A stretch of 64,000 bases of DNA from Alphaproteobacteria bacterium LSUCC0684 (GTDB taxonomy: Bacteria > Pseudomonadota > Alphaproteobacteria > Puniceispirillales > UBA1172): positions 248,001 to 312,000 of the forward strand of contig CP166130.1 in the NCBI GenBank assembly GCA_041228335.1, in the 5' to 3' direction. The translations under genes were made by a program, and so were the position numbers. Below are positions 1-64,000 of the stretch, piece after piece (within the stretch, counting starts at the first letter, position 1; every line of letters starts with the position of its first letter). The notes below the pieces were generated by a model. The model made no database searches. It had not been told where the DNA came from and saw nothing but the letters and a program-made list of their open reading frames with translations.

Positions 1-1
1 T

Positions 2-400
2 CATTATCTGTCGCTGTTTCTCGCAGGCGGCTTGGGTGTGGCAAACGCGATGCTGGTAAAGGCGCATCAGCAAGCGCAGATGCCGCCCGCGCCTCCGGTT
101 CAGCAAACCATGATGAAACTGGCGCGCCTTGGATTGCTTGCGCTGGTTATCTTGTGGCTCACCGGCATAGGTCTCACCAAACATATTTACGGCAGCTTTG
201 ATTTGGGTTGGGCGTTCCATCTCAAACTTCTTGGCGCATCTGTATTGCTGGCGGTTATTGCTTTTCTGAACTACCACCTGGCCGATAGCGCGAAAAAGGG
301 CACACCACCCAATCCGAAAATCATGAACACCATCCCCTATATCGCTAGAACATCTCTTGCCATCGTGCTGATTGGGATTGCGGTGGTAACCACTGGCTAA
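2..400 (+). CDS. Membrane protein, C-terminal part (5' end outside window)
   Basis: The frame is open from the first bases of the window, so the true start lies upstream and only the last ~132 residues are present. The visible part has four hydrophobic stretches separated by short polar loops, including a basic QTMMKLARL segment before the second and a Lys-rich loop (SAKKGTPPNPK) before the last. This suggests a small polytopic inner-membrane protein. I do not recognise the family. The MotA-like gene 60 bases downstream lies on the same strand and may be co-transcribed. An internal TTG at base 32 could be called as a start but has no convincing ribosome site. Confidence 0.6.
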   Translation, partial: HYLSLFLAGGLGVANAMLVKAHQQAQMPPAPPVQQTMMKLARLGLLALVILWLTGIGLTKHIYGSFDLGWAFHLKLLGASVLLAVIAFLNYHLADSAKKGTPPNPKIMNTIPYIARTSLAIVLIGIAVVTTG

Positions 401-460
401 AGGGCCGTTCAGTTTTGTCGTGATTGAATTGAAACAGATAGTATTTCCCGGAGCAGTGAA

Positions 461-814
461 ATGATAAAGGTGTTGGGGTTGGCTATTTGCCTTGCAACCA
501 TTTTCGGGGCGACAACCGTGGTCGGGATCGATTTGTATCTTGATATCCTGAGCTTTCTTTTCGTGCTTGGTGGTGCTATTGGCTATGCCCTGATGAAAAA
601 CACATCAGATACCCGCATCAAAGACTTTGGGGAAGGTGCCGTGTTTTTCGGCTGGCTCGGCACGCTGGTCGGGCTGGTGGCGATTGCCGGGAACCGGTAT
701 GAGATTTGGGGCAATCTTGAAAAGATGGGGCCGGCGCTTGCTGTTTCGATGCTGACAATATTATATGGCTATATCATCAAACTCGCCTCGATTGCCCTTG
801 CCTCGGAAGACTAG
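461..814 (+). CDS. Small MotA/TolQ/ExbB-like membrane protein
   Basis: A 117-residue protein with an N-terminal hydrophobic segment (residues 1-25), a second one around 28-45 and a C-terminal pair. The stretch GWLGTLVGLVAIAGN, followed ~15 residues later by MGPALAVSMLTILYG, resembles the conserved core of MotA-type proton-channel proteins (helices 3 and 4 of MotA/TolQ/ExbB). Full-length MotA is about 250-290 residues, so this protein lacks the large cytoplasmic domain. The start ATG is preceded by GGAG. No flagellar or Tol/Exb partner gene is visible nearby. It could be a minimal stand-alone member of the family or a degenerate one. The motif is seen directly; proton-channel function is inference. 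Confidence 0.55.
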   Translation: MIKVLGLAICLATIFGATTVVGIDLYLDILSFLFVLGGAIGYALMKNTSDTRIKDFGEGAVFFGWLGTLVGLVAIAGNRYEIWGNLEKMGPALAVSMLTILYGYIIKLASIALASED

Positions 815-1172
815 CGCGACAACTTTTCGGTATCTCTCATGTTGTATATATCAGTATTTTTTCACCGCTGAATGTCACTGTCTTCGGCGACTGGGTTTGG
901 TGAATTTTTGAATATGCTCTTCTATTAATTGTTCGATTTCCTTCATTTTCAGCCATTCTGATACAAGGCCCAATCGGGTCTGCCACACCCTTGCCACACG
1001 GGAAGGGCTGATGATGGCGGATATTTGCAAAAGAGGAAGCAGATATCAGGCGCAATCTCGCAAGCAGGCTTTCCTGCGACTGCAAAGACATTCAATTGAA
1101 CCAAGAAAACCTTGGGTAAAGCATAGGCTTTAATTGTATTGGCTGATCAAACAAGCTCATAAGGATGCTAAT
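815..1172. other. Non-coding stretch, nothing recognised
   Basis: No supported gene, RNA or clear regulatory structure is visible. An 84-codon minus-strand open frame at 837-1091 has no protein-like pattern. The stretch together with 1461-1754 makes up most of a ~940-base gap that also holds the relic at 1173-1457. Confidence 0.5.
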
Positions 1173-1457
1173 TTATTTCCCACCCTTTTCAACCAGCCGG
1201 CTGTCAAGCAATTGGCCTTCACGCGAGAGAATGGGGTAGGCGATGGTGGCGATCTGGCTGTTGAAATCCTTGAAGGCAAGGCTGGTTTCAAGGTGCAGAT
1301 CGCTCGTCTCAAGACTTTCAGTGCGGCCAGCGGCGAGGCGCTTCAAGTGACTTTTGCGGCTTTTTCGCTGGCGATGGGAGAATTCGGATTTTTCCTCGAC
1401 CAGCCGGCGGGCAATCCCGACATCATGGGAGATGAGCACATTGCCGGCGATTTGCTT
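1173..1457 (-). pseudogene. Relic of a Na/Pi cotransporter family C-terminus (PhoU-like domain)
   Basis: About 95 codons are open from a stop at 1458-1460 to a normal stop at 1173. The translation contains ARRLVEEKSEF, then SHLKRLAAGRTESLETSDLH, then NSQIATIAYPIL. This matches the pattern I remember for the C-terminal PhoU-like domain of Na/Pi cotransporters (LVxEK, HLxRLxxGRxESxETSxLHL, INSxxxxVAYPIL). The transporter domain, which should lie at higher coordinates, is absent: the frame is closed by a stop and nothing transporter-like follows. It is therefore best read as the 3' remnant of a deleted gene. A GTG at 1439 could start an 88-residue peptide, but no ribosome site supports it. Confidence 0.6.
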
Positions 1458-1665
1458 TCACCTGGAATATAAACAGGAAATTCTGTTGCTAAAGGAATGT
1501 AAGAATTCACGATTTCTCATAAGTAATTTCTCATGAGTAATCGCCTGACCTTCCCCATCCGGCATGCATAGGGGTGGTGATTCCGGCGGGACTCAAGTCA
1601 ATTTCCAATTGAATAGCATCTGTTACTTCACGCGTAATCTTCCCTCTGACTTCAAATCACGTTTC

Positions 1666-1687
1666 AAAAAAACCTTTCGGTTGTTTT
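1666..1687 (-). terminator. Weak Rho-independent terminator of the transporter/deaminase operon
   Basis: Read on the minus strand, about 70 bases after the stop of the deaminase gene, there is a short stem (AACC / GGTT) with a GAAA tetraloop, followed directly by a run of seven T. Further A-T pairing outside one mismatch lengthens the stem. It is the only terminator-like structure seen between the operon end and the Na/Pi relic. Confidence 0.45.
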
Positions 1688-1754
1688 GTTGCTGGGTGTG
1701 TTGCACTTCTCCTGTAAGGGGAAGGGGGCTCAGAAGAAAATCAGTGAGAACGAA

Positions 1755-2693
1755 CTACTCTTCCTTCACCCAATTATCAAACCAGCGTCTGAAGAGATGA
1801 TACTGCGCTTCAGCATAATTTCTTTGGGCATCTGTCAATTGATCGGTCTCATTGAAGTGTAATGAATAATTCTCATCGCCTGATACGACCATCAAATGCT
1901 TGTAATAAAGAACAAGATCCACCCCTTCATCGAAACTCGCTAATACAGCCATAGCGTCATCAAGTTCCTTAGCGCGGCGGCGCGCAATAGCATCACCCCT
2001 GGCGGCTTTCTGGCTGAGCTCAACCAACAGCAATACCTCCTTGGGCAGGACGTTCCCGATGCCCGTTATCACGCCTCGGGCTCCACAGTTTACAAATCCA
2101 TGATAAACGGCGGTATCAACCCCTATCATCAGAGACATATCCGGGTCTTGGGAGGTAATGTATTCTGACGCATAGCGCAAATCATCAAACCCGCCAAATT
2201 CTTTGAATCCCATCAAATTCGGATGATCTGCGCGCAAGGCAAAGAATAAATCTGCACGTGTGGCAAATCCATAATATGGACTGTTATAGATGACGGCAGG
2301 CAAGTCCGGTGCGGCATCCAGGATTTCCTTGAAGTGATGTCTTTGAGCGTCTAGGGAATTGCCTCTGGATAGCACGCGCGGAATTACCATAAGCCCCTGA
2401 GCCTTTACCTTTTGGGCGTGTCTCGCGTGGGCCACAGCAGAGCTGGTGTTTACTGCGCCCGTTCCTACTATCACCGGGATACCTGCTTCGACCAGCCTGG
2501 CTACTCCTTCCATTCTCTCGGCGTCGCTTAGCAAAGGCCAATCCCCCATGGACCCGCAATAGACGACGGCCGACATGCCATGATCAATTAACTCTAAACC
2601 CTTCTCAACCAAAGCACCATAATTCGGCTTTCTTTGGTCATTGCATGGTGTCATCAAAGCTGGCACGCATCCTGAAAAAATATTGTTTTGCAT
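1755..2693 (-). CDS. hypD: DapA-family 1-pyrroline-4-hydroxy-2-carboxylate deaminase (HypD/LhpC-like)
   Basis: A 312-residue class I aldolase-fold protein of the dihydrodipicolinate synthase family. YCGSMGDWPLL (substrate loop), YNSPYYGF (catalytic Tyr) and GFKEFGG (Schiff-base Lys) are in order, and the C-terminus carries LHFNETD. The sequence closely resembles, from memory, the rhizobial hydroxyproline enzyme that deaminates 1-pyrroline-4-hydroxy-2-carboxylate to 2-oxoglutarate semialdehyde. The ATG at 2693 is preferred over the ATG at 2708 because AAGGTGA lies at the right distance before it. It is the last gene of the ABC transporter operon, 65 bases after the ATPase gene, which fits catabolism of the imported amino acid. 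Other DapA-family activities cannot be excluded. Confidence 0.75.
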   Translation of the reverse strand: MQNNIFSGCVPALMTPCNDQRKPNYGALVEKGLELIDHGMSAVVYCGSMGDWPLLSDAERMEGVARLVEAGIPVIVGTGAVNTSSAVAHARHAQKVKAQGLMVIPRVLSRGNSLDAQRHHFKEILDAAPDLPAVIYNSPYYGFATRADLFFALRADHPNLMGFKEFGGFDDLRYASEYITSQDPDMSLMIGVDTAVYHGFVNCGARGVITGIGNVLPKEVLLLVELSQKAARGDAIARRRAKELDDAMAVLASFDEGVDLVLYYKHLMVVSGDENYSLHFNETDQLTDAQRNYAEAQYHLFRRWFDNWVKEE

Positions 2694-2758
2694 TATGTTC
2701 ACCTTCATTAGATCGACTTTTGTTTTGGCATCAGGAAATAAAAGTCTTGCTCACCATG

Positions 2759-3481
2759 TCAACGCACTTTTGCCAGAAACTTGCGGGTATTTTCAGACTG
2801 CGGATCACCAAAAATTTGCTCAGGTGACCCCATTTCCTCTACAGCACCTTCATGGAAATACGCCACTCGATCAGATACATCCCGCGCGAAACCCATTTCA
2901 TGCGTAACACAAATCATTGTCATGCCTTCTTCGGCGAGCACGCGCATCGTATCAAGCACTTCTCCTACCAATTCAGGGTCGAGCGCGGATGTAGCTTCAT
3001 CAAACAGCATATACTGCGGATCCATCGCCAAGGCTCTCGCAATGGCCAGACGCTGCTGCTGGCCTCCTGATAAAACACTGGGAAAAACATTTAACTTGTC
3101 GCCAAGTCCCACATGTTCCAACTGCTTTGCAGCTATATCAAGAGCCTCACCCTTAGAGAGTTTTTTAACGATCCGTGGGGCAAGCGCCACATTTTCTAAC
3201 GCGGTCAGATGAGGGAAGCTGTTCCATTGTTGGAAAACCATACCAAGACGTTGTCTCAATTGGTTCAGATCAGTCGATTTCGAATGAACTTCTATACCAT
3301 CGACATGGATCTGGCCTCCTTGAATGGGCTCCAAACCGTTTATGCAATATAGAAGCGTTGACTTGCCTGATCCTGAGGCGCCAATGACCGAAAGTACCTC
3401 ACCCTTCTGCACTTCAAGGTCAATACCTCTTAAGACGTGAAGATCATCGAAAAATTTTTGAAGCCCCGCTATCTTGATCAT
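2759..3481 (-). CDS. Polar amino acid ABC transporter ATPase
   Basis: A 240-residue ATPase of the HisP/GlnQ type, which energises import of a polar amino acid through the two permeases encoded upstream. The Walker A motif is GASGSGKST, the Q-loop lies in VFQQWNSFPHL, the signature is LSGGQQQR, Walker B is YMLFDEATSALD and the switch His is in CVTHEMG. The length is normal for the family. The ATG at 3481 overlaps the permease stop in an ATGA arrangement, so it is preferred over an upstream GTG at 3490. The position beside a hydroxyproline-type deaminase suggests hydroxyproline or a related imino acid as substrate; this is inference. Confidence 0.9.
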   Translation of the reverse strand: MIKIAGLQKFFDDLHVLRGIDLEVQKGEVLSVIGASGSGKSTLLYCINGLEPIQGGQIHVDGIEVHSKSTDLNQLRQRLGMVFQQWNSFPHLTALENVALAPRIVKKLSKGEALDIAAKQLEHVGLGDKLNVFPSVLSGGQQQRLAIARALAMDPQYMLFDEATSALDPELVGEVLDTMRVLAEEGMTMICVTHEMGFARDVSDRVAYFHEGAVEEMGSPEQIFGDPQSENTRKFLAKVR

Positions 3482-4143
3482 GACGACCACCTTTTCTCAA
3501 TTTTTGCAGCGTATCTAGACACAGGGTATGAAAGGGCAAAGTAAAATGCTCCCACCACCAGTATTATCAACAACGGTTCCTGGGTGCGTGTAATCAGTAC
3601 CTGACTTGCCTTCACCAACTCGACATACCCCAATACCGATACCAGAGCGCTGTCCTTCATGACGCCCAGGGCGACACCCACCCAGGAGGGAAAGACTGCC
3701 CTTACACCAATTGGGAAAACAACATACCGCATATCCTGCCAATAGTTCATCCCAAGCGAACGAGATGCCATGCGCATAGGTTTGCCCACCGCCTCGATAC
3801 CGCCACGTGCCACGTTGGCTACCAATGCAGCCGTATAAAGGGTGAGGACAACGAGACCGGATTCAAATGCATCCAGGTTAAGCCCGATAATCGGCGCGAA
3901 ATTGTAAAATAGTACAAGCTGCACAATCAGCGGAACGGAACGAAACACATCCAGCACCGGATTGATGAAAACACCTCCCCACATTCGTGTCTCGTGCAAT
4001 ATCCAACCAAAAATGCCTCCGATAAACGAGCCAATGGATATTGACAGAAACGAAATCCAGAGAGTTCTCAAGGCAGCCTCCCCTAAAAAGGAAAGGTCCT
4101 GAAGAGTAAAGCTGCTAAATACTTTAACGGTTGGTTCCATCAT
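3478..4143 (-). CDS. Polar amino acid ABC transporter permease (HisM/GlnP type)
   Basis: A 221-residue inner-membrane subunit with five hydrophobic segments typical of the HisM/GlnP family. The cytoplasmic loop that docks on the ATPase is ASRSLGMNYWQDMRYVVFPI, with the conserved small-residue/Gly pattern. Upstream motifs such as FRSVPLIVQLVLFY match the first part of the family domain. It starts 5 bases after the stop of the sister permease and overlaps the ATPase gene, so the three are translated as one coupled block. It should pair with the sister permease to form the channel. Confidence 0.9.
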   Translation of the reverse strand: MMEPTVKVFSSFTLQDLSFLGEAALRTLWISFLSISIGSFIGGIFGWILHETRMWGGVFINPVLDVFRSVPLIVQLVLFYNFAPIIGLNLDAFESGLVVLTLYTAALVANVARGGIEAVGKPMRMASRSLGMNYWQDMRYVVFPIGVRAVFPSWVGVALGVMKDSALVSVLGYVELVKASQVLITRTQEPLLIILVVGAFYFALSYPVSRYAAKIEKRWSS

Positions 4144-4148
4144 CCGGC

Positions 4149-4811
4149 CTAATAGCGAAAATACCTGGATGCAAACAGTTTCGATAACCCCAGGATAATT
4201 TTAACCATGAGATAATAAATGACTGCTGTCACCGCGAAATATTCAAAGATCCTGTAGGTTTTGCTCGCGAAAAACTGGGTTTCACCAGTTAATTCTCTAT
4301 ATCCAACCAGCATGCCCAACGAAGACATGAGGACAACCCAAACAAATTGGTTTGTCATAGGGTAATAAACGATGCGAAATACTTGAGGGACCAATATTCT
4401 CGTATAAGCCTGCCAAAGGTTCATACCCAGACTTCTTGCAGCTTTTAGTTGGGTATCAGGAATTGCCTGGAATCCCCCTCTGAAATTCTCACCGAGATAT
4501 CCTGCTGTGTTAAACGACAAACCGGCTAGGACTATCATATAAGGTGAGAAATGAATACCGAGGGCCCCTAAACCAAAACCAAAGAAAAAGAGCTGAAAAA
4601 GCGCAGGTGTATTTCTTGCCAACTCGATCCATATGGTCGAGAGCCAGTACCAAAGCCCATTCCCCTTTAAACGACCAACCGCGAGACATAAGCCAATTAG
4701 AATGCCCAGTAGCATCGCTAGAGAGGCAACTTGAAGGGTTGTGAGACCAGCCTCGAGAAGATCGGGCAGACTCTTTAAAACGGGTCGCCAGTGAAAATTA
4801 TAATCGAACAT
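4149..4811 (-). CDS. Polar amino acid ABC transporter permease (HisQ/GlnP type)
   Basis: A 220-residue inner-membrane protein of the same family as its downstream neighbour. It has an N-terminal periplasmic stretch, five hydrophobic segments, the family motif ELARNTPALFQLFFFGFG and the ATPase-docking loop AARSLGMNLWQAYTRILVP. It is the first membrane gene after the binding-protein gene and is separated from it by a hairpin with a T-run, so fewer transcripts should reach it than the binding protein gene. Confidence 0.9.
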   Translation of the reverse strand: MFDYNFHWRPVLKSLPDLLEAGLTTLQVASLAMLLGILIGLCLAVGRLKGNGLWYWLSTIWIELARNTPALFQLFFFGFGLGALGIHFSPYMIVLAGLSFNTAGYLGENFRGGFQAIPDTQLKAARSLGMNLWQAYTRILVPQVFRIVYYPMTNQFVWVVLMSSLGMLVGYRELTGETQFFASKTYRIFEYFAVTAVIYYLMVKIILGLSKLFASRYFRY

Positions 4812-4859
4812 AAAAAGCCCGACCGGTGCTCTACGGGATAAGGGCAGAACCGGTCGGGC
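4812..4859 (-). terminator. Intra-operon attenuating terminator after the binding-protein gene
   Basis: A perfect 11-bp inverted repeat (GCCCGACCGGT at 4817-4827 and its complement at 4849-4859) with a 21-base loop. On the minus strand it begins nine bases after the binding-protein stop and is followed directly by TTTTT (4812-4816), just before the first permease gene. This is the form of a Rho-independent terminator. Its position implies partial termination, giving more binding protein than channel subunits. The structure is seen; the effect is inferred. Confidence 0.8.
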
Positions 4860-4868
4860 ACTCCATTT

Positions 4869-5669
4869 CTAGTACATGACGTTAGGAATTCGAAGTTCGG
4901 GAGCTTCACCACCCACAAACTTACCCCATAATTCCTGATATCGGCCAGAACGTACCTGGTGCGTTACGAAAAGATTGAGATAGTTCAGCCAACTTACATC
5001 TTGTCGCTTGCCCACCACTGAAGTGTAGTCAGTTGTCCATGGCATACGCGGGCCAGGCTCTACGGTTTCGTATTGATCAGACACCGGCTTGACAGCAGTA
5101 TTTGTCGTTATCCCGATATCAGCCTTACCTTGAGCGACGGCCAAAAACACCTCGTTTTCGCTTTGATATCCTTGGTACAGGTTTTCCTCACCCCACTCTT
5201 TGGCTATCTTCAACCACTCCTGTTCAGGAACAGTTCCAACTGCGGCCGCAACTCGTTTGCCGCGGATATCATCAAATGTTTTGATGCCACTTTTCGAGTT
5301 AACGATGCCTTGAGCGTAATAGATGGCATAAGGGATAGAGAAACCAACTGTTTTAGCGCGGGCCAGACTGTCAGAAGTTGCGCCGAATACGACATCCGCG
5401 CGACCTGTAACAATAACAGGCAAGCGATCTGCCCATGTCAGTTCCAGCAATTCAAGCTCGACTTCCAAAGCTGCCGCCATGTCCTTGCAATATTCGACAT
5501 CAAAGCCTGCAGGCTGATTGTTTGAATCCCTGTATCCGATTGGAGGAAAGTCGAGAACGACCCCACATCTCAGCTTACCACGATCAATAACATCATCTAG
5601 CGTATCAGCCACTGAAGTCCCTGCAACGAGCATTGTTATTGCCGCCATACTTATAATTTTTTTAATCAT
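4869..5669 (-). CDS. Amino acid ABC transporter substrate-binding protein
   Basis: A 266-residue periplasmic binding protein of the SBP_bac_3 type. A Lys-rich N-terminus and hydrophobic core (MIKKIISMAAITMLVAG) end in a likely cleavage site near TSVADT. The mature part begins DDVIDRGKLRCGVVLDFPP and contains the family pattern GFDVEYCKDMAAAL, the substrate-site region FGATSDSLARAKTVGFSIPY, and RGKRVAAAVGT. The ATG at 5669 is chosen because it places a proper signal peptide at the N-terminus; an upstream in-frame start at 5699 would spoil it. It is the first gene of the operon and is divergent from the GntR regulator. Likely ligand: hydroxyproline or another imino acid, inferred from context only. 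Confidence 0.88.
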   Translation of the reverse strand: MIKKIISMAAITMLVAGTSVADTLDDVIDRGKLRCGVVLDFPPIGYRDSNNQPAGFDVEYCKDMAAALEVELELLELTWADRLPVIVTGRADVVFGATSDSLARAKTVGFSIPYAIYYAQGIVNSKSGIKTFDDIRGKRVAAAVGTVPEQEWLKIAKEWGEENLYQGYQSENEVFLAVAQGKADIGITTNTAVKPVSDQYETVEPGPRMPWTTDYTSVVGKRQDVSWLNYLNLFVTHQVRSGRYQELWGKFVGGEAPELRIPNVMY

Positions 5670-5725
5670 GCTATTATCCACCCTAGTTATCATAAGCATT
5701 ATTGCAACATATACTAATATCGCAT

Positions 5726-5737
5726 ATTGTATCCAAT
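5726..5737. promoter_or_regulatory. Candidate GntR operator in the divergent promoter
   Basis: ATTGTATCCAAT is an ATTG-N4-CAAT inverted repeat in the AT-rich ~95-base region between the binding-protein gene and the GntR gene. FadR-subfamily (FCD) GntR proteins usually bind short palindromes of this size and spacing. A related half (ATTGCAAC) lies at 5701-5708. The site would let the regulator control both its own gene and the transporter operon. Confidence 0.45.
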
Positions 5738-5764
5738 AGACAAGCGGCTATTTTGAGGCCTGAA

Positions 5765-6430
5765 TTGAAAATAGATTTCGTAGATATCTCCCAGACAGAT
5801 TCCGCATCGATGATAATTTTTTCTGCGCTCCGCAAGGCCATCATCGGTGGGGATCTCCCCGTTGGCACCCCTCTACGCCAAGATGAATTAGCACGTTCAT
5901 TTCAAACAAGTAGAATCCCGGTTCGCGAAGCTCTATCAAGACTGGAAGAGCAGGGCTTGATTAAAACACAAAGATTCAAAGGCTCTGTAGTCCTGGGACT
6001 CTCGGCCGATGAGGCATCGGAAATCTTTGATCTTCGTGCTCTCCTGGAACCTGAAATACTTCGTCAGGCAGTTCCCAAAATGTCTGAAGAGACCAAGCAG
6101 CAGGCCATCATTCACTGCAATGACTTCTCTAACTCAACCGATCCTCTGTCTTGGGGAGGGTTGAACCGGACCTTCCACAACACGCTGTATGCCGATAGCA
6201 CCCAATCATTCACTAAAGAAGTTGCCGTTAATGCAATGGATAGAGTTGATCGTTATATAAGGGCACAACTTGTTGTCAGTGATGGCATGGAAAGGGCACG
6301 ATACGAGCATCAGGCAATATTAGACGCTTGCCTGCAGGGCGACGGAGATTTGGCGGCTGAACTTCTTCGCAAACATATTTTAGGTGCCAAAGCATCCTTA
6401 CTCGAATCATTTCCAACCTTGCCAAAATAA
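5765..6430 (+). CDS. GntR-family regulator (FCD/FadR type)
   Basis: A 221-residue regulator. The N-terminal winged helix includes SALRKAIIGGDLPVGTPLRQ and FQTSRIPVREALSRLEEQGL, the classic GntR DNA-binding pattern. The C-terminal ~140 residues form an FCD effector domain, with EASEIFDLRALLEPEILRQA and ARYEHQAILDACLQGD carrying the likely metal or ligand His residues. The TTG at 5765 is chosen because GAGG ends six bases before it; an earlier TTG at 5702 has no ribosome site and an ATG at 5810 would cut into the DNA-binding domain. It is divergent from the transporter operon and lies 42 bases upstream of the aconitase X gene. It probably represses both until the imino acid or a catabolite is present. 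Confidence 0.85.
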   Translation: MKIDFVDISQTDSASMIIFSALRKAIIGGDLPVGTPLRQDELARSFQTSRIPVREALSRLEEQGLIKTQRFKGSVVLGLSADEASEIFDLRALLEPEILRQAVPKMSEETKQQAIIHCNDFSNSTDPLSWGGLNRTFHNTLYADSTQSFTKEVAVNAMDRVDRYIRAQLVVSDGMERARYEHQAILDACLQGDGDLAAELLRKHILGAKASLLESFPTLPK

Positions 6431-6472
6431 ATGTGACGGGCAACGTCTTTATCCATCAAGAGTTTTTTCAGG

Positions 6473-8203
6473 ATGAACAAAAATAAGAGCCATCCGGCAA
6501 CCTCAAACAGATTGATTGTAGAAGGTTCGGCAGTCGGAAACACTCTGGTATGTCCAGAGGGTTTAAGCTTCTGGGGAGGGGTGGACCCGCAATCAGGCGT
6601 CATTATCGATGCGCATCACCCAAACCATGGCGACTGTATTTCAGGAAAATGCCTGTTGATGCCAACCTCAAGAGGGTCCTGCAGTGGCAGCGGCGTTCTA
6701 TTGCAGCTCGCCCTGAATGAATCAGGGCCGGCAGCAATCGTTTTCAATGAGCCTGAACAGGTATTAACGCTCGGCGCAATTGTCTGTGATCGTATCTTTG
6801 GGGTTAAAATACCGATCATCTACCTCACAAAAGAAGACTACCTTGATGTTGCAAGTGCTGCCACAATGACACTTGCTGAGCGGCAGATTATTATTGAAGA
6901 CAAAGTTATCGATCTAATTCCTGTAAATGTTGATCATCTGAGTTTGACAGAACGGGATAAATCATTTCTTTCAGGAGACCATGGAGCAGCGGCCAAAGCT
7001 GCAATGGAAACTATCTGTTTGATGGCTGCTGTTGAAAATACAGATGAACTGGTAACCGTACATAAAGGCCATATTGATGGGTGCATCCTGGCACATGAGG
7101 CAAATCTCATATTTGCCGAAAAGATGGCGACGCTTGGGGCCAGGGTGAATATTCCTACAACGATTAATGCCATCTCCGTTGATCGTGAGAATTGGAAAAG
7201 CTCGGGTTTATCGACTGAGTTTGGAGAAAAAGCAAGCCGCCTCGCGGATGCATATGTGAATATGGGCGTGAAACCCACATTCACATGTGCCCCATACCTG
7301 CTTGATGATGCGCCACAATTCGGTGAGAAAATTGGATGGTCCGAATCCAACGCCGTGATTTATGCAAATACGGTGATCGGTGCGCAAACGCAAAAACACC
7401 CTGATTATCTTGATCTGTTTATTGCGATGACAGGCCGGGCTCCAGCAACGGGTGTTTATTCGATTGCTGGCAGAAAAGCGAAAATATTGATTCAGATACA
7501 TGTTCCAGGTCAGTGGAGCGCTGATGATGAAGTACTGTGGCCGCTGGTGGGATGGATTGCCGGCAAGCACGCTCCAGATCAAATACCGTTAATTTCAGGG
7601 CTCGAAAACTTGTGTCCGACAACCGATGATTTGAAAGCCTTATGTGCTGCTTTTGGCACAACATCCGGCGCTCCGATGCTTCATATCAGGGGGCATACTC
7701 CGGAAGCCGATGATCAATATGATGAGAAAATGCCAATTAAGGTCATCACCCATAAAGATTTACTCGATGCCTGGAGCGAACTTAATCGGGGGCTGTCAAA
7801 GATAGATCTGGTCGCGATCGGTAGCCCGCATTCATCAATTGATGAAATTAGAAAACTGTCAGCTCTCATGAATGGTAACAGATGCCGGACTGGCACTAGA
7901 TTTATCATCACCACGGGCAGGAAAACGCTAGAAATGGCGAAGAAAGAGGGGATCATTGAGATCCTTGACCGGTCAGGTGTAACGCTGATACCAGACCTTT
8001 GCTGGTGCTCGATCATCGAACCTATATTTCCTAGAGACGCAAAGGGCTTAATGACGAATTCTGGAAAATATGCACACTACGCTCACGGCCTGAGTAATCG
8101 TCATTCACGATTAGGTTCGCTCAAGGAATGTGTTGATGCGGCAATTTCAGGCTTTGCACCACATGAGCCACCAGATTGGTTGATACATAACGAAGAGAAA
8201 TAA
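6473..8203 (+). CDS. Aconitase X, fused small and large domains (probable cis-3-hydroxy-L-proline dehydratase)
   Basis: A 576-residue protein that joins the DUF126 small (swivelling) domain (about residues 12-130) to the DUF521 aconitase X catalytic domain (about 155-570). The small domain shows LSFWGGVDP (31-39) and SRGSCSGSG (66-74), the conserved substrate-site loop. The large domain shows GDHGAAAKAAM, HIDGCILAH and GVKPTFTCAPYLL. Bacterial aconitase X enzymes are known as cis-3-hydroxy-L-proline dehydratases; archaeal homologues act on phosphomevalonate. The HypD-like deaminase, amino acid transporter and GntR gene favour the hydroxyproline role. The protein has no signal peptide, so it is cytoplasmic. 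No ketimine reductase gene for the expected product, 1-pyrroline-2-carboxylate, is seen nearby. Confidence 0.85.
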   Translation: MNKNKSHPATSNRLIVEGSAVGNTLVCPEGLSFWGGVDPQSGVIIDAHHPNHGDCISGKCLLMPTSRGSCSGSGVLLQLALNESGPAAIVFNEPEQVLTLGAIVCDRIFGVKIPIIYLTKEDYLDVASAATMTLAERQIIIEDKVIDLIPVNVDHLSLTERDKSFLSGDHGAAAKAAMETICLMAAVENTDELVTVHKGHIDGCILAHEANLIFAEKMATLGARVNIPTTINAISVDRENWKSSGLSTEFGEKASRLADAYVNMGVKPTFTCAPYLLDDAPQFGEKIGWSESNAVIYANTVIGAQTQKHPDYLDLFIAMTGRAPATGVYSIAGRKAKILIQIHVPGQWSADDEVLWPLVGWIAGKHAPDQIPLISGLENLCPTTDDLKALCAAFGTTSGAPMLHIRGHTPEADDQYDEKMPIKVITHKDLLDAWSELNRGLSKIDLVAIGSPHSSIDEIRKLSALMNGNRCRTGTRFIITTGRKTLEMAKKEGIIEILDRSGVTLIPDLCWCSIIEPIFPRDAKGLMTNSGKYAHYAHGLSNRHSRLGSLKECVDAAISGFAPHEPPDWLIHNEEK

Positions 8204-8302
8204 AATATCGTCTCGGCTTGCTTTCCAATATTTCAGGAGAAGCCTGGTGTTCAATCTTGATAAATCAGCAAGCAGGCAATTAGTTGATGACTTCAGATGA
8301 TT

Positions 8303-9040
8303 TCAGGCATCAAAATTAAATTTCGGAAGAGAAGCCAGGCTTTCTTTAAGCGCCTCGCCCCATTCTCTCGAGACCATTTGAAAATATGAGTTTTCGGCGG
8401 TGATCTTTATCTCTCTGGCTGGAGCAAAACTGTCTATCTCGTAAATGCTCAAGTCAAGTGGCGGGCCGACAGACAGGTTGGCTTTCATGGTTGAGTCGAA
8501 AGAAACCATCAGGAGTTTAACGGCATCCTCAAAACTCATGTCCGGGTCAAATGCCCTGACCAGGATTGGTCGCCCATATTTGGTCTCTCCAATCTGAAAA
8601 AAGGGGTTTTCATCTGATACTTCGATAAAGTTGCCTTCCGGATAGATCAAATAGAGTCGCATATCACCGCCTTTGATCTGGCCGCCAAGGATAAAGGTTG
8701 CTGAAAATGTATTCTCGGCTTTTTGCTGGCCTCTGGCGGAAGTGTCGATCACTTCTGCCAGTACTTGGCTGACGGTGCGCGCAACCTGGAACATGGTTGG
8801 AGCTTCCAAAATGGACGGCGACCGTTCGCTCCGAACTTTTGTTTGCTCTGACAAAATACTGATCACGGCTTGGCTGGTAGCCAAGTTGCCGGCGGTGGTA
8901 AGCAAAATTTGCCTTTCTCCGGGCACACTCCATCTAAATGTCTTCGGGTATCGCGAAATGTTGTCAAGGCCACCATTGGTGAGCGTGTCCGACATAAATA
9001 CCAGTCCGCGCGACAGTTTCAGGGCTACACAATATGACAT
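8303..9040 (-). CDS. Anbu: proteasome-like Ntn-hydrolase with Ser at the nucleophile position
   Basis: A 245-residue protein of the Anbu (ancestral beta subunit) type, related to HslV and proteasome beta subunits. The N-terminus MSYCVALKLSRGLVFMSDT, then TNGGLDNISRYPK, matches the family. After Met removal Ser would be residue 1, with Asp17 and Lys32 at the places expected for the catalytic Asp and Lys. Most Anbu sequences I recall have Thr at this first position, so TCA (Ser) is notable. The gene is last in a four-gene operon with transglutaminase, alpha-E and ATP-grasp genes, the characteristic Anbu neighbourhood. The physiological substrate of such clusters is not established; a peptide-tagging or peptide-synthesis cycle has been proposed. 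Confidence 0.9.
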   Translation of the reverse strand: MSYCVALKLSRGLVFMSDTLTNGGLDNISRYPKTFRWSVPGERQILLTTAGNLATSQAVISILSEQTKVRSERSPSILEAPTMFQVARTVSQVLAEVIDTSARGQQKAENTFSATFILGGQIKGGDMRLYLIYPEGNFIEVSDENPFFQIGETKYGRPILVRAFDPDMSFEDAVKLLMVSFDSTMKANLSVGPPLDLSIYEIDSFAPAREIKITAENSYFQMVSREWGEALKESLASLPKFNFDA

Positions 9041-9056
9041 TTGAAATCGACCTTAA

Positions 9057-9872
9057 TCATTGTTGGCTGACCATTATTCGCGTGGCAATCTGCTCTTCAC
9101 CACTGCCAAATCTGACACCCGATAATGGAATTACATCCGCATAGTCAAATCCCGTTGCAAGTTTCACGTAGCGGTCATCAGGCGAGATTCCATTTGAAAT
9201 ATCAAATCCCACCCAACCCAGTCCTTCGACATGAACTTCGGCCCAGGCGTGGCTGGCTTCTTGAATCTTGTCGTCATGCATCATCAAATATCCGCTGACA
9301 TAGCGTGCGCTGAAACCAAGCAGGCGTGCCACGGCCGTAAAGGCATGTACGTGATCCTGACATACACCTGCGCCTATTTCCATGGCCATTTCTGCGGTTG
9401 TATTGATATCAGTTTTTCCCTTCGAATATTCAATGTTAGCCAATATACGTGCTGATAGTTCGTGCAGAATCTGAAGGTCTCCATTCAGATCGGCCTGCTT
9501 CAAGCTTCTCATCTCTTTGCTCAATTGCCGAAGAAGGGGGCCGGGCATTGAGAGTGAAGTGGGGTTCTTGAAAAGGTCAAGAGGGAGGTGGCTGTCATGC
9601 ACGCCAACTATGCCGTTCATATCCGTGACATCAATCTGTCCACCACACAAAATTTGCATTTTATTGGCTTCAGCATGATTCCTGCAAAGATGAACCCTGT
9701 TGCCATGATAATCGACTGTTTCCATCACTATTTCCCCACCTTCGACGGTTACGTCCCACTCAATGACGTGCTGGTGGGTGTTTTCTAGCGGTGTAAGGTG
9801 CAAACGCTGGACAACAGATTTAGGAGTTGTTTCATAGTCAAATACAGTTTGATGATTAATTGAATGAATCAT
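9057..9872 (-). CDS. Transglutaminase-like cysteine protease of the Anbu cluster
   Basis: A 271-residue protein with an N-terminal beta-rich domain (HQTVFDYETTP, SVVQRLHLTP) typical of bacterial transglutaminase-like proteins, followed by the papain-like core. The Cys-His-Asp triad is visible in GAGVCQDHVHAF, ASHAWAEVHV and GWVGFDISNG, so the enzyme looks active. It lacks a signal peptide and is predicted to be cytoplasmic. The gene sits 16 bases before the Anbu gene and two bases after alpha-E, so it is part of one transcript. In this conserved cluster it is expected to cut or transfer an amide bond on the product of the ATP-grasp enzyme; this is inference from context. Confidence 0.88.
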   Translation of the reverse strand: MIHSINHQTVFDYETTPKSVVQRLHLTPLENTHQHVIEWDVTVEGGEIVMETVDYHGNRVHLCRNHAEANKMQILCGGQIDVTDMNGIVGVHDSHLPLDLFKNPTSLSMPGPLLRQLSKEMRSLKQADLNGDLQILHELSARILANIEYSKGKTDINTTAEMAMEIGAGVCQDHVHAFTAVARLLGFSARYVSGYLMMHDDKIQEASHAWAEVHVEGLGWVGFDISNGISPDDRYVKLATGFDYADVIPLSGVRFGSGEEQIATRIMVSQQ

Positions 9873-9874
9873 GG

Positions 9875-10813
9875 TTAATTGAAATTAAAATCACTGGCGA
9901 TGGTCAGGCTTAATTGATTGTTCTTTACAATATGTTCGTTGATAAAGTCCCTGAGATTGATTTTCTTTATAATCTGTGACCGGGCATGATTTAGATCCAG
10001 ACAAATCTCACGCGCCATGTCTAAACTTTTATAATCTCTGCCATAGGAGTTGGAAAGTTCTTCAAGATTTGAACTCATCTCCTTATAGCAAAAATTTATC
10101 GACCTCGGCATACGTTCGTCAAAAATCAAAAAGTCGGAAACCCCAAGGGGGTCAAGGCGGCCTTTTTTCAGCCAATTGAATGAACGCCACGCAGCAAGGG
10201 AACGAAGCATGACTTCCCACTGGCTCTGATCCTCACTGCCTCCGATAACCTTGGCAGTTGGCAATAGGCGGTGATATTTCGCGTCTACGGTTCTGATAGT
10301 GTTGTCTGCCCGCTCGATATAGGTGCCAAGACATATGAAATTGAAGATATCATTATGCAGCATTGTTCCATAAAGCGCGCCGCGGAACAGGGAACTCCCC
10401 TTTATGATGCCTTCAAGAATTGTCGGCAGATCGTGGATGTTCACAGGTCTTTTCAATGCCGCCTCGCAGGCGATCCAGCTTTCATTCAGTGACAACCAGA
10501 CCTCTTGCGTAAGAGATGTGCGAACCGACCGGCCGTTTTGTCTGGCTTTCGACATGAGCGATATTACGCTATTCAGGTTATCTCTGTCTCGAAGCAGGAA
10601 ATTGATGACGTTTGTTGTTGAGGGAGTGCCGTATTTTTCATCAAAGACGGTTGCTAGCCCATCATAGACAACTATGGCGGTCCATTCCTCCTGGCCTTCA
10701 TCCTCTCGCGATAAGGCATGGTGCAGGGCGGCCTGAATCCGGCGCGCAGTATTCTCGCTGCGCTCAAGGTAGCGCGCCATCCAGAATAAATTGTCACCGT
10801 GGCGTCCAAGCAT
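9875..10813 (-). CDS. Alpha-E domain protein of the Anbu cluster
   Basis: A 312-residue, mostly alpha-helical protein beginning MLGRHGDNLFWMARYLERSE, the characteristic start of alpha-E domain proteins, with ENTARRI following. A second motif, YGTMLHNDIFNFICLGTYIERADNT, lies near the middle. These proteins accompany the circularly permuted ATP-grasp enzyme and sometimes are fused to it. No catalytic residues are known to me for the family. The start codon directly follows the ATP-grasp stop with no gap, which suggests translational coupling and a stable complex between the two products. Confidence 0.88.
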   Translation of the reverse strand: MLGRHGDNLFWMARYLERSENTARRIQAALHHALSREDEGQEEWTAIVVYDGLATVFDEKYGTPSTTNVINFLLRDRDNLNSVISLMSKARQNGRSVRTSLTQEVWLSLNESWIACEAALKRPVNIHDLPTILEGIIKGSSLFRGALYGTMLHNDIFNFICLGTYIERADNTIRTVDAKYHRLLPTAKVIGGSEDQSQWEVMLRSLAAWRSFNWLKKGRLDPLGVSDFLIFDERMPRSINFCYKEMSSNLEELSNSYGRDYKSLDMAREICLDLNHARSQIIKKINLRDFINEHIVKNNQLSLTIASDFNFN

Positions 10814-12223
10814 TTATGATCCTAACACCCAAGTATCTTTGGTGCCCCCACCCTGGCTTGAGTTTACCACCAATGACCCTTTTTTAAGGGCGACTCGGGT
10901 TAACCCGCCGGGCGTGACCTTTATGGAGTCGGGTGACACAAGTACAAATGGCCGTAAGTCAACATGGCGTGGCGCGAGACCGCTTTTTGTGAGGATTGGC
11001 ACGGTGGACAGTGCCAGAGTCGGTTGAGCGACATATTTACCCGGATTAGCTCTGAGTTTTCGTGCAAAGGCTGCCAGTTCGCGTTTGCTTGCAGCAGGAC
11101 CGACCAGCATTCCGTAACCGCCTGAACCATGCACCTCTTTGACCACCAGTTCATTCAAATGGTCAAGCACATAGCTCAGATTGTCAGCCTCGGCACAGCG
11201 CCAGGTTGGAATATTGTTTAGCAACGCTCTTTCGCCTGTATAAAATCTGATGATTTCGGGCACATATGAATAAATTGCCTTATCATCAGCAATGCCCGTT
11301 CCCGGAGCATTGGCAAGTATTACACTCCCGTTCCGGTAGGCATCAAAGAGGCCGGGTGTACCAAGCAGACTGTTGGGATTGAATGAAAGGGGATCAAGAA
11401 ATTCATCATCAACCCGTCGGTAAATGACATCAACAGTTTCTGTGCCGGCGGTGGTGCGGATCATCACCCGTCCGTCGCAGATTTCCAAATCAGAGCCCTG
11501 CACAAGCTCAACACCCATCTCGTCAGCCAGAAACGAGTGTTCGTAATAGGCTGAATTGAAAATGCCTGGTGTCAGCACAACAATATTCGGGTCACTGGTA
11601 TTGGTTTTGGCACAGGACGAAAGTGACTTGAAAAGCTCTTTTGGGTAACCGCTGATTGGTTTTATCTGGTGAGTTGTAAAGAGCTCTGGAAACATGTGCT
11701 GCATCGTAGAGCGATTTTCAAGCATGTATGATACGCCAGAAGGAACCCTGGCATTATCCTCCAAAACAAAGAAATCGTTTGGACCTGTCCGAACTATGTC
11801 CACACCAACAATATGAGTATAGACACCTCCCGGAGGGGTGAAACCGCACATTTGTGGCAGGAAAGCTTTATTCTTGTATATCAAATCCGCAGGAATTATT
11901 CCTGCTTTAATGATTTCCTGACCATTATAGATATCATTAAGAAACGCATTTATTGCAGCAACGCGCTGTATGATGCCGCGCTCCAATCCTCGCCATTCAT
12001 CCGCTGATAGAATCCTGGGTATCAGATCAAAAGGTATTAAGCGCTCTTCAGCTTCTTTGTCACCGTATACATTGAAGGTGATACCCACCCGACGGAAAAG
12101 TTCTTCAGCTGTGGCAGACTTTGTTGAGAGTTTTTTCAAGTCCTGACTGTTTAGCCACGCCAAAAGCTTTTTGTATGGTTCACGACCATCTTCACTTTGG
12201 CTGCTTAACATCTCATCAAACAT
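10814..12223 (-). CDS. Circularly permuted ATP-grasp protein of the Anbu cluster
   Basis: A 469-residue protein of the COG2308 type (circularly permuted ATP-grasp), a predicted amide-bond-forming ligase. Recognisable stretches are GFTPPGGVYTHIVGVDIVR, FVLEDNARVPSGVSYMLENR (metal/ATP site region), YRRVDDEFLDPLSF, VKEVHGSGGYGMLVGP (Lys and Gly-rich nucleotide loop) and the C-terminal DLRPFVLVSPD. The ATG at 12223 with AGG five bases upstream is preferred to a GTG at 12229. It is the first gene of the Anbu operon and lies just downstream of an inverted repeat at 12265-12289. Its acceptor and amino acid substrates cannot be read from sequence. Confidence 0.88.
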   Translation of the reverse strand: MFDEMLSSQSEDGREPYKKLLAWLNSQDLKKLSTKSATAEELFRRVGITFNVYGDKEAEERLIPFDLIPRILSADEWRGLERGIIQRVAAINAFLNDIYNGQEIIKAGIIPADLIYKNKAFLPQMCGFTPPGGVYTHIVGVDIVRTGPNDFFVLEDNARVPSGVSYMLENRSTMQHMFPELFTTHQIKPISGYPKELFKSLSSCAKTNTSDPNIVVLTPGIFNSAYYEHSFLADEMGVELVQGSDLEICDGRVMIRTTAGTETVDVIYRRVDDEFLDPLSFNPNSLLGTPGLFDAYRNGSVILANAPGTGIADDKAIYSYVPEIIRFYTGERALLNNIPTWRCAEADNLSYVLDHLNELVVKEVHGSGGYGMLVGPAASKRELAAFARKLRANPGKYVAQPTLALSTVPILTKSGLAPRHVDLRPFVLVSPDSIKVTPGGLTRVALKKGSLVVNSSQGGGTKDTWVLGS

Positions 12224-12264
12224 CGTCACCTGACTCCGCGCGACTGGCGCTTAATTACACTATA

Positions 12265-12289
12265 GTTTGAACAGAAAAGCATTGTTCAA
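12265..12289. promoter_or_regulatory. Perfect inverted repeat upstream of the Anbu operon
   Basis: TTTGAAC (12265-12271) and GTTCAAA (12283-12289) form a perfect 7-bp inverted repeat with an 11-base spacer, about 40 bases before the first codon of the ATP-grasp gene. The position fits an operator that overlaps the promoter. The regulator is unknown. It differs from the alphaproteobacterial LexA box, which is a direct repeat with a 7-base spacer. Confidence 0.5.
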
Positions 12290-12419
12290 AAAAGTGTTAA
12301 TTTTTGCCATCGGGTATGCAAAAACCGCACCGCTGTACTTTGTTAAGGTGATAATGGCTGGTGAATGGGTGGGGTCTGGTGATGGCTGGCCATCTTCGCT
12401 AAAAGTTCATCTCTGCTGA

Positions 12420-12536
12420 TCGGCGTTGCGGCGGCCAGTGCCGGGCCTGGTGGTGATCGACGGCAAGCTGATCGAAAAACCGGTGCTTCGGGATATACAC
12501 CGAATTGTGGCGATTGCCGACCAGATGGGATTATAA
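12420..12536 (+). pseudogene. C-terminal relic of a CitE/HpcH-type lyase
   Basis: Thirty-eight codons after an in-frame stop at 12417 read LVVIDGKLIEKPVLRDIHRI, then VAIADQMGL and a stop. This resembles the C-terminal end of citrate lyase beta/HpcH-HpaI family enzymes (VMxDGKMIDxPxxxxAxRIxAxAE). No start or remaining catalytic domain precedes it; upstream is non-coding sequence. It is best read as the 3' remnant of a deleted gene, sitting 27 bases before the methanethiol oxidase gene and at the boundary between the AT-rich and GC-richer parts of the window. Confidence 0.5.
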
Positions 12537-12563
12537 TAAGAATTAATAGAGGGAGACTGGATA

Positions 12564-13913
12564 ATGGAATGTTGTGGCCCGGGTTATGCAAGCCCTCAAG
12601 ACGCGATCAGGGCGCCGCGGGAGAAGCTGCTTTATACGATAGCCATCTATACCGGCACAGGTATCCAGAAGCCGGATTATCTGGCCACCGTGGATGTTGA
12701 CCCCGACAGCCCGACCTATAGTCAGGTGATCCACCGGCTTGAGATGCCGGGGATCGGCGATGAGTTGCATCACATGGGCTGGAACGCGTGTTCCTCCTGC
12801 CATGATGATGCGAGCATGTCCCGCAAATATCTGATCCTGCCCGGGGTGCGATCAAACAATCTGCATATTGTCGATACCGCCACCGACCCGCGGGCGCCGC
12901 GCCTCCATAAGGTGATTGATGGCGCAGAGATCAAATCAAAGGCCGATCTCTCCGGCCCGCATACGGTGCATTGCCTCGGCAGTGAGATCATCATCTCCTT
13001 CCTCGGCAACGCGAAGGGCGAGGCACCGGGCGGGTATCTTCATCTCAACAAGGATTTTGAGATTGTGGGCCGCTGGGAGAATTCCATGGGGGAAATCAAA
13101 TTCGGCTATGATTTCTGGTACCAGCCGCGGCATAACGTGATGGTCTCGTCGGAATGGGCGGCACCGAACACCTTTATGCCCGGCTTTGATCTGGAAGAAG
13201 TCGGCCATCTCAAATACGGGCGTGAGCTCCATTTCTGGGATTTCGAAAAACGTGAGCCGATAGAGAGTTTTTATCTCGGCGAAGACGGGCTGATCCCGCT
13301 GGAGGTCAAATTTCACCACAACCCGGACAGCACCCATGGCTTCTGCGGCGCGGCGCTCAGCACCAACGTGATCCACTGGTGGAAGAACGATGCCGGCAAC
13401 TGGCAATGGGAGAAGATCATCGATGTGGCAAACGAGCCGCATCCCGACTGGCCCATCCCGGTGCCGGGGGTGATGTCGGCGATCCTTGTCTCAATGGACG
13501 ACAGATACCTTTATCTCAACAACTGGCTCCATGGCGATATGCGGCAATACGATATCTCGGACCCGCATAACCCCAAACTGACAGGCCAGGTCTGGATGGG
13601 CGGGCTTCTGGGCCGGGCGCCGGTGGTCAACGGGGTTGAGATGGCGGGCGGCCCGCAGATGTTCCAGCTTTCACTTGATGGGCGGCGGCTTTACGTCACC
13701 ACCTCGCTCTTTTCAACATGGGACAATCAGTTCTATCCCGAGATACGTGAGAAAGGCGGCGTCATGGTGATGATCGACTGCGATCCGATCAATGGCGGGA
13801 TGTCGATCAACCCTGATTTCATCGTCAATTTCGGTGGTGAGCCGAACGGCCCGTCACGGTGCCATGAGATGCGGTATCCCGGCGGTGATTGCACAAGCGA
13901 TATCTGGCTATGA
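12564..13913 (+). CDS. mtoX: Methanethiol oxidase (selenium-binding protein 1 family)
   Basis: A 449-residue seven-bladed beta-propeller protein of the SELENBP1/methanethiol oxidase family. It starts ECCGPGYASPQDA, contains WNACSSCHDD, GYDFWYQPRHNVMVSSEWAA and YLNNWLHGDMRQYDISDPH, and ends RYPGGDCTSDIWL, matching the human protein almost motif for motif. The known reaction is oxidation of methanethiol to formaldehyde, hydrogen sulfide and hydrogen peroxide, with copper at the active site through conserved His residues. Methanethiol arises in marine bacteria from DMSP demethylation. There is no signal peptide, so the protein appears cytoplasmic. GAGGGAG precedes the start. Its stop overlaps the ferredoxin start (ATGA), so the two are coupled. 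Confidence 0.9.
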   Translation: MECCGPGYASPQDAIRAPREKLLYTIAIYTGTGIQKPDYLATVDVDPDSPTYSQVIHRLEMPGIGDELHHMGWNACSSCHDDASMSRKYLILPGVRSNNLHIVDTATDPRAPRLHKVIDGAEIKSKADLSGPHTVHCLGSEIIISFLGNAKGEAPGGYLHLNKDFEIVGRWENSMGEIKFGYDFWYQPRHNVMVSSEWAAPNTFMPGFDLEEVGHLKYGRELHFWDFEKREPIESFYLGEDGLIPLEVKFHHNPDSTHGFCGAALSTNVIHWWKNDAGNWQWEKIIDVANEPHPDWPIPVPGVMSAILVSMDDRYLYLNNWLHGDMRQYDISDPHNPKLTGQVWMGGLLGRAPVVNGVEMAGGPQMFQLSLDGRRLYVTTSLFSTWDNQFYPEIREKGGVMVMIDCDPINGGMSINPDFIVNFGGEPNGPSRCHEMRYPGGDCTSDIWL

Positions 13914-14272
13914 TCACCATTACCATCGCCAATCAGGATAACGCCACTTATCAGGTGAAGGGCCGTAAGCCTCTCCTTGATGAGTTGCGCGATCAGGGGG
14001 TAGACCTCCCCTATGGGTGCAAATATGGCGGCTGTATCACCTGCGCTGCAAAACTCATCGAGGGTGAGGTGGACCAACGGGCCCAGGTAGCCCTCAACAA
14101 TCGGCAGATCAGCGATGGATATGTCATACTCTGCGTTGCCCGGGCCAAAAGCGACTGCATTTTTGAGATCGGGGTGGAAAGCCATGATAAACTCTACCGC
14201 AACCCGTTTCTGGATCCGCTTGCACCCCATGAATTAAAGGCCGATATTGCAACACCGAAGGATATAGACTGA
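13910..14272 (+). CDS. Plant-type [2Fe-2S] ferredoxin
   Basis: A 120-residue ferredoxin. The cluster ligands are in YGCKYGGCITC (Cys-x4-Cys-x2-Cys) with the fourth Cys about 35 residues later in VILCVA, the standard [2Fe-2S] plant/mammalian pattern. The ATG at 13910 is chosen because it overlaps the methanethiol oxidase stop; an ATG at 13889 would overlap more and add seven unlikely residues. The gene also overlaps the next start (TGATG at 14270-14274). Its placement suggests a redox partner for the oxidase or for the downstream flavin dehydrogenase; which one is unknown. Confidence 0.88.
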   Translation: MITITIANQDNATYQVKGRKPLLDELRDQGVDLPYGCKYGGCITCAAKLIEGEVDQRAQVALNNRQISDGYVILCVARAKSDCIFEIGVESHDKLYRNPFLDPLAPHELKADIATPKDID

Positions 14273-14730
14273 TGGCGTATATGAACCATGATGAACCTTA
14301 CACGGATGAATATCTGCAAGATATCCTCTCTTCGGTGAAGACGATCGCCATGGTCGGCGCGAGCCCCGACAAGACCAAGTTCAGCTATGGTGTCTTGCGG
14401 GTGTTGCATGAGACCGGCTATGACATGATCCCGATCAACCCGCGGCCGGGGCTTGAAGAGATCAGGGGGCTTAAAGTCTACCCGAGCCTCGCTGCCATTG
14501 ACCGGCCGGTGGATATGGTGGAGGTTTTCCGCAAGCCTGAAGACCTCTATGGTGTGGCAGAGGAAGCGATCGCCATCGGCGCGAAAGTGCTGTGGGGGCA
14601 GATCGGCGTGGTGGATCATGAAGCCGCGCGCCTCGCTGAAGACGCAGGGCTCAGGGTGGTGATGAACCGCTGCCCGAAGATTGAGCTCTTCCGCCCCTTC
14701 TGGAAGCCGCGCCTCGATCTCAAAATCTGA
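14272..14730 (+). CDS. CoA-binding domain protein (YccU-like)
   Basis: A 152-residue single-domain protein of the CoA_binding_2 family, a Rossmann fold that binds CoA and is related to the N-terminal domain of succinyl-CoA synthetase alpha. The motif IAMVGASPDKTKFSYGVLR lies at the N-terminus, PINPRPGLEEIRGLKVYPSL in the middle and LWGQIGVVDHEAARLAEDAG later. The C-terminal MNRCPKIE is typical of the family. It overlaps the ferredoxin stop and is followed by the dehydrogenase gene after 52 bases. The biological role of these small proteins is poorly defined; here it travels with sulfur metabolism genes. Confidence 0.85.
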   Translation: MAYMNHDEPYTDEYLQDILSSVKTIAMVGASPDKTKFSYGVLRVLHETGYDMIPINPRPGLEEIRGLKVYPSLAAIDRPVDMVEVFRKPEDLYGVAEEAIAIGAKVLWGQIGVVDHEAARLAEDAGLRVVMNRCPKIELFRPFWKPRLDLKI

Positions 14731-14782
14731 TGAGAGAAAAGACGGCCATCACCTTAAAGCAGTAGCCCGGGAAAGCCAGAAA

Positions 14783-16162
14783 ATGACCAGCCCTTCAATT
14801 GAAACTGCGATCAATATCCTGAAGCAGCGTTTTGGTGACCGGCTTTCAACCTCTCAAAGCGTGCGCCAGCATCACAGCCACACAACGACCCAGATCAGGA
14901 GCGAGTTGCCCGATGCGGTCATCTTCGCCCATTCCACCGAAGATGTGGCGGCGGTTGTCTCGGTCTGCCGGGAGCATCACTGCCCGGTCATTCCCTTTGG
15001 TGTCGGCTCATCGCTTGAAGGGCATGTGAACGCGCCTAAGGGCGGGGTTTCCATCGACATGAACGCGATGGACAAGGTGCTGGCGGTGCATGAAGACGAT
15101 CTCGATGCCGTGGTCCAGCCCGGGGTGACGCGGGAGGCGCTCAACACCCATCTCCGTGACAAGGGGCTTTTCTTCCCGATTGATCCCGGGGCCAATGCCA
15201 GCCTTGGCGGGATGGCGGCGACCCGGGCTTCCGGGACTAATGCTGTACGCTACGGGACGATGAAGGATAATATCCTCGCGCTGGAGGCGGTGATGGCGGA
15301 TGGCTCGGTGATCCGCACCGGCAGCCGGGCCAAGAAATCGGCCGCCGGGTATGACCTAACAAGGCTTCTCATCGGCTCTGAGGGCACGCTCGGGATCATC
15401 ACGGAACTGACGGTCAAGCTCCATGGCATCCCGGAGACCATCGCCGGCGGCATCTGTTCTTTTCCCAGCGTCGAGGCCGCCTGCAACGCGGTGATCACGA
15501 CCATCCAGTATGGCATCCCCGTGGCCCGGATCGAGTTGCTGGACGCGGTGCAGGTTAAGGCCTGCAACCAGTATTCCGGGCTTGAACTACCGGAGGAAAC
15601 CTTGCTCTTGCTCGAATTTCATGGCACCGAAAATGGCGTGCGGGAGCAGTCGGAGATGTTTGGTGAGATCGCCGCCGAGCACACCCCGCATGCGTTCAAA
15701 TGGACCACCGATCCTGAAGAGAGGGGCAAGCTTTGGAAGGCGCGTCACGATGCGTTCTGGGCGGCGCTGGCGCTCCTGCCCGGGGGGGAGGGGATATCGA
15801 CTGATGTCTGCGTGCCGATATCACGCCTGGCGGAATGTGTTGAGGAGACCCGCCGTGATATCGAGTCCACCGGCATCATCTCACCCATCGTCGGTCATGT
15901 GGGGGATGGGAATTTCCATACCCTGCCCATGGCGCTGCCCGATGACGCGGAGACCTGGGCGAAGATCAAGGGGTTTTCGGAAAGGCTGTCCGAACGCGCC
16001 ATTTCCATGGGCGGCACCTGCACCGGCGAGCACGGGATCGGCCAGGGCAAGATGGCGTATCTCAGGCAGGAGATGGGCCCGGCGGTGGAGGTCATGATCG
16101 CGGTGAAAAAAGCACTCGACCCCGATGATATCCTCAATCCTGGCAAACTCTTCGGCGCGTGA
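14783..16162 (+). CDS. FAD-linked D-lactate/2-hydroxyacid dehydrogenase
   Basis: A 459-residue flavoprotein with an N-terminal FAD-binding PCMH domain (about residues 35-215) and a C-terminal oxidase domain (220-459), as in D-lactate dehydrogenase (cytochrome) and glycolate oxidase GlcD. Diagnostic stretches are IPFGVGSSLEGH, DPGANASLGGMAATRASGTN, LLIGSEGTLGIITE, GHVGDGNFH and GTCTGEHGIGQGK. The usual role is oxidation of D-lactate or another 2-hydroxyacid to the oxoacid, with electrons passed to the respiratory chain. The ATG at 14783 gives the family N-terminus; a start at 14681 would lie inside the previous gene. The actual hydroxyacid is not readable. Confidence 0.85.
   Translation: MTSPSIETAINILKQRFGDRLSTSQSVRQHHSHTTTQIRSELPDAVIFAHSTEDVAAVVSVCREHHCPVIPFGVGSSLEGHVNAPKGGVSIDMNAMDKVLAVHEDDLDAVVQPGVTREALNTHLRDKGLFFPIDPGANASLGGMAATRASGTNAVRYGTMKDNILALEAVMADGSVIRTGSRAKKSAAGYDLTRLLIGSEGTLGIITELTVKLHGIPETIAGGICSFPSVEAACNAVITTIQYGIPVARIELLDAVQVKACNQYSGLELPEETLLLLEFHGTENGVREQSEMFGEIAAEHTPHAFKWTTDPEERGKLWKARHDAFWAALALLPGGEGISTDVCVPISRLAECVEETRRDIESTGIISPIVGHVGDGNFHTLPMALPDDAETWAKIKGFSERLSERAISMGGTCTGEHGIGQGKMAYLRQEMGPAVEVMIAVKKALDPDDILNPGKLFGA
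14845..14865. repeat. 21-base direct repeat, copy 1 (inside the dehydrogenase gene)
   Basis: This stretch, beginning TTCAACCTCTCAAAGC, occurs again identically at 16271-16291, just past the end of the same gene. A 21-base exact match is not expected by chance in 64 kb. Confidence 0.8.
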
Positions 16163-16270
16163 GCTCCCCTGCAATCAACTAATATAAATGACGATATCTT
16201 AAAAGCGGTATGCTGGACATCCGCGTTTCGGTGGTTCTCGCCTCGCCCTCGGGCACCACTTTGTCAACTA

Positions 16271-16291
16271 TTCAACCTCTCAAAGCGTGCG
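16271..16291. repeat. 21-base direct repeat, copy 2 (downstream intergenic)
   Basis: Exact copy of 14845-14865, lying in the 219-base gap between the dehydrogenase and the small Cys-rich gene. The similarity stops on both sides, so it looks like a fragment left by partial duplication or a rearrangement. Confidence 0.8.
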
Positions 16292-16381
16292 GCCACAAAA
16301 AATGTGCATGGGGCGCATGGAAAAGCAGGGATGATATTCTACATAAGGCTTACCTTTAATCTTTTCGACAAGGAGAATCGA

Positions 16382-16519
16382 ATGAGTGAAGCAAATACCT
16401 GCGGTTGTGGACGCAGCCCAACTGGCAAATGCGTTGGCTGGCACAGCCTCACAGAAGATCAATACGCGACAAAGAAAGCCGCCTGGGAAGCAAAACAGGC
16501 TGAGAAGAAAAACCAATAA
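16382..16519 (+). CDS. Small Cys-rich protein, 45 residues
   Basis: A 45-residue protein, MSEANTCGCGRSPTGKCVGW then HSLTEDQYATKK and a Lys/Glu/Ala-rich tail. Three Cys (7, 9, 17) plus His21 are spaced C-x-C-x7-C-x3-H, which could bind a metal. AAGGAG lies seven bases before the ATG, a strong ribosome site, and a longer reading of the frame from 16304 has none. I recall similar tiny CGCGRSPTGKC proteins as hypothetical proteins in other bacteria but know no function. It is alone, with no overlapping neighbour. Metal binding is inference. Confidence 0.7.
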   Translation: MSEANTCGCGRSPTGKCVGWHSLTEDQYATKKAAWEAKQAEKKNQ

Positions 16520-16771
16520 AGCCTCCCTTAGCAAAGCCCATAAGGGTCACAGGATTTTTATGGGCATTACCGATGAAGGTGAATGATATCACTGGAAAGC
16601 CATCGATAGAGTCGGGACTCAAGGGAGTTTTGGGAACCGTGATGGTTTTCTTTTCGCTGTAAATCTGCTCGGAGGCCTGGCCAGTTTCACCACCACCGCC
16701 GGGAAACTTCACCCCAGACCGCATGATAACCCGTTGATTGAGCAAAATATGCTTGAGCCTGCCGTGCCATT
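16520..16771. other. Intergenic stretch, nothing clear
   Basis: The gap lies between two genes that point towards each other. A minus-strand open frame of 98 codons (16449-16745) crosses the small gene and has no family pattern. No strong hairpin with a T-run is seen. Confidence 0.4.
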
Positions 16772-18181
16772 TCAGGTTGTCAGCGCCATGGTGATGCAGG
16801 TCGCATAGACAATGCCGCAGAAAATCAGCGCCATCATCACCGCCGCGCTGCCGTAATCCTTGGCCCGTCGTGACAGGTCATGGCGGGAGAGGGAGATGCG
16901 GTCAACCGCCGCTTCGATACTCGAATTGAGCAATTCGACGATAAAGACAAGAAGCACCGAGCAGATCATCATCATCTGCTCGAAGAGATCAACGGGCAGG
17001 AGAAACGCCAGCACCAGCAAGGGCACACCAAGCAGCAATTCCTGCCGGAACGCACTTTCCTCGGTGATCGCAAACCTGAGCCCGGAGATGGAATGTCGTG
17101 CCGCGTTGAACGCCCTTTTCATCCCGGTATTATTCTTATAGGGATTGTCAATGATGTGATAGGAATCATCCGGCCGTGTTTTCACGAGATGCTCGGCAAA
17201 AACAGATGTTGCCGCCTGCCATGAAAATGTCTCTGCATGACGACGGACCTGTTGCCGCGCAATATCAAGGGCCTCCCGGCAGGCTGCGCCAAGATCATCG
17301 TCAAGGACGCCGGCACCGGATGCACCGACCACATCGATCGGCCCGGTGACCGGATAGGCCGCCACCGGCAGACCGCAGGCCATGGCTTCCAGCAGGACAA
17401 GGCCGAATGTATCTGTCCTCGACGGGAAGACGAAAACATCCGCCTTGCGGTAGAACTCGGGCAATTCCTCTTTCGATTTCATGCCGAAATAGACAGCATC
17501 AGGATATCTGGCCTTGAGCTTTTCAAGAGACGGGCCATCACCCACCACCCATTTTTCGCCGTCCAGATCAAGGCTGAGAAACGCTTCGATATTCTTTTCC
17601 ACCGCGACCCTGCCGACATAGAGAAAGACAGGCTTCGGATTGGTCTTGCGCCGCCGGGCAGGACGGAACAGGTCAAGATCCACCCCGCGTGGCCAGAGCA
17701 CGGGCGTGCCGATACGCCAGCGCTTCAGGTCTTCCTCGACGGTTTTCGTCGGCACCATCACCACCGTAGCAGGGCGATGAAACCAGCGAAGAAACCCATA
17801 GGTCAGGCTTAAGGGGATACGAAAGCGGGAATGGACATATTCGGGAAATCTCGTGTGATAGGCGGTGGTGAAGTTGAGCCCATGGCGGCGGGCAAAATTC
17901 CTGGCCGCCAGCCCCAGCGGGCCTTCGGTGGCAATATGGATAATATCTGGTGACAGATGGTGAATAAAGGAGGCAACCCGGCTTCCCGGCATCAGCGACA
18001 ACCTGATTTCCGGGTAAGTCGGGCAGGGCACCGTGCGGAACAGCTCCGGCGTCAGCATGGTCACGTCATGGCCCATTTCAATCAGCGCATCTCTTGTATG
18101 GGTGAGACTTCGCACCACCCCGTTGACCTGCGGATACCAGGCATCGGTTACGATCAGGATTTTTTGGCCGCACTCGGGCAT
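16772..18181 (-). CDS. GT4 glycosyltransferase fused to diacylglycerol kinase (DgkA)
   Basis: A 469-residue fusion. Residues 1-340 form a GT-B glycosyltransferase of family 4: GVVRSLTHTRDAL near the N-terminus, LYVGRVAVEKNIEAFL and the donor-site signature VFPSRTDTFGLVLLEAMACG. Residues 354-469 are a complete DgkA-type kinase: ESAFRQE (375-381), VELLNSSIEAAVDR (415-428) and RRAKDYGSAAV (438-448), with three hydrophobic helices. The start overlaps the stop of the PlcP-like gene (ATGA). PlcP with its adjacent glycosyltransferase (Agt) converts phospholipid to diacylglycerol and then to glycolipid in phosphate-starved marine bacteria. Both domains here would act on diacylglycerol at the inner membrane, one glycosylating and one phosphorylating it. 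The domain joining is seen; its function is inferred. Confidence 0.85.
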   Translation of the reverse strand: MPECGQKILIVTDAWYPQVNGVVRSLTHTRDALIEMGHDVTMLTPELFRTVPCPTYPEIRLSLMPGSRVASFIHHLSPDIIHIATEGPLGLAARNFARRHGLNFTTAYHTRFPEYVHSRFRIPLSLTYGFLRWFHRPATVVMVPTKTVEEDLKRWRIGTPVLWPRGVDLDLFRPARRRKTNPKPVFLYVGRVAVEKNIEAFLSLDLDGEKWVVGDGPSLEKLKARYPDAVYFGMKSKEELPEFYRKADVFVFPSRTDTFGLVLLEAMACGLPVAAYPVTGPIDVVGASGAGVLDDDLGAACREALDIARQQVRRHAETFSWQAATSVFAEHLVKTRPDDSYHIIDNPYKNNTGMKRAFNAARHSISGLRFAITEESAFRQELLLGVPLLVLAFLLPVDLFEQMMMICSVLLVFIVELLNSSIEAAVDRISLSRHDLSRRAKDYGSAAVMMALIFCGIVYATCITMALTT

Positions 18182-18987
18182 CAGGCCTCCTTCATTTCAC
18201 GCAGAGTTTCCCCGGAGACAACGGAAACCTTCATCATTTCCGACCAGTTCAGAATTTCAAACCGGCCATCATGGTGCTCGACCAGCGCAGTCATGGATTC
18301 AACCCAGTCGCCATCGTTGCAATACAGCACATCGTCGATATGGCGGATTTCAGGTTTGTGAATATGGCCGCAGATCACGCCCGTGCAGTCCCGCCGCCGG
18401 GCTTCCCTCACCATGGCGGTTTCAAACGCCGAGATAAACGATACCGCGTGTTTGACCTTGTGCTTGAGATACTGGGAAAAAGACCAGTACGGCATGTTGA
18501 AAAACCGCCGCAACAGGTTGAGCCAGTGATTGATCTTGAGCAACAGGACATAGGCCGTATCGCCAAGATAGGCCAGCCACCGTGCGTGCTGGATCACGTT
18601 GTCGAAAAGATCACCATGCACGATCCAGAAACGCTTGCCTTGCGAGGTGACATGCACCGCGTCTTCACAGATCTCGATCTCCCCGAAGGTCAGGCCGGTG
18701 AATTCGCGCGCCGCTTCATCGTGATTGCCGGGAATATAGTAAACCTTGGTGCCGTGCCGTGCCTTTCGCAGGATTTTCTGAATGACGTCGTTATGCGGCT
18801 GGGGCCAGTACCATCTTTTCTTCAGCTGCCAGCCATCGATGATATCACCCACCAGATAGAGCGTTTCGCTGCGGGTGTGTTTCAGAAAATGCAACAGTTC
18901 CATTGCCCGGGCCCCACTCGTGCCAAGATGGGTATCCGATATCCAGATCGTGCGGAAATAAAGCTGATGCTCAAGGACGGTATTCAA
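18181..18987 (-). CDS. plcP: PlcP-like phospholipase C (calcineurin-type metallophosphoesterase)
   Basis: A 268-residue metallophosphoesterase. Metal-site motifs are SDTHLG (17-22), VGDIIDGW (46-53), PGNHDE (86-91), VHGD (123-126) and CGHIHKP. The stretches YWPQPHNDVIQKILRKARHG and AVSFISAFETAMVREA resemble, from memory, rhizobial PlcP, which removes phosphocholine or phosphoethanolamine head groups to leave diacylglycerol during phosphate starvation. Databases often label such proteins UDP-2,3-diacylglucosamine hydrolase, the main alternative. The coupled glycosyltransferase supports PlcP. No ATG is available at the right place; translation probably starts at TTG 18987, with AGGGG nine bases upstream. 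Confidence 0.8.
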   Translation of the reverse strand: MNTVLEHQLYFRTIWISDTHLGTSGARAMELLHFLKHTRSETLYLVGDIIDGWQLKKRWYWPQPHNDVIQKILRKARHGTKVYYIPGNHDEAAREFTGLTFGEIEICEDAVHVTSQGKRFWIVHGDLFDNVIQHARWLAYLGDTAYVLLLKINHWLNLLRRFFNMPYWSFSQYLKHKVKHAVSFISAFETAMVREARRRDCTGVICGHIHKPEIRHIDDVLYCNDGDWVESMTALVEHHDGRFEILNWSEMMKVSVVSGETLREMKEA

Positions 18988-19192
18988 GGCGAAAACCCCT
19001 GATGCCAGAAAACATGAATGAGCTATAAAAACCCGATATTGCAGAAATATTACCGTGAGGTTTCAATCATGTTGCATTGAAAGGCCGTCTTGGGGGATTG
19101 CGTCAACCCTTCCGGTCTTGAAGGAAAGATCACTTGCAATAAACCTGTCACATTTATTCGGTATAAATCCCCTTATTTGGCAGGATTTTATC

Positions 19193-20233
19193 ATGAAGAT
19201 TGGCATTAATGGCATGGGCCGCATTGGCCGTCTGGTGCTGAGGGCGGCTTTGGGTGGTGTTCTCCGCGATGCGAAAGACCGAAACCCGGATACACGGCTT
19301 GAAATCATGCATCTGAACGAGGTAAAGGGCGGGGCTGAGAGCACGGCACATCTTCTCGAATTTGATACCGTGCATGGACGTTGGCGCGCGGATATTCAAT
19401 CCGATGAAAACAGCATCACCATCGATGGCCGCCGCATGGGTTTTTCTTCATGTGAGATGCCCGAAAGTGTCGATTGGGCCGCGCATGGTTGTGATCTTGT
19501 CCTTGAATGCACCGGCAAGTTCCGCACGCCGGAAAAACTGGCGGGATATTTTGCCAAAGGGATTCGCAAGGTCATGGTTGCGGCCCCGGTCCAGGATAGC
19601 CGCGCCCTCAATATCGTCTTCGGGATCAATGACCACCTTTATAACCCCGAGATGCATCATCTGGTGACGGCGGCGTCTTGCACCACCAACTGCCTTGCAC
19701 CGATCGTCAAGGTTGTGCATGAGAAGATCGGCATACGCCATGGCCAGATCACCACTATTCACGACCCCACCAATACGAATGTGATTGTTGACGCACCGCA
19801 TAAGGATTTGCGGCGTGCACGTTCCGCCATGACCTCGCTTATCCCGACCTCCACCGGCAGTGCGAAAGCCATCGGGTTGATCTATTCCGAGCTTCAGGGC
19901 AGGCTGAACGGTCACGCCGTGCGGGCGCCGGTGCTCAATGCCAGCCTGACCGACGCGGTGTTTGAACTTGCCCGCCCCACCAGCACAGAAGAAGTGAACG
20001 AATATTTTGCCGAAGCAGCTGAAAATGAGCTTGCCGGCATCCTCGGCCTTGAAGAACGGCCTCTTGTCTCGGCGGATTACGTGAACGATACGCGGAGCTC
20101 GATCGTCGATGCGGCCAGCACGCTGGTGACCGATGGCACGATGCTCAAAGTCTATGCCTGGTATGATAATGAGATGGGTTATGCCTGCCGGATGGTGGAT
20201 CTGGCGAAAAAGATGGCTGACCTCGACCAATGA
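19193..20233 (+). CDS. ArsJ-associated glyceraldehyde-3-phosphate dehydrogenase
   Basis: A 346-residue GAPDH. The NAD-binding start is [18 protein letters not shown], the catalytic Cys is in [10 protein letters not shown], and [15 protein letters not shown] closes the protein. Its coupling to ArsJ (the arsJ start lies inside this gene's last codons, ATGA) identifies the arsenate branch: the enzyme forms 1-arseno-3-phosphoglycerate from glyceraldehyde-3-phosphate and arsenate, and ArsJ exports it. The ATG at 19193 with AGGA upstream is chosen; the open frame extends to 19055 but the family N-terminus starts here. No ArsR regulator gene or operator was recognised. Confidence 0.88.
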
Positions 20234-21429
20234 GAACATCCCTCAGCCAGTATCTGACCGTCACCGGATCGTATTGGGGGTTCACGCTCTCGGATGGTGC
20301 CTTGCGCATCCTTGTCCTGTTTCATTTCTTCACGCTCGGGTATTCGCCCTTTACCCTTGCGCTTCTTTTCCTTCTTTACGAAGCGGCAGGGATCGTTGCC
20401 AATCTTGGCGGCGGCTGGCTCGCAACCCGCTTCGGCATCCCGAGAATGCTGCTGCTCGGGATGGCATTGCAAGTTTCTGGTTTATTACTGCTATCGTTTC
20501 TTGACCCGGCATTTGATCCTGTTCTTTCCGTCATCTGGGTTCTGGTAGCACAAGGCATTGCCGGGCTCGCCAAAGACATCACCAAGACCGCCTCGAAATC
20601 CGCCATCAAGGTTGTCCAGATCGATGAAGGTGAAGGCCTCTTCCGGTGGGTTGCCTGGTTCACCGGCTCAAAGAACGCCATGAAAGGGGCAGGGTTTCTT
20701 TTGGGCGGGGTCATGTTGACCACGATCGGGTTCCGTGGCGGGCTGTGGCTCTTGGCAGGCCTGCTCGGGCTTCTCGCCGTGATGGTGGCGGTAACCCTTC
20801 CGCCAAGACTCGGAGCAGGTGTTTCGTCCAGGACAATCCGGGAATTGTTCAGCAAATCCCCTGCGGTGAATGCGATTGCGATGGCGCGGATTTTTCTTTT
20901 CGGGGCGCGGGATATCTGGTTTGTCGTCGCGCTCCCCGTCTTTCTTTATGCCAATGGCTGGAGTTTCTGGGAAGCAGGCGGGTTCCTTGCCATCTGGACG
21001 GTGATTTACGGCGGTGTTCAGGGTATCGCACCTGAGATCATGCGCACCGCCGCCGCCCGTGCCGGCGCCGTTTCTTCGGCTGCAATGGTGGGATGGGCCG
21101 TGGCGCTCGCGCTTGTTCCGCTGGGTCTTTCTGGCTTCATGATGGTGAAGCCGGATGTGCTGATATTGATTTCAGGCCTCCTTGTCTTCGGGGTGGTCTT
21201 TGCCGTGAACTCCTCTCTGCACTCTTTTCTTATTGTTGCCTATGCCGGCAGCAGGAAAGCCGCGGAAGATATCGGCTTTTATTATGCGGCCAATGCCGCA
21301 GGGCGGCTGGTTGGCACATTCTTGTCAGGGCTTCTTTACCAGCAGGGTGGATTGCTGGCCTGCCTTGCCGGATCAACGGTGTTTCTGGTCATCACGGCGC
21401 TTGTGGTAAGGCGGCTTCCGCCACCATGA
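20230..21429 (+). CDS. arsJ: ArsJ, organoarsenical efflux transporter (MFS)
   Basis: A 399-residue major facilitator protein with about twelve hydrophobic segments. It begins with [20 protein letters not shown], a stretch characteristic of ArsJ, and contains [20 protein letters not shown] in the loop between the early helices. ArsJ is known to export 1-arseno-3-phosphoglycerate, which breaks down outside the cell to arsenate. The gene overlaps the GAPDH gene by four bases. The pair gives arsenate resistance and is useful when phosphate is scarce and phosphate transporters bring arsenate in. Confidence 0.88.
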
Positions 21430-21516
21430 ATCCGGGGTGAAAACCGTATCACAGGCTACTGATACCTCTTTGTTGATCATGTTTTCGGTGATACGCTGAA
21501 AAGGATGAGATGTTGA

Positions 21517-23240
<1,724 letters not shown>

Positions 23241-23291
23241 ACATCGGCGTATCGGGGGGGCAGCGCCGCGCCGGCGCGCAGCTTTTCCCCA

Positions 23292-23729
23292 TCACAGCAG
23301 CTCAAGGGTGATGGCCGCGACCACCATGTAACGCGAGGTCTTTGCCACCGCAACGACCACGAGGAAAAGAAGGAAAGGGGTTCGGAAAAAGCCGCTTGCA
23401 ACCGTGATCGGATCGCCGATGATCGGCACCCAGCTCAACAGAAGGCTCCACCAGCCGAATTTTTCGTACCATCTTCTGGCACGATCGAGTTGCCTTTCCC
23501 CCACCGGAAACCACGTTCTTGATTTCAGCCGCTCAAGGCTTCGGCCAAGATACCAGTTGACCACCGAGCCCAGCGTATTGCCGAGGCTGGCGAAAAACAG
23601 CAGCAAGGCTGCCGAATATGTGCCGGAAGATATCAATAAAGCAAGCCCGACTTCGGATTGTGCCGGCAGGATCGTCGCCGCCAGAAATGCGGCGGCAAAT
23701 ATTCCGGCGTAAGCCATGATTTCAGTCAT
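23292..23729 (-). CDS. YqaA-type DedA/SNARE-associated membrane protein
   Basis: A 145-residue membrane protein with about four hydrophobic segments and the family pattern: SEVGLALLISSGTYSA, GNTLGSVVNWYLGR, RARRWYEKFGWWSLLLSWVP and GDPITVASGFFR. DedA-family proteins act in lipid and membrane homeostasis; some are undecaprenyl-phosphate or phospholipid flippases. The YqaA subgroup lacks a defined substrate. It points towards the TmpB gene with a 51-base gap and is not part of that operon. Confidence 0.82.
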   Translation of the reverse strand: MTEIMAYAGIFAAAFLAATILPAQSEVGLALLISSGTYSAALLLFFASLGNTLGSVVNWYLGRSLERLKSRTWFPVGERQLDRARRWYEKFGWWSLLLSWVPIIGDPITVASGFFRTPFLLFLVVVAVAKTSRYMVVAAITLELL

Positions 23730-23833
23730 TGCGGCTATTTCTCATATTGTCGGCGGCGGCAAGTTGTTGAAATATGCAAAGGCGATACCAGATTAATAGC
23801 ATGTAAGTCTACCTAACCCGGAGCAGGTTACCC

Positions 23834-24772
23834 ATGTCGATCCGTCCCATCAGTCTAAGCAGCCAGGCGAAACCCACCATGGAAGGGGCTGGCGTTCATC
23901 TTCATCGTGTGTTCGGGTTTGGCGACACCGATATGTTTGATCCGTTCCTGATGATGGATGATTTTCGCAACGACATTCCGGATCAGTATCTGAAAGGCTT
24001 TCCATGGCATCCCCATCGCGGGATTGAAACCATTACCTATGTCCTTAAGGGAAATGTTGAACATGGCGACTCGCTGGGCAATCACGGTGTGTTGAGCGAC
24101 GGCGATGTGCAGTGGATGACCGCGGGCTCCGGTATCATCCATCAGGAAATGCCCACCGGCAACGCAAAAGGCCAGATGCACGGCTTTCAGCTCTGGGCCA
24201 ATCTGCCCAGCCATCAGAAGATGTGCACCCCCCGGTATCAGGATATCAAATCGGGGGATATTTCAGCGCTGACCGATGATGACGGGACACATATCCGGGT
24301 CATCGCCGGGGATTATCGCGGCTATCGCGGGGCGGTGGACGGGATTGATACCGATCCATCCTATCTTGATATCACGCTGCTGCCGAACGTGAAGAAGAGG
24401 TTTCCTTTCGATACACGACGCCAGGGATTTGCCTATATTTTTGAGGGCAGCGCCAGTTTCGGCAATGCATCGGCGCCGTTTGGTGTCAATGTGGAAAAGG
24501 AATTCAATGGCGAGGAGCTGAAGATCAGGGATAAGTCTGGAAATCGCACGCTGGTGGTGTTTGGCGCTGGTGATGAGGTTGAAGTGACAGCAGGGGAAGA
24601 GGGGGTTCGCTTCCTGCTCATTTCCGGCGCGCCTCTTCGTGAACCGGTTGCCTGGCACGGGCCGATCGTCATGAACACAAGGGCGGAACTGCAGGAAGCT
24701 TTCCGCGAACTCAATACCGGACAGTTCGTCAAGACCGGCGCCGAGGGGTGGATGAATTCACGGGGCAGGTAG
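23834..24772 (+). CDS. Pirin family protein
   Basis: A 312-residue bicupin. The N-terminal cupin holds the metal-site residues in FPWHPHRGIETITYVLKG and GSGIIHQEMP, the pirin signature. The C-terminal domain contains AYIFEGSASFGN and FLLISGAPLREPVAWHGPIV. Bacterial pirins bind iron and are variously reported as quercetinases, redox sensors or regulators of pyruvate metabolism; the substrate here is not deducible. The gene is isolated on the plus strand, with GGAGCAGG shortly before the ATG. Confidence 0.9.
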   Translation: MSIRPISLSSQAKPTMEGAGVHLHRVFGFGDTDMFDPFLMMDDFRNDIPDQYLKGFPWHPHRGIETITYVLKGNVEHGDSLGNHGVLSDGDVQWMTAGSGIIHQEMPTGNAKGQMHGFQLWANLPSHQKMCTPRYQDIKSGDISALTDDDGTHIRVIAGDYRGYRGAVDGIDTDPSYLDITLLPNVKKRFPFDTRRQGFAYIFEGSASFGNASAPFGVNVEKEFNGEELKIRDKSGNRTLVVFGAGDEVEVTAGEEGVRFLLISGAPLREPVAWHGPIVMNTRAELQEAFRELNTGQFVKTGAEGWMNSRGR

Positions 24773-24873
24773 CACGCCTCAATTCGCCTTGCCGGACCGG
24801 GCCTTTCGGGAAATCCCCTTGCCCGGGCGCAGGGCGCATCGCAACGCTTGCGCGTGGTCCAGCCGTTGACGGT

Positions 24874-25710
24874 TCAGGAAAGAGATAAAAGGAAAATGCC
24901 CGCGGCGACGATGACCGCGGCGATGAGCCGCGGACGTGCCGGGCCTTCACCAAACCAGAACAAGCCGATCATTGCCGCAAAGATCACCGATGTTTCCCTG
25001 AGCGCGGAGACCATGCCGAGCGGAGCCAGCGTCTTGGCGTAGAGCGCAAGCGCATAGGCGAAGGCGGAAAGCGCCCCGCCGGCAAGGCCGGTCACCATCT
25101 GTGTCCGGCTTAACGCGCGCAGCCGTTCCATCCGTGTTGAGAAGATAAAGATGACAATCAGGCCTTCGGCAACAAACAGCCACGCGATATAGGAAAAGGT
25201 CTTCTCGGAGATGCGCACGCCAAGGCCGTCCACCAGCGAATAGGCGGCAATGGTCAAAGCCGTGCCAAGGGCGAGCGCAACGGCCAGGAGAGGCCGTCCG
25301 GTACGGGAAGGCCTGAGGCTGAGGATCATGATTCCGGCGGAAACCATGAGCAGCCCGGCCCAGCCGCTTGCCGAAAGCTCTTCACCAAGAAACAGAAACG
25401 CCGGGATGGCCACAAGCAGCGGCGTTGATCCACGCGCAATCGGGTAGACAAGCGACAGATCACCAAACCGGTAGGACATGTTCAGAAGATAATAATACCC
25501 CCAGTGAATAATCGTCGAGGCGATGATATAGGGGATCATTTCAGGGTCGGGCAGAGGCAGGAAAGGCACCGCCGCAAGCGCTGGCAGGGTATGGCCGATC
25601 GAAACAAGCCCGAAGGTAACAGTCCGGTCAGCGGCGCCCTTGATCACCGCATTCCAGGTTGCGTGCATCAGGGCCGCAACCAGAACGATGCTGAAAACCT
25701 CAGGCGTCAT
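24874..25710 (-). CDS. EamA/DMT-family transporter
   Basis: A 278-residue inner-membrane protein with ten predicted helices in two EamA repeats. Recognisable parts are HATWNAVIKGAADR at the start, YPIARGSTPLLVA in the first repeat and APLGMVSALRETSVIFAAM in the second. The family exports or imports small metabolites and amino acids. It lies 34 bases after the PhnY gene on the same strand, so it may be the last gene of the phosphonate operon. A role in moving a phosphonate or its product is possible but unsupported by sequence. Confidence 0.82.
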   Translation of the reverse strand: MTPEVFSIVLVAALMHATWNAVIKGAADRTVTFGLVSIGHTLPALAAVPFLPLPDPEMIPYIIASTIIHWGYYYLLNMSYRFGDLSLVYPIARGSTPLLVAIPAFLFLGEELSASGWAGLLMVSAGIMILSLRPSRTGRPLLAVALALGTALTIAAYSLVDGLGVRISEKTFSYIAWLFVAEGLIVIFIFSTRMERLRALSRTQMVTGLAGGALSAFAYALALYAKTLAPLGMVSALRETSVIFAAMIGLFWFGEGPARPRLIAAVIVAAGIFLLSLS

Positions 25711-25744
25711 GGGCCTGGCCGGAACGGGTCAAGATCCTGTCCTC

Positions 25745-27193
25745 TCAGGCTGGCCAGGGCAGGGAGTAGGTCTTGACGGTGGTGAAGAACTTCATCGCCT
25801 CAAGCACGCCTTCCTTGACGCCGTTGCCCGAATCCTTGATCCCGCCGAAGGGCGACATCTCGATCCGGTAGCCAGGCTGTTCCCAGATATTCACGGTCCC
25901 GACATTGAGCCCCTCGATATACTGGGTGGCGCGGATCAGATCATTGGTGCACACCCCGGAGGACAGCCCGAAGGAGGTGCTGTTGGAAATCGCCATGACC
26001 GCGGCATCATCGTCCGGCACCCGGACAATCGGAACGATCGGCCCGAAGGTTTCTTCCATCACCAGTTCGCATTCATGGGGAACGTGATCGACCACAATCG
26101 GTGGCAAAAGGGCGCCGTCGCGGCCGGGGTGATAGAGGATTTTCGCCCCGAGCTTTTCGGCTTCAAGCACACGGTTTTCAAAAATCTCCGCCGCCTTGTC
26201 GCTGATCACGCAGCCAAGCTGTGTCTCCGGGTCCATCGGATCACCAAAGCGGATGGCCCTTGCCTTCTCAAGGATCAGCGGGACAACATCATCGGCGATA
26301 GACTTCTGGATGAGGATACGCTTGACGGCGGTGCATCGCTGGCCGGAATTTCCCGTTGCCCCGGCAACCGCGATCGTGGCCGCCTTGTCAAGATCATCAC
26401 CTTTGAGATCGTTGAGCAGGATCAACGGATCATTGCCGCCAAGTTCAAGCGCGGTGCGTTTATATCCGGCTTTTTCGGCGATCATCTTGCCCACCGGCAC
26501 GCCGCCGGTAAAGGTGATGATATCGATATTCGGGTTGGTGATCATCTCATCACCGATATCCTGCGGCCAGCCGGTGACGATCTGGAACATCTCATGCGGC
26601 AGGCCGGCTTCGTAGAGAATATCGGCAAGGGTGATCGCGGTCAGCGGGGTCAGTTCCGTCGGCTTGCAGACCATGCAGTTATTGGTGGCGATAGACGGGG
26701 CGATCTTGTGCGCGACCATGTTGAGCGGGTGATTGAACGGCGTGATGGCCGAAATGGCCCGCACCGGCTCTCTCTTGGTGAAGATCTTGCGGCTTTTGCC
26801 ATGGGGGGTTAGATCACAGGAGAAAATCTGCCCGTCATCCTGGATGGCGAGTTGACCTGCAAGGGTGAAGACATCATAGGACCGGCCGGTTTCATAGAGC
26901 GAATGCTGCTTGCAGATACCGAGTTCCAGCGTCAGCCAATGGGCGATTTCCTCGCGGCGTTCACGGATGAGTTCAGCGGCACGGAAGAGGATCTGCTGGC
27001 GTTCATAGCGGGTGAGTTTCGGCTGATACGCGGCCGCAATCTCGAAAGCCTTGCGCGCATGTTCCGCCGTGCCTGCGGGAACCGTGGCGATCACCTCGTT
27101 TGTATAGGGGTAACGCACCTCGACAACCTTGTCGGTGTGAACTTTTTCGCCGCCGATACGCATCGCTTCCCGGCGGATGGATGATGTTGACAT
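25745..27193 (-). CDS. phnY: Phosphonoacetaldehyde dehydrogenase
   Basis: A 482-residue NAD(P)-dependent aldehyde dehydrogenase. The catalytic Cys is in [12 protein letters not shown], the general-base Glu in LELGGNDP, and the cofactor region in ITPFNHPLN. Together with the transaminase and the phosphonoacetate hydrolase encoded upstream it fits PhnY, which oxidises phosphonoacetaldehyde to phosphonoacetate in the PhnW-PhnY-PhnA route for 2-aminoethylphosphonate. A GGA lies nine bases before the ATG. Sequence alone would only give aldehyde dehydrogenase; the substrate comes from the gene order. Confidence 0.85.
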
Positions 27194-27234
27194 GGGTTGG
27201 TTCCTCTATCCTGCTTGATATGGTGGCGTCGGGC

Positions 27235-28479
27235 TTACTCAGCGGCGGCGATGGCGGCGTAGAAGAACGCATCGAAATTGCGCAACTCCGGGGCCGAAGG
27301 CAGATCAATCCGGCGATTGACGATGAACGGGACTTCCTGTTCGGTCAACCCGCCATGGCTGCGAAGCGGCTCTTTCAGCGCCGCAAGATCATGCCGGTCT
27401 TCGGAAGTGCCGATGGTCATGTTTTCATCGGAGATAATGACGATATCGCCGATCCGGTCCGCGGGCAGATCGAACCTGCTGACCGCGTCCTCCTTGTCGA
27501 TGGCAAGCATGATGCCGTCAATTTCCCTGATCCGGCTGATGATCTCCTGCCGCCGGGCATTATCCGGCAGATAGGCGGTGGCGAAAGATCCAAGCGCCCC
27601 GTGATGCACCACATAAGGGTCGGTGATCGGCAGGATGACCCGCGCCGCCGCCTTGCCAAGCCAGTCATCGAGAAGGTCCTGGATATACACCACCGCCGGT
27701 GCGCCGCTGGCATCATGTTTCGGTTTCATGCCATGATCGGCGGTCAGCACAATGGCCGCGCCCATTTCATCGAGCTGGCCGATATAGCGGTCCACCATGG
27801 CATAGAAATCCTTTGCTCCCTGCTCATCCGGGGCGAATTTATGCTGAATGTAATCGGTGGTGGAAAGATACATCACGTCAGGTTTCCATTCCGCCAGCAG
27901 TTTGCAGCCGGCAGCAAAGACAAATTCCGACAGCTCGCCTGAATAGACTTCCGGCACGGGGCGGCCAAGCCAGGCGCTGGCATCATCAATCCCGTTGGCT
28001 TCCATCGTCGCCTGATCCGCCCGCTCGGAGGAAAAACAGATAGCCCGGCCATCGTCGAAGGAAAGCCCCGCCCCGAGCAGGGCGCGAAGCTTGTCTTTTG
28101 CGGTGATCACGGCAAGCCGGGCGCCGGCGGCGTAGTATTTTGAAAAGATGGTGGGTGCCCGCAGAAAACGGACATCGTTCATCATCACTTCTTCGCCGGT
28201 TTCCGGATCATAGAGAAAATTGCCGCAGATACCATGCACCGTGGGTGGCCGGCCGGTAGCGATCGACATGTTGTTCGGGTTGGTGAAGGACGGGATCACC
28301 GAATGCGCGATCCGGTCGGTGCCCTCGGCGCGCATCCGTTCAACATTGGGCATCAGCCCTTCGGCGATCGCGACATCAAGATATTCGGGCTCACAGCCAT
28401 CAAGGCAGATGGCAACGGCACAGGTCCGCGGTACGGCGTAATTTCGTCCATTGGCTTCAACAGGGGAGGTCAGGGGCAT
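27235..28479 (-). CDS. phnA: Phosphonoacetate hydrolase
   Basis: A 414-residue member of the alkaline phosphatase/phosphodiesterase superfamily. Metal ligands begin with CLDGCEPEYLD; the nucleophilic Thr is in SFTNPNNMSIATG; YLSTTDYIQHKFAP and LTADHGMKPKHD supply further zinc ligands. This pattern and length match PhnA, which cleaves phosphonoacetate to acetate and phosphate with two zinc ions. AAGGA lies seven bases before the ATG. It stands between the transaminase and dehydrogenase genes in the operon and performs the last step, releasing phosphate. No signal peptide is present. Confidence 0.9.
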   Translation of the reverse strand: MPLTSPVEANGRNYAVPRTCAVAICLDGCEPEYLDVAIAEGLMPNVERMRAEGTDRIAHSVIPSFTNPNNMSIATGRPPTVHGICGNFLYDPETGEEVMMNDVRFLRAPTIFSKYYAAGARLAVITAKDKLRALLGAGLSFDDGRAICFSSERADQATMEANGIDDASAWLGRPVPEVYSGELSEFVFAAGCKLLAEWKPDVMYLSTTDYIQHKFAPDEQGAKDFYAMVDRYIGQLDEMGAAIVLTADHGMKPKHDASGAPAVVYIQDLLDDWLGKAAARVILPITDPYVVHHGALGSFATAYLPDNARRQEIISRIREIDGIMLAIDKEDAVSRFDLPADRIGDIVIISDENMTIGTSEDRHDLAALKEPLRSHGGLTEQEVPFIVNRRIDLPSAPELRNFDAFFYAAIAAAE

Positions 28480-28512
28480 CGATAGATCCTTCGTGATTGC
28501 ATCTGATTGGAT

Positions 28513-29715
28513 TCAGGAACAGAGTCTCTGTCTTTCGGCCAGGGCTTCGGCAGGCGGGGCTGCGCTTCGGACGCCCATATCGGCCAGGGCTTCACCCGCC
28601 GCGGTGATGACGCCGCGCATCACGGCCTCGTCCATGCGGCCGATACAGCCGATACGGAAACTGTCCACCACGGTCAGCTTGCCCGGATAGATAATATATC
28701 CGGCGGCTTTCATCAATTCATAGAAACGCGCAAATTCAAAGGCGGGATCAGCGGGGCAGAAAAACGTCACGATAATCGGCGACAGCCATTCCTGATCGAG
28801 CAGGGTTTCAAAACCGAGGCGGCGCATCCCATCGACCAGCACATCCCGATTTCGGGTGTAGCGCGCGCCCCGCCCCGCGACGCCGCCTTCGGCCTCAAAG
28901 AGGTTCAGCGCCTCGATGAAGGCGGCAACCACATGGGTTGGCGGGGTAAAGCGCCACTGGCCCGTTTTTTCCATCGCCGCCCATTGGGCGTGGATATCCA
29001 GGCTGAGCGAATGGCAGTTTCCCGCCGCCGCCTTGAGCGCCTCCCGGCGGGCAAAGACAAAGCCGAATCCCGGCACGCCTTCGATACATTTATTGGCCGA
29101 AGACACCATCGCTTCAAAACGGATCGTGGCCGGCTCGACGGGGATGGCGCCAAAGGCGGACATGCTGTCGATCAGCAGGCGCCGCCCGGCGGCCTCGGTT
29201 GCCTCGGCAATCTCCCGGATCGGGTTCAGGATGCCCGAACTCGTCTCGCAATGGATCACGAGCACATGGCTGATATCTTCATCTTCGGCAAGGATCGCCG
29301 CCACGTCGGATGCGCGTGGCGGCAGATAGTCGCCTTTGTCGAGGAGGTGGACCTCCCGCCCCAGATACCGCATGGTTTCCGCTGCCCGCAGCCCGTAGGC
29401 GCCATTGGCCAGCACCAGCAGTTTGCCGTCCCTTGGAACGAAGGTTCCGAGCATGGCTTCCACCGCGAATGTTCCTGAGCCCTGTATCGGCACGCATTCA
29501 TAGGCCTCGCCGCCGGCACCAAGGATATCAAGCAGGCGCCGGCGCAATTCGGCCGTGAGCGCCCGGAAATCACCATCCCAGCTTCCCCAGTCCCGGAGCA
29601 TGGCCTTCTTGACCTCGATAGCGGTGGTGAGCGGCCCCGGCGTCAGCAGATATGGCTCACCCAGGGCAGGGGATGGAAAGGCCGCTCCGGTCATGGCTGA
29701 CTGATCCGTTTTCAT
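28513..29715 (-). CDS. phnW: 2-aminoethylphosphonate-pyruvate transaminase
   Basis: A 400-residue fold-type I PLP aminotransferase. LLTPGPLTTAIEVKKAMLRD is the family start, LIDSMSAFGAIPV carries the PLP-ring Asp, and SSANKCIEGVPGFGFV the Schiff-base Lys. PhnW transfers the amino group of 2-aminoethylphosphonate to pyruvate, giving phosphonoacetaldehyde and alanine. The ATG at 29715 is used because GGAG stands eight bases before it, whereas the frame reaches up to 29760 without a ribosome site. First gene of the phnW-phnA-phnY operon, divergent from the LysR gene. Confidence 0.92.
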   Translation of the reverse strand: MKTDQSAMTGAAFPSPALGEPYLLTPGPLTTAIEVKKAMLRDWGSWDGDFRALTAELRRRLLDILGAGGEAYECVPIQGSGTFAVEAMLGTFVPRDGKLLVLANGAYGLRAAETMRYLGREVHLLDKGDYLPPRASDVAAILAEDEDISHVLVIHCETSSGILNPIREIAEATEAAGRRLLIDSMSAFGAIPVEPATIRFEAMVSSANKCIEGVPGFGFVFARREALKAAAGNCHSLSLDIHAQWAAMEKTGQWRFTPPTHVVAAFIEALNLFEAEGGVAGRGARYTRNRDVLVDGMRRLGFETLLDQEWLSPIIVTFFCPADPAFEFARFYELMKAAGYIIYPGKLTVVDSFRIGCIGRMDEAVMRGVITAAGEALADMGVRSAAPPAEALAERQRLCS

Positions 29716-29771
29716 GAAGTTTCTCCGCCAGAGGTCCAGCTCATGGCGCCATCTTGGCACAGGAATATTTA

Positions 29772-29820
29772 TATGTATAATCTTTATAAATTATTTATCT
29801 ATAGGATAAGGTTATACATA
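29772..29820. promoter_or_regulatory. LysR-type divergent control region with inverted repeat
   Basis: The ~107-base AT-rich gap between phnW and the LysR gene contains TATGTATAAT (29772-29781) and GTTATACATA (29811-29820), which match as an inverted repeat in nine of ten positions and lie 29 bases apart. LysR proteins usually bind such separated half-sites next to the promoter they activate. The right half abuts the LysR start codon, consistent with autoregulation. Confidence 0.5.
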
Positions 29821-29822
29821 AA

Positions 29823-30692
29823 ATGCGATACACCCAGCTCCGTGCTTTTCATCATGTAGCCCTCAGGGGCGGGTTTTCGCGTGCCGCCGAATATCTCAAT
29901 CAGTCGCAGCCCTCGCTGTCCGAACAGGTCAGGCAGCTGGAACGTGATCACGATGTGCTGCTTTTTATCCGCCGCAATCGAAAAGTGGTGCTTACCGAGG
30001 CAGGAGAAAGGCTTCTGGAGTTGACCCGCCAGTATTTCGAGATCGAGGATTCGATCGGTGAATTCCTTGATCAGTCACGCCATGCACTCAGCGGAACGCT
30101 CCGGATCATGGTCGATTCGCCCGCCCATGTCTCGGAGATGCTGCATCGTTTCCGGGGCAAGCACCCCCGGGTGGTGGTGGATATGCGCATCGGCAATTCG
30201 AACGAGGTGCTCATGGCGCTTCGCAATTACGACGCCGAGATCGGGGTGTTCGGCCGTGTTGCCGAGGCCCCGGACCTCATCTCGGTGACCCTCGGCACAT
30301 CTTCGATCATGGCTGTCGCCAGCCCGGATTTCTTCACCGCAGCCCCGGAGAATCTTTCCTTTGAGGATATAAGGGCATTGCCGCTGATTTTTCGTGAGCG
30401 CGGCTCCCAGACCCAGACACGGGTGCTGGCTGCGGCGCGAAAGGCCGGCGTCAGGCTTGACCCTGCGATGGTGGTCGAGGGAAGGGAGGCGATGCGGGAT
30501 ATGGTGGCCCAGCGCTTCGGCATCGGTTTCGTCTCGGAAGCGGAGATCGAGGGCGATACCAGGCTTCTTCGGATAGCACTCAAGGGCGATATGCTGGAAA
30601 TGCCGGAAACGCTTGCCCATCTCAGGTCACGTCAGCATGTGCCGATCATCCGCGCCTTCATGGGGGTGTTGACGATGAAAGACGGGGCCTGA
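29823..30692 (+). CDS. LysR-family regulator of the phosphonate operon
   Basis: A 289-residue LysR regulator. The N-terminal winged helix reads LRAFHHVALRGGFSRAAEYL then QSQPSLSEQVRQLERD, and the effector-binding domain occupies about 90-285 (LRIMVDSPAHVSEML, FGIGFVSEAEIEGD). It is divergent from phnW and shares its promoter region, so it likely activates phnWAY in response to 2-aminoethylphosphonate or a breakdown product. It may also affect the plus-strand hydrolase gene 120 bases downstream. Confidence 0.9.
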   Translation: MRYTQLRAFHHVALRGGFSRAAEYLNQSQPSLSEQVRQLERDHDVLLFIRRNRKVVLTEAGERLLELTRQYFEIEDSIGEFLDQSRHALSGTLRIMVDSPAHVSEMLHRFRGKHPRVVVDMRIGNSNEVLMALRNYDAEIGVFGRVAEAPDLISVTLGTSSIMAVASPDFFTAAPENLSFEDIRALPLIFRERGSQTQTRVLAAARKAGVRLDPAMVVEGREAMRDMVAQRFGIGFVSEAEIEGDTRLLRIALKGDMLEMPETLAHLRSRQHVPIIRAFMGVLTMKDGA

Positions 30693-30812
30693 TCTGACGC
30701 AAGAATTTTGGTTGACCGCTTTTCGCCGCCAGTGTTTGCTTTATCGCAATTTCGAGCCGTTCCGGATCAAGGGGGCGGCAATCAGGGTGATGAAATCTTG
30801 AGGATCGGATTG

Positions 30813-32342
30813 ATGGCAAAGGGAATGGAACGGCCGAACGTGCTTTTCGTGGTATTTGATCAGATGCGGGCTGACTGCCTTGCCGGCGCGCTGGCGGCGG
30901 CGGCTGATCTGCCCAATCTCAAGGCACTGATGGCCGATGCGGTGACGTTCACCAATCATGTCTCGGTCACCAGTCCGTGCGGTCCGGCCCGGGCCTCGCT
31001 CCTGACCGGGCAGTATGCCATGAATCACCGGTCCATCCGCAACGGCACGCCCCTACCCAAAGACAAGCTCAATCTCGCCACCGAGCTTCGCGGGGCGGGC
31101 ATCCAGCCGCTCTTGTATGGATATACCGATACATCGGCCGACCCAAGGCATTTTGCTGCCGATGATCCGGTGCTGACCTCCTATGAACAGGTGATGAGCG
31201 GCTTCATGGAAGCGCTTGAAATGAGGTTTGATGACAGCCGGACCTGGCGGGCCTATCTGGCCGGGCTTGGATACGATGTGCCAGAAGGTCAGGATATTTA
31301 TGTGCCTCAAGGTAACCAGCCGGACTCCCCCGCCTTCTACAAGGCCGAGCACAGCGATACCGCCTTTCTGACCGATCGCGTGCTGGCGGATCTGCCGACC
31401 CGGGGCCAGGGATGGTGCGCACATGTCACCTTCATCCGGCCGCATCCGCCCTTTGTTGCGCCGGCGCCGTATAACGCGCTCTTTAAGCCTGCCGACATGC
31501 CGCCAGCGCTCAGTGGTGGCTCGCCGGAGGATTATCAGGCATCACATCCGTTCAACGGGCCGGCCATGGCCTTTCGCCAGGTGACCGATATGGTTGAAGG
31601 ATGCCCGGACCTGCGGGCAAGCGGCGAAACAACCGCCAGGATCAGGGCCGTCTATATGGGGCTTGTCGCCGAGCTTGATCATCACTTTGGGCGGATAATC
31701 AGCCATCTTAAGGAAACAGGCCAGTATGACGACACGGTGATCATCGTGACCTCGGATCATGGGGAGATGCTTGGCGATCATCACAGTTGGGGCAAGATGC
31801 ATTATTACGACGCCGCGTTTCGCGTGCCGCTGGTCATTCGCACGCCATCGAGCCTTGCGGGCGATGCGCAGCGCGGCCAGCAGATCAGCCTGCCGACGGA
31901 ATCCATCGATGTAACCCCCACCATACTGGATCTTTTGAATATTCCGGTGCCGGATTCGATGGACGGGGTGCCGCTTTCTCCATTGCTCAAAGGTGAGCCC
32001 GGGGCGGACTGGCGGAAATATTCGGTCTCCGAACTTGATTTTGGTGATCCGGTCAGCCCGACGGTCTGGCAGCGTGAACTCAATCTTTCCTCGGAGGAAT
32101 GCGGTCTTGCCATCATCCGGTCTGACCGGCACACACTGGTCCAGTTTACCGCCGATCTTCCGCCGCTTCTGTTTGATCATAACGCCGGGGGAGAGGTTGA
32201 AAACCTTGCCCATGATTCGGCCTTCAGCGATATCCGGCTTGAGTTGACCGAAGCTCTTTTGCGGCATCGGATGCGTCACGCGGAAGGGCAGTTCTCAAGG
32301 GTCATGATTACCTCAAACGGGGCGGTGCGAGGAGTGTATTGA
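30813..32342 (+). CDS. Formylglycine sulfatase-family hydrolase, probable phosphonate monoester hydrolase
   Basis: A 509-residue alkaline phosphatase-superfamily enzyme. The maturation motif CGPAR starts at Cys56 (C-x-P-x-R), whose Cys is converted to formylglycine. LFVVFDQMRADCL supplies N-terminal metal ligands, and VTSDHGEMLGDH and WGKMHYYDAAFRVPL the remaining ones. The length and the Cys position match rhizobial phosphonate monoester hydrolase (about 514 residues, Cys57), and the gene lies beside a phosphonate operon. An arylsulfatase or choline-sulfatase role cannot be excluded. The ATG at 30813 has GAGGA eight bases upstream; the open frame from 30708 has no ribosome site. No sulfatase-maturation enzyme gene is seen in the window. 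Confidence 0.78.
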   Translation: MAKGMERPNVLFVVFDQMRADCLAGALAAAADLPNLKALMADAVTFTNHVSVTSPCGPARASLLTGQYAMNHRSIRNGTPLPKDKLNLATELRGAGIQPLLYGYTDTSADPRHFAADDPVLTSYEQVMSGFMEALEMRFDDSRTWRAYLAGLGYDVPEGQDIYVPQGNQPDSPAFYKAEHSDTAFLTDRVLADLPTRGQGWCAHVTFIRPHPPFVAPAPYNALFKPADMPPALSGGSPEDYQASHPFNGPAMAFRQVTDMVEGCPDLRASGETTARIRAVYMGLVAELDHHFGRIISHLKETGQYDDTVIIVTSDHGEMLGDHHSWGKMHYYDAAFRVPLVIRTPSSLAGDAQRGQQISLPTESIDVTPTILDLLNIPVPDSMDGVPLSPLLKGEPGADWRKYSVSELDFGDPVSPTVWQRELNLSSEECGLAIIRSDRHTLVQFTADLPPLLFDHNAGGEVENLAHDSAFSDIRLELTEALLRHRMRHAEGQFSRVMITSNGAVRGVY

Positions 32343-32702
32343 TTGTTTCACCGAATCGTTTGTCTGGCTGATTTTCGTTTCCCTGTCACAAAGCTGTAAC
32401 CTTGGTTTTATATCTTTCAGTCGGCATTTGCAGGATCGATCCACATTCCGACCGGAAGGAGGCCTGGAAAATATTTGCAAAAAAAAACTGGCCAAAGGGC
32501 AGGTTTGTGTGAAAGATATTTGCTGATGCTTATTTGGGATAGTCGCAATGAATGAGAGCAAAGAGGCGCCAAGACCTCAGGTTTCAGGGTTTCATGAATA
32601 TTTTTCCAAAAATATTTTGCCCCTCTAGCAATTTATCTTTTTGCAACACCCCAGATCAATCAGCTCAAACTCCCATTCCGGGAGCAAAACAGGAGGGTAC
32701 AA
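32343..32702. other. 360-base upstream region of the peptide transporter operon
   Basis: The gap between the hydrolase and the binding-protein gene holds no supported gene. It contains the palindrome at 32597-32616, an A-run (AAAAAAAAA near 32478-32486) and, just before the start codon, GGAGG. The main promoter of the transporter operon must lie here; no clear -35/-10 pair was identified. Confidence 0.5.
32597..32616. promoter_or_regulatory. 20-base palindrome, candidate operator
   Basis: AATATTTTT, a CC spacer, then AAAAATATT: a perfect 9-bp inverted repeat about 87 bases before the binding-protein gene. It has no GC-rich stem, so it is more likely a protein-binding site or promoter element than a terminator. 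Confidence 0.45.
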
Positions 32703-34742
32703 ATGAAAAAGTACATACTTTCGGCATTTGCAGTTCTGGCCATGCCGGCGGCTGCCTATGCCAACTGCCCGGGAATTACCGTGGCAGATATGAAAGGTGT
32801 CAAATCCGGCGCCTACCCGCAACAATATGAAGTCGCTGAATTTGAAGCGGCCGCGGGCTGTAAAATGTCGTTTTCATCCAATCCGGATGCGGCATCACTT
32901 AATGCAAGAATTCAGGGTAATCCAGATCTTCCACCGCTGGCAGATCGTATCCCGCAAGAACCGCTGGTCGTTGTGCCCTATAGCAGCATTGGTAAATACG
33001 GCGGCACCCTGGATGCGCTTTCCAACGCCACCGAAGCCGGCACCTCGGACTTTCTCTCGATCCGTCACGTGAACCTGGTTCGCTATTCCGATGACCTGCA
33101 GACAATCGTTCCAAACGTTGCAAAGTCATGGGAATGGAATTCTGACTACACCAAATTGACCTTCCATCTTCGCGCAGGTCACAAGTGGTCGGACGGCCAG
33201 CCTTTCACCTCTGCGGACGTGAAGTTCTGGTATGACAACCTGATGATGGACACGAACGTCTTCGAGAAGCCCAAGGATTATGCCCTTGTCGGTGGTGAGC
33301 GGATGACGGTTGATACGCCGGACGCGACTACAGTTGTGTTTAACTTGCCTGCGCCAAAGCCAGGCCTTCTGGCGCATTTCGCAACCTCCTATGCTCAAGG
33401 CTTCCAGCCGAAGCACTTCCTGGGTCAGTTCCATCCAGGCATCAGCGCGGATGCAGATGCCAAGGCAAAGGCACTGGGTTTTGAGAATGGCTATGCAGTA
33501 ATTCGTGCCTATTATGGTTCATCTGACTGGACCGACACGCCGTCACCTATGCTGAACTCACCTGACAAAGTGGCCAAGATGCCTGGCGCGGCTGTGCCAA
33601 CGCTTGAAAGCCATTTTGTTGTCTCGGAAACCACCGAAGGCCGCCATTTCGTGGCCAACCCCTACTTCCACATGGTGGATACCTCAGGTCAGCAGCTTCC
33701 CTACATCAACGAGATGGATGAGATCTACGCCAATGATCACGAAGTCCGCCTGCTGAAGCTGATCAACGCTGAAGTTGACTACAAGTCCCAGTCTCTCGGC
33801 CTGCCTGACGCCCCGATCCTGCTCCAGAACATGGAAAAGGGTGACTACACGGTACAGATCAAGCCGCGGATTTCAATGCCGACGGTGTCGTTCAACGTGA
33901 CGAGTGAAGATGCCGGCAAGCGTGCTATCTTCGGTGACCTTCGTTTCCGTAAGGCCATGTCCATCGCGATGGACCGTAACGCGATCAACGAGACGGCGTA
34001 TTTCGGCCAGGGTGAAGCACGCCAGTATGTAGGCTTCTCGCCGGTGCCCAGCTTTGTCGATTCCAAGTGGCTGACCTTTGCAACCGAGCATGATCCTGCC
34101 GGTGCCAAGGCACTGCTGGATGAAATCGGGCTGGTCGATCAGAACGGCGATGGTATCCGTGACCTGCCGGGTGGCGCTCCATTTATCCTGAACCTTCAGT
34201 TCGCCCAGCAGGGCCTGCCGGGTCAGGTGGTGGAACTGATCGCGCAAAGCTGGAATGCTGTCGGCATCCAGAGCGCGGTCAAGGAAGTCACACCAGATGA
34301 GTATCGCTCAGCTCAGTCATCAAACCAGCTCGATGTTGGCCTGTGGGAGAAATCCCAGCCGCTGGCTATCGTTCTCGGCAATAACGAGCTGTGGGTTCCA
34401 CCGTTCGAAAACTACTTCGCTCACCGCACAGGCATGCTGTGGGCTGAGTGGGTTGACAGCAATGGCGCCTCAGGTGTTGAGCCGCCGGAATACGTCAAGC
34501 AGCTGATGAATGACATCAACGCATTCCAGTCGACCCCGGTCGGCACGCCGGAATCAAACGCCATCGGCGCACGCATGGTTGAAAACATGACTTCCAACCT
34601 TTTGTTCCTTGGCACAGTTCTGTCGGCAGGACCGATCTATCATCGCAACGCGTTGAAGAACGTGCCTGAGTTCATGACCGAGTCCTATGAATACTACCGC
34701 ACCTATCCGTACCGTGGTGCGCAGTGGTATCTGGACGAATAA
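32703..34742 (+). CDS. Large peptide-type ABC transporter substrate-binding protein
   Basis: A 679-residue periplasmic binding protein of the SBP_bac_5 (DppA/OppA) family. The signal peptide is MKKYILSAFAVLAMPAAAYA. Family motifs include VPNVAKSWEWNSDYTKLTFH, LRAGHKWSDGQPFTSADVKF and DLRFRKAMSIAMDRNAINE. It is about 100-150 residues longer than ordinary members, partly through an N-terminal Cys-containing segment (residues 21-75) before the first conserved block. First gene of an operon with two permeases and two ATPases, preceded by GGAGG. The ligand could be a peptide, opine or sugar-type compound; nothing in the sequence decides. Confidence 0.9.
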   Translation: MKKYILSAFAVLAMPAAAYANCPGITVADMKGVKSGAYPQQYEVAEFEAAAGCKMSFSSNPDAASLNARIQGNPDLPPLADRIPQEPLVVVPYSSIGKYGGTLDALSNATEAGTSDFLSIRHVNLVRYSDDLQTIVPNVAKSWEWNSDYTKLTFHLRAGHKWSDGQPFTSADVKFWYDNLMMDTNVFEKPKDYALVGGERMTVDTPDATTVVFNLPAPKPGLLAHFATSYAQGFQPKHFLGQFHPGISADADAKAKALGFENGYAVIRAYYGSSDWTDTPSPMLNSPDKVAKMPGAAVPTLESHFVVSETTEGRHFVANPYFHMVDTSGQQLPYINEMDEIYANDHEVRLLKLINAEVDYKSQSLGLPDAPILLQNMEKGDYTVQIKPRISMPTVSFNVTSEDAGKRAIFGDLRFRKAMSIAMDRNAINETAYFGQGEARQYVGFSPVPSFVDSKWLTFATEHDPAGAKALLDEIGLVDQNGDGIRDLPGGAPFILNLQFAQQGLPGQVVELIAQSWNAVGIQSAVKEVTPDEYRSAQSSNQLDVGLWEKSQPLAIVLGNNELWVPPFENYFAHRTGMLWAEWVDSNGASGVEPPEYVKQLMNDINAFQSTPVGTPESNAIGARMVENMTSNLLFLGTVLSAGPIYHRNALKNVPEFMTESYEYYRTYPYRGAQWYLDE

Positions 34743-34774
34743 GGTCCTGACCTCTCGAACATAGGAATGAGTTG

Positions 34775-34799
34775 GGGCGGCAGTGTTCAGCTGCCGCCC
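34775..34799 (+). terminator. Hairpin between binding-protein and permease genes
   Basis: GGGCGGCAG (34775-34783) and its perfect complement (34791-34799) with a 7-base loop, 33 bases after the binding-protein stop and 42 before the permease start. No T-run follows, so it is less a terminator than a structure that protects the upstream message from 3' decay, raising binding-protein levels. The effect is inferred. Confidence 0.6.
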
Positions 34800-34840
34800 T
34801 GATCACCTAGAAACACTTACCTGACGGGATAAGGCTATCC

Positions 34841-35848
34841 ATGGCACAGTTTATTCAGTTTGTGCTAACCCGCGCAGCGATGGCGGTCATGACGCTGATG
34901 ATAGTGTCGTTGATCGTGTTTTCGCTAATGGAATTGGTGCCCGGCAGTTGCGCTGAGCGCTATCTTGCGTTCAAGAATACCCAAGGCAGCCAGATCACCA
35001 TCGCTGATATCGAGGCGGAAGAACGCCGACTTGGTCTTGACCGTCCTTTTCCTGAACGCTGGGTGAAATGGGTTTATAAGGTCTTTGTTCACGGCGAATT
35101 CGGCGAAAGCTGCATCCTCAGGCTGGACATCAACCAGTTGCTTGCGGACAAGTTTCTTATCTCGCTTGGAATCTGTCTTGCAGCATTGATCTTATCCTAT
35201 GCGATCGCTTTACCCATAGGCATCATATCCGCCAGTTCAAAAAGTGCGGTCGCAAACAATACAATGCGGTTTGTAAGTTATCTCGGGCTGGCACTGCCAA
35301 ACTTTCTGCTCGCGCTGATTATCATGCTCTTCGCCACTGTTTGGTTTGGGGAGAGTCTGACTGGTCTCTATTCCAAAGAGTACCGGGATGCTGCCTGGAA
35401 CTGGGCCAAGTTCATGGATTTTCTCGGTCACGCTTGGCTACCGGTTTTTGTGCTTGGCTGGTCAGCCACCGCCTTTGCTCTGCAGACGGTAAGGGCACTG
35501 ATGCTGGATGAAATCGGCAAGCTTTACGTTACAGCCGCAGCGGCACGCGGGGTTTTGGGTGCAAAACTGTTATGGCGTTACCCGGCCAAGCATTCACTGG
35601 GGCCCGTGGTGAATTCGCTTGGGTTTGATCTGAACCGCATTTTCAACGAGTTGCCGGTGATTGCAATGATTCTGACGTTGACCGAAAGCGGTGCATTGCT
35701 GATTGAGAGCCTCGCACGGTCCAATGACCAGCAGCTTGCGGGCGCGATTATCTTCCTGCTGACGGCAAGCATTGTGGTGATGAACTTTGCCACTGACATC
35801 CTGCTCGCGCTGATCGATCCGCGGGTGCGCCGTGGACTGATGGGGTAA
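34841..35848 (+). CDS. Peptide-type ABC transporter permease (DppB-like)
   Basis: A 335-residue inner-membrane subunit. The first helix is in FVLTRAAMAVMTLMIVSLIV, followed by LMELVPGSCAERYLAF and a periplasmic region, then five helices of the BPD_transp_1 domain. The ATPase-docking loop reads YVTAAAARGVLGAKLLWRYP. The C-terminus ALIDPRVRRGLMG is typical. It pairs with the next gene's product to form the channel. Confidence 0.9.
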   Translation: MAQFIQFVLTRAAMAVMTLMIVSLIVFSLMELVPGSCAERYLAFKNTQGSQITIADIEAEERRLGLDRPFPERWVKWVYKVFVHGEFGESCILRLDINQLLADKFLISLGICLAALILSYAIALPIGIISASSKSAVANNTMRFVSYLGLALPNFLLALIIMLFATVWFGESLTGLYSKEYRDAAWNWAKFMDFLGHAWLPVFVLGWSATAFALQTVRALMLDEIGKLYVTAAAARGVLGAKLLWRYPAKHSLGPVVNSLGFDLNRIFNELPVIAMILTLTESGALLIESLARSNDQQLAGAIIFLLTASIVVMNFATDILLALIDPRVRRGLMG

Positions 35849-35853
35849 AGCCG

Positions 35854-37011
35854 ATGTTATGGAGAAGAAAAGCAAAAGTTACTGGCGTTGACCAGAAAGC
35901 CAAGGAGGCGTATTTCACCGCCTCGCAAGGGCAGTTGATCTGGGCGCGTTTCAAGTCCAACCGGACGGCGATGATCGCTGCCTGGGCACTCACGATCATG
36001 GTGCTGATGGGGCTCTTTGCGCCGTTCCTTTCGCCCTACAATCCGAGCATCGAAGGCCGGGACGAACAGTACGAGAATGGTCGTCCACAGTTGCCCAAAT
36101 TCTGGGATGAGAATGGCTTTTCCATCCGCCCCTTCATTTACGCAACCGAACGTGAACGTTCGATTGCAACGAATTTCCGCTGGGTTATCACCGAGAACAG
36201 GGATAAGCGGCTTTATGTGAAATTCTTTGTTCGTGACTGGGATTACAAACTTCTGTGGGTTGTGCCAACCAACGTGCATTTGTTCGGGGTAGAGGGCGGA
36301 AAGATACACCTGTTCGGCACCGATGGCAGTGGCAAGGACATATTCAGTCGTACCCTGCATGCAATCTGGACGTCGCTTGCAGTTGGCACTCTTGGTGTCA
36401 TGATCGCTTTTGTTCTCGCGCTGGTGATAGGAGGGGTGGCCGGCTATTTCGGCGGCTGGATTGACTCCGTGTTGCAGATGGTGACGGACGCGGTGCGAAC
36501 AGTGCCGCAGATCCCGCTATTCATGGCGATATCGGCGATCCTGCTGGCCTATTGGCCGCAGATATCATCCGAGATGCGTTTCTTTGTCATTTCGATCATT
36601 CTCGGGCTGGTCGGCTGGCCGACCCTTGCGCGGCGCATACGAACCCACCTGTTGACTGAACGTACACAGGAATATGTACTGGCGGCCGAATTGTGTGGTG
36701 CCCCGCCACGGCATATTATCCGCCGCCATTTGTTGCCCTCATTCACCAGTTACATCATTGTCGATCTGATGATCTCTTTTCCCTATATGGTCCGGACCGA
36801 AACCGCCTTGAGTTTCATCGGTCTCGGCCTCAAGGATCCGGTGAACTCTCTTGGGGCATTGCTGCAGAACGTGTCTAAGGCAGATGTGCTGTTGAATTAC
36901 CAGTGGTATTTCATCCCCGTGATTTTCTTCGTTGCGCTTGTGCTGGCCTTCGTCTTTGTCGGAGATGGTCTTCGTGATGCCGCAGACCCTTATACGGATA
37001 CGAAAAAATGA
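35854..37011 (+). CDS. Peptide-type ABC transporter permease (DppC-like) with periplasmic insertion
   Basis: A 385-residue permease. After the first helix (AMIAAWALTIMVLMGLFAPF) comes a ~100-residue periplasmic stretch (residues ~55-150, with ENGFSIRPFIYATERERSI), then FGTDGSGKDIFSRTL and the five-helix transport domain. Its docking loop is YVLAAELCGAPPRHIIRRHL. Ordinary DppC proteins are about 300 residues; the insertion accounts for the difference and resembles the one in YejE-type permeases. Starts five bases after the preceding stop and overlaps the ATPase gene by four bases. Confidence 0.88.
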   Translation: MLWRRKAKVTGVDQKAKEAYFTASQGQLIWARFKSNRTAMIAAWALTIMVLMGLFAPFLSPYNPSIEGRDEQYENGRPQLPKFWDENGFSIRPFIYATERERSIATNFRWVITENRDKRLYVKFFVRDWDYKLLWVVPTNVHLFGVEGGKIHLFGTDGSGKDIFSRTLHAIWTSLAVGTLGVMIAFVLALVIGGVAGYFGGWIDSVLQMVTDAVRTVPQIPLFMAISAILLAYWPQISSEMRFFVISIILGLVGWPTLARRIRTHLLTERTQEYVLAAELCGAPPRHIIRRHLLPSFTSYIIVDLMISFPYMVRTETALSFIGLGLKDPVNSLGALLQNVSKADVLLNYQWYFIPVIFFVALVLAFVFVGDGLRDAADPYTDTKK

Positions 37012-38003
37012 CCTCGCTGATTGACGTTCAGAACCTGACTATCCAGTTCCGTACGGATGAAGGGCTGATCACGGCCGTGGAAGATGTGTCCTTTTCCCTG
37101 AAGAAAGGTGAGGTGATGGGTCTTGTCGGTGAGAGCGGCTCAGGCAAGTCGGTAACGGCAAAGGCGCTGATGCAGCTCAATGCCGGTAATGCCGTTTACT
37201 CCCCGCAGAGCCGCGTGATGCTGGAAGCCGAAAGTGGCCCGGTCGATGTCATGACCTTGCGCACCCCACGTGAGCTGAAAGTCGTGCGCGGCGGTTCGAT
37301 CAGCATGATCTTTCAGGAACCGATGGCGAGTTTTGCCCCGGCGATCACCATCGGCAAGCAGATGGTTGAGCAGTTGCAACTGCATTCCGACATGAGCAAG
37401 GCACAAGCGAAGGCATTGTCGGTCGAGATGCTGGACCGCGTTGGCATATCTGATGCCTCACGCCGGTTTGACCAATACGCGTTTGAACTTTCAGGCGGTA
37501 TGCGGCAGCGGGCGATGATCGCCATGGCCTTGTCAACCAAGCCGCGACTGCTCATCGCGGATGAGCCCACGACAGCACTGGACGTGACAATTCAGGCACA
37601 GGTGATTGACCTGATGAAGGACCTTGTCAACGAATTTCAGATGGGAATCATCTTCATCACCCACGATCTGGGTGTTGTTGCCCAGACCGCCGACAAAGTC
37701 TGCGTGATGTATCTTGGTCGTCTGGTCGAGGAAGGTTCGGTACGCGAAGTAATTCGTAATCCGAAGCACCCTTATACGCGCGGCCTTCTTGCGGCACTGC
37801 CGCGCCTTGATGATCTTGACGCGCCGCTTACCCCGGTGCCGGGTGATATTCCGTCGCCGCTGGAACGGCCGAATGGCTGTGTGTTTAACACCCGATGCGC
37901 GGAACTGGTCGGGCCGATCTGTTCAACACAAATCCCGTTCGAAGAATGGGTTGATCCGGTGCATCGTGTTGCTTGCCACCTCTATCAGAAGGAGGGCCGG
38001 TGA
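37008..38003 (+). CDS. Peptide-type ABC transporter ATPase (DppD-like)
   Basis: A 331-residue ATPase. Walker A GESGSGKS (41-48), Q-loop MIFQEPMASFAP, signature LSGGMRQR, Walker B LLIADEPTTALDVT, and switch His in FITHDLG. The C-terminal oligopeptide domain (GDIPSPLERPNGCVFNTRC) has the usual Cys cluster, thought to bind Fe-S in some DppD proteins. Coupled by overlaps at both ends (ATGA with the permease, TGATG with the next ATPase). Forms a heterodimer with the following gene's product. Confidence 0.92.
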   Translation: MTSLIDVQNLTIQFRTDEGLITAVEDVSFSLKKGEVMGLVGESGSGKSVTAKALMQLNAGNAVYSPQSRVMLEAESGPVDVMTLRTPRELKVVRGGSISMIFQEPMASFAPAITIGKQMVEQLQLHSDMSKAQAKALSVEMLDRVGISDASRRFDQYAFELSGGMRQRAMIAMALSTKPRLLIADEPTTALDVTIQAQVIDLMKDLVNEFQMGIIFITHDLGVVAQTADKVCVMYLGRLVEEGSVREVIRNPKHPYTRGLLAALPRLDDLDAPLTPVPGDIPSPLERPNGCVFNTRCAELVGPICSTQIPFEEWVDPVHRVACHLYQKEGR

Positions 38004-38995
38004 TGGAGCAGAAGATGCTGATTTCCGCCAGGGATCTTTCGGTCAGCTTCCGGATTGGCAAGAGTCTCTTCAGTCACGCAAATCTCAAGGCCGTGGATAA
38101 TGTATCGCTGAATATCCCGAAAGGGTCATTCTTCGGGATCGTGGGGGAGTCCGGCTCCGGCAAGACGACACTTGGCCGCGCATTGCTGCGGGCTGCTCCG
38201 ATTACAGGTGGCAACGCGATCTATCAGGATGATGAGGTTCGTTACGACCTGACCAATATCGGAAAGGATGAGCTTGGGGATTACAGGCGCAGGGCACAAC
38301 TGATCTTTCAGGACCCTTATGCCGCACTATCCCCGCGGATGACGGTCCGTGACATTATCGCCGAGCCGCTCGAAGTCATGAAGATCACCTCATCGCGTGA
38401 AGAAACCGACGCAAGGGTCCGGGAGATCGCCGCTAAATGCAGGCTTAATCTTGAGCATCTGCGGCGGTTCCCGCATGCGTTTTCCGGTGGCCAGCGCCAG
38501 CGGATCTCCATTGCCCGTGCTCTTGTTTCCCGCCCGCAGTTCATCATCGCCGATGAAGCCGTGGCGGCGCTGGATGTGTCCATCCAGGCGGATGTGCTCA
38601 ATCTGCTCAAGCAGCTGCAGGCAGAGATGGGGCTGACCTTCATGTTCATCAGCCATGATCTGAGCGTCGTTGCCCATACATGTGATCACGTGGCGGTGAT
38701 GTATCTTGGCCGTCTGGTTGAAATCGCGCCGACCAGAAAACTCTTTGCGGCGCCGCGGCATCCCTACACGAAAGCGCTTTTCTCCGCGATCCCCTCGCTC
38801 AATCCCGATGAGCGCGGCAAGGCCCAGAAACTGGAAGGGGAGATTCCCTCGCCAACCAATCAGCCGCCGGGGTGCAAATTCCATACACGCTGCCCCCATG
38901 CGGTGGATATCTGCAAATCCGCCGAGCCCAGGCTTGAGGTTGCCGATGGCGAACACGAAGTCGCCTGCCACCGCTGGAAGGAACTTTTTGCCTGA
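38003..38995 (+). CDS. Peptide-type ABC transporter ATPase (DppF-like)
   Basis: A 330-residue ATPase. Walker A GESGSGKTT (48-56), signature FSGGQRQR, Walker B FIIADEAVAALDVS with Ala in the place of the usual Pro-Val pattern's Pro, and switch His in FISHDLS. C-terminal oligopeptide domain with GEIPSPTNQPPGCKFHTRC. The ATG at 38003 overlaps the previous stop, so it is chosen over a start at 37973. Last gene of the operon; the next gene converges from the other strand 36 bases later. Confidence 0.92.
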   Translation: MEQKMLISARDLSVSFRIGKSLFSHANLKAVDNVSLNIPKGSFFGIVGESGSGKTTLGRALLRAAPITGGNAIYQDDEVRYDLTNIGKDELGDYRRRAQLIFQDPYAALSPRMTVRDIIAEPLEVMKITSSREETDARVREIAAKCRLNLEHLRRFPHAFSGGQRQRISIARALVSRPQFIIADEAVAALDVSIQADVLNLLKQLQAEMGLTFMFISHDLSVVAHTCDHVAVMYLGRLVEIAPTRKLFAAPRHPYTKALFSAIPSLNPDERGKAQKLEGEIPSPTNQPPGCKFHTRCPHAVDICKSAEPRLEVADGEHEVACHRWKELFA

Positions 38996-39031
38996 TGATT
39001 TTTTGCCGGATCGGGGCCCTTGGCCGGAGAT

Positions 39032-40645
39032 CTAGTCGGTTGTTCTGAGGCGGCTCTTCTGCACGATCACCACCGCGCCTATCGGCAGGCAGAGGGTGAT
39101 CACGGTAACGGTGATCATCAGGATTCCCAATTCCGAGTAATCAGCGGCGGAAACGATCTCGCCCGTCACCTTGTCCTTCACTTCCCTTGTCACGACAAAG
39201 ATCTGGTTGAGATATTTGGTGCCGAGCGAACTTGCCGACAGGGCCAGATTGGTGAAGGACGCGAATACCGCGAAAAACGTGGCTTTCATGTTTGCGGGCG
39301 CATTTTTCGCGATCCAGGCCAGCAGCGGGATCATGGAGACCTGACCAAGGGGCGATTCCACCGCCGTGTTGATGATGGCGATGAATTTTGCATCGACCAC
39401 GCCACCTGTCATGGAAGCGGTCCACAGATGGAGCCCGTAATACATCCCGATGCTCGGCAGGAACAGCACTGTGCCGGCAATCGTCAGCACGACCATGATC
39501 CGGGCAATCGAATTCCGCGCCATGAACGGTCGCAACAGGATGATCCCGGCAAGGGTAAGCACCGATGCCAGAAGAGAGAGAACAGAGAAGAACTGCTCGT
39601 TGAAAAGCAGAACGTCAATCTCGAACCAGGTTAATCCGGGCCCGGGGCTTGGCATCGCCCGGAAGACAAAGATGATGATCGCCGTGCCGATGATCATCAG
39701 TCTCTGGGATGGTGGCAGGTAGGCCACAAGGCGGCTCATCAGGAAAAGGATGATGGCCGCCGAACCGGCAAAAACGATTTCCTGCGCAAAAGGCAGGTTG
39801 AAGGCGCCGATGCTCACCGAGAAGATCACGAAAACAAGGCTGCCGAGAAGAACAGACCAGTTGACCTCGGTCTTCTCCCGCATGGCGTCTTCACTCGGGG
39901 CGTCAATGCCGCGGGCAGCGAAATCCCTTGCCGATTTCGCGGCGAGAAACCAGGCCAGCGCCACGCCGAGAACGGATATCGCCGGGATGATCAGGGCATA
40001 AAGATAGATATCGGCATAAAGATCGATGCGCTGGCTTTCCCCCAGATCATCAACGCCGCTGAACAGAATGACATTGGCCAGGGCCACCAGCACCGTGCCG
40101 CCGATGATCGCAAAGCGGCCAAGCATCTGCATGGTTGTATGCATGGCCTTGATCTGGTCTTCGGGAAAAGGGGTGCCATCCTTTTCAACCGCGGGCACGG
40201 CCTCAACCGTCATGGCGTCGGCGACAACGTCCTGAATGACATATCCCACCGGGGCAAGGATAACGCTGATCACATACCAGGTTTCCACCGGCAGGATGGT
40301 GGACATCATCACCGTATGGCCGATCAGCCCGTGCATGATCAGGAGGCTCGACGCAATGACAGCGGCGCCGGCAAAAACCATATAGTTCTTGTGCTTCCAG
40401 ATGAGATCAACCAGATGGCCGAGCGGCATCTTGAGCGCCCATGGCAGCCCCGCCCAGAAACCAAGCCCCGCAAGAAAAGCGGCGGACAGATCAAGATAAT
40501 CCTTGATGAAGAACGTGCCGACAATGGCCGTGAGCCCGGAAATACCCGCCGCGGCATAGACCATGAGCGGAGGCAGATAGCTCAGCCTGAACTGCCGGGG
40601 CAAATCGATAAAGGCGGCAAGGATATATTTCAACACGCTGATCAT
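39032..40645 (-). CDS. BT1-family (folate/biopterin-type) MFS transporter
   Basis: A 537-residue polytopic membrane protein with about twelve helices. The stretch FIKDYLDLSAAFLAGLGFWA followed by GLPWALKMPLGHLVDLIWKH resembles the FBT (BT1) branch of the major facilitator superfamily, and GYVIQDVVADAMTVEAVP is a second family-like motif (QDVVADA). In protozoa and cyanobacteria such proteins carry folates and pterins; bacterial substrates are mostly unknown. It is a single gene on the minus strand with convergent neighbours at its 3' side. Confidence 0.7.
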   Translation of the reverse strand: MISVLKYILAAFIDLPRQFRLSYLPPLMVYAAAGISGLTAIVGTFFIKDYLDLSAAFLAGLGFWAGLPWALKMPLGHLVDLIWKHKNYMVFAGAAVIASSLLIMHGLIGHTVMMSTILPVETWYVISVILAPVGYVIQDVVADAMTVEAVPAVEKDGTPFPEDQIKAMHTTMQMLGRFAIIGGTVLVALANVILFSGVDDLGESQRIDLYADIYLYALIIPAISVLGVALAWFLAAKSARDFAARGIDAPSEDAMREKTEVNWSVLLGSLVFVIFSVSIGAFNLPFAQEIVFAGSAAIILFLMSRLVAYLPPSQRLMIIGTAIIIFVFRAMPSPGPGLTWFEIDVLLFNEQFFSVLSLLASVLTLAGIILLRPFMARNSIARIMVVLTIAGTVLFLPSIGMYYGLHLWTASMTGGVVDAKFIAIINTAVESPLGQVSMIPLLAWIAKNAPANMKATFFAVFASFTNLALSASSLGTKYLNQIFVVTREVKDKVTGEIVSAADYSELGILMITVTVITLCLPIGAVVIVQKSRLRTTD

Positions 40646-40911
40646 CTTGAAAAGAGTACATCAAGAGACGGGCTTGACCAAACATCATTTCTTCGGTTGA
40701 AGAGTATCCGAGGCTCTTCGGGCAATGCCGGCTTCGCGCCCTCAGGCAAGGCGCTGAACCTGCTCGATCAGGCCGGGAAAACTCTCTCAAAATGTTCTGT
40801 AAGCGACTGATTTGTCTTAAAAAATCATCTTGCCACCCATGTCAATTCACCTCATCATTTTAACAGCACTCTGCTGGGTGCCATTGAGCAATATGCCTGG
40901 TGAGGGTGACA

Positions 40912-41856
40912 GTGCAGGACGATTTACGCGGTATCTTGTTTATTCTATCCGGCATGCTTCTCTTCAGCGTGCAGGATGTGCTGATCCGGATGATGGCAAG
41001 CGAAGGCTCGCTTGTCCAGATCATGGTTTTCCGTGGTCTGCTTGGCTGTCTTGTGCTGATGGCGTTTCTTCGCCTGACCGGGCGGCCCATTCGCATAGGT
41101 TCAGCCTATCCTGTTCTGGCCCTGATCCGTATCCTGCTTTTCTTCAGTGGCTTTCTGGCCTTTTATTTTGCTCTTTCAGGCATGAGTCTGGCCGAGGCCA
41201 CCAGTCTCTTTTTTGTCAGCCCTATTTTCATCACGATCATTTCAAAACTGGTCTTCAAGAGCGATGTGGGCTGGTATCGGGGGGCGGCGATTGTTGGCGG
41301 CTTTGCCGGTGTGCTGATGATCATCAAACCCTCACCGGGGCAGTTCAACGCGATAGCCCTGTTGCCGGTATTCACCGCCCTTGGTTATGCGATTGCCATG
41401 ATGATCGCGCGGCATACCCGGGACAAGGATACGATCTTCCAGCAGATGCTCCAGCTTTACATCGGCAGTGCTGTTTTCGGCACGGTCGCGGCGCTGGCGC
41501 TCAACCTCCTCGGCATTGATGCCGATACCTTTCCCGAGTTGGATTATCTCGTCCGGAGCTGGAGCTTTGACAATCCCTTCCTTCTTCTGGCCATGGCGAC
41601 GGTGGCGGCATTCGGCAGTCTCGGGATGCTGCTGCTGACAAGCGCTTATCGGGTCGGCTCGCCGCCGGTTCTGGCACCGTTCGAATATTCCCTTCTGTTG
41701 CTGGCATCCCTTTTTGGCTATCTTCTTTTCGATGAGATACCAGATCTCCTTTCGGGTATCGGGATGGTGACGATTGTTGCCAGCGGTCTCTTCATTTTTA
41801 TCCGCGAAGGGGTGCGGCGCAAGCCGCTGGCGGTCAAGACCTCGCTCCGGACATGA
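40912..41856 (+). CDS. EamA/DMT-family transporter
   Basis: A 314-residue inner-membrane protein with ten predicted helices. FILSGMLLFSVQDVLIRMMA is the first helix; ALSGMSLAEATSLFFVSPIF and APFEYSLLLLASLFGYLLF are repeat-end motifs typical of EamA proteins of the S-adenosylmethionine/riboflavin-like group. The GTG at 40912 is preferred because GAGG ends six bases before it; GTGs at 40900 and 40906 are poorly spaced. The substrate is unknown. A small Lrp-type effector gene follows after 99 bases. Confidence 0.8.
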   Translation: MQDDLRGILFILSGMLLFSVQDVLIRMMASEGSLVQIMVFRGLLGCLVLMAFLRLTGRPIRIGSAYPVLALIRILLFFSGFLAFYFALSGMSLAEATSLFFVSPIFITIISKLVFKSDVGWYRGAAIVGGFAGVLMIIKPSPGQFNAIALLPVFTALGYAIAMMIARHTRDKDTIFQQMLQLYIGSAVFGTVAALALNLLGIDADTFPELDYLVRSWSFDNPFLLLAMATVAAFGSLGMLLLTSAYRVGSPPVLAPFEYSLLLLASLFGYLLFDEIPDLLSGIGMVTIVASGLFIFIREGVRRKPLAVKTSLRT

Positions 41857-41955
41857 TCCGCCCGCCCGCAAGCCTCGGCTCTTTACCGAAAGGCAGGAAA
41901 GGGTATACTGCTTGCGTCGCCGGCACCTTGCCTGCTGCGCTGAGAGGAGAGAGGT

Positions 41956-42213
41956 ATGAACACTTCCACCGCCGGGCCGACCCGGGTTTTTGTTCAACTC
42001 CGTTGCCGCCCGGGAACAGCCTATGATGTGGCCGATCAGATCTATGAGCGGGAAATCGTCTCGGAACTCTACTCAACCAGCGGGGAGTGGGATCTTTTCA
42101 TGATCATCTACATCCCTTCCGGCGAAGAGGTTGGCCGTTTCATCAACGACAATATTCTCGACATCCCGAATATTGACCGCTCCCTGACCACCCTGACCTT
42201 CAAGGCATTCTAG
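41956..42213 (+). CDS. Stand-alone Lrp/AsnC effector (RAM) domain protein
   Basis: An 85-residue protein that matches only the C-terminal ligand-binding RAM domain of Lrp/AsnC regulators: VFVQLRCRPGTAYDVADQIY, then EIVSELYSTSGEWDLFMIIY and NIDRSLTTLTFKAF. There is no DNA-binding helix. GGAGAGAGG lies before the ATG. Such stand-alone proteins form rings that bind amino acids and may modulate full-length Lrp proteins. It lies between two EamA transporter genes and converges with the second one. Confidence 0.82.
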   Translation: MNTSTAGPTRVFVQLRCRPGTAYDVADQIYEREIVSELYSTSGEWDLFMIIYIPSGEEVGRFINDNILDIPNIDRSLTTLTFKAF

Positions 42214-42219
42214 AAAGAT

Positions 42220-43194
42220 CTATTTCTGCCGTGCTTCAAGGGCTGGAGGTACCCGGCTGCGAAGCCGCTCCCTTAACGCGGTCACCCCGCCGGCAAGCGC
42301 GATCATCGCCATGCCGGTTGCGGCCTGCGGCGTCGGCCAGGTTTCGTAGAACACCCGGCTCCATATCGCCACAAAAAGAAGATAGCTGAAATCCGCCGGC
42401 GCCAGCCAGCTGCTGTCCGCCGTCTGATAGGCACGGCTGAGGCAGATATTCCCCGTCAGATTAAGGCATGAGGCGAAAAGACAGAAGCCGAGGACGGCAA
42501 GGCTGATCTCCGGCCAGACGTTCAGCAGGAAAGGAACAGCTGAACGGGTTTCGGCAGCAAGCGGCAGGGAGGAGATGATGGTCCCGCCCGTTGTGCCGAA
42601 GATGATAAACACCAGCGCGACAATAAAGGCAATCGCAAGAGGGCTTTCATTGCGGCACCAGCGCCGGAGGATCAAAAGGTTCAGGGCATAGAAAAACCCG
42701 GCAATGACCGGCATGATCTGCACCCAGCGGAACCCTTCAGCCAGCGGGTCAAGCACCGTAAATGCCCCGGCCATGCCGAGCCCGAGGGCGGCAAGCCGCC
42801 AGGGGCCGATCGCCTCACCAAGAAACGGGCCCGCCATCAGCGTGATGAAAAAGGGGTAGGTGTACAGCCCCGCCGCCATCTGGCTGACGCTGATCTGGGG
42901 GGCGGCGCCGAAGAAAAACAGCATGCAGCAGGTCAGCATCAGCGCGCGCATGAAAACAGGCCAGGGCCGGTTGGGCCAGAGCTGCCCTATCCCGATGGAT
43001 GCTTTTGCGAGAAAGAGGATAAAGATCAGGTTGAAGACGGATCGTATGGCCTGAAACTGCCAGAAGGTAGTTGCCGGCGCGAACATCTTGATCATCGAGT
43101 CCTGAAGGGCAAGGAAACTCACCCCCATCAGCAGCAGGCCGAGTGCGGCCATGGGGCGGTCTTTTGCTGGTCCCTCGAAAAGAGCTATTTTCAT
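42220..43194 (-). CDS. EamA/DMT-family transporter
   Basis: A 324-residue inner-membrane protein with ten predicted helices in two EamA repeats. Recognisable parts are GLLLMGVSFLALQDSMIKMF, PQISVSQMAAGLYTYPFFIT and the cytoplasmic basic C-terminus RERLRSRVPPALEARQK. Its start codon overlaps the stop of the truncated dehydrogenase fragment (ATGA), which suggests translation by coupling to that short frame. It closes a minus-strand run from the Rieske gene. Confidence 0.82.
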   Translation of the reverse strand: MKIALFEGPAKDRPMAALGLLLMGVSFLALQDSMIKMFAPATTFWQFQAIRSVFNLIFILFLAKASIGIGQLWPNRPWPVFMRALMLTCCMLFFFGAAPQISVSQMAAGLYTYPFFITLMAGPFLGEAIGPWRLAALGLGMAGAFTVLDPLAEGFRWVQIMPVIAGFFYALNLLILRRWCRNESPLAIAFIVALVFIIFGTTGGTIISSLPLAAETRSAVPFLLNVWPEISLAVLGFCLFASCLNLTGNICLSRAYQTADSSWLAPADFSYLLFVAIWSRVFYETWPTPQAATGMAMIALAGGVTALRERLRSRVPPALEARQK

Positions 43195-43352
43195 TCCGGT
43201 CTAGCCTGTCCTGATCTGGAAGTTTTTTGAATGGGTGACGTCACTTTGGCCTTGCCCGTGTCATGAATTTTGAGCGGGAAGCCTGCCTTGAGGAGATTAT
43301 CGGCTATCTTGCCGCCAAGGTTGCCCAGCCCGACAAGACCATATTGCTGCAT
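43191..43352 (-). pseudogene. N-terminal fragment of a 3-hydroxyisobutyrate dehydrogenase-type enzyme
   Basis: A 53-codon frame too short for routine gene calls. It reads MQQYGLVGLGNLGGKIADNL, then LKAGFPLKIHDTGKAK. GLGNLG-x2-A-x-NLLKAG is the NAD(P)-binding start of the 3-hydroxyisobutyrate/6-phosphogluconate dehydrogenase family, which normally runs to ~290 residues. After about 35 residues the match ends and the frame closes. A strong ribosome site (GGGGGGGAG) precedes the ATG, so the peptide is probably still translated. Its TGA overlaps the EamA start (ATGA). Either a deletion relic or a leader peptide that drives translation of the transporter gene. Confidence 0.65.
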
Positions 43353-43383
43353 GAAATCTCCCCCCCCTGTGTTGCTTTTCTGT

Positions 43384-44187
43384 CTAGGTGAACTTGCTGT
43401 CCCGCCAGGCGAGGGCAGCTTTCAACCCCTTTTCCTTTCGGATGGAGTTGAACTCGAGCCGTTCAGGGCTTTCATCGCTCTCGATCTCAAGGTCGATTTC
43501 CAGCGCAGCGTCGAGCGCCTCACGCATCCGCGCCATCTCGTAGCTGCGGTTGATGGCCTGTTTGGTGAGCTGAACCGATTTTGCCGCTGAATGCGCAATC
43601 TGGCTGGCGATGGCATGGGCTTCGTCCCCGGCCGTGCCATCCGCAACGACGCGGTTGATCACCCCCATGGTCAGGCATTGATCGGCGGTGAAGCGGTCAT
43701 GGCCGGTCAGAAGCAGCTCCTTTGCCTGTTTCGGCCCCGTCACCCAGGGCGCCAGCATGGTGATGATGCCGGAGCCGAAACGGACTTCGGGCATGCCGAA
43801 GAGCGCCGATCTGTCGGCAACGCTGATATCGGTTGCGAGCATGAGCTCAAACGCACCGGCAAGGCAGTATCCATGCACCGCCGCAATGGTCGGCTTCGGG
43901 CAGGTCCAGAATTGCATGACAAAATCAAAATCACGCAAGAGCACCTCACGCCAGGCGTCCCGGCCGCTGATCTCCTTTGCCGCCGCTTCCTTCATGTCAA
44001 ATCCGGCGGAAAAACTCCGCCCCGCTCCCGTGACAACAATGGCTCGCACCTGGTCATCCGCGGCCAGTTCAGCCATCGCCGCGTTGGTTTCGGCAACCAT
44101 GGCCTCGTTAATGGCATTGAGCACATCGGGCCTGTTCAATGTCAGCTTCGCAACGCCATCGGCCTGTTCAAGATGGATGGTATTCAT
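43384..44187 (-). CDS. Enoyl-CoA hydratase/isomerase family protein
   Basis: A 267-residue crotonase-fold protein. The oxyanion-hole motifs are GRSFSAGFDMKEAA and VHGYCLAGAFELMLATDISV. In true hydratases two Glu act; here the first position region (AFELMLATD) has Glu, and FGMPEVRFG carries the second, so hydratase activity is plausible. The C-terminus GLKAALAWRDSKF is typical. It lies between the Rieske oxygenase gene and the dehydrogenase fragment, a combination that recalls a catabolic pathway for a branched-chain or aromatic acid, but the substrate is not defined. Confidence 0.85.
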   Translation of the reverse strand: MNTIHLEQADGVAKLTLNRPDVLNAINEAMVAETNAAMAELAADDQVRAIVVTGAGRSFSAGFDMKEAAAKEISGRDAWREVLLRDFDFVMQFWTCPKPTIAAVHGYCLAGAFELMLATDISVADRSALFGMPEVRFGSGIITMLAPWVTGPKQAKELLLTGHDRFTADQCLTMGVINRVVADGTAGDEAHAIASQIAHSAAKSVQLTKQAINRSYEMARMREALDAALEIDLEIESDESPERLEFNSIRKEKGLKAALAWRDSKFT

Positions 44188-44259
44188 TGAGTGACCTTTT
44201 CAAAATTACCATATCGGCAGTTGCGTCCCTGTGCTTGTTCCGGGTTCCTTCGAGGGTGT

Positions 44260-45423
44260 CTATACCTTGTCCATTCGGGCGCGGACCCAGTCGTGAAACC
44301 GTTTCAGCAGGTATTCCTCAGGCATCAGGACACCGACGGAATAGGGATCGGCACCCAGACCCTGCTGGTTCATCTCGCAGGCACCGCCGTCCTGCTCCAT
44401 CACCAGGGTGGCAAAATCGACAACATTGGCAATATCGTAGTCCGGATCGCCCAGCGTTGCGTCCTCAAACAGCCATTCGGCGGTGATTTCGGTTGTTGTC
44501 GGGCCTTTTGGTAGCACCCGCACGATCCGCATGTGATCAGCGTATCCGGCGATGAACATCGACGGCCAGGCCGAGGCGTAGAGCTGGCCCCGTTCGATTT
44601 CCTCATCGCTCAGGCTCGCGATGATATGTCCCTGGGCTGAACCATCTGTTGACCATGTCTGCGCCCCTGGCCGGAGCCCGCCCCGATAAAGCGGATCGTT
44701 TGAACTTTCGTGATCTGTCCAGCCAGGCATGTCCATCTTGTTGATGATGCGGCGTGAATACAGCGGCACCAGTTCCGTCAATTCAGGATGGATATTCGGG
44801 CAATGGAGGCATTCGTTGAAATTTTCCCAGAAAAGCTTCCAGTTGCAGTTGATGATTTTGGACCAGGTCTTGCCGATCTTCATGTCTTCGAGCGGGAACC
44901 GCCTGAGCCCGTCGGCCGATCGCTGGAAAAGAGAATCGGGATTCCATTCCGCACCCGGATCGGGATGGATGAAGACAACCCCCCGCCACTCACGCACGGC
45001 GATGGGGAATAACGGGTAGTCATCCTTGCTGAACCCATCGGCTTCGGTGAAGGATGTTGTTGCTGCAAGCTGGCCATTCGCCAGCCGGTAGGACCACTGG
45101 TGATACGGGCAGACAAGCGCATTTGAATCCAGTCGTCCGCTTTCCGCCTGGCACAGGATAGACCCCCGATGTCGGCAGGTATTGTAATATCCGCGCAAGA
45201 TGCCGTTCTCGTCGCGCACCACCACGATCGGCTGATCCCCGAGACAGATCGTCCGGAACTGGCGCGGGGTTGCAAGGGCGCTGCCGTGGCAGAGATAGAC
45301 CCATTCCGCCTGCCAGATATGCTTCTCTTCACGGCGGTGATGGTCGGCATCACCATACCATGAGGAGGGCAGCGTCGGGACAGCCTCCTTCAGCGCATGA
45401 GAGGTTTCATGCAGATCATCCAT
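44260..45423 (-). CDS. Rieske-type oxygenase alpha subunit (possible quaternary-amine demethylase)
   Basis: A 387-residue Rieske non-heme iron oxygenase. The [2Fe-2S] ligands are CRHRG and CPYHQWSY (Cys-x-His, Cys-x2-His). The mononuclear iron site follows in NFNECLHCPNIHPELTELVP, where two His are ligands, with an Asp near GDPDYDIANVVDF. NCNWKLFWENFNEC is similar to glycine betaine/choline/stachydrine-type monooxygenases, which remove methyl groups from quaternary amines. No reductase gene is nearby, so it would use one from elsewhere. An aromatic-ring substrate is the alternative. Confidence 0.82.
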   Translation of the reverse strand: MDDLHETSHALKEAVPTLPSSWYGDADHHRREEKHIWQAEWVYLCHGSALATPRQFRTICLGDQPIVVVRDENGILRGYYNTCRHRGSILCQAESGRLDSNALVCPYHQWSYRLANGQLAATTSFTEADGFSKDDYPLFPIAVREWRGVVFIHPDPGAEWNPDSLFQRSADGLRRFPLEDMKIGKTWSKIINCNWKLFWENFNECLHCPNIHPELTELVPLYSRRIINKMDMPGWTDHESSNDPLYRGGLRPGAQTWSTDGSAQGHIIASLSDEEIERGQLYASAWPSMFIAGYADHMRIVRVLPKGPTTTEITAEWLFEDATLGDPDYDIANVVDFATLVMEQDGGACEMNQQGLGADPYSVGVLMPEEYLLKRFHDWVRARMDKV

Positions 45424-45454
45424 TGTCTTTATACTCCCCGATAAAATCGTCCTA

Positions 45455-45505
45455 GTTTATCCCAGTACGGGGTTTATCACAGCACGGGGTTGATCACGGC
45501 GCGGG
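45455..45505. repeat. Three tandem 17-base repeats in an intergenic region
   Basis: Three consecutive 17-base units: GTTTATCCCAGTACGGG (45455-45471), GTTTATCACAGCACGGG (45472-45488) and GTTGATCACGGCGCGGG (45489-45505). Units 1 and 2 differ at two positions, 2 and 3 at three. They start 31 bases upstream of the Rieske gene start and lie in the 264-base gap before the acyl-CoA synthetase gene. Spacing and position suggest regulator binding sites; unit length is not a multiple of three. Confidence 0.75.
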
Positions 45506-45687
45506 GCAACGCATTCCCGGGGGAACCCGATGCCCGCCCCTTCAAGGACCGTATCGTGAAAGCCGAACTCCATGCAAGCAGGATTTGCACAATCAGGACC
45601 CGGGGCAACAAAGCAGTTGTCATGCGGGAATTTTTTTGAATAGAGTGTCCAAGGATTTGTGAAAGGGCGCGTTTCAGCCGAATTGCC

Positions 45688-47745
45688 ATGGGATCAACCA
45701 ACCCGCCTCTTGCGCCGTTGCTTGCGCCTTCTTCGGTTGCCCTTCTCGGGGCTTCGCTGAAGCCCGATTCCTACGGATATGTTCTTTATGACATGCTCAA
45801 ATCCGGCGGCTATGAAGGTGCCGTATATCCCGTCAATCCAGGCTATGTCGGCAAGAGCGATGATGCCGCCTTCTACGGCTCCATGGCGGATCTTCCCGCC
45901 GCCCCGGATCATACGGTGATCGCCGTTGCAACCGAACGTGCCGAGGCGGCGCTCGAAGCGGCGATCAGGGCCGGCACGAGAGCCGCCACCGTCTTTGCCG
46001 ATACCCGGGACAGGGCCATGAAAGAACGGATCGGGGATATGGCGCGGGAAGCCGGTATTCCGCTTGTCGGGCCGAACAGCATGGGCCTGCACAACCTTGA
46101 CCTTAAACTGCGGATTACCCCTTTTCCGATGCCGCTTGACCTCAAGCCGGGCGGGATCGCCGCGATCATCCAGTCCGGCTCTGTTCTCGGCGCGCTGGTC
46201 AATAACGACCGCCGCCTCCGGTTCAATACGGTCATCAGTACCGGGGCCGAGGCGGTGACAACCGCCGCCGATTACCTGAAATGGGTGATTGATCTGCCCG
46301 GCACCCGCGTGGCTGGTCTTTTCCTTGAAGCGGTGCGGGATCCGGATGGATTCATCGACGCACTGGAAGAGGCGGGGCGACGTGATATTCCGGTTGTCAT
46401 CCTCAAGGTTGGGCGCAGTGCAGCCAGCGCGAGAATGGCGCTCAGCCATACCGGGGCCATCGTCGGAAACCATGAGGTCTTTCGCGCCGCCGTGGAAAGC
46501 CGCGGCGCGCATCTGGTGGAAACCCTGGATGAGATGGCGGCAACGCTGGCGGTGTTCAGCCAGGGTCGGCGGGCCGCGGGCGACGGAATTGCCACGATCC
46601 ACGATTCCGGCGGTGAACGTGAACTTATTGCCGATCTCGCCGAAGATCTCGGAGTTCCCTTTGCCCGTCTTTCGCCTCAAACACGGGCTGAGATACAGGC
46701 CTGCCTTGAGCCCGGGATGGAAGCCGACAACCCAATGGATGCCTGGGGAACAGGCTACGGCGCCGATATGATTTTCACCACGTCCTTCAAGGCCATGCTT
46801 GCGGATAAGGCCGTGGCGGCGGGCCTCTACATGATGGACTGGCGGCAGGAATATTACCTGCATGAAATGCATGAAAAGGTGCTCTGCTCGTTAGCCCATA
46901 CCACCACCAAACCTGTGATCGCCGCCAGCAATTATGCGCTGACCAACAACCGCGACATGGCCTCCCGCATGGCGGACCTGAATATCCCGCTGGTGGAAGG
47001 CACGCGTGAAGCGCTGATCGCGGTGCGGCATCTTCTCCATCATGGCCGGGGGTGCTATCCGCCACCTGACATGCCGGAACATCCGAACGCTTCTGCCTGG
47101 AAGAAGAAAATCTCCGCATCGCCTCCGGGGGAAGATGCGGCGCTCGCCCTGCTGCGTGATTACGGTATCACAACCCCTGAAACCGGGATTGCCTCCTCAA
47201 GTGATGAGGCCGTGGCCGCGGCGATGCGCATGGGTTTTCCTGTTGTGCTCAAGACCCTCGCCGACGGGGTGCATCATAAAACCGAGGTTGGCGGCGTGAA
47301 GATCGGCCTTGAAACCTCCGATGCGGTTGCTGATGCCTATCATGATCTGGCTGGCAGGCTGTCGGAAAAGGTGCTTGTCGCCCGCATGATCCGTGGTGAG
47401 GCGGAAATGGCGCTCGGGGCGGTGAACGATACGGATTTCGGCATGGCGGTGATGATTTCCGCCGGCGGCACAGGGGTTGAACTGCTTGATGACAAACTCA
47501 TCCTGATGGCCCCGTTTTCGGCCGAAGAGGTGCTGGAAAAGCTCCCGTCTCTCAAGATTTACCGGCTGCTTGAAGGATACAGGGGCAGACCTCGCCTCAA
47601 TATTGAGGATTTTGCCGAGATGGCCGCACGATTCTCCCATCTTGCCCATGACATGAGGGCGTACATCGCCTCGGCTGATATCAATCCGGTCATCATCAGC
47701 GAAGACAGGGCCTGCGCGGTGGATGCGCTGATAATCCCCGATTGA
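45688..47745 (+). CDS. ADP-forming acyl-CoA synthetase (acetate-CoA ligase family)
   Basis: A 685-residue protein with the three-part layout of single-chain ADP-forming acyl-CoA synthetases: CoA-binding domain (about 10-130, VALLGASLKPDSYGYVLYDM), succinyl-CoA ligase-like domain (150-440), and ATP-grasp domain (470-685, FPVVLKTLADGVHHKTEVGG). The phosphorylated His is in LSHTGAIVGN. ADINPVIIS ends the protein. The family makes an acyl-CoA and ADP from the acid, ATP and CoA; the acid is unknown. Start ATG at 45688 fits the conserved N-terminus. Divergent from the Rieske gene, with the tandem repeats in between. Confidence 0.88.
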   Translation: MGSTNPPLAPLLAPSSVALLGASLKPDSYGYVLYDMLKSGGYEGAVYPVNPGYVGKSDDAAFYGSMADLPAAPDHTVIAVATERAEAALEAAIRAGTRAATVFADTRDRAMKERIGDMAREAGIPLVGPNSMGLHNLDLKLRITPFPMPLDLKPGGIAAIIQSGSVLGALVNNDRRLRFNTVISTGAEAVTTAADYLKWVIDLPGTRVAGLFLEAVRDPDGFIDALEEAGRRDIPVVILKVGRSAASARMALSHTGAIVGNHEVFRAAVESRGAHLVETLDEMAATLAVFSQGRRAAGDGIATIHDSGGERELIADLAEDLGVPFARLSPQTRAEIQACLEPGMEADNPMDAWGTGYGADMIFTTSFKAMLADKAVAAGLYMMDWRQEYYLHEMHEKVLCSLAHTTTKPVIAASNYALTNNRDMASRMADLNIPLVEGTREALIAVRHLLHHGRGCYPPPDMPEHPNASAWKKKISASPPGEDAALALLRDYGITTPETGIASSSDEAVAAAMRMGFPVVLKTLADGVHHKTEVGGVKIGLETSDAVADAYHDLAGRLSEKVLVARMIRGEAEMALGAVNDTDFGMAVMISAGGTGVELLDDKLILMAPFSAEEVLEKLPSLKIYRLLEGYRGRPRLNIEDFAEMAARFSHLAHDMRAYIASADINPVIISEDRACAVDALIIPD

Positions 47746-47828
47746 GTCTCAATCACTTTCCCGGTTTGGCTTTGCTTCAAGCCATGTTGCGCCCTCTGTT
47801 TTTTATATTATATAATTTTTATGAAAGA

Positions 47829-47847
47829 ATACAGTTATATAACGTAT
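47829..47847. promoter_or_regulatory. Palindrome upstream of the second peptide transporter operon
   Basis: GTTATATAAC (47834-47843) is a perfect palindrome, extended by ATAC on the left and GTAT on the right with one unpaired base. It lies in the AT-rich 225-base gap, about 125 bases before the binding-protein start, where an operator or promoter element would be expected. Confidence 0.4.
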
Positions 47848-47970
47848 GTTTAATAACTCATGTCGGATACGACCGGCAAACACGGTCATTTCGACCGCGG
47901 GAATTGATCATCCTGATATTTTATGTTTATCTGTTTTCTGGAGTGGAAAAAAACTTCATTGGAGGAATGA

Positions 47971-49641
47971 ATGTCTCACAACAAGATAACAGGAAGATAC
48001 ACGCATAACGCAGCAGAGATGTATGCGAATGAATTCAAGGCTGGCGAATTGAGCCGCCGGGAATTTCTGACGCGGGCGACGGCCCTTGGTGTCTCCACGG
48101 TTGCCGCATATTCCATGATCGGCATGACCCCGTCACTTGCTGATGGTCATGCGCCGAAAATGGGTGGCACATTGCGGTGCCAGATGGAAGTTCGCCCAAT
48201 GAAAGACCCCCGAACCTGGGACTGGTCTGAAATTGCCAATTTCTGCCGCGGCTTTCTTGAGTATCTCGTCCATTACGAAACCGATGGCAGCCTGGTAGGC
48301 CAGCTGCTGGAGAGCTGGGAGGTCAGCCAAGACGCCACCCAGTACACGCTGCATGTTCGCAAAGGCGTAAAATGGAACAATGGCGATGACTTCACCGCCG
48401 CCGATGTTGCCTTCAATATTGAGCGCTGGTGCGACAAGACCGTTGAAGGTAATTCAATGGCAGGCCGTATGGCAACGCTGATTGACCCGGATACGAACAA
48501 AGCTGCAAAAGGCGTGATTGAAGTGGTGGATTCCCACACGGTTCGCCTCAATCTGCCAAAGCCGGATATCACCATCATCGTTGGTGCGGCGGATTATCCT
48601 GCCGCTATCGTGCACAAGTCCTACGACAACACGGCCGACATGCTTGTCAACAACCCGATTGGCACCGGTCCATATCTGCCGGTAAGCCATGAGGTAGGGG
48701 TCAAGGCTGTGCTGGAACGCAATCCCAGCCATAAATGGTGGAACGAAGGCAATGGCGCGTATCTCGACCGGATTGAGATCATTGACTATGGTACCGATCC
48801 ATCGGCATGGGTGGCAGCTTGCGAATCCGATGAGATTGACATGGTGCACCAGATGACGGGTGACTTTGTTGAGGTCATGGACGCACTTGGATCCTTTGAA
48901 AAGTCGCAGGTTGTTACGGCGGCCACCATCGTTATTCGTCCTAACCAGGAAGCTGAAGTGGATGGCAAAAAGCCATATGCTGATGCCCGTGTTCGCCGCG
49001 CCATAGCGCTGGCGGTGGATAATGCGGTCTGCCTTGAGCTCGGCTATGCGGGGCTTGGCGAGGTGGCTGAAAACCATCACGTTTGCCCTATCCATCCCGA
49101 ATACGCAAAACTGCCGCCGCTCAAGCATGATCCGGCTGCAGCCATGGCGTTGATGAAGGAAGCCGGGATGGAAGATTTCGAGCATGAAATCGTCTCGATT
49201 GACGATGACTGGCGGAAGAACACCACGGATGCCGTGGCGCAGCAGTTGCGTGATGCGGGCTTCAAGGTGAAAAGAACCATTCTGCCCGGGTCGGTGTTCT
49301 GGAATGACTGGACGAAATATCCTTTCTCCTCCACCAACTGGAACCAGCGTCCATTAGGTGTCCAGATCTATGGTCTTGCCTATCGTTCAGGTGAAGCCTG
49401 GAACGAATTCGGCTGGAGCAACAAGGAGTTTGATGACTTGCTGGAAAGAGCACTGGCCATTGCCGATGCTGATGAGCGGCGCAAACTCATGCGAAGGATG
49501 GAAGAAATTGTCCAGTCCGAAGGCGTTACAATTCAGCCTTACTGGCGGGCCATTTTCCGCTATATCCGGAAAAATCTCAAAGGTGCCGACATGCACGTGA
49601 CCTTTGAGAATCGCTTCCAGTATATGGGCTTTGCCTCTTAA
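47971..49641 (+). CDS. Peptide-type ABC transporter substrate-binding protein with Tat signal
   Basis: A 556-residue SBP_bac_5 protein. The N-terminal ~30 residues lead to SRREFLTRA, a twin-arginine motif, followed by a hydrophobic stretch ([16 protein letters not shown]) and a cleavage region near SLADGHA. The protein would therefore be exported folded. Family motifs are [40 protein letters not shown] and [25 protein letters not shown] precedes the start. First gene of an operon with two permeases and a fused dual ATPase. The ligand is unknown; compare the Sec-type signal of the first large binding protein. Confidence 0.9.
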
Positions 49642-49654
49642 TACCTCTCATAAC

Positions 49655-49688
49655 AATAAGCCATGTCGAGTATTCGGCATGGCTTATT
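49655..49688 (+). terminator. Hairpin between binding-protein and permease genes
   Basis: AATAAGCCATG (49655-49665) and its perfect complement (49678-49688) with a 12-base loop, starting 14 bases after the binding-protein stop and ending 17 before the permease start. Only a short T-stretch is present at its end. It probably limits read-through or protects the upstream message, as in the other two operons with this arrangement. Confidence 0.65.
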
Positions 49689-49704
49689 TGATCTACGGGT
49701 AAAT

Positions 49705-50751
49705 ATGCTGATCTTCCTCATCAAAAGACTGGGCTTAATGGTATTGACCTCGTTGTGCCTGACTTTTGTTGTGTTTTTTCTCACCAACCTTGAGCCAAAT
49801 CTTAAGAAACTGGCCAAGACCGAAGCCAATAACCGGATGACCGAAGAAGAGGTGGTGCGTTGGCTTGATCGCCATGGCTATCATCAAAATCTTTTTTTGC
49901 GCTATGGCGAATGGCTGGGGCTTATGCCGGGGTGGACATATACCAACGAGGATGGAAGCGAAATCGCCAGGTGCGGGTATCTGGCGGATGAAGATGGCAA
50001 ATATCCTCGTTTCTGTGGTGTTTTCCAGGGCAAGCTTGGTTACACCACCCTTTTCCAGGGGCGTGTTGAGGACATTATTTTCAAGCGGCTTGAGTTGACC
50101 GGCAAACTGATGGGCTTCGTGATGCTGCTGATGGTGCCGACGGCCCTTGTCATCGGCATTTTAGCTGGGATGCACGAAGGCTCACGCACCGACCGGACCT
50201 TATCCACTTTCTCCATTATTACGACGGCAACCCCGGAATATGTCTCCGGGGTGGTGTTTATTTCCATCTTTGCCAGCGCTGCCTTTGGCCTCAAATGGTT
50301 CAATGGAACGGCGACCTCGGCCATGGATGATGCCAATTTTACGAATTTTACCCTGCCTGTTGTCACCATCGCGCTTTATGGTGTGGGATATATCGCGCGG
50401 ATGACTCGCGCCTCCATGACCGAGGTCATGACCGCGCAATATATTCGCACCGCCAGGCTCAAAGGGGTATCTTTTGCCAATATTGTTTTAAAGCATGCGT
50501 TGCGCAACGCCTTGATTGCGCCTTTCACCGTGATCATGCTGCAGTTCCCCTGGCTGCTGACCGGTGTGGTGATCGTGGAAACGCTGTTTAACTATAAAGG
50601 TTTCGGCTGGACGTTGATCCAGGCTGCGGGCAACAACGATATCGAATTGTTGCTGTCATGCTCGATCGTGGCGGTGCTCGTCGTGCTGGTCACGCAACTG
50701 ATATCGGATATCGGATACGTTTTCCTGAACCCCAAAATCAGGGTGACCTGA
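49705..50751 (+). CDS. Peptide-type ABC transporter permease (DppB-like)
   Basis: A 348-residue inner-membrane subunit. FLIKRLGLMVLTSLCLTFVV is the first helix. A ~95-residue periplasmic insertion (about 30-125, including MTEEEVVRWLDRHGYHQNLF) precedes the transport domain, which ends with the docking loop YIRTARLKGVSFANIVLKHA. The ATG at 49705 gives the usual N-terminus; a start at 49663 would lie inside the hairpin. Pairs with the following permease. Confidence 0.88.
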   Translation: MLIFLIKRLGLMVLTSLCLTFVVFFLTNLEPNLKKLAKTEANNRMTEEEVVRWLDRHGYHQNLFLRYGEWLGLMPGWTYTNEDGSEIARCGYLADEDGKYPRFCGVFQGKLGYTTLFQGRVEDIIFKRLELTGKLMGFVMLLMVPTALVIGILAGMHEGSRTDRTLSTFSIITTATPEYVSGVVFISIFASAAFGLKWFNGTATSAMDDANFTNFTLPVVTIALYGVGYIARMTRASMTEVMTAQYIRTARLKGVSFANIVLKHALRNALIAPFTVIMLQFPWLLTGVVIVETLFNYKGFGWTLIQAAGNNDIELLLSCSIVAVLVVLVTQLISDIGYVFLNPKIRVT

Positions 50752-50764
50752 GGCAGGCGAGGAT

Positions 50765-51919
50765 ATGGAACCATTAAGCTGGTCTGAAATTATCATCAGA
50801 ATATTCACGCAGTTCACGCCTGTCTGGATAGGCATGGCCGTGATCATGACTGTTTCCTATATCTTCCGTGAAAGGCTGGGGCTTTATGGCAGGCTTTATG
50901 GCTCTCGTGTTGGCCTGATAGGTTTCGCCCTGGTACTGTTCTGGGTGCTGACGGCCATTTTCGCTGACTTTATCATTACTGCCGACCCGCTGGTGCAGGT
51001 TTCCGGGATGAAAAATAAAGTGCCGGGCACCCCCTTGAGGGGCGCTGAAGGTGAATATTATCTTCTTGGCGGCGATAATCTGGCGCGCGATGTCTTCTCT
51101 CGTATGGTGATGGGGGCGCGCAACGTGCTCTCTATTGCGCCGGCGGCCACGGCCTTTGCCTTCATGGCAGGGATTACGCTTGGGTTGCCTGCCGCCTATT
51201 TTGGCAAGCGCCTTGATACGACCTTGAGCTTTCTTGCCAATCTTGTTCTCGCCTTTCCGGTCATTCTGCTCTTTTATCTGCTGGTCACCCCTGAAATCCG
51301 TGTCACGGGCATTCCGACCATCATGGCAGCGGTGCTGTTTCTGTTCCCTATTGTGTTTTTGCTTCTGCTGTTCCAGTCACGCTATTTCAATCAGCCCGGC
51401 AAAAGGAACCTCTATTGCGGCCTCACCCTGATCGTCTGTCTCTGGGCCTATTCCGGGCTTGCATTCAACGCGGATCCTCTTGGCGTATTCTACATGGATC
51501 CCAATCTGCTCAATGTGTTTGTTTCGGTGGTGTTTGTGAATTCCCCCACGGTGTTCCGGATTGTCCGCGGCATCACGCTTGATATCCAGACCCGGGAATA
51601 TGTCGCCGCCGCCCAGACTCGTGGTGAGCGGTCCTGGTACATCATGCTGTGGGAAATTCTGCCCAATGCCAGAGGGCCGCTGATTGTGGATTTCTGCCTC
51701 AGGATTGGTTACACCACCATCCTTCTCGGAACGCTCGGTTTCTTTGGTCTTGGTGTCAGCCCTGAAAGCCCGGATTGGGGGTCTACCATCAATGACGGCC
51801 GGAAACTTCTTTCCATCTATCCTCACCCTGCGCTACCGCCAGCCATTGCCCTGATGTCGCTTGTGCTCGGGCTTAATCTTCTGGCAGATGGCTTGCGCGA
51901 AGAATCGCTCAAGGATTAG
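50765..51919 (+). CDS. Peptide-type ABC transporter permease (DppC-like)
   Basis: A 384-residue permease. An extra N-terminal hydrophobic segment (residues 20-35) precedes the usual first helix (VGLIGFALVLFWVLTAIFAD). LLGGDNLARDVFSRMVMGAR marks the domain start and YVAAAQTRGERSWYIMLWEI the docking loop. The central loop (residues ~190-255) is longer than usual and hydrophobic, so there may be two additional helices. GLNLLADGLREE ends the protein. Follows the first permease after 13 bases. Confidence 0.88.
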   Translation: MEPLSWSEIIIRIFTQFTPVWIGMAVIMTVSYIFRERLGLYGRLYGSRVGLIGFALVLFWVLTAIFADFIITADPLVQVSGMKNKVPGTPLRGAEGEYYLLGGDNLARDVFSRMVMGARNVLSIAPAATAFAFMAGITLGLPAAYFGKRLDTTLSFLANLVLAFPVILLFYLLVTPEIRVTGIPTIMAAVLFLFPIVFLLLLFQSRYFNQPGKRNLYCGLTLIVCLWAYSGLAFNADPLGVFYMDPNLLNVFVSVVFVNSPTVFRIVRGITLDIQTREYVAAAQTRGERSWYIMLWEILPNARGPLIVDFCLRIGYTTILLGTLGFFGLGVSPESPDWGSTINDGRKLLSIYPHPALPPAIALMSLVLGLNLLADGLREESLKD

Positions 51920-51929
51920 GAGCTGAACC

Positions 51930-54047
51930 ATGGCCATATCAAAAGGACAAAAGGTTCAACCCATCCTCGAAATCGATCATCTGTCGATCTCCTTCTTCAC
52001 TCGCCAGCATGAAATCCCTGCGGTGATGGATTTTTCCTGTACCGTGATGCCGGGTGAGGCCATGGGGCTTGTCGGGGAATCCGGGTGCGGCAAATCCACG
52101 GTTGCCCTGGGCGTGATGCAGGATCTGGGCGTAAATGGCCGTATTGTCGGCGGCGTGATCAAATTCAAGGGGCAAGACCTCTCTGAGATGGGCGAAGCCG
52201 AGTTGCGGCAAATCCGCGGTTCTGAAATTGCCATGATCTATCAGGAGCCCATGGCATCGCTTAATCCGGCCATGAAAATCGGTCGCCAATTGGCCGAAGT
52301 GCCCATGATACATGAGAATATGAGCAAGGCCGATGCCATCGAATTGGCGCGGCAGGTGGTGGAAGATGTACGTCTGCCTGACCCGGATCGAATCCTTGAA
52401 GCCTATCCGCATCAGCTGTCCGGAGGCCAGCAGCAGCGGATTGTGATCGCCATGGCACTGATGTCCAAACCATCGCTGTTGATTCTCGATGAACCTACCA
52501 CGGCCCTCGATGTCACCATCGAGGCGGGGATTGTTGATCTGGTCAAGGATCTGGGCAAGAAATATGGCACCTCAATGCTCTTCATCAGCCATAATCTTGG
52601 TCTGGTGATGGATGTCTGTGATCGTATCTGCGTCATGTATTCGGGCGAAGCGGTTGAGACTGGCGGCGTCAAGGATGTCTTTGACAATATGCGTCACCCC
52701 TATACCCAAGCTTTGTTCCGCTCGATACCCTTGCCAGGTGCGGATAAAAACACGCGGCCGCTGGTTGCTATCCCGGGCAACTTTCCCCTGCCGCATGAAC
52801 GGCCGGATGGTTGCAATTTTGGCCCTCGATGCTCGTATTTCAGGGACGGGCTTTGCAACAACGCTGCAATCCCCATGGAAACGGTGAATAAGCGGACCCG
52901 TCATGACAGCCGTTGTTTGCGCTTTAACGACATCGATTGGGACGAAGCGATCGCCGCCAATAATGCCCATGAAGATACTTCAACCGGCAAAACGTTGCTG
53001 GAAATTAGCAATCTCAAGAAATATTACCGGGTCTCGGCAAATGCCCTTTTTGGGTCTGGTGGCAGCAGGCTGATCAAAGCCAATGAGACGATTAATTTTT
53101 CCGCTCACGAAGCCGAAACGGTGGCGATTGTTGGTGAGTCGGGTTGCGGCAAATCCACCCTGGCCAAAGTTCTTTTGGGGCTTGAGACCGCCTCAGAAGG
53201 TATCATCAACATGCTTGGTGATGAGATCCAGGATATTCCGATCGAAGAGCGGAGCGCCAAAACCGTGTCATCCGTTCAGATGGTTTTCCAGAACCCATTT
53301 GATACGCTCAATCCTTCCATGACCGTCGGCCGCCAGATTATCCGCGCGCTCGAAGTCTTTGGCATAGGTAAAAATGACGCCGAGCGGACAGAGCGGATGC
53401 TCAATCTGTTGGATCTTGTGAAATTGCCGCGGGAATTTGCGAGCCGTATGCCACGACAGCTTTCCGGCGGGCAGAAACAGCGTGTCGGAATTGCCCGCGC
53501 CTTTGCTGGTGATGCCAAGATTGTCGTAGCGGATGAGCCGGTTTCAGCGCTCGATGTCTCGGTGCAGGCAGCGGTGACCGAATTGCTGATGGAAATTCAG
53601 CGTCGCAACAACACCACCCTCCTTTTCATCAGTCATGATCTGTCGATCGTTCGTTATCTTTCCGATCGCGTCATCGTGATGTATCTTGGGCATATTGTGG
53701 AATCCGGCACCACAGATCAGGTATTCAGCCCACCCTATCATCCCTATACCGAAGCCCTTCTTTCCGCGGTGCCCATTGCTGATACGCGGATCAAACGCAA
53801 GCGGATTGTGCTGGAAGGCGATATCCCGTCGGCGATGAAACCGCCAACAGGTTGCCCTTTCCAGACACGATGCAGTTACAAATCCGATGTCAAGGATAAC
53901 CTCTGTGAGACCACCTTGCCTGAAACACGAACCTTGAAAGACGGGCACCAGGTGAAATGCCATTTAAGCGACCGCATTCTTGCCCGCATGAGCCCGGTGA
54001 TCGCGCTTGCCGAAGACAAAAAGAAGAAAAAAGCCAGACCTCGTTGA
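51930..54047 (+). CDS. Fused dual ATPase of a peptide-type ABC transporter
   Basis: A 705-residue protein with two full ABC domains and their oligopeptide tails. The first has GESGCGKST at 49-57, signature LSGGQQQR and Walker B LLILDEPTTALDVT; the second has GESGCGKST near 400, signature LSGGQKQR and IVVADEPVSALDVS. Switch His residues are in FISHNLG and FISHDLS. Each half ends with a Cys-containing motif (CNFGPRC, CPFQTRC). It replaces the separate DppD and DppF of the operon at 32.7-39 kb. Last gene of the operon, converging on the carbonic anhydrase gene. Confidence 0.92.
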   Translation: MAISKGQKVQPILEIDHLSISFFTRQHEIPAVMDFSCTVMPGEAMGLVGESGCGKSTVALGVMQDLGVNGRIVGGVIKFKGQDLSEMGEAELRQIRGSEIAMIYQEPMASLNPAMKIGRQLAEVPMIHENMSKADAIELARQVVEDVRLPDPDRILEAYPHQLSGGQQQRIVIAMALMSKPSLLILDEPTTALDVTIEAGIVDLVKDLGKKYGTSMLFISHNLGLVMDVCDRICVMYSGEAVETGGVKDVFDNMRHPYTQALFRSIPLPGADKNTRPLVAIPGNFPLPHERPDGCNFGPRCSYFRDGLCNNAAIPMETVNKRTRHDSRCLRFNDIDWDEAIAANNAHEDTSTGKTLLEISNLKKYYRVSANALFGSGGSRLIKANETINFSAHEAETVAIVGESGCGKSTLAKVLLGLETASEGIINMLGDEIQDIPIEERSAKTVSSVQMVFQNPFDTLNPSMTVGRQIIRALEVFGIGKNDAERTERMLNLLDLVKLPREFASRMPRQLSGGQKQRVGIARAFAGDAKIVVADEPVSALDVSVQAAVTELLMEIQRRNNTTLLFISHDLSIVRYLSDRVIVMYLGHIVESGTTDQVFSPPYHPYTEALLSAVPIADTRIKRKRIVLEGDIPSAMKPPTGCPFQTRCSYKSDVKDNLCETTLPETRTLKDGHQVKCHLSDRILARMSPVIALAEDKKKKKARPR

Positions 54048-54113
54048 TCTTGGCCGGTGGTCTTGGCCGGCCGCCAGGCTCGAACAAAAGGCCGCTCCAG
54101 CCCCTATGATATG

Positions 54114-54773
54114 CTAGACAGTTTCAAATTGATCGCTCTCGCTTGTATAGGCGAGCAGATCTCCCGAGCCGATATTGTGCCACAGGCCATGCAGGGTGAG
54201 CCGGTCTTCTTCGACAGCTTCCCGGACAAAGGGAAAGCCCATCAGGTTGTTCAGGCTGACAATGATGCTCAACTGTTCAAGCTCCCGGATCTGGCTTGTT
54301 TCATCCCCGGATTTGTTCAGCTTTTCATAGGCAGGTTTCAGGATATTCAGCCATTTGTGAATAAAGCTCGTATCCTTGAAACTGTGATTTTCTTCGGAAT
54401 TGCAGACATGAAAACCGCTGTTGATGCCGCCGCAGTTCGAATGCCCGAGCACGATCAGATGGGCAATGTTGAGCACCGTCACCGCGTATTCGATCGCCGC
54501 CGACGTGCCATGATGGTCGCCGTTTGGGTTAAACGGCGGGATCAGATTGGCAATGTTGCGGTGGATGAAGAACTCCCCGCTCTCGCCGCCGAAAAGTGAC
54601 ATGGCATGGACACGGCTGTCGCAGCAGGAAATAACCATGGCCCGGGGATGCTGGCCCATATTGGCCAGATGCTGAAACCAGCTCCGGTTTTCCTCGTATT
54701 CCATCGACCGCCAGCCCATGTAGCGCTTGACGAGATAGGATGGCAGGGGTCTGATCTTGGTATTGCTCATCAT
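54114..54773 (-). CDS. Beta-class carbonic anhydrase
   Basis: A 219-residue zinc enzyme that interconverts CO2 and bicarbonate. The zinc ligands and catalytic dyad are in SCCDSRVHAMSLF (Cys, Asp-x-Arg) and LGHSNCGGINSG (His-x2-Cys). EFFIHRNIANLIPP and GTSAAIEYAVTVLNI are further family motifs. The ATG at 54773 is preferred; an upstream in-frame start at 54809 has no better ribosome site. Cytoplasmic, with no signal peptide. It lies 64 bases downstream of the amidase gene and may be transcribed with it, though nothing links the functions. Confidence 0.92.
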   Translation of the reverse strand: MMSNTKIRPLPSYLVKRYMGWRSMEYEENRSWFQHLANMGQHPRAMVISCCDSRVHAMSLFGGESGEFFIHRNIANLIPPFNPNGDHHGTSAAIEYAVTVLNIAHLIVLGHSNCGGINSGFHVCNSEENHSFKDTSFIHKWLNILKPAYEKLNKSGDETSQIRELEQLSIIVSLNNLMGFPFVREAVEEDRLTLHGLWHNIGSGDLLAYTSESDQFETV

Positions 54774-54836
54774 GGCTATCTTCTTATCGTCTTGATGCGG
54801 GAGTTTCAAGCCTTGTGTTTTGCCTGCGCCATGTTT

Positions 54837-56267
54837 TCACCCCGGGCTGGCAGATGCCGAATGAGGATTTCTCGGGATGGCCAGACGGCCGAGGACAGTC
54901 TCAACCATTGCCGCGTGGCTCAGCAGCATGGCTTCGCCCCGGGGCTTGCCCACAAGCTGGAGTCCGGCCGGCAGGCCATCAGGGGTAAGCCCGGCGGGCA
55001 TGGAGAGGGCCGGCAGACTGGTGAGCGTGATGGCATAGGCAATCGCCAGCCAGTCGATATAGGTTTCAAACTCAACCCCGTTGCAGGCGCTCACATAACG
55101 TTCTTCCACCGGATAGGGCGGCACGATCGTGGCCGGGGTGAGCAGGAGATCGACGTCATGCATGAAACCTGCGGCGCGGTTGAAGATCTCCCCGCGCAGG
55201 CGTTCGGCCCCGGCGATATCCGCCGCGCTCAGCGCAAGTCCGCGCTCAATGTTCCACACAACTTCCGGCTTCAGCAGCTCCCGCTGATTTTCATAGAGAT
55301 CAAGGAGGGAGGCGGCAAATCCATGCGCCCGCAGCACCTGAAACGCCTCATGCGCGCCGGTGAAATCAGGGTGGCGTTCGATCACCTCGATCCCGGCATC
55401 CGCAAGTTTCCTGGCCGCTGCACAGCAGAGATCGGCGATGACCGGATCCACCGGCGTGATGCCGAGATCAGCGCTGAAGGCAACGCGCCTTGGCGGCACA
55501 GCCTCCCGAGCAGCGTCAAGGAAAGGCCGGGCAGGCGCTTCAAGACTGATGGGAACGCGTGGGTCATGAATAGCCATCGCATCGAGGAAAAGCGCCACAT
55601 CGGCGATGCATCTGGCCATCGGTCCATCCACCGAAAGCGAATCAAACGGGTTGGCGCAGGGGCCGCTTGCCACCCGCCCGGGGCTTGGCCGCATGCCGAC
55701 AATGCCATTGAAACTTGCCGGATTGCGAAGTGAGCCTCCAAGATCGGATCCATGGGCAAGCCAGGCCATGCCTGTTGCCAGCGCGACGGCTGCCCCGCCG
55801 GATGACCCGGCCGCGGAAAGGGCAGTGTTCCACGGGTTTCGCGTCGCCCCGAAAACCTCATTGAATGTATTTGCCCCGGCCCCGAATTCCGGCGTGTTGG
55901 ATTTCGCCGCCACTATGCCGCCCGCCGCCTCGATCGTGGTGACAAGATAATCGGATATATCCGGAATATAATCGGCAAAGATCGGCGATCCTTGGGTTGA
56001 GCGCACCCCCGCCACATTGCTCAGATCCTTGATGGCCACGGGCAGACCTTTGAGAACACCGCGGGATTCCCTTGGCAATGTCATCATCCGGTCCGCCTCC
56101 GCCCGGGCGCGGTCAAATGACGTGATGGGCAGGGCATTGACATGGCCGTCGACTTCCTCAACCCGGCGTTCCATGGCATCAAGGGCGTCATGGGGGGTGA
56201 TATCCCCGGCGTTGAGCAGCTCCACCATCCGGGTGGCGTCAAGGGCGATCAGATCAGGGGTGGTCAT
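54837..56267 (-). CDS. Amidase (amidase signature family)
   Basis: A 476-residue amidase. The Ser-cisSer-Lys triad is visible: Lys in LPVAIKDLSNVAGV, and the Ser residues in AAGSSGGAAVALATG and GSDLGGSLRNPASFNG. Amidase-signature enzymes split many amides; those near ABC peptide transporters often act on small peptides or acylated amino acids. The gene follows the aminopeptidase on the same strand after 110 bases and probably ends the transporter operon. No signal peptide. The exact substrate cannot be read. Confidence 0.88.
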   Translation of the reverse strand: MTTPDLIALDATRMVELLNAGDITPHDALDAMERRVEEVDGHVNALPITSFDRARAEADRMMTLPRESRGVLKGLPVAIKDLSNVAGVRSTQGSPIFADYIPDISDYLVTTIEAAGGIVAAKSNTPEFGAGANTFNEVFGATRNPWNTALSAAGSSGGAAVALATGMAWLAHGSDLGGSLRNPASFNGIVGMRPSPGRVASGPCANPFDSLSVDGPMARCIADVALFLDAMAIHDPRVPISLEAPARPFLDAAREAVPPRRVAFSADLGITPVDPVIADLCCAAARKLADAGIEVIERHPDFTGAHEAFQVLRAHGFAASLLDLYENQRELLKPEVVWNIERGLALSAADIAGAERLRGEIFNRAAGFMHDVDLLLTPATIVPPYPVEERYVSACNGVEFETYIDWLAIAYAITLTSLPALSMPAGLTPDGLPAGLQLVGKPRGEAMLLSHAAMVETVLGRLAIPRNPHSASASPG

Positions 56268-56377
56268 CTCTTCTGTCCTGCAGCAATTTCATCGGATCAT
56301 GTAATACGATTCTACCATGACCGGAGGGATCTGGCATGGTCAAGTTCAATATCGGGCATTGGCATGGTGATGCCGCA

Positions 56378-57376
56378 TCAAGCCGGCAACACGGCGTTCA
56401 GCGAAGGGAACGGGTCTCCCGACGCCGGACGCGCGGCATGAACACCGCGTGCAATCGCCCGGGCAAGGCAGAGGCTGGCGGCATGGCCAAGCATCAGCTG
56501 ATCGACAGGGCTGGCCGGGCCGGCGCTGCCGGTGGCAAGCCCGAAAACACAATCCCCGTCAAAAGATGTATGGGCAGGCACCAGCGCCCGGGCCATGCCG
56601 TCCTGCGCTGCGGTTGCCAGACGCAGGCAGCCGGATTTGGGTAATTCGGCATCGGTTGCGACAATGGCGATCGTGGTATTGCCGCCGGGCCGGGCCTTGA
56701 GTTTCGGCAGCCGGGGTTCGGCCAGCGGATCGATGGCGTCGGGCAGGCCAAACCCGCCAAATTCTGCCTCGATCTCGAAGGGTGCGGCCCAGAATCTCTT
56801 CTGCCCCGGCGCAAGCGGTGAGCCGAGGGCATTTACCGCCACCAGCGCGCCGACACAAAAGCCGTTGTCCAGCACCGCCGAGGCTGACCCGAGCCCGCCC
56901 TTGACCTCGCCTGCGATCGCGCCGGTGCCTGCGCCTGCCGTTCCAAGTTCAAAATCCGTCCCCGCATGGAGAAAAGCTTCCCGGCCCAGCCCCGAATACG
57001 GGTTTTCCTGCCAGTCCTTGTTGCCGCCATTCAGAAGATCGAAAAGTATCGCCGCCGGCACGATCGGCACCCGCACGTCGCCAAGCCCGAAGCCGCGGCC
57101 CTTTTCGCGCAAGGCCTGCATGACGCCGCCCGCCGCATCAAGCCCGAAGGCAGAGCCGCCGGAAAGCACGATCGCATCGATTTCCTCGACCAGTTTATCC
57201 GGCTCCAGGAGGGCGGTGTCGCGCATGCCTGGCGCGCCGCCCATGACGTGAACCGCCGCCGTGAAAGGCACATCAGCGGTAATCACCGTCACCCCTGATT
57301 TCAGGCCGTGATCTTCGGCATTGCCGACGATGAGGCCGGGGATATCGGTAATCAGGTTGCGCTCACCTTTCCGCAT
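56378..57376 (-). CDS. S58 (DmpA-type) aminopeptidase
   Basis: A 332-residue protein of peptidase family S58 (P1/DmpA). NLITDIPGLIVGNAEDHGLK is the family start, LSGGSAFGLDAAGGVM lies in the middle and PGGNTTIAIVATDAELP (from ~residue 230) is the region where the precursor cuts itself, leaving a new N-terminal nucleophile; here Thr234 or Thr235 would serve. Such enzymes release N-terminal D- or beta-amino acids from small peptides. The ATG at 57376 overlaps the end of the ATPase gene by 14 bases. Its place in a peptide transporter operon fits intracellular hydrolysis of an unusual peptide. Confidence 0.88.
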   Translation of the reverse strand: MRKGERNLITDIPGLIVGNAEDHGLKSGVTVITADVPFTAAVHVMGGAPGMRDTALLEPDKLVEEIDAIVLSGGSAFGLDAAGGVMQALREKGRGFGLGDVRVPIVPAAILFDLLNGGNKDWQENPYSGLGREAFLHAGTDFELGTAGAGTGAIAGEVKGGLGSASAVLDNGFCVGALVAVNALGSPLAPGQKRFWAAPFEIEAEFGGFGLPDAIDPLAEPRLPKLKARPGGNTTIAIVATDAELPKSGCLRLATAAQDGMARALVPAHTSFDGDCVFGLATGSAGPASPVDQLMLGHAASLCLARAIARGVHAARPASGDPFPSLNAVLPA

Positions 57377-59018
57377 GGGTTTTATCTCCTCTCTGTCCCC
57401 GGCGCCCTTTTTCAAGCCGGGCGAGGGCGCTCGTAAGGTCTGGTGCGGCGGCCAGCAGTCGTGCTGTTTCCGGATGGCCTGGATGCGTGAACACCGTCTC
57501 GGTTTCGCCGTCTTCGACCAGCCGCCCATCCGCCAGTACCATAACACGGGGGCAGACGGACCGCACCACCGATAAGTCATGGCTGATGAACAGCGTTGCG
57601 ATATCGAAGGCCTGCGCCGTTTCCGCCATCAAGGCGAGGATGCGTTGCCGGATCGGGGCATCGAGGGCCGAGACAGGTTCATCAAGCACAATCAGTGATG
57701 GCCGCGTAACCAGCGCCCGGGCAAAGGCGATACGCTGCCGCTGGCCGCCGGAGCATTCATGGATCAGCCGGTCAAGGAAGCTTGCGTCAAGCCCGACCGC
57801 TTCAAGCGCCTCAAGGGCGAGCTGACGTTTCCGCCCATGATCTGGCGCCGGGTCAAGCAGATGGAGTGGTTCGGCCACCAGCCATGCCACCGGACGTCTC
57901 GGGTTGAAGGAGCCGAACGGATCCTGAAACACAGCCGAGATCTGGCGCCTTGATCGACGCGGAACATGGCGGGCATCAAGCCTTTCCCCGGCAAGCCTGA
58001 TCTGCCCTGATTGCGGGGCAGCAAGGCCAAGCACCAGCTGACTCAAGGTGGTTTTCCCGCAGCCGGATCGCCCCACCAGCCCCACCGTCTCCCCGCGGGT
58101 GATGGTAAAGGAAACATCGGTGAGCACTTTTTCCCTGGCCTCTGCGCTGGCGGAATTCCGCCGCCGGGAAGAAGGATAGCCATGGCTGACCTCACGCACC
58201 TCAAGAAGGGGCGGGGTGTCCGCCATCGCCGATCCGGCGGGGCGTGCCGCAGGCCCGGAGGATGCCGTGATCAGCGCCTCGAGTTCGGGGATCGATGATG
58301 GGCGGGCAAGCAGTTGAACCGGGCCGGTCGCCAGCGGCTTTCCATCTTTCAGCAGCAGGATATCATCAGCCGTTTCAGCAATCACCGCGAGATCATGGGT
58401 AATCAGGATCATCGCCATCCCGTCTTCCATCACAAGGGAGCGGAGCAGATCGAGAATGGCTTTCTGGGTTGTCACATCAAGGGAGGTTGTCGGCTCGTCG
58501 GCGATCAGAAGCGCGGGGCCGAGGGCAATGGCCATGGCGATCACCACCCGCTGACGCTGGCCGCCGGAGAGTTCATGGGGCAGGCGGTCAGGGGGGGCGA
58601 TTTCACGCCCGAGGCCGACACGTTCGAGCACGGCACCCGCCTTGCGCCGCGCGTCCGTCCTGTCCATCCGGCGATGCTGGCGAAAGACTTCGGCCACCTG
58701 CTCACCGATGGGAAGAAGCGGGTTGAGGGCGGTCATGGGTTCCTGGAACACAAGCGCCATCCTGCGGCCGCGAAGATGGCTCATGGCGTTGTCATCGGCG
58801 CGGTCAATGCGCTGGCCTTCCAGCAGGATCTCGCCATGCCGTTCGAGCGGCTGCGGCAGAAGATCCATCAGTGCCAGCGCCGTCAGGGATTTGCCCGAGC
58901 CACTCTCGCCCGTGATGCCGAGGATACGCCCCTTTTCAAGCACAAGATCAAGCCCGTCAAGAAGCGTCTTCTCCCGGAGCCGGACGGAAAGGCCGTTCGT
59001 GCGGATCACCTCTGCCAT
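57363..59018 (-). CDS. Fused dual ATPase of a dipeptide-type ABC transporter
   Basis: A 551-residue protein with two ABC domains. First: GESGSGKS near 35, signature LSGGQRQR, Walker B LLIADEPTTSLDVT, switch LITHDLA. Second: GRSGCGKTT near 316, signature CSGGQRQR (Cys replaces the usual Leu), Walker B LIVLDEPVSALDAP, switch FISHDLS. The oligopeptide tails are short, unlike the longer fused ATPase at 51930-54047. Its start overlaps the permease stop. Ends inside the start of the aminopeptidase gene, so translation is coupled. Confidence 0.9.
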   Translation of the reverse strand: MAEVIRTNGLSVRLREKTLLDGLDLVLEKGRILGITGESGSGKSLTALALMDLLPQPLERHGEILLEGQRIDRADDNAMSHLRGRRMALVFQEPMTALNPLLPIGEQVAEVFRQHRRMDRTDARRKAGAVLERVGLGREIAPPDRLPHELSGGQRQRVVIAMAIALGPALLIADEPTTSLDVTTQKAILDLLRSLVMEDGMAMILITHDLAVIAETADDILLLKDGKPLATGPVQLLARPSSIPELEALITASSGPAARPAGSAMADTPPLLEVREVSHGYPSSRRRNSASAEAREKVLTDVSFTITRGETVGLVGRSGCGKTTLSQLVLGLAAPQSGQIRLAGERLDARHVPRRSRRQISAVFQDPFGSFNPRRPVAWLVAEPLHLLDPAPDHGRKRQLALEALEAVGLDASFLDRLIHECSGGQRQRIAFARALVTRPSLIVLDEPVSALDAPIRQRILALMAETAQAFDIATLFISHDLSVVRSVCPRVMVLADGRLVEDGETETVFTHPGHPETARLLAAAPDLTSALARLEKGRRGQRGDKTHAER

Positions 59019-59839
59019 CAGCCCGTCTCCCGGGTGCGGATATAGCGTGTCTTCAGCCCATCCGCCATGAGATTGAAGCCGAGGACCGTCAGTATGATGG
59101 CAAGGCCGGAAATCAGCACAGGATAAGGTGAGATGGCCACCATGGTCTGGCTGTCGGCAAGAAGTCGCCCCCAGCTTGGCGCTGGCGGCTGAACCCCTAG
59201 CCCGATATAGGAAAGGCCTGCTTCGGCAAGAATGGCGAGGGAAAACTGGATGGAGGCCTGGACAATGATCAGATGGGCGATATTGGGCAGAATATGCTCA
59301 ACCGAAATCCGCATCTTTCCCTTGCCCGCAAGAAAGGCTGCGCGAATGAAATCCCGATGCCAGAGCGGCAGCGCCGCCCCCCGGGTGATACGGGCAAAGA
59401 CCGGAATATTGAAAAGACCGATCGCCAGAATGGCGGTATAGGCTCCCGGGCCAAACCTTGCCGCGATCAGTATTGCGGTGACCAGCGCCGGAAAGGCAAA
59501 GATCAGGTCATTGGCCCGCAATACCGCATCATCCGCGGCGCGGCCATGGAGGGCGGCGGCGGTCAGCCCCAGCGGGATACCAACCCCCATCCCGATGGCC
59601 ACCGACGCCAGCGCCACCCCAAGGGTGATCCGGGATCCGGCCATGATCATCGACAGCACATCGCGGCCGAAATGATCTGTACCAAAGGGATGGGCGAAGG
59701 AGGGCGGCTTGAGCCGGGACGTAATCTCCATGCCTGCCGGATCATGAGGGGTCCAGAAACTTGCGGTCACGGCCATGATCACCATCGCAAGGGTGAGGGC
59801 GAGCCCCGCCCGGAAAGCAAGGGAGGAGCGCGGCCTCAT
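59018..59839 (-). CDS. Dipeptide-type ABC transporter permease (DppC-like)
   Basis: A 273-residue permease of ordinary length. GLALTLAMVIMAVTASFWTP is the first helix; FGTDHFGRDVLSMIMAGSRI marks the transport domain and FIRAAFLAGKGKMRISVEHI the ATPase-docking loop. GLGVQPPAPSWGRLLAD is the conserved C-terminal stretch. Overlaps both neighbours by a few bases, so the transporter proteins are made together. Confidence 0.92.
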   Translation of the reverse strand: MRPRSSLAFRAGLALTLAMVIMAVTASFWTPHDPAGMEITSRLKPPSFAHPFGTDHFGRDVLSMIMAGSRITLGVALASVAIGMGVGIPLGLTAAALHGRAADDAVLRANDLIFAFPALVTAILIAARFGPGAYTAILAIGLFNIPVFARITRGAALPLWHRDFIRAAFLAGKGKMRISVEHILPNIAHLIIVQASIQFSLAILAEAGLSYIGLGVQPPAPSWGRLLADSQTMVAISPYPVLISGLAIILTVLGFNLMADGLKTRYIRTRETG

Positions 59840-60786
59840 GGCCGGCCTCCGCGGATGCGCGGGTCAACAAGCGCATAAGCGACATCGACCAGAAAGGTCA
59901 CGGTCATGACGGCGACCATCAGGAGAAAGACGACGCTCTCAACAAGGATCAGATCACGCTGGGCGATCGCCTGAAAAACAAGGCGGCCCAGGCCGGGAAG
60001 GAAAAACACATTTTCAATGATGATGGCCCCCGCCAGCAGGAAGGAGAACTGCATCCCCAGAATGGTCAGCACCGGAATGAGCGCGTTGCGGAGCCCGTGG
60101 CGGAAGAGGGCTTGAAATCGGGTAAGCCCCTTGGCCCGTGCGGTCCGGATATAGTCTTCGCGCAAGGTTTCGATCAGGGATTCGCGCATGACCCGGGCAA
60201 GGATGGCCGCCTGGGGCAGGGCAAGGGCGATGGCCGGCAGGGTCAGCGCCTTCATCCCTTGCGCAACGCCTTCGCTCCAGCCGTCGAACCCGCCTGCCGA
60301 AAACCATCCCAGCATCAGGGAGAACACATACACAAGAAGTATCGCAAGCCAGAAATTCGGCACCGCTATCCCGATCTGGGTCATCACCAGCAAGGCGCGG
60401 TCACCGCGTGATCCCTTGCGATGTGCCGCCATGATCGCGGCCGGAAAGGCCATGGCCACGGCCAGCACCAGCGCATAAAGCGCCAGCGGCACCGATACCG
60501 CAAGACGTTCAAGCACAATATCCAGCACCGGCACCCGATAGGTGTAGGAAATGCCGAAATCTCCGGTCATCATGCCGCTGATCCATTGCCAGTATCGCAA
60601 GGGGGCGGCGGCATCGAGGCCGAGTTCCGCCCGCAGGGCAAGGAGCGTATCAGCCCGGGCATTGATGCCGAGCATATAGGCAGCGGGATCGCCCGGGATA
60701 ACCTCGATGAGCGCGAACACCAGAAGGGATGCCATCAAGAGACTCGCGGCAAGAAGAACAGCTTTGCGCACCAGATAGGCAAGCAT
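59836..60786 (-). CDS. Dipeptide-type ABC transporter permease (DppB-like)
   Basis: A 316-residue permease. MLAYLVRKAVLLAASLLMAS is the N-terminal helix, IEVIPGDPAAYMLG the typical following motif, YIRTARAKGLTRFQALFRHG the docking loop and DVAYALVDPRIRGG the C-terminus. The ATG at 60786 gives the family N-terminus; the open frame reaches to 60816 without reason. No periplasmic insertion, unlike the permeases in the other two peptide-type operons. Confidence 0.92.
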   Translation of the reverse strand: MLAYLVRKAVLLAASLLMASLLVFALIEVIPGDPAAYMLGINARADTLLALRAELGLDAAAPLRYWQWISGMMTGDFGISYTYRVPVLDIVLERLAVSVPLALYALVLAVAMAFPAAIMAAHRKGSRGDRALLVMTQIGIAVPNFWLAILLVYVFSLMLGWFSAGGFDGWSEGVAQGMKALTLPAIALALPQAAILARVMRESLIETLREDYIRTARAKGLTRFQALFRHGLRNALIPVLTILGMQFSFLLAGAIIIENVFFLPGLGRLVFQAIAQRDLILVESVVFLLMVAVMTVTFLVDVAYALVDPRIRGGRP

Positions 60787-60844
60787 GATAACGGCTCCGG
60801 ACAGGGGCGCCCTCATGGCAGCCCGGCGTCAAAGGATAAAGCGA

Positions 60845-62326
60845 CTAGTCCTGCCAGTAAACCGCTGTCAGATCCGTGGCCTGGGTCGGTGCGTTTTCCC
60901 ACAACCCGACGATCTTACGGTTGATCACCCCGGTCTGGGGAAGCTGGAAAAGATACCCGTTGACATAATCTTCGGCGATGATGCGCTGGGCCTGCTGGCT
61001 CAGTCGGCGGCGTTCAGCCGGATTGTTTTCTTTTTTCAGGCGAGCCATCAGGTCCTGAAACGCCGGGTTGTCGTACTGGAAATAATAGTCCGGCCGGGCA
61101 TAAATGCCGATATCGAAAGGTTCGGTATGGCTGACGATGGTCAGGCCGTAATCCTTGCCGCGGAAAACCTCTTCAAGCCACTGCGCCCATTCAAGGGTGA
61201 TGATCTCGGCCGAAATGCCGACGTCGCGAAGCTGCGCCTGAATGATTTCACCGCCACGCCGGGCATAGCTTGGAGGCGGCAGTTTGAGCGTTGTTGCAAA
61301 ACCGTCGGGATATCCGGCCTCGGCCAGGAGGGCACGGGCTTTCCCCGGATCGTATTCCGAGATTTCCGTCAGATCGAGGTAGTCAGGATGATGCGGGGCG
61401 AAATGCGTGCCAATCGGCGTGCCATAGCCGAACATGGCGCCATCGATGATCGCCCGCCGGTCGATGGCATGGGCGACGGCCTTGCGGACAAGGCGATCTG
61501 AAAAATGCTCCGCCTTGTTGTTGATGGCCAGAATGGTTTCCCCTTCGGTGGAGCCCCGGGTGACGCGGAAGCGCGGGTCAGCCTCGAACTGGGCGAGTGT
61601 CTCCGGGGCCGGATACCCCGGAAAGGCATCGATGTCACCCGCCATCATGGCGGCATAACTGGCCGAAGGATCAGCGATAAACCGGAAGGTCGCCTCCTCG
61701 AGCAGGGCAGGTTCACCCCAGTAATCGGGGTTACGTTTCAGGATGATTCGGTCACCCTTGATCCACCGGTTGAAACGGAAAGGGCCGGTTCCGACGGGGG
61801 TTGTCCTGATATCGGCAATGCTCTCTTCTGCCACGATGACGGCATCGCCCCAGGCAAGATTGAAAAGAAACTGGCCATCGGGTTCGGCAAGGGTGATCCG
61901 CACGCGCGTATCGCTCAGGATATCGATAGAGGAAATGCCGGTGAATAACCCCTTCTGGGCATTGGCGGATGTTTCTGCCCGGGCCCGGTCGAGGGTGAAT
62001 TTGACATCGCGTGCATCCATGCGGGAGCCGTCATGAAAGGTCACGTCCGGGGCGAGGTCAAACGTGTAGATGCGGCCATCGCCGCTGATTTCCCATTGCC
62101 GGGCAAGCCCGGGGATGATCGATCCGTCGGCGGCAAAACGTGTCAGTCCTTCGAACACATTGGCGTAAAGAACCTGATCGATCGCTCCGGCGGCGGCGCT
62201 GGTCGGGTCGAGATGCGGCGGCTCAAGCTGCATGCCGAGGGTGATCGAATTCCGCGCTGCCTGGGCAGGTGCGAAACTGGCAAGAACTGCGGCTGCGATG
62301 CAGCAAAGGTACCTGAAAGAGGCCAT
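60845..62326 (-). CDS. Dipeptide-type ABC transporter substrate-binding protein
   Basis: A 493-residue SBP_bac_5 protein. MASFRYLCCIAAAVLASFAP is the signal peptide, with cleavage near AQAARNS. Family motifs are NVFEGLTRFAADGSIIPGLA, LAPDVTFHDGSRMDARDVKF, VGTGPFRFNRWIKGDRIIL and RLVRKAVAHAIDRRAIIDGA. The ATG at 62326 is preferred over a TTG at 62332. First gene of the operon whose last genes encode peptide and amide hydrolases. Unlike the other three binding-protein genes, no strong hairpin follows it. Confidence 0.9.
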   Translation of the reverse strand: MASFRYLCCIAAAVLASFAPAQAARNSITLGMQLEPPHLDPTSAAAGAIDQVLYANVFEGLTRFAADGSIIPGLARQWEISGDGRIYTFDLAPDVTFHDGSRMDARDVKFTLDRARAETSANAQKGLFTGISSIDILSDTRVRITLAEPDGQFLFNLAWGDAVIVAEESIADIRTTPVGTGPFRFNRWIKGDRIILKRNPDYWGEPALLEEATFRFIADPSASYAAMMAGDIDAFPGYPAPETLAQFEADPRFRVTRGSTEGETILAINNKAEHFSDRLVRKAVAHAIDRRAIIDGAMFGYGTPIGTHFAPHHPDYLDLTEISEYDPGKARALLAEAGYPDGFATTLKLPPPSYARRGGEIIQAQLRDVGISAEIITLEWAQWLEEVFRGKDYGLTIVSHTEPFDIGIYARPDYYFQYDNPAFQDLMARLKKENNPAERRRLSQQAQRIIAEDYVNGYLFQLPQTGVINRKIVGLWENAPTQATDLTAVYWQD

Positions 62327-62458
62327 GATCAAGTTTTCCTGTCGCTTTTTGACGCGTGGTGGATCTCAACGGTGTATTTCAATGGCGATGTCATATAACG
62401 TATTACCAGAGAACAAAAGACCTTTCACCATTTTCAATGACATTGAAGGGAGATGATC

Positions 62459-62746
62459 ATGACGTTGAAGGACTGGCATATAAGGCCGGAAAACCCGCGC
62501 AGTGGCGAGCTTGGGACGGATCAGTTTCTCAAGGTTGCCGATCAGTTCATCTCGCTGGCAAATACGCGAAACAAGAAGATCGTTGCAACCGATCTGCATT
62601 ACGCCATGCTTTATGCCGCCGCCCGCTACAACGCCCATGTCGGCAAGAATGTCCTTAATACGGACAACCATGACAGTTTCATCGAACACATGACGCGGCA
62701 ATATGCGGATATGCTGCGTGAACACATGGCGGATCCCACGGTGTGA
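62459..62746 (+). CDS. DUF3144 family protein
   Basis: A 95-residue protein that resembles the DUF3144 family as I recall it: FLKVADQFISLANTRNKK, LHYAMLYAAARYNAHV and MTRQYADMLREHMAD. These helix-rich proteins have no established function. The ATG at 62459 is preferred over 62453 because GGGAG ends six bases before it. Divergent from the binding-protein gene. Its stop overlaps the GTG of the cytochrome gene. Confidence 0.72.
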   Translation: MTLKDWHIRPENPRSGELGTDQFLKVADQFISLANTRNKKIVATDLHYAMLYAAARYNAHVGKNVLNTDNHDSFIEHMTRQYADMLREHMADPTV

Positions 62747-63129
62747 AAGCTCCGGTGATGAGACGATCTGTTACGGCACTGGGTGCTCTTCTTTTTCTCA
62801 ACTGTACAAGCGGCCCGGCTGTCGCCGGCGCGGATGCGGGGCGGCAGCTTGTGCGCGAACACTGCACCCGGTGTCATGTGATCGGCGATATCAATCCCTA
62901 TGGCGGGATCGGTTCAACCCCGTCTTTTGAGGCGATGAAAAATCTGCCGGACTGGCGGGCGCGGTTTGAAGTGTTTTTCATCCTGCCGCCGCATCCGTCG
63001 CTGGTCCGGATTGAAGGCGTCTCCGAAGATCGGCCCGAAAATCTGCCCGCCTTCAGTCATGAGATCGTGCTCACCCCGATGGATGTTGAAAATATCCTCG
63101 CTTATGTGGATACACTTGAAAGAAAATAA
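62743..63129 (+). CDS. Single-haem c-type cytochrome lacking the usual Met ligand
   Basis: A 128-residue protein: N-terminal signal region (MRRSVTALGALLFLNC then PAVAGA), haem-binding CTRCH at 41-45, and a C-terminal helix VENILAYVDTLERK as in small c-type cytochromes. The usual axial Met before the C-terminal helix (xMPxF) is Leu101 here (NLPAF), so the sixth haem ligand must be another residue or absent. The GTG at 62743 overlaps the previous stop; ATG at 62758 is equally possible. A Cys at 21 could be lipid-modified, but no clear lipobox is seen. Electron transfer partner unknown. Confidence 0.8.
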   Translation: MKAPVMRRSVTALGALLFLNCTSGPAVAGADAGRQLVREHCTRCHVIGDINPYGGIGSTPSFEAMKNLPDWRARFEVFFILPPHPSLVRIEGVSEDRPENLPAFSHEIVLTPMDVENILAYVDTLERK

Positions 63130-63189
63130 ATCATTGGCATATCAGGTGTTCAACATGAACACCTTTTCTGATCCGGGAGGGGAAGACCC

Positions 63190-63402
63190 ATGCAAAAAAA
63201 TGACATGAATGACGACGCCTATACCATGGCTATTCGGAAGTTTCTGAAACAGCTCGGCGTGACAACACATCAGGAACTTGAAAAGGCCATGGCGGGCATT
63301 GAGCCGGGGGCGGAATTGCCGATCACGGCCACCATCAGCATCCCGGAGCTGAATTTCACCCATGAAGTCTCGGCGACACTGATCGGGCCGGACCGGGGCT
63401 GA
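63190..63402 (+). CDS. DUF6494 family protein
   Basis: A 70-residue protein. MNDDAYTMAIRKFLKQLGVT, then HQELEKAMAGIEPG and a C-terminal beta pattern (ITATISIPELNFTHEVSATL) match the small DUF6494 family as I recall it, with a helical start and a strand-rich end. Function unknown. GGGAGGGG lies before the ATG at 63190. It is 17 bases upstream of the Mrp gene and probably co-transcribed. Confidence 0.72.
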   Translation: MQKNDMNDDAYTMAIRKFLKQLGVTTHQELEKAMAGIEPGAELPITATISIPELNFTHEVSATLIGPDRG

Positions 63403-63419
63403 TGCGGCGGCGGCGATAA

Positions 63420-64000
63420 ATGACCGATCTGACCGAAGATCTGATTCTCGCGACCCTTGCCGGGGTGATGGACCCGTCCCAGGGCAAGGATATCGTCGCC
63501 CTTGGGCTTGTCGATGGCATCACCATCAAGGACAGCAATATTGCCGTCATGCTGACGGTGCCGCCACATCGCGGCCCGGCGATGGAACCGGTACGCAAGG
63601 CCGCGGAGAATGCCGTTCTTGCCCTTGACGGGGTGACCAGCGCAACGGTGATTGTCACCGCCCATCAGGCAAGGGATATAGCCGCCACCATGGAGGAGGC
63701 CGAACCCGAAGGCCGCGAGAAGGAGCTCACCTCCTCGGTGCGCCGGTTTGTTGCCGTGGCCTCAGGCAAGGGCGGGGTCGGCAAATCCACCACCGCGGTC
63801 AACCTTGCCATCTCCCTCCGGCTCGAAGGGCTGCGGGTGGGTATTCTGGATGCCGATGTCTATGGCCCGTCCCAGCCCCGCATGCTGGGGGTGAGCGGGC
63901 GTCCCGCCGCGGCAGGCGGGGATATGGTCACGCCGCTTGAAAATTACGGCGTCAAGGTGATGTCCATGGGGTTGCTGGTGCCGGATGAAACCGCCATGAT
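63420..64000 (+). CDS. mrp: Mrp/NBP35-type Fe-S cluster carrier ATPase (3' end outside window)
   Basis: Open from an ATG at 63420 to the window end (193 codons seen of about 350-380). Residues 1-80 form the N-terminal MIP18/DUF59 domain (LATLAGVMDPSQGKDIVALG). A linker leads to the P-loop ATPase with deviant Walker A SGKGGVGKSTTAVNLA and the following DADVYGPSQPRML, diagnostic of Mrp/ApbC. The protein carries and transfers [4Fe-4S] clusters in the cytoplasm; the CxxC cluster ligands would lie beyond the window. Confidence 0.92.
   Translation, partial: MTDLTEDLILATLAGVMDPSQGKDIVALGLVDGITIKDSNIAVMLTVPPHRGPAMEPVRKAAENAVLALDGVTSATVIVTAHQARDIAATMEEAEPEGREKELTSSVRRFVAVASGKGGVGKSTTAVNLAISLRLEGLRVGILDADVYGPSQPRMLGVSGRPAAAGGDMVTPLENYGVKVMSMGLLVPDETAM

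Follow-up and report, generated by a model that had tools for sequence, protein, structure and literature searches.

A 64,000-nucleotide stretch of the genome of Alphaproteobacteria bacterium LSUCC0684 (hereafter the window) carries a gene, agt-dgkA (16,772–18,181, minus strand), in which an Agt-type glycosyltransferase (GT) and a complete diacylglycerol kinase (DgkA) are joined in a single 469-aa chain directly downstream of a plcP-like gene. The fusion is conserved in two orders. PlcP-Agt lipid remodelling is a major phosphate-saving route of marine bacteria and has been described in Pelagibacter HTCC7211, Methylosinus trichosporium and Pseudomonas aeruginosa (PMC4796936, PMC8231724, PMC9239053, PMC8528852). 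The window shares with that pathway a plcP directly upstream of an Agt-type GT4 gene, a Pho-box promoter and conserved GT motifs, but differs from it in that its Agt bears a C-terminal DgkA. A word search of these four papers finds no mention of a kinase. Neither the fusion nor dgkA within plcP-agt clusters is described in the open-access literature searched, which agrees with the first-pass annotation, where no description was known. The fusion is, therefore, apparently undescribed, and its novelty is provisional.

Architecture of the fusion protein

ORF analysis gives an uninterrupted 469-aa frame at 16,772–18,181 on the minus strand. Pfam models place Glyco_transf_4 at residues 19–170, Glycos_transf_1 at 178–293 and DAGK_prokar (PF01219) at 363–460. 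The last of these scores 102.6 bits (Pfam cut-off 22.3 bits) and covers profile positions 2–99 of 102, which makes it full length. In a search against solved structures, residues 348–461 find their closest relative in Escherichia coli DgkA (E 7e-25), and the AlphaFold2 model (mean pLDDT 89.8) consists of a GT-B domain, a linker and a DgkA-like set of one surface helix and three long ones. The single frame, the Pfam matches and the structure match together bear out the earlier claim of a complete DgkA C-terminal to a glycosyltransferase in one chain. The linker (residues 340–351) is modelled with low confidence; across fused proteins the two matched parts are separated by a short linker of 7–22 aa with an NP(H/Y)K motif. 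An internal start at Met353 that yields a free DgkA is unlikely, this residue being Ile, Leu, Val or Phe in most relatives.

The GT domain (17,145–18,181, minus strand; residues ~1–345) has AlphaFold2 pLDDT values mostly >90 and matches GT-B enzymes, including PimA, MshA and BshA, in structure comparison. It contains GRVAVEKN at residue 190, FPSRTDTFG at 252 and YHT at ~109. Mutation of GRVAxEKN, of TDTFG or of the catalytic His of the His-Asp dyad kills Pelagibacter GTcp (PMC8231724), and the fusion retains both UDP-sugar motifs together with the catalytic His and Asp that are essential in GTcp. Its assignment as Agt/GTcp is drawn from these motifs and the fold. The domain is akin to the GT of L015, a named SAR116 sequence.

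The DgkA domain (16,772–17,125, minus strand; residues ~353–469) is recognised by PF01219, its modelled helices and invariant catalytic residues. AlphaFold2 predicts a surface helix at 353–374 followed by helices at 376–394, 399–429 and 434–468. Residues R9, G20, E28, R32, E34, E69, N72, E76, D80, K94 and D95 are identical in all 27 distinct fused DgkAs and in 27/27 DgkAs encoded by separate genes, and the catalytic set (E28, E34, E69, N72, E76, D80, K94, D95) is complete in the window protein. Mutating most of these catalytic or substrate-site residues affects catalysis in E. coli DgkA (PMC4703834). Such conservation leads us to reject a pseudo-kinase and excludes the loss of active-site residues that had been raised against the fusion. 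Profile searches of the window's genome find no other PF01219 match and no PF00781 match; the fusion's DgkA is, thus, the sole recognisable diacylglycerol (DAG) kinase of the genome. It resembles E. coli DgkA in its full-length domain, in all checked catalytic residues and in predicted helix layout. Unlike that enzyme, it sits behind a glycosyltransferase, belongs to a separate agt-linked clade and is Pho-linked through its promoter, whereas E. coli DgkA is tied to periplasmic glucan synthesis.

These features bear on two other roles for the domain. Its chief task might be to anchor the GT in the membrane and scaffold its trimerisation, thereby bringing it to DAG, with kinase activity secondary. 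In keeping with this, it adds three transmembrane helices, with an N-terminus expected to be cytoplasmic as in E. coli DgkA, to a GT whose unfused counterparts are soluble. We consider it quite unlikely: no distinct fused domain departs from the invariant catalytic residues, and DgkAs of this subfamily are also encoded by separate genes of the cluster, where covalent anchoring of Agt is impossible. Gram-positive DgkA-family enzymes act on undecaprenol, which provides a precedent for phosphorylation of a lipid alcohol other than DAG, and the agt-linked clade stands apart from E. coli DgkA and has an EESAFRQE signature common to its fused and separate-gene members. A non-DAG substrate is nevertheless highly improbable given the linkage to both a DAG producer and a DAG consumer and the retention of every E. 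coli DgkA catalytic residue checked.

The plcP junction and Pho-box promoter

The upstream gene (18,181–18,987, minus strand; TTG start) encodes a 268-aa protein that matches PF12850/PF00149 and is linked to agt. Its metal-binding motifs (SDTHLG, GDIIDGW, GNHDEA, HGDLFD, GHIHKPE) follow those expected of a PlcP metallophosphoesterase (DxH, GDxxD, GNHD, HGD, GHxH), while LpxH models score well below cut-off. On these grounds the product is a PlcP-like, calcineurin-like metallophosphoesterase, for which hydrolysis of phospholipids to DAG is predicted. The two genes meet at 18,179–18,192 (minus strand; AAGGAGGCCTGATG), where they overlap by one base (TGATG at 18,181) behind a strong Shine-Dalgarno sequence, AAGGAGG. 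Translational coupling of plcP and agt-dgkA is, therefore, probable. The coupling to plcP noted in the first-pass annotation stands insofar as the fusion lies directly downstream, but the overlap is the 1-nt TGATG and not ATGA as first described.

A Pho box (CGGTAAT-ATTT-CTGCAAT) lies at 19,038–19,055 on the minus strand, 50 nt upstream of the plcP start. Within two mismatches this site, CGGTAATATTTCTGCAAT, has a single counterpart in the 2.70-Mb genome, upstream of phoR, although the count is illustrative because the search pattern was written from the plcP and phoR sites themselves. The plcP and phoR promoters carry Pho-box arrays that are nearly identical, agreeing at about 35/40 bp over ~19,033–19,072 (counted by eye), and a second unrelated match as long as this would not be expected by chance. 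Against the E. coli consensus alone the score is marginal relative to shuffles (p 0.09), and the case for the Pho box rests on the phoR match. Elsewhere, the best Pho-like site lies in the orientation of the gene at 25/28 fused and 25/27 separate-gene loci, which come from related genomes and are not independent. A phoR-phoB-pstSCAB-phoU-like locus is present in the genome, where Pho boxes precede phoB and pstS, and a PhoB profile match exceeds cut-off with pstB nearby. In a pattern scan, promoter-like and terminator-like sites are no more frequent than in shuffles.

Two further reading frames in the window are recorded as observations. An SBP56-family selenium-binding protein (12,564–13,913, plus strand; 686 bits) is encoded a few genes from the fusion. 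A 45-aa Cys-rich ORF (16,382–16,519, plus strand; CGCGRSPTGKCVGWH...), a possible small gene, lies between an FAD-linked oxidase gene and the fusion.

Distribution and origin of the fusion

The fusion recurs in three families of the order and in one family of another order (43 loci fetched); the latter has 13 fused genes and two split. A profile search finds DgkA in 47/136 genomes of the order, with 46 of the 47 matches in frames of 464–503 aa, which is the size of the fusion. These include the window's genome and one frame with an internal stop (G510). The sole exception is a DgkA in a 194-aa frame that resembles DgkAs of another order and comes from a genome with 5% estimated contamination. 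Occurrence in dozens of genomes rules out chance and a frameshift or assembly artefact, a frameshift being one of the objections foreseen for the fusion, and the suggested search of relatives recovers not only the fusion but also its linkage to plcP in nearly all fused loci. The same adjacency of plcP and agt holds in nearly all separate-gene loci. Phage and plasmid collections hold no record that covers 80% of the fusion. In a set of 41 genomes of the order, fused Agt and DgkA have identical distributions, both being present in the same 17; another relative in the order (L128) carries plcP and a more distantly related Agt that is unfused, but no DgkA. Across 151 GT loci with determined arrangement, sampled with a bias towards the fusion's relatives, 79 have an Agt without a linked DgkA.

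This pattern bears on a further reading, in which the domain is a housekeeping DAG kinase whose link to agt is incidental and whose task is to recycle the DAG left by envelope modification (periplasmic glucans, lipid A). Recycling of this kind is what E. coli DgkA is known to do (PMC8027125), and the fusion holds the only DAG kinase of the genome. It is, however, very unlikely here because DgkA is missing altogether from relatives that lack the agt fusion and because a separate agt-linked DgkA clade exists.

A separate dgkA directly after agt, downstream of plcP, occurs at 29 loci in Pandoraea, other Burkholderiaceae, gammaproteobacterial metagenome-assembled genomes, others and the two split-gene genomes. 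Clusters of this kind (Pandoraea, other Burkholderiaceae, Polynucleobacter-like and gammaproteobacterial) share with the window the same genes, order and DgkA clade, but keep agt and dgkA as separate genes where the window has one chain. Two genomes hold agt and dgkA in a shared frame, with a single agt stop codon between the open stretches, an arrangement from which a fusion could easily arise. The GT tree groups the fused proteins in a single clade (SH-aLRT 99), joined there only by two loci with split genes and two from which DgkA has been lost. A single clade of the DgkA tree (99) takes in every DgkA that is fused or adjacent to agt, along with two stand-alone ones; other stand-alone DgkAs, including that of E. 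coli, fall outside it. Each tree comes from a quick search, and the alignment behind the DgkA tree is short. Because the fused GTs form one clade and the agt-adjacent and fused DgkAs another, the most likely and simplest reading is a single fusion from an ancestral plcP-agt-dgkA cluster, followed by one fission and one loss. Several independent fusions are not needed, since a single clade with two reversals accounts for the GT tree, although quick-method support and the short DgkA alignment leave room for them.

Some loci depart from the common arrangement. Fused-clade Agt genes without DgkA (L015:5998-6996 and L025:3285-4280) lie apart from plcP beside ppx-ppk-like genes; the L015 and L025 genomes have no PF01219 match, and plcP is found only in the L015 genome, elsewhere from agt. 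The kinase therefore appears dispensable, in that one fused-clade branch lost DgkA yet kept agt and most Agt proteins have no linked DgkA. Stand-alone fused-clade DgkAs (L141:1483-2064 and L164:1492-1908) follow a porin-like gene with no agt nearby. At four loci (L068, L073, L189, L190), a dgkA from another branch of the DgkA family is found close to plcP-agt in different order or orientation, which suggests more than one origin for the association between a DAG kinase and plcP-agt.

Proposed role in lipid remodelling

We regard agt-dgkA as probably encoding, with appreciable room for doubt, a phosphate-starvation-induced, membrane-anchored bifunctional enzyme that converts PlcP-derived DAG to glycolipid and recovers the surplus as phosphatidic acid. 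Under phosphate limitation PhoB would induce plcP and agt-dgkA together, PlcP would split phospholipids to yield DAG, and the cytoplasmic Agt domain would use a UDP-sugar to convert DAG to phosphate-free glycolipid. The DgkA domain, expected to form a trimer like E. coli DgkA, would anchor the enzyme in the membrane and phosphorylate unglycosylated DAG to phosphatidic acid. This step would limit harmful DAG build-up, protect the membrane and salvage the backbone for phospholipids that are still needed. A precedent for salvage is provided by E. coli dgkA nulls, in which DAG rises 20-fold with lethality under osmotic challenge (PMC8027125). The joint increase of DagK and PlcP under Pi depletion in Pseudomonas putida BIRD-1 (PMC5082522) is likewise a precedent for the proposed mechanism: there too a DAG kinase is Pho-linked with PlcP, but no glycosyltransferase fusion is reported for its DagK. 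Counting against this reading, the kinase appears dispensable, as noted above, and the ATP spent in remaking phosphatidic acid during phosphate starvation is not obviously useful.

The two domains could instead act as the built-in switch suggested in the first-pass annotation, in which they compete for DAG, with a regulated balance that favours glycolipid in starvation and phospholipid when phosphate returns. Both active sites look intact, DAG is the expected substrate of both, and fusion fixes the two activities at a 1:1 ratio. A switch nonetheless seems unlikely to us: the fusion has no regulatory domain, its linker is short and modelled with low confidence, both domains are under one promoter, and DgkA acts on DAG rather than glycolipid and so could not by itself reverse remodelling.

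Extending the salvage reading, it is conceivable, though we hold this only tentatively, that the fusion is a coupled, channelled DAG branch-point enzyme on a trimeric membrane platform that sets the glycolipid:phospholipid ratio of phosphate-limited marine bacteria, and that the older plcP-agt-dgkA cluster elsewhere in Proteobacteria reflects DAG salvage as an unrecognised third remodelling step. The fate of unglycosylated DAG is absent from the pathway as the cited papers describe it. A conserved DgkA partner, fused to Agt in two orders and encoded by a separate gene elsewhere, points to DAG salvage as that third step, and a single polypeptide may thus form the branch point between glycolipid and phospholipid.
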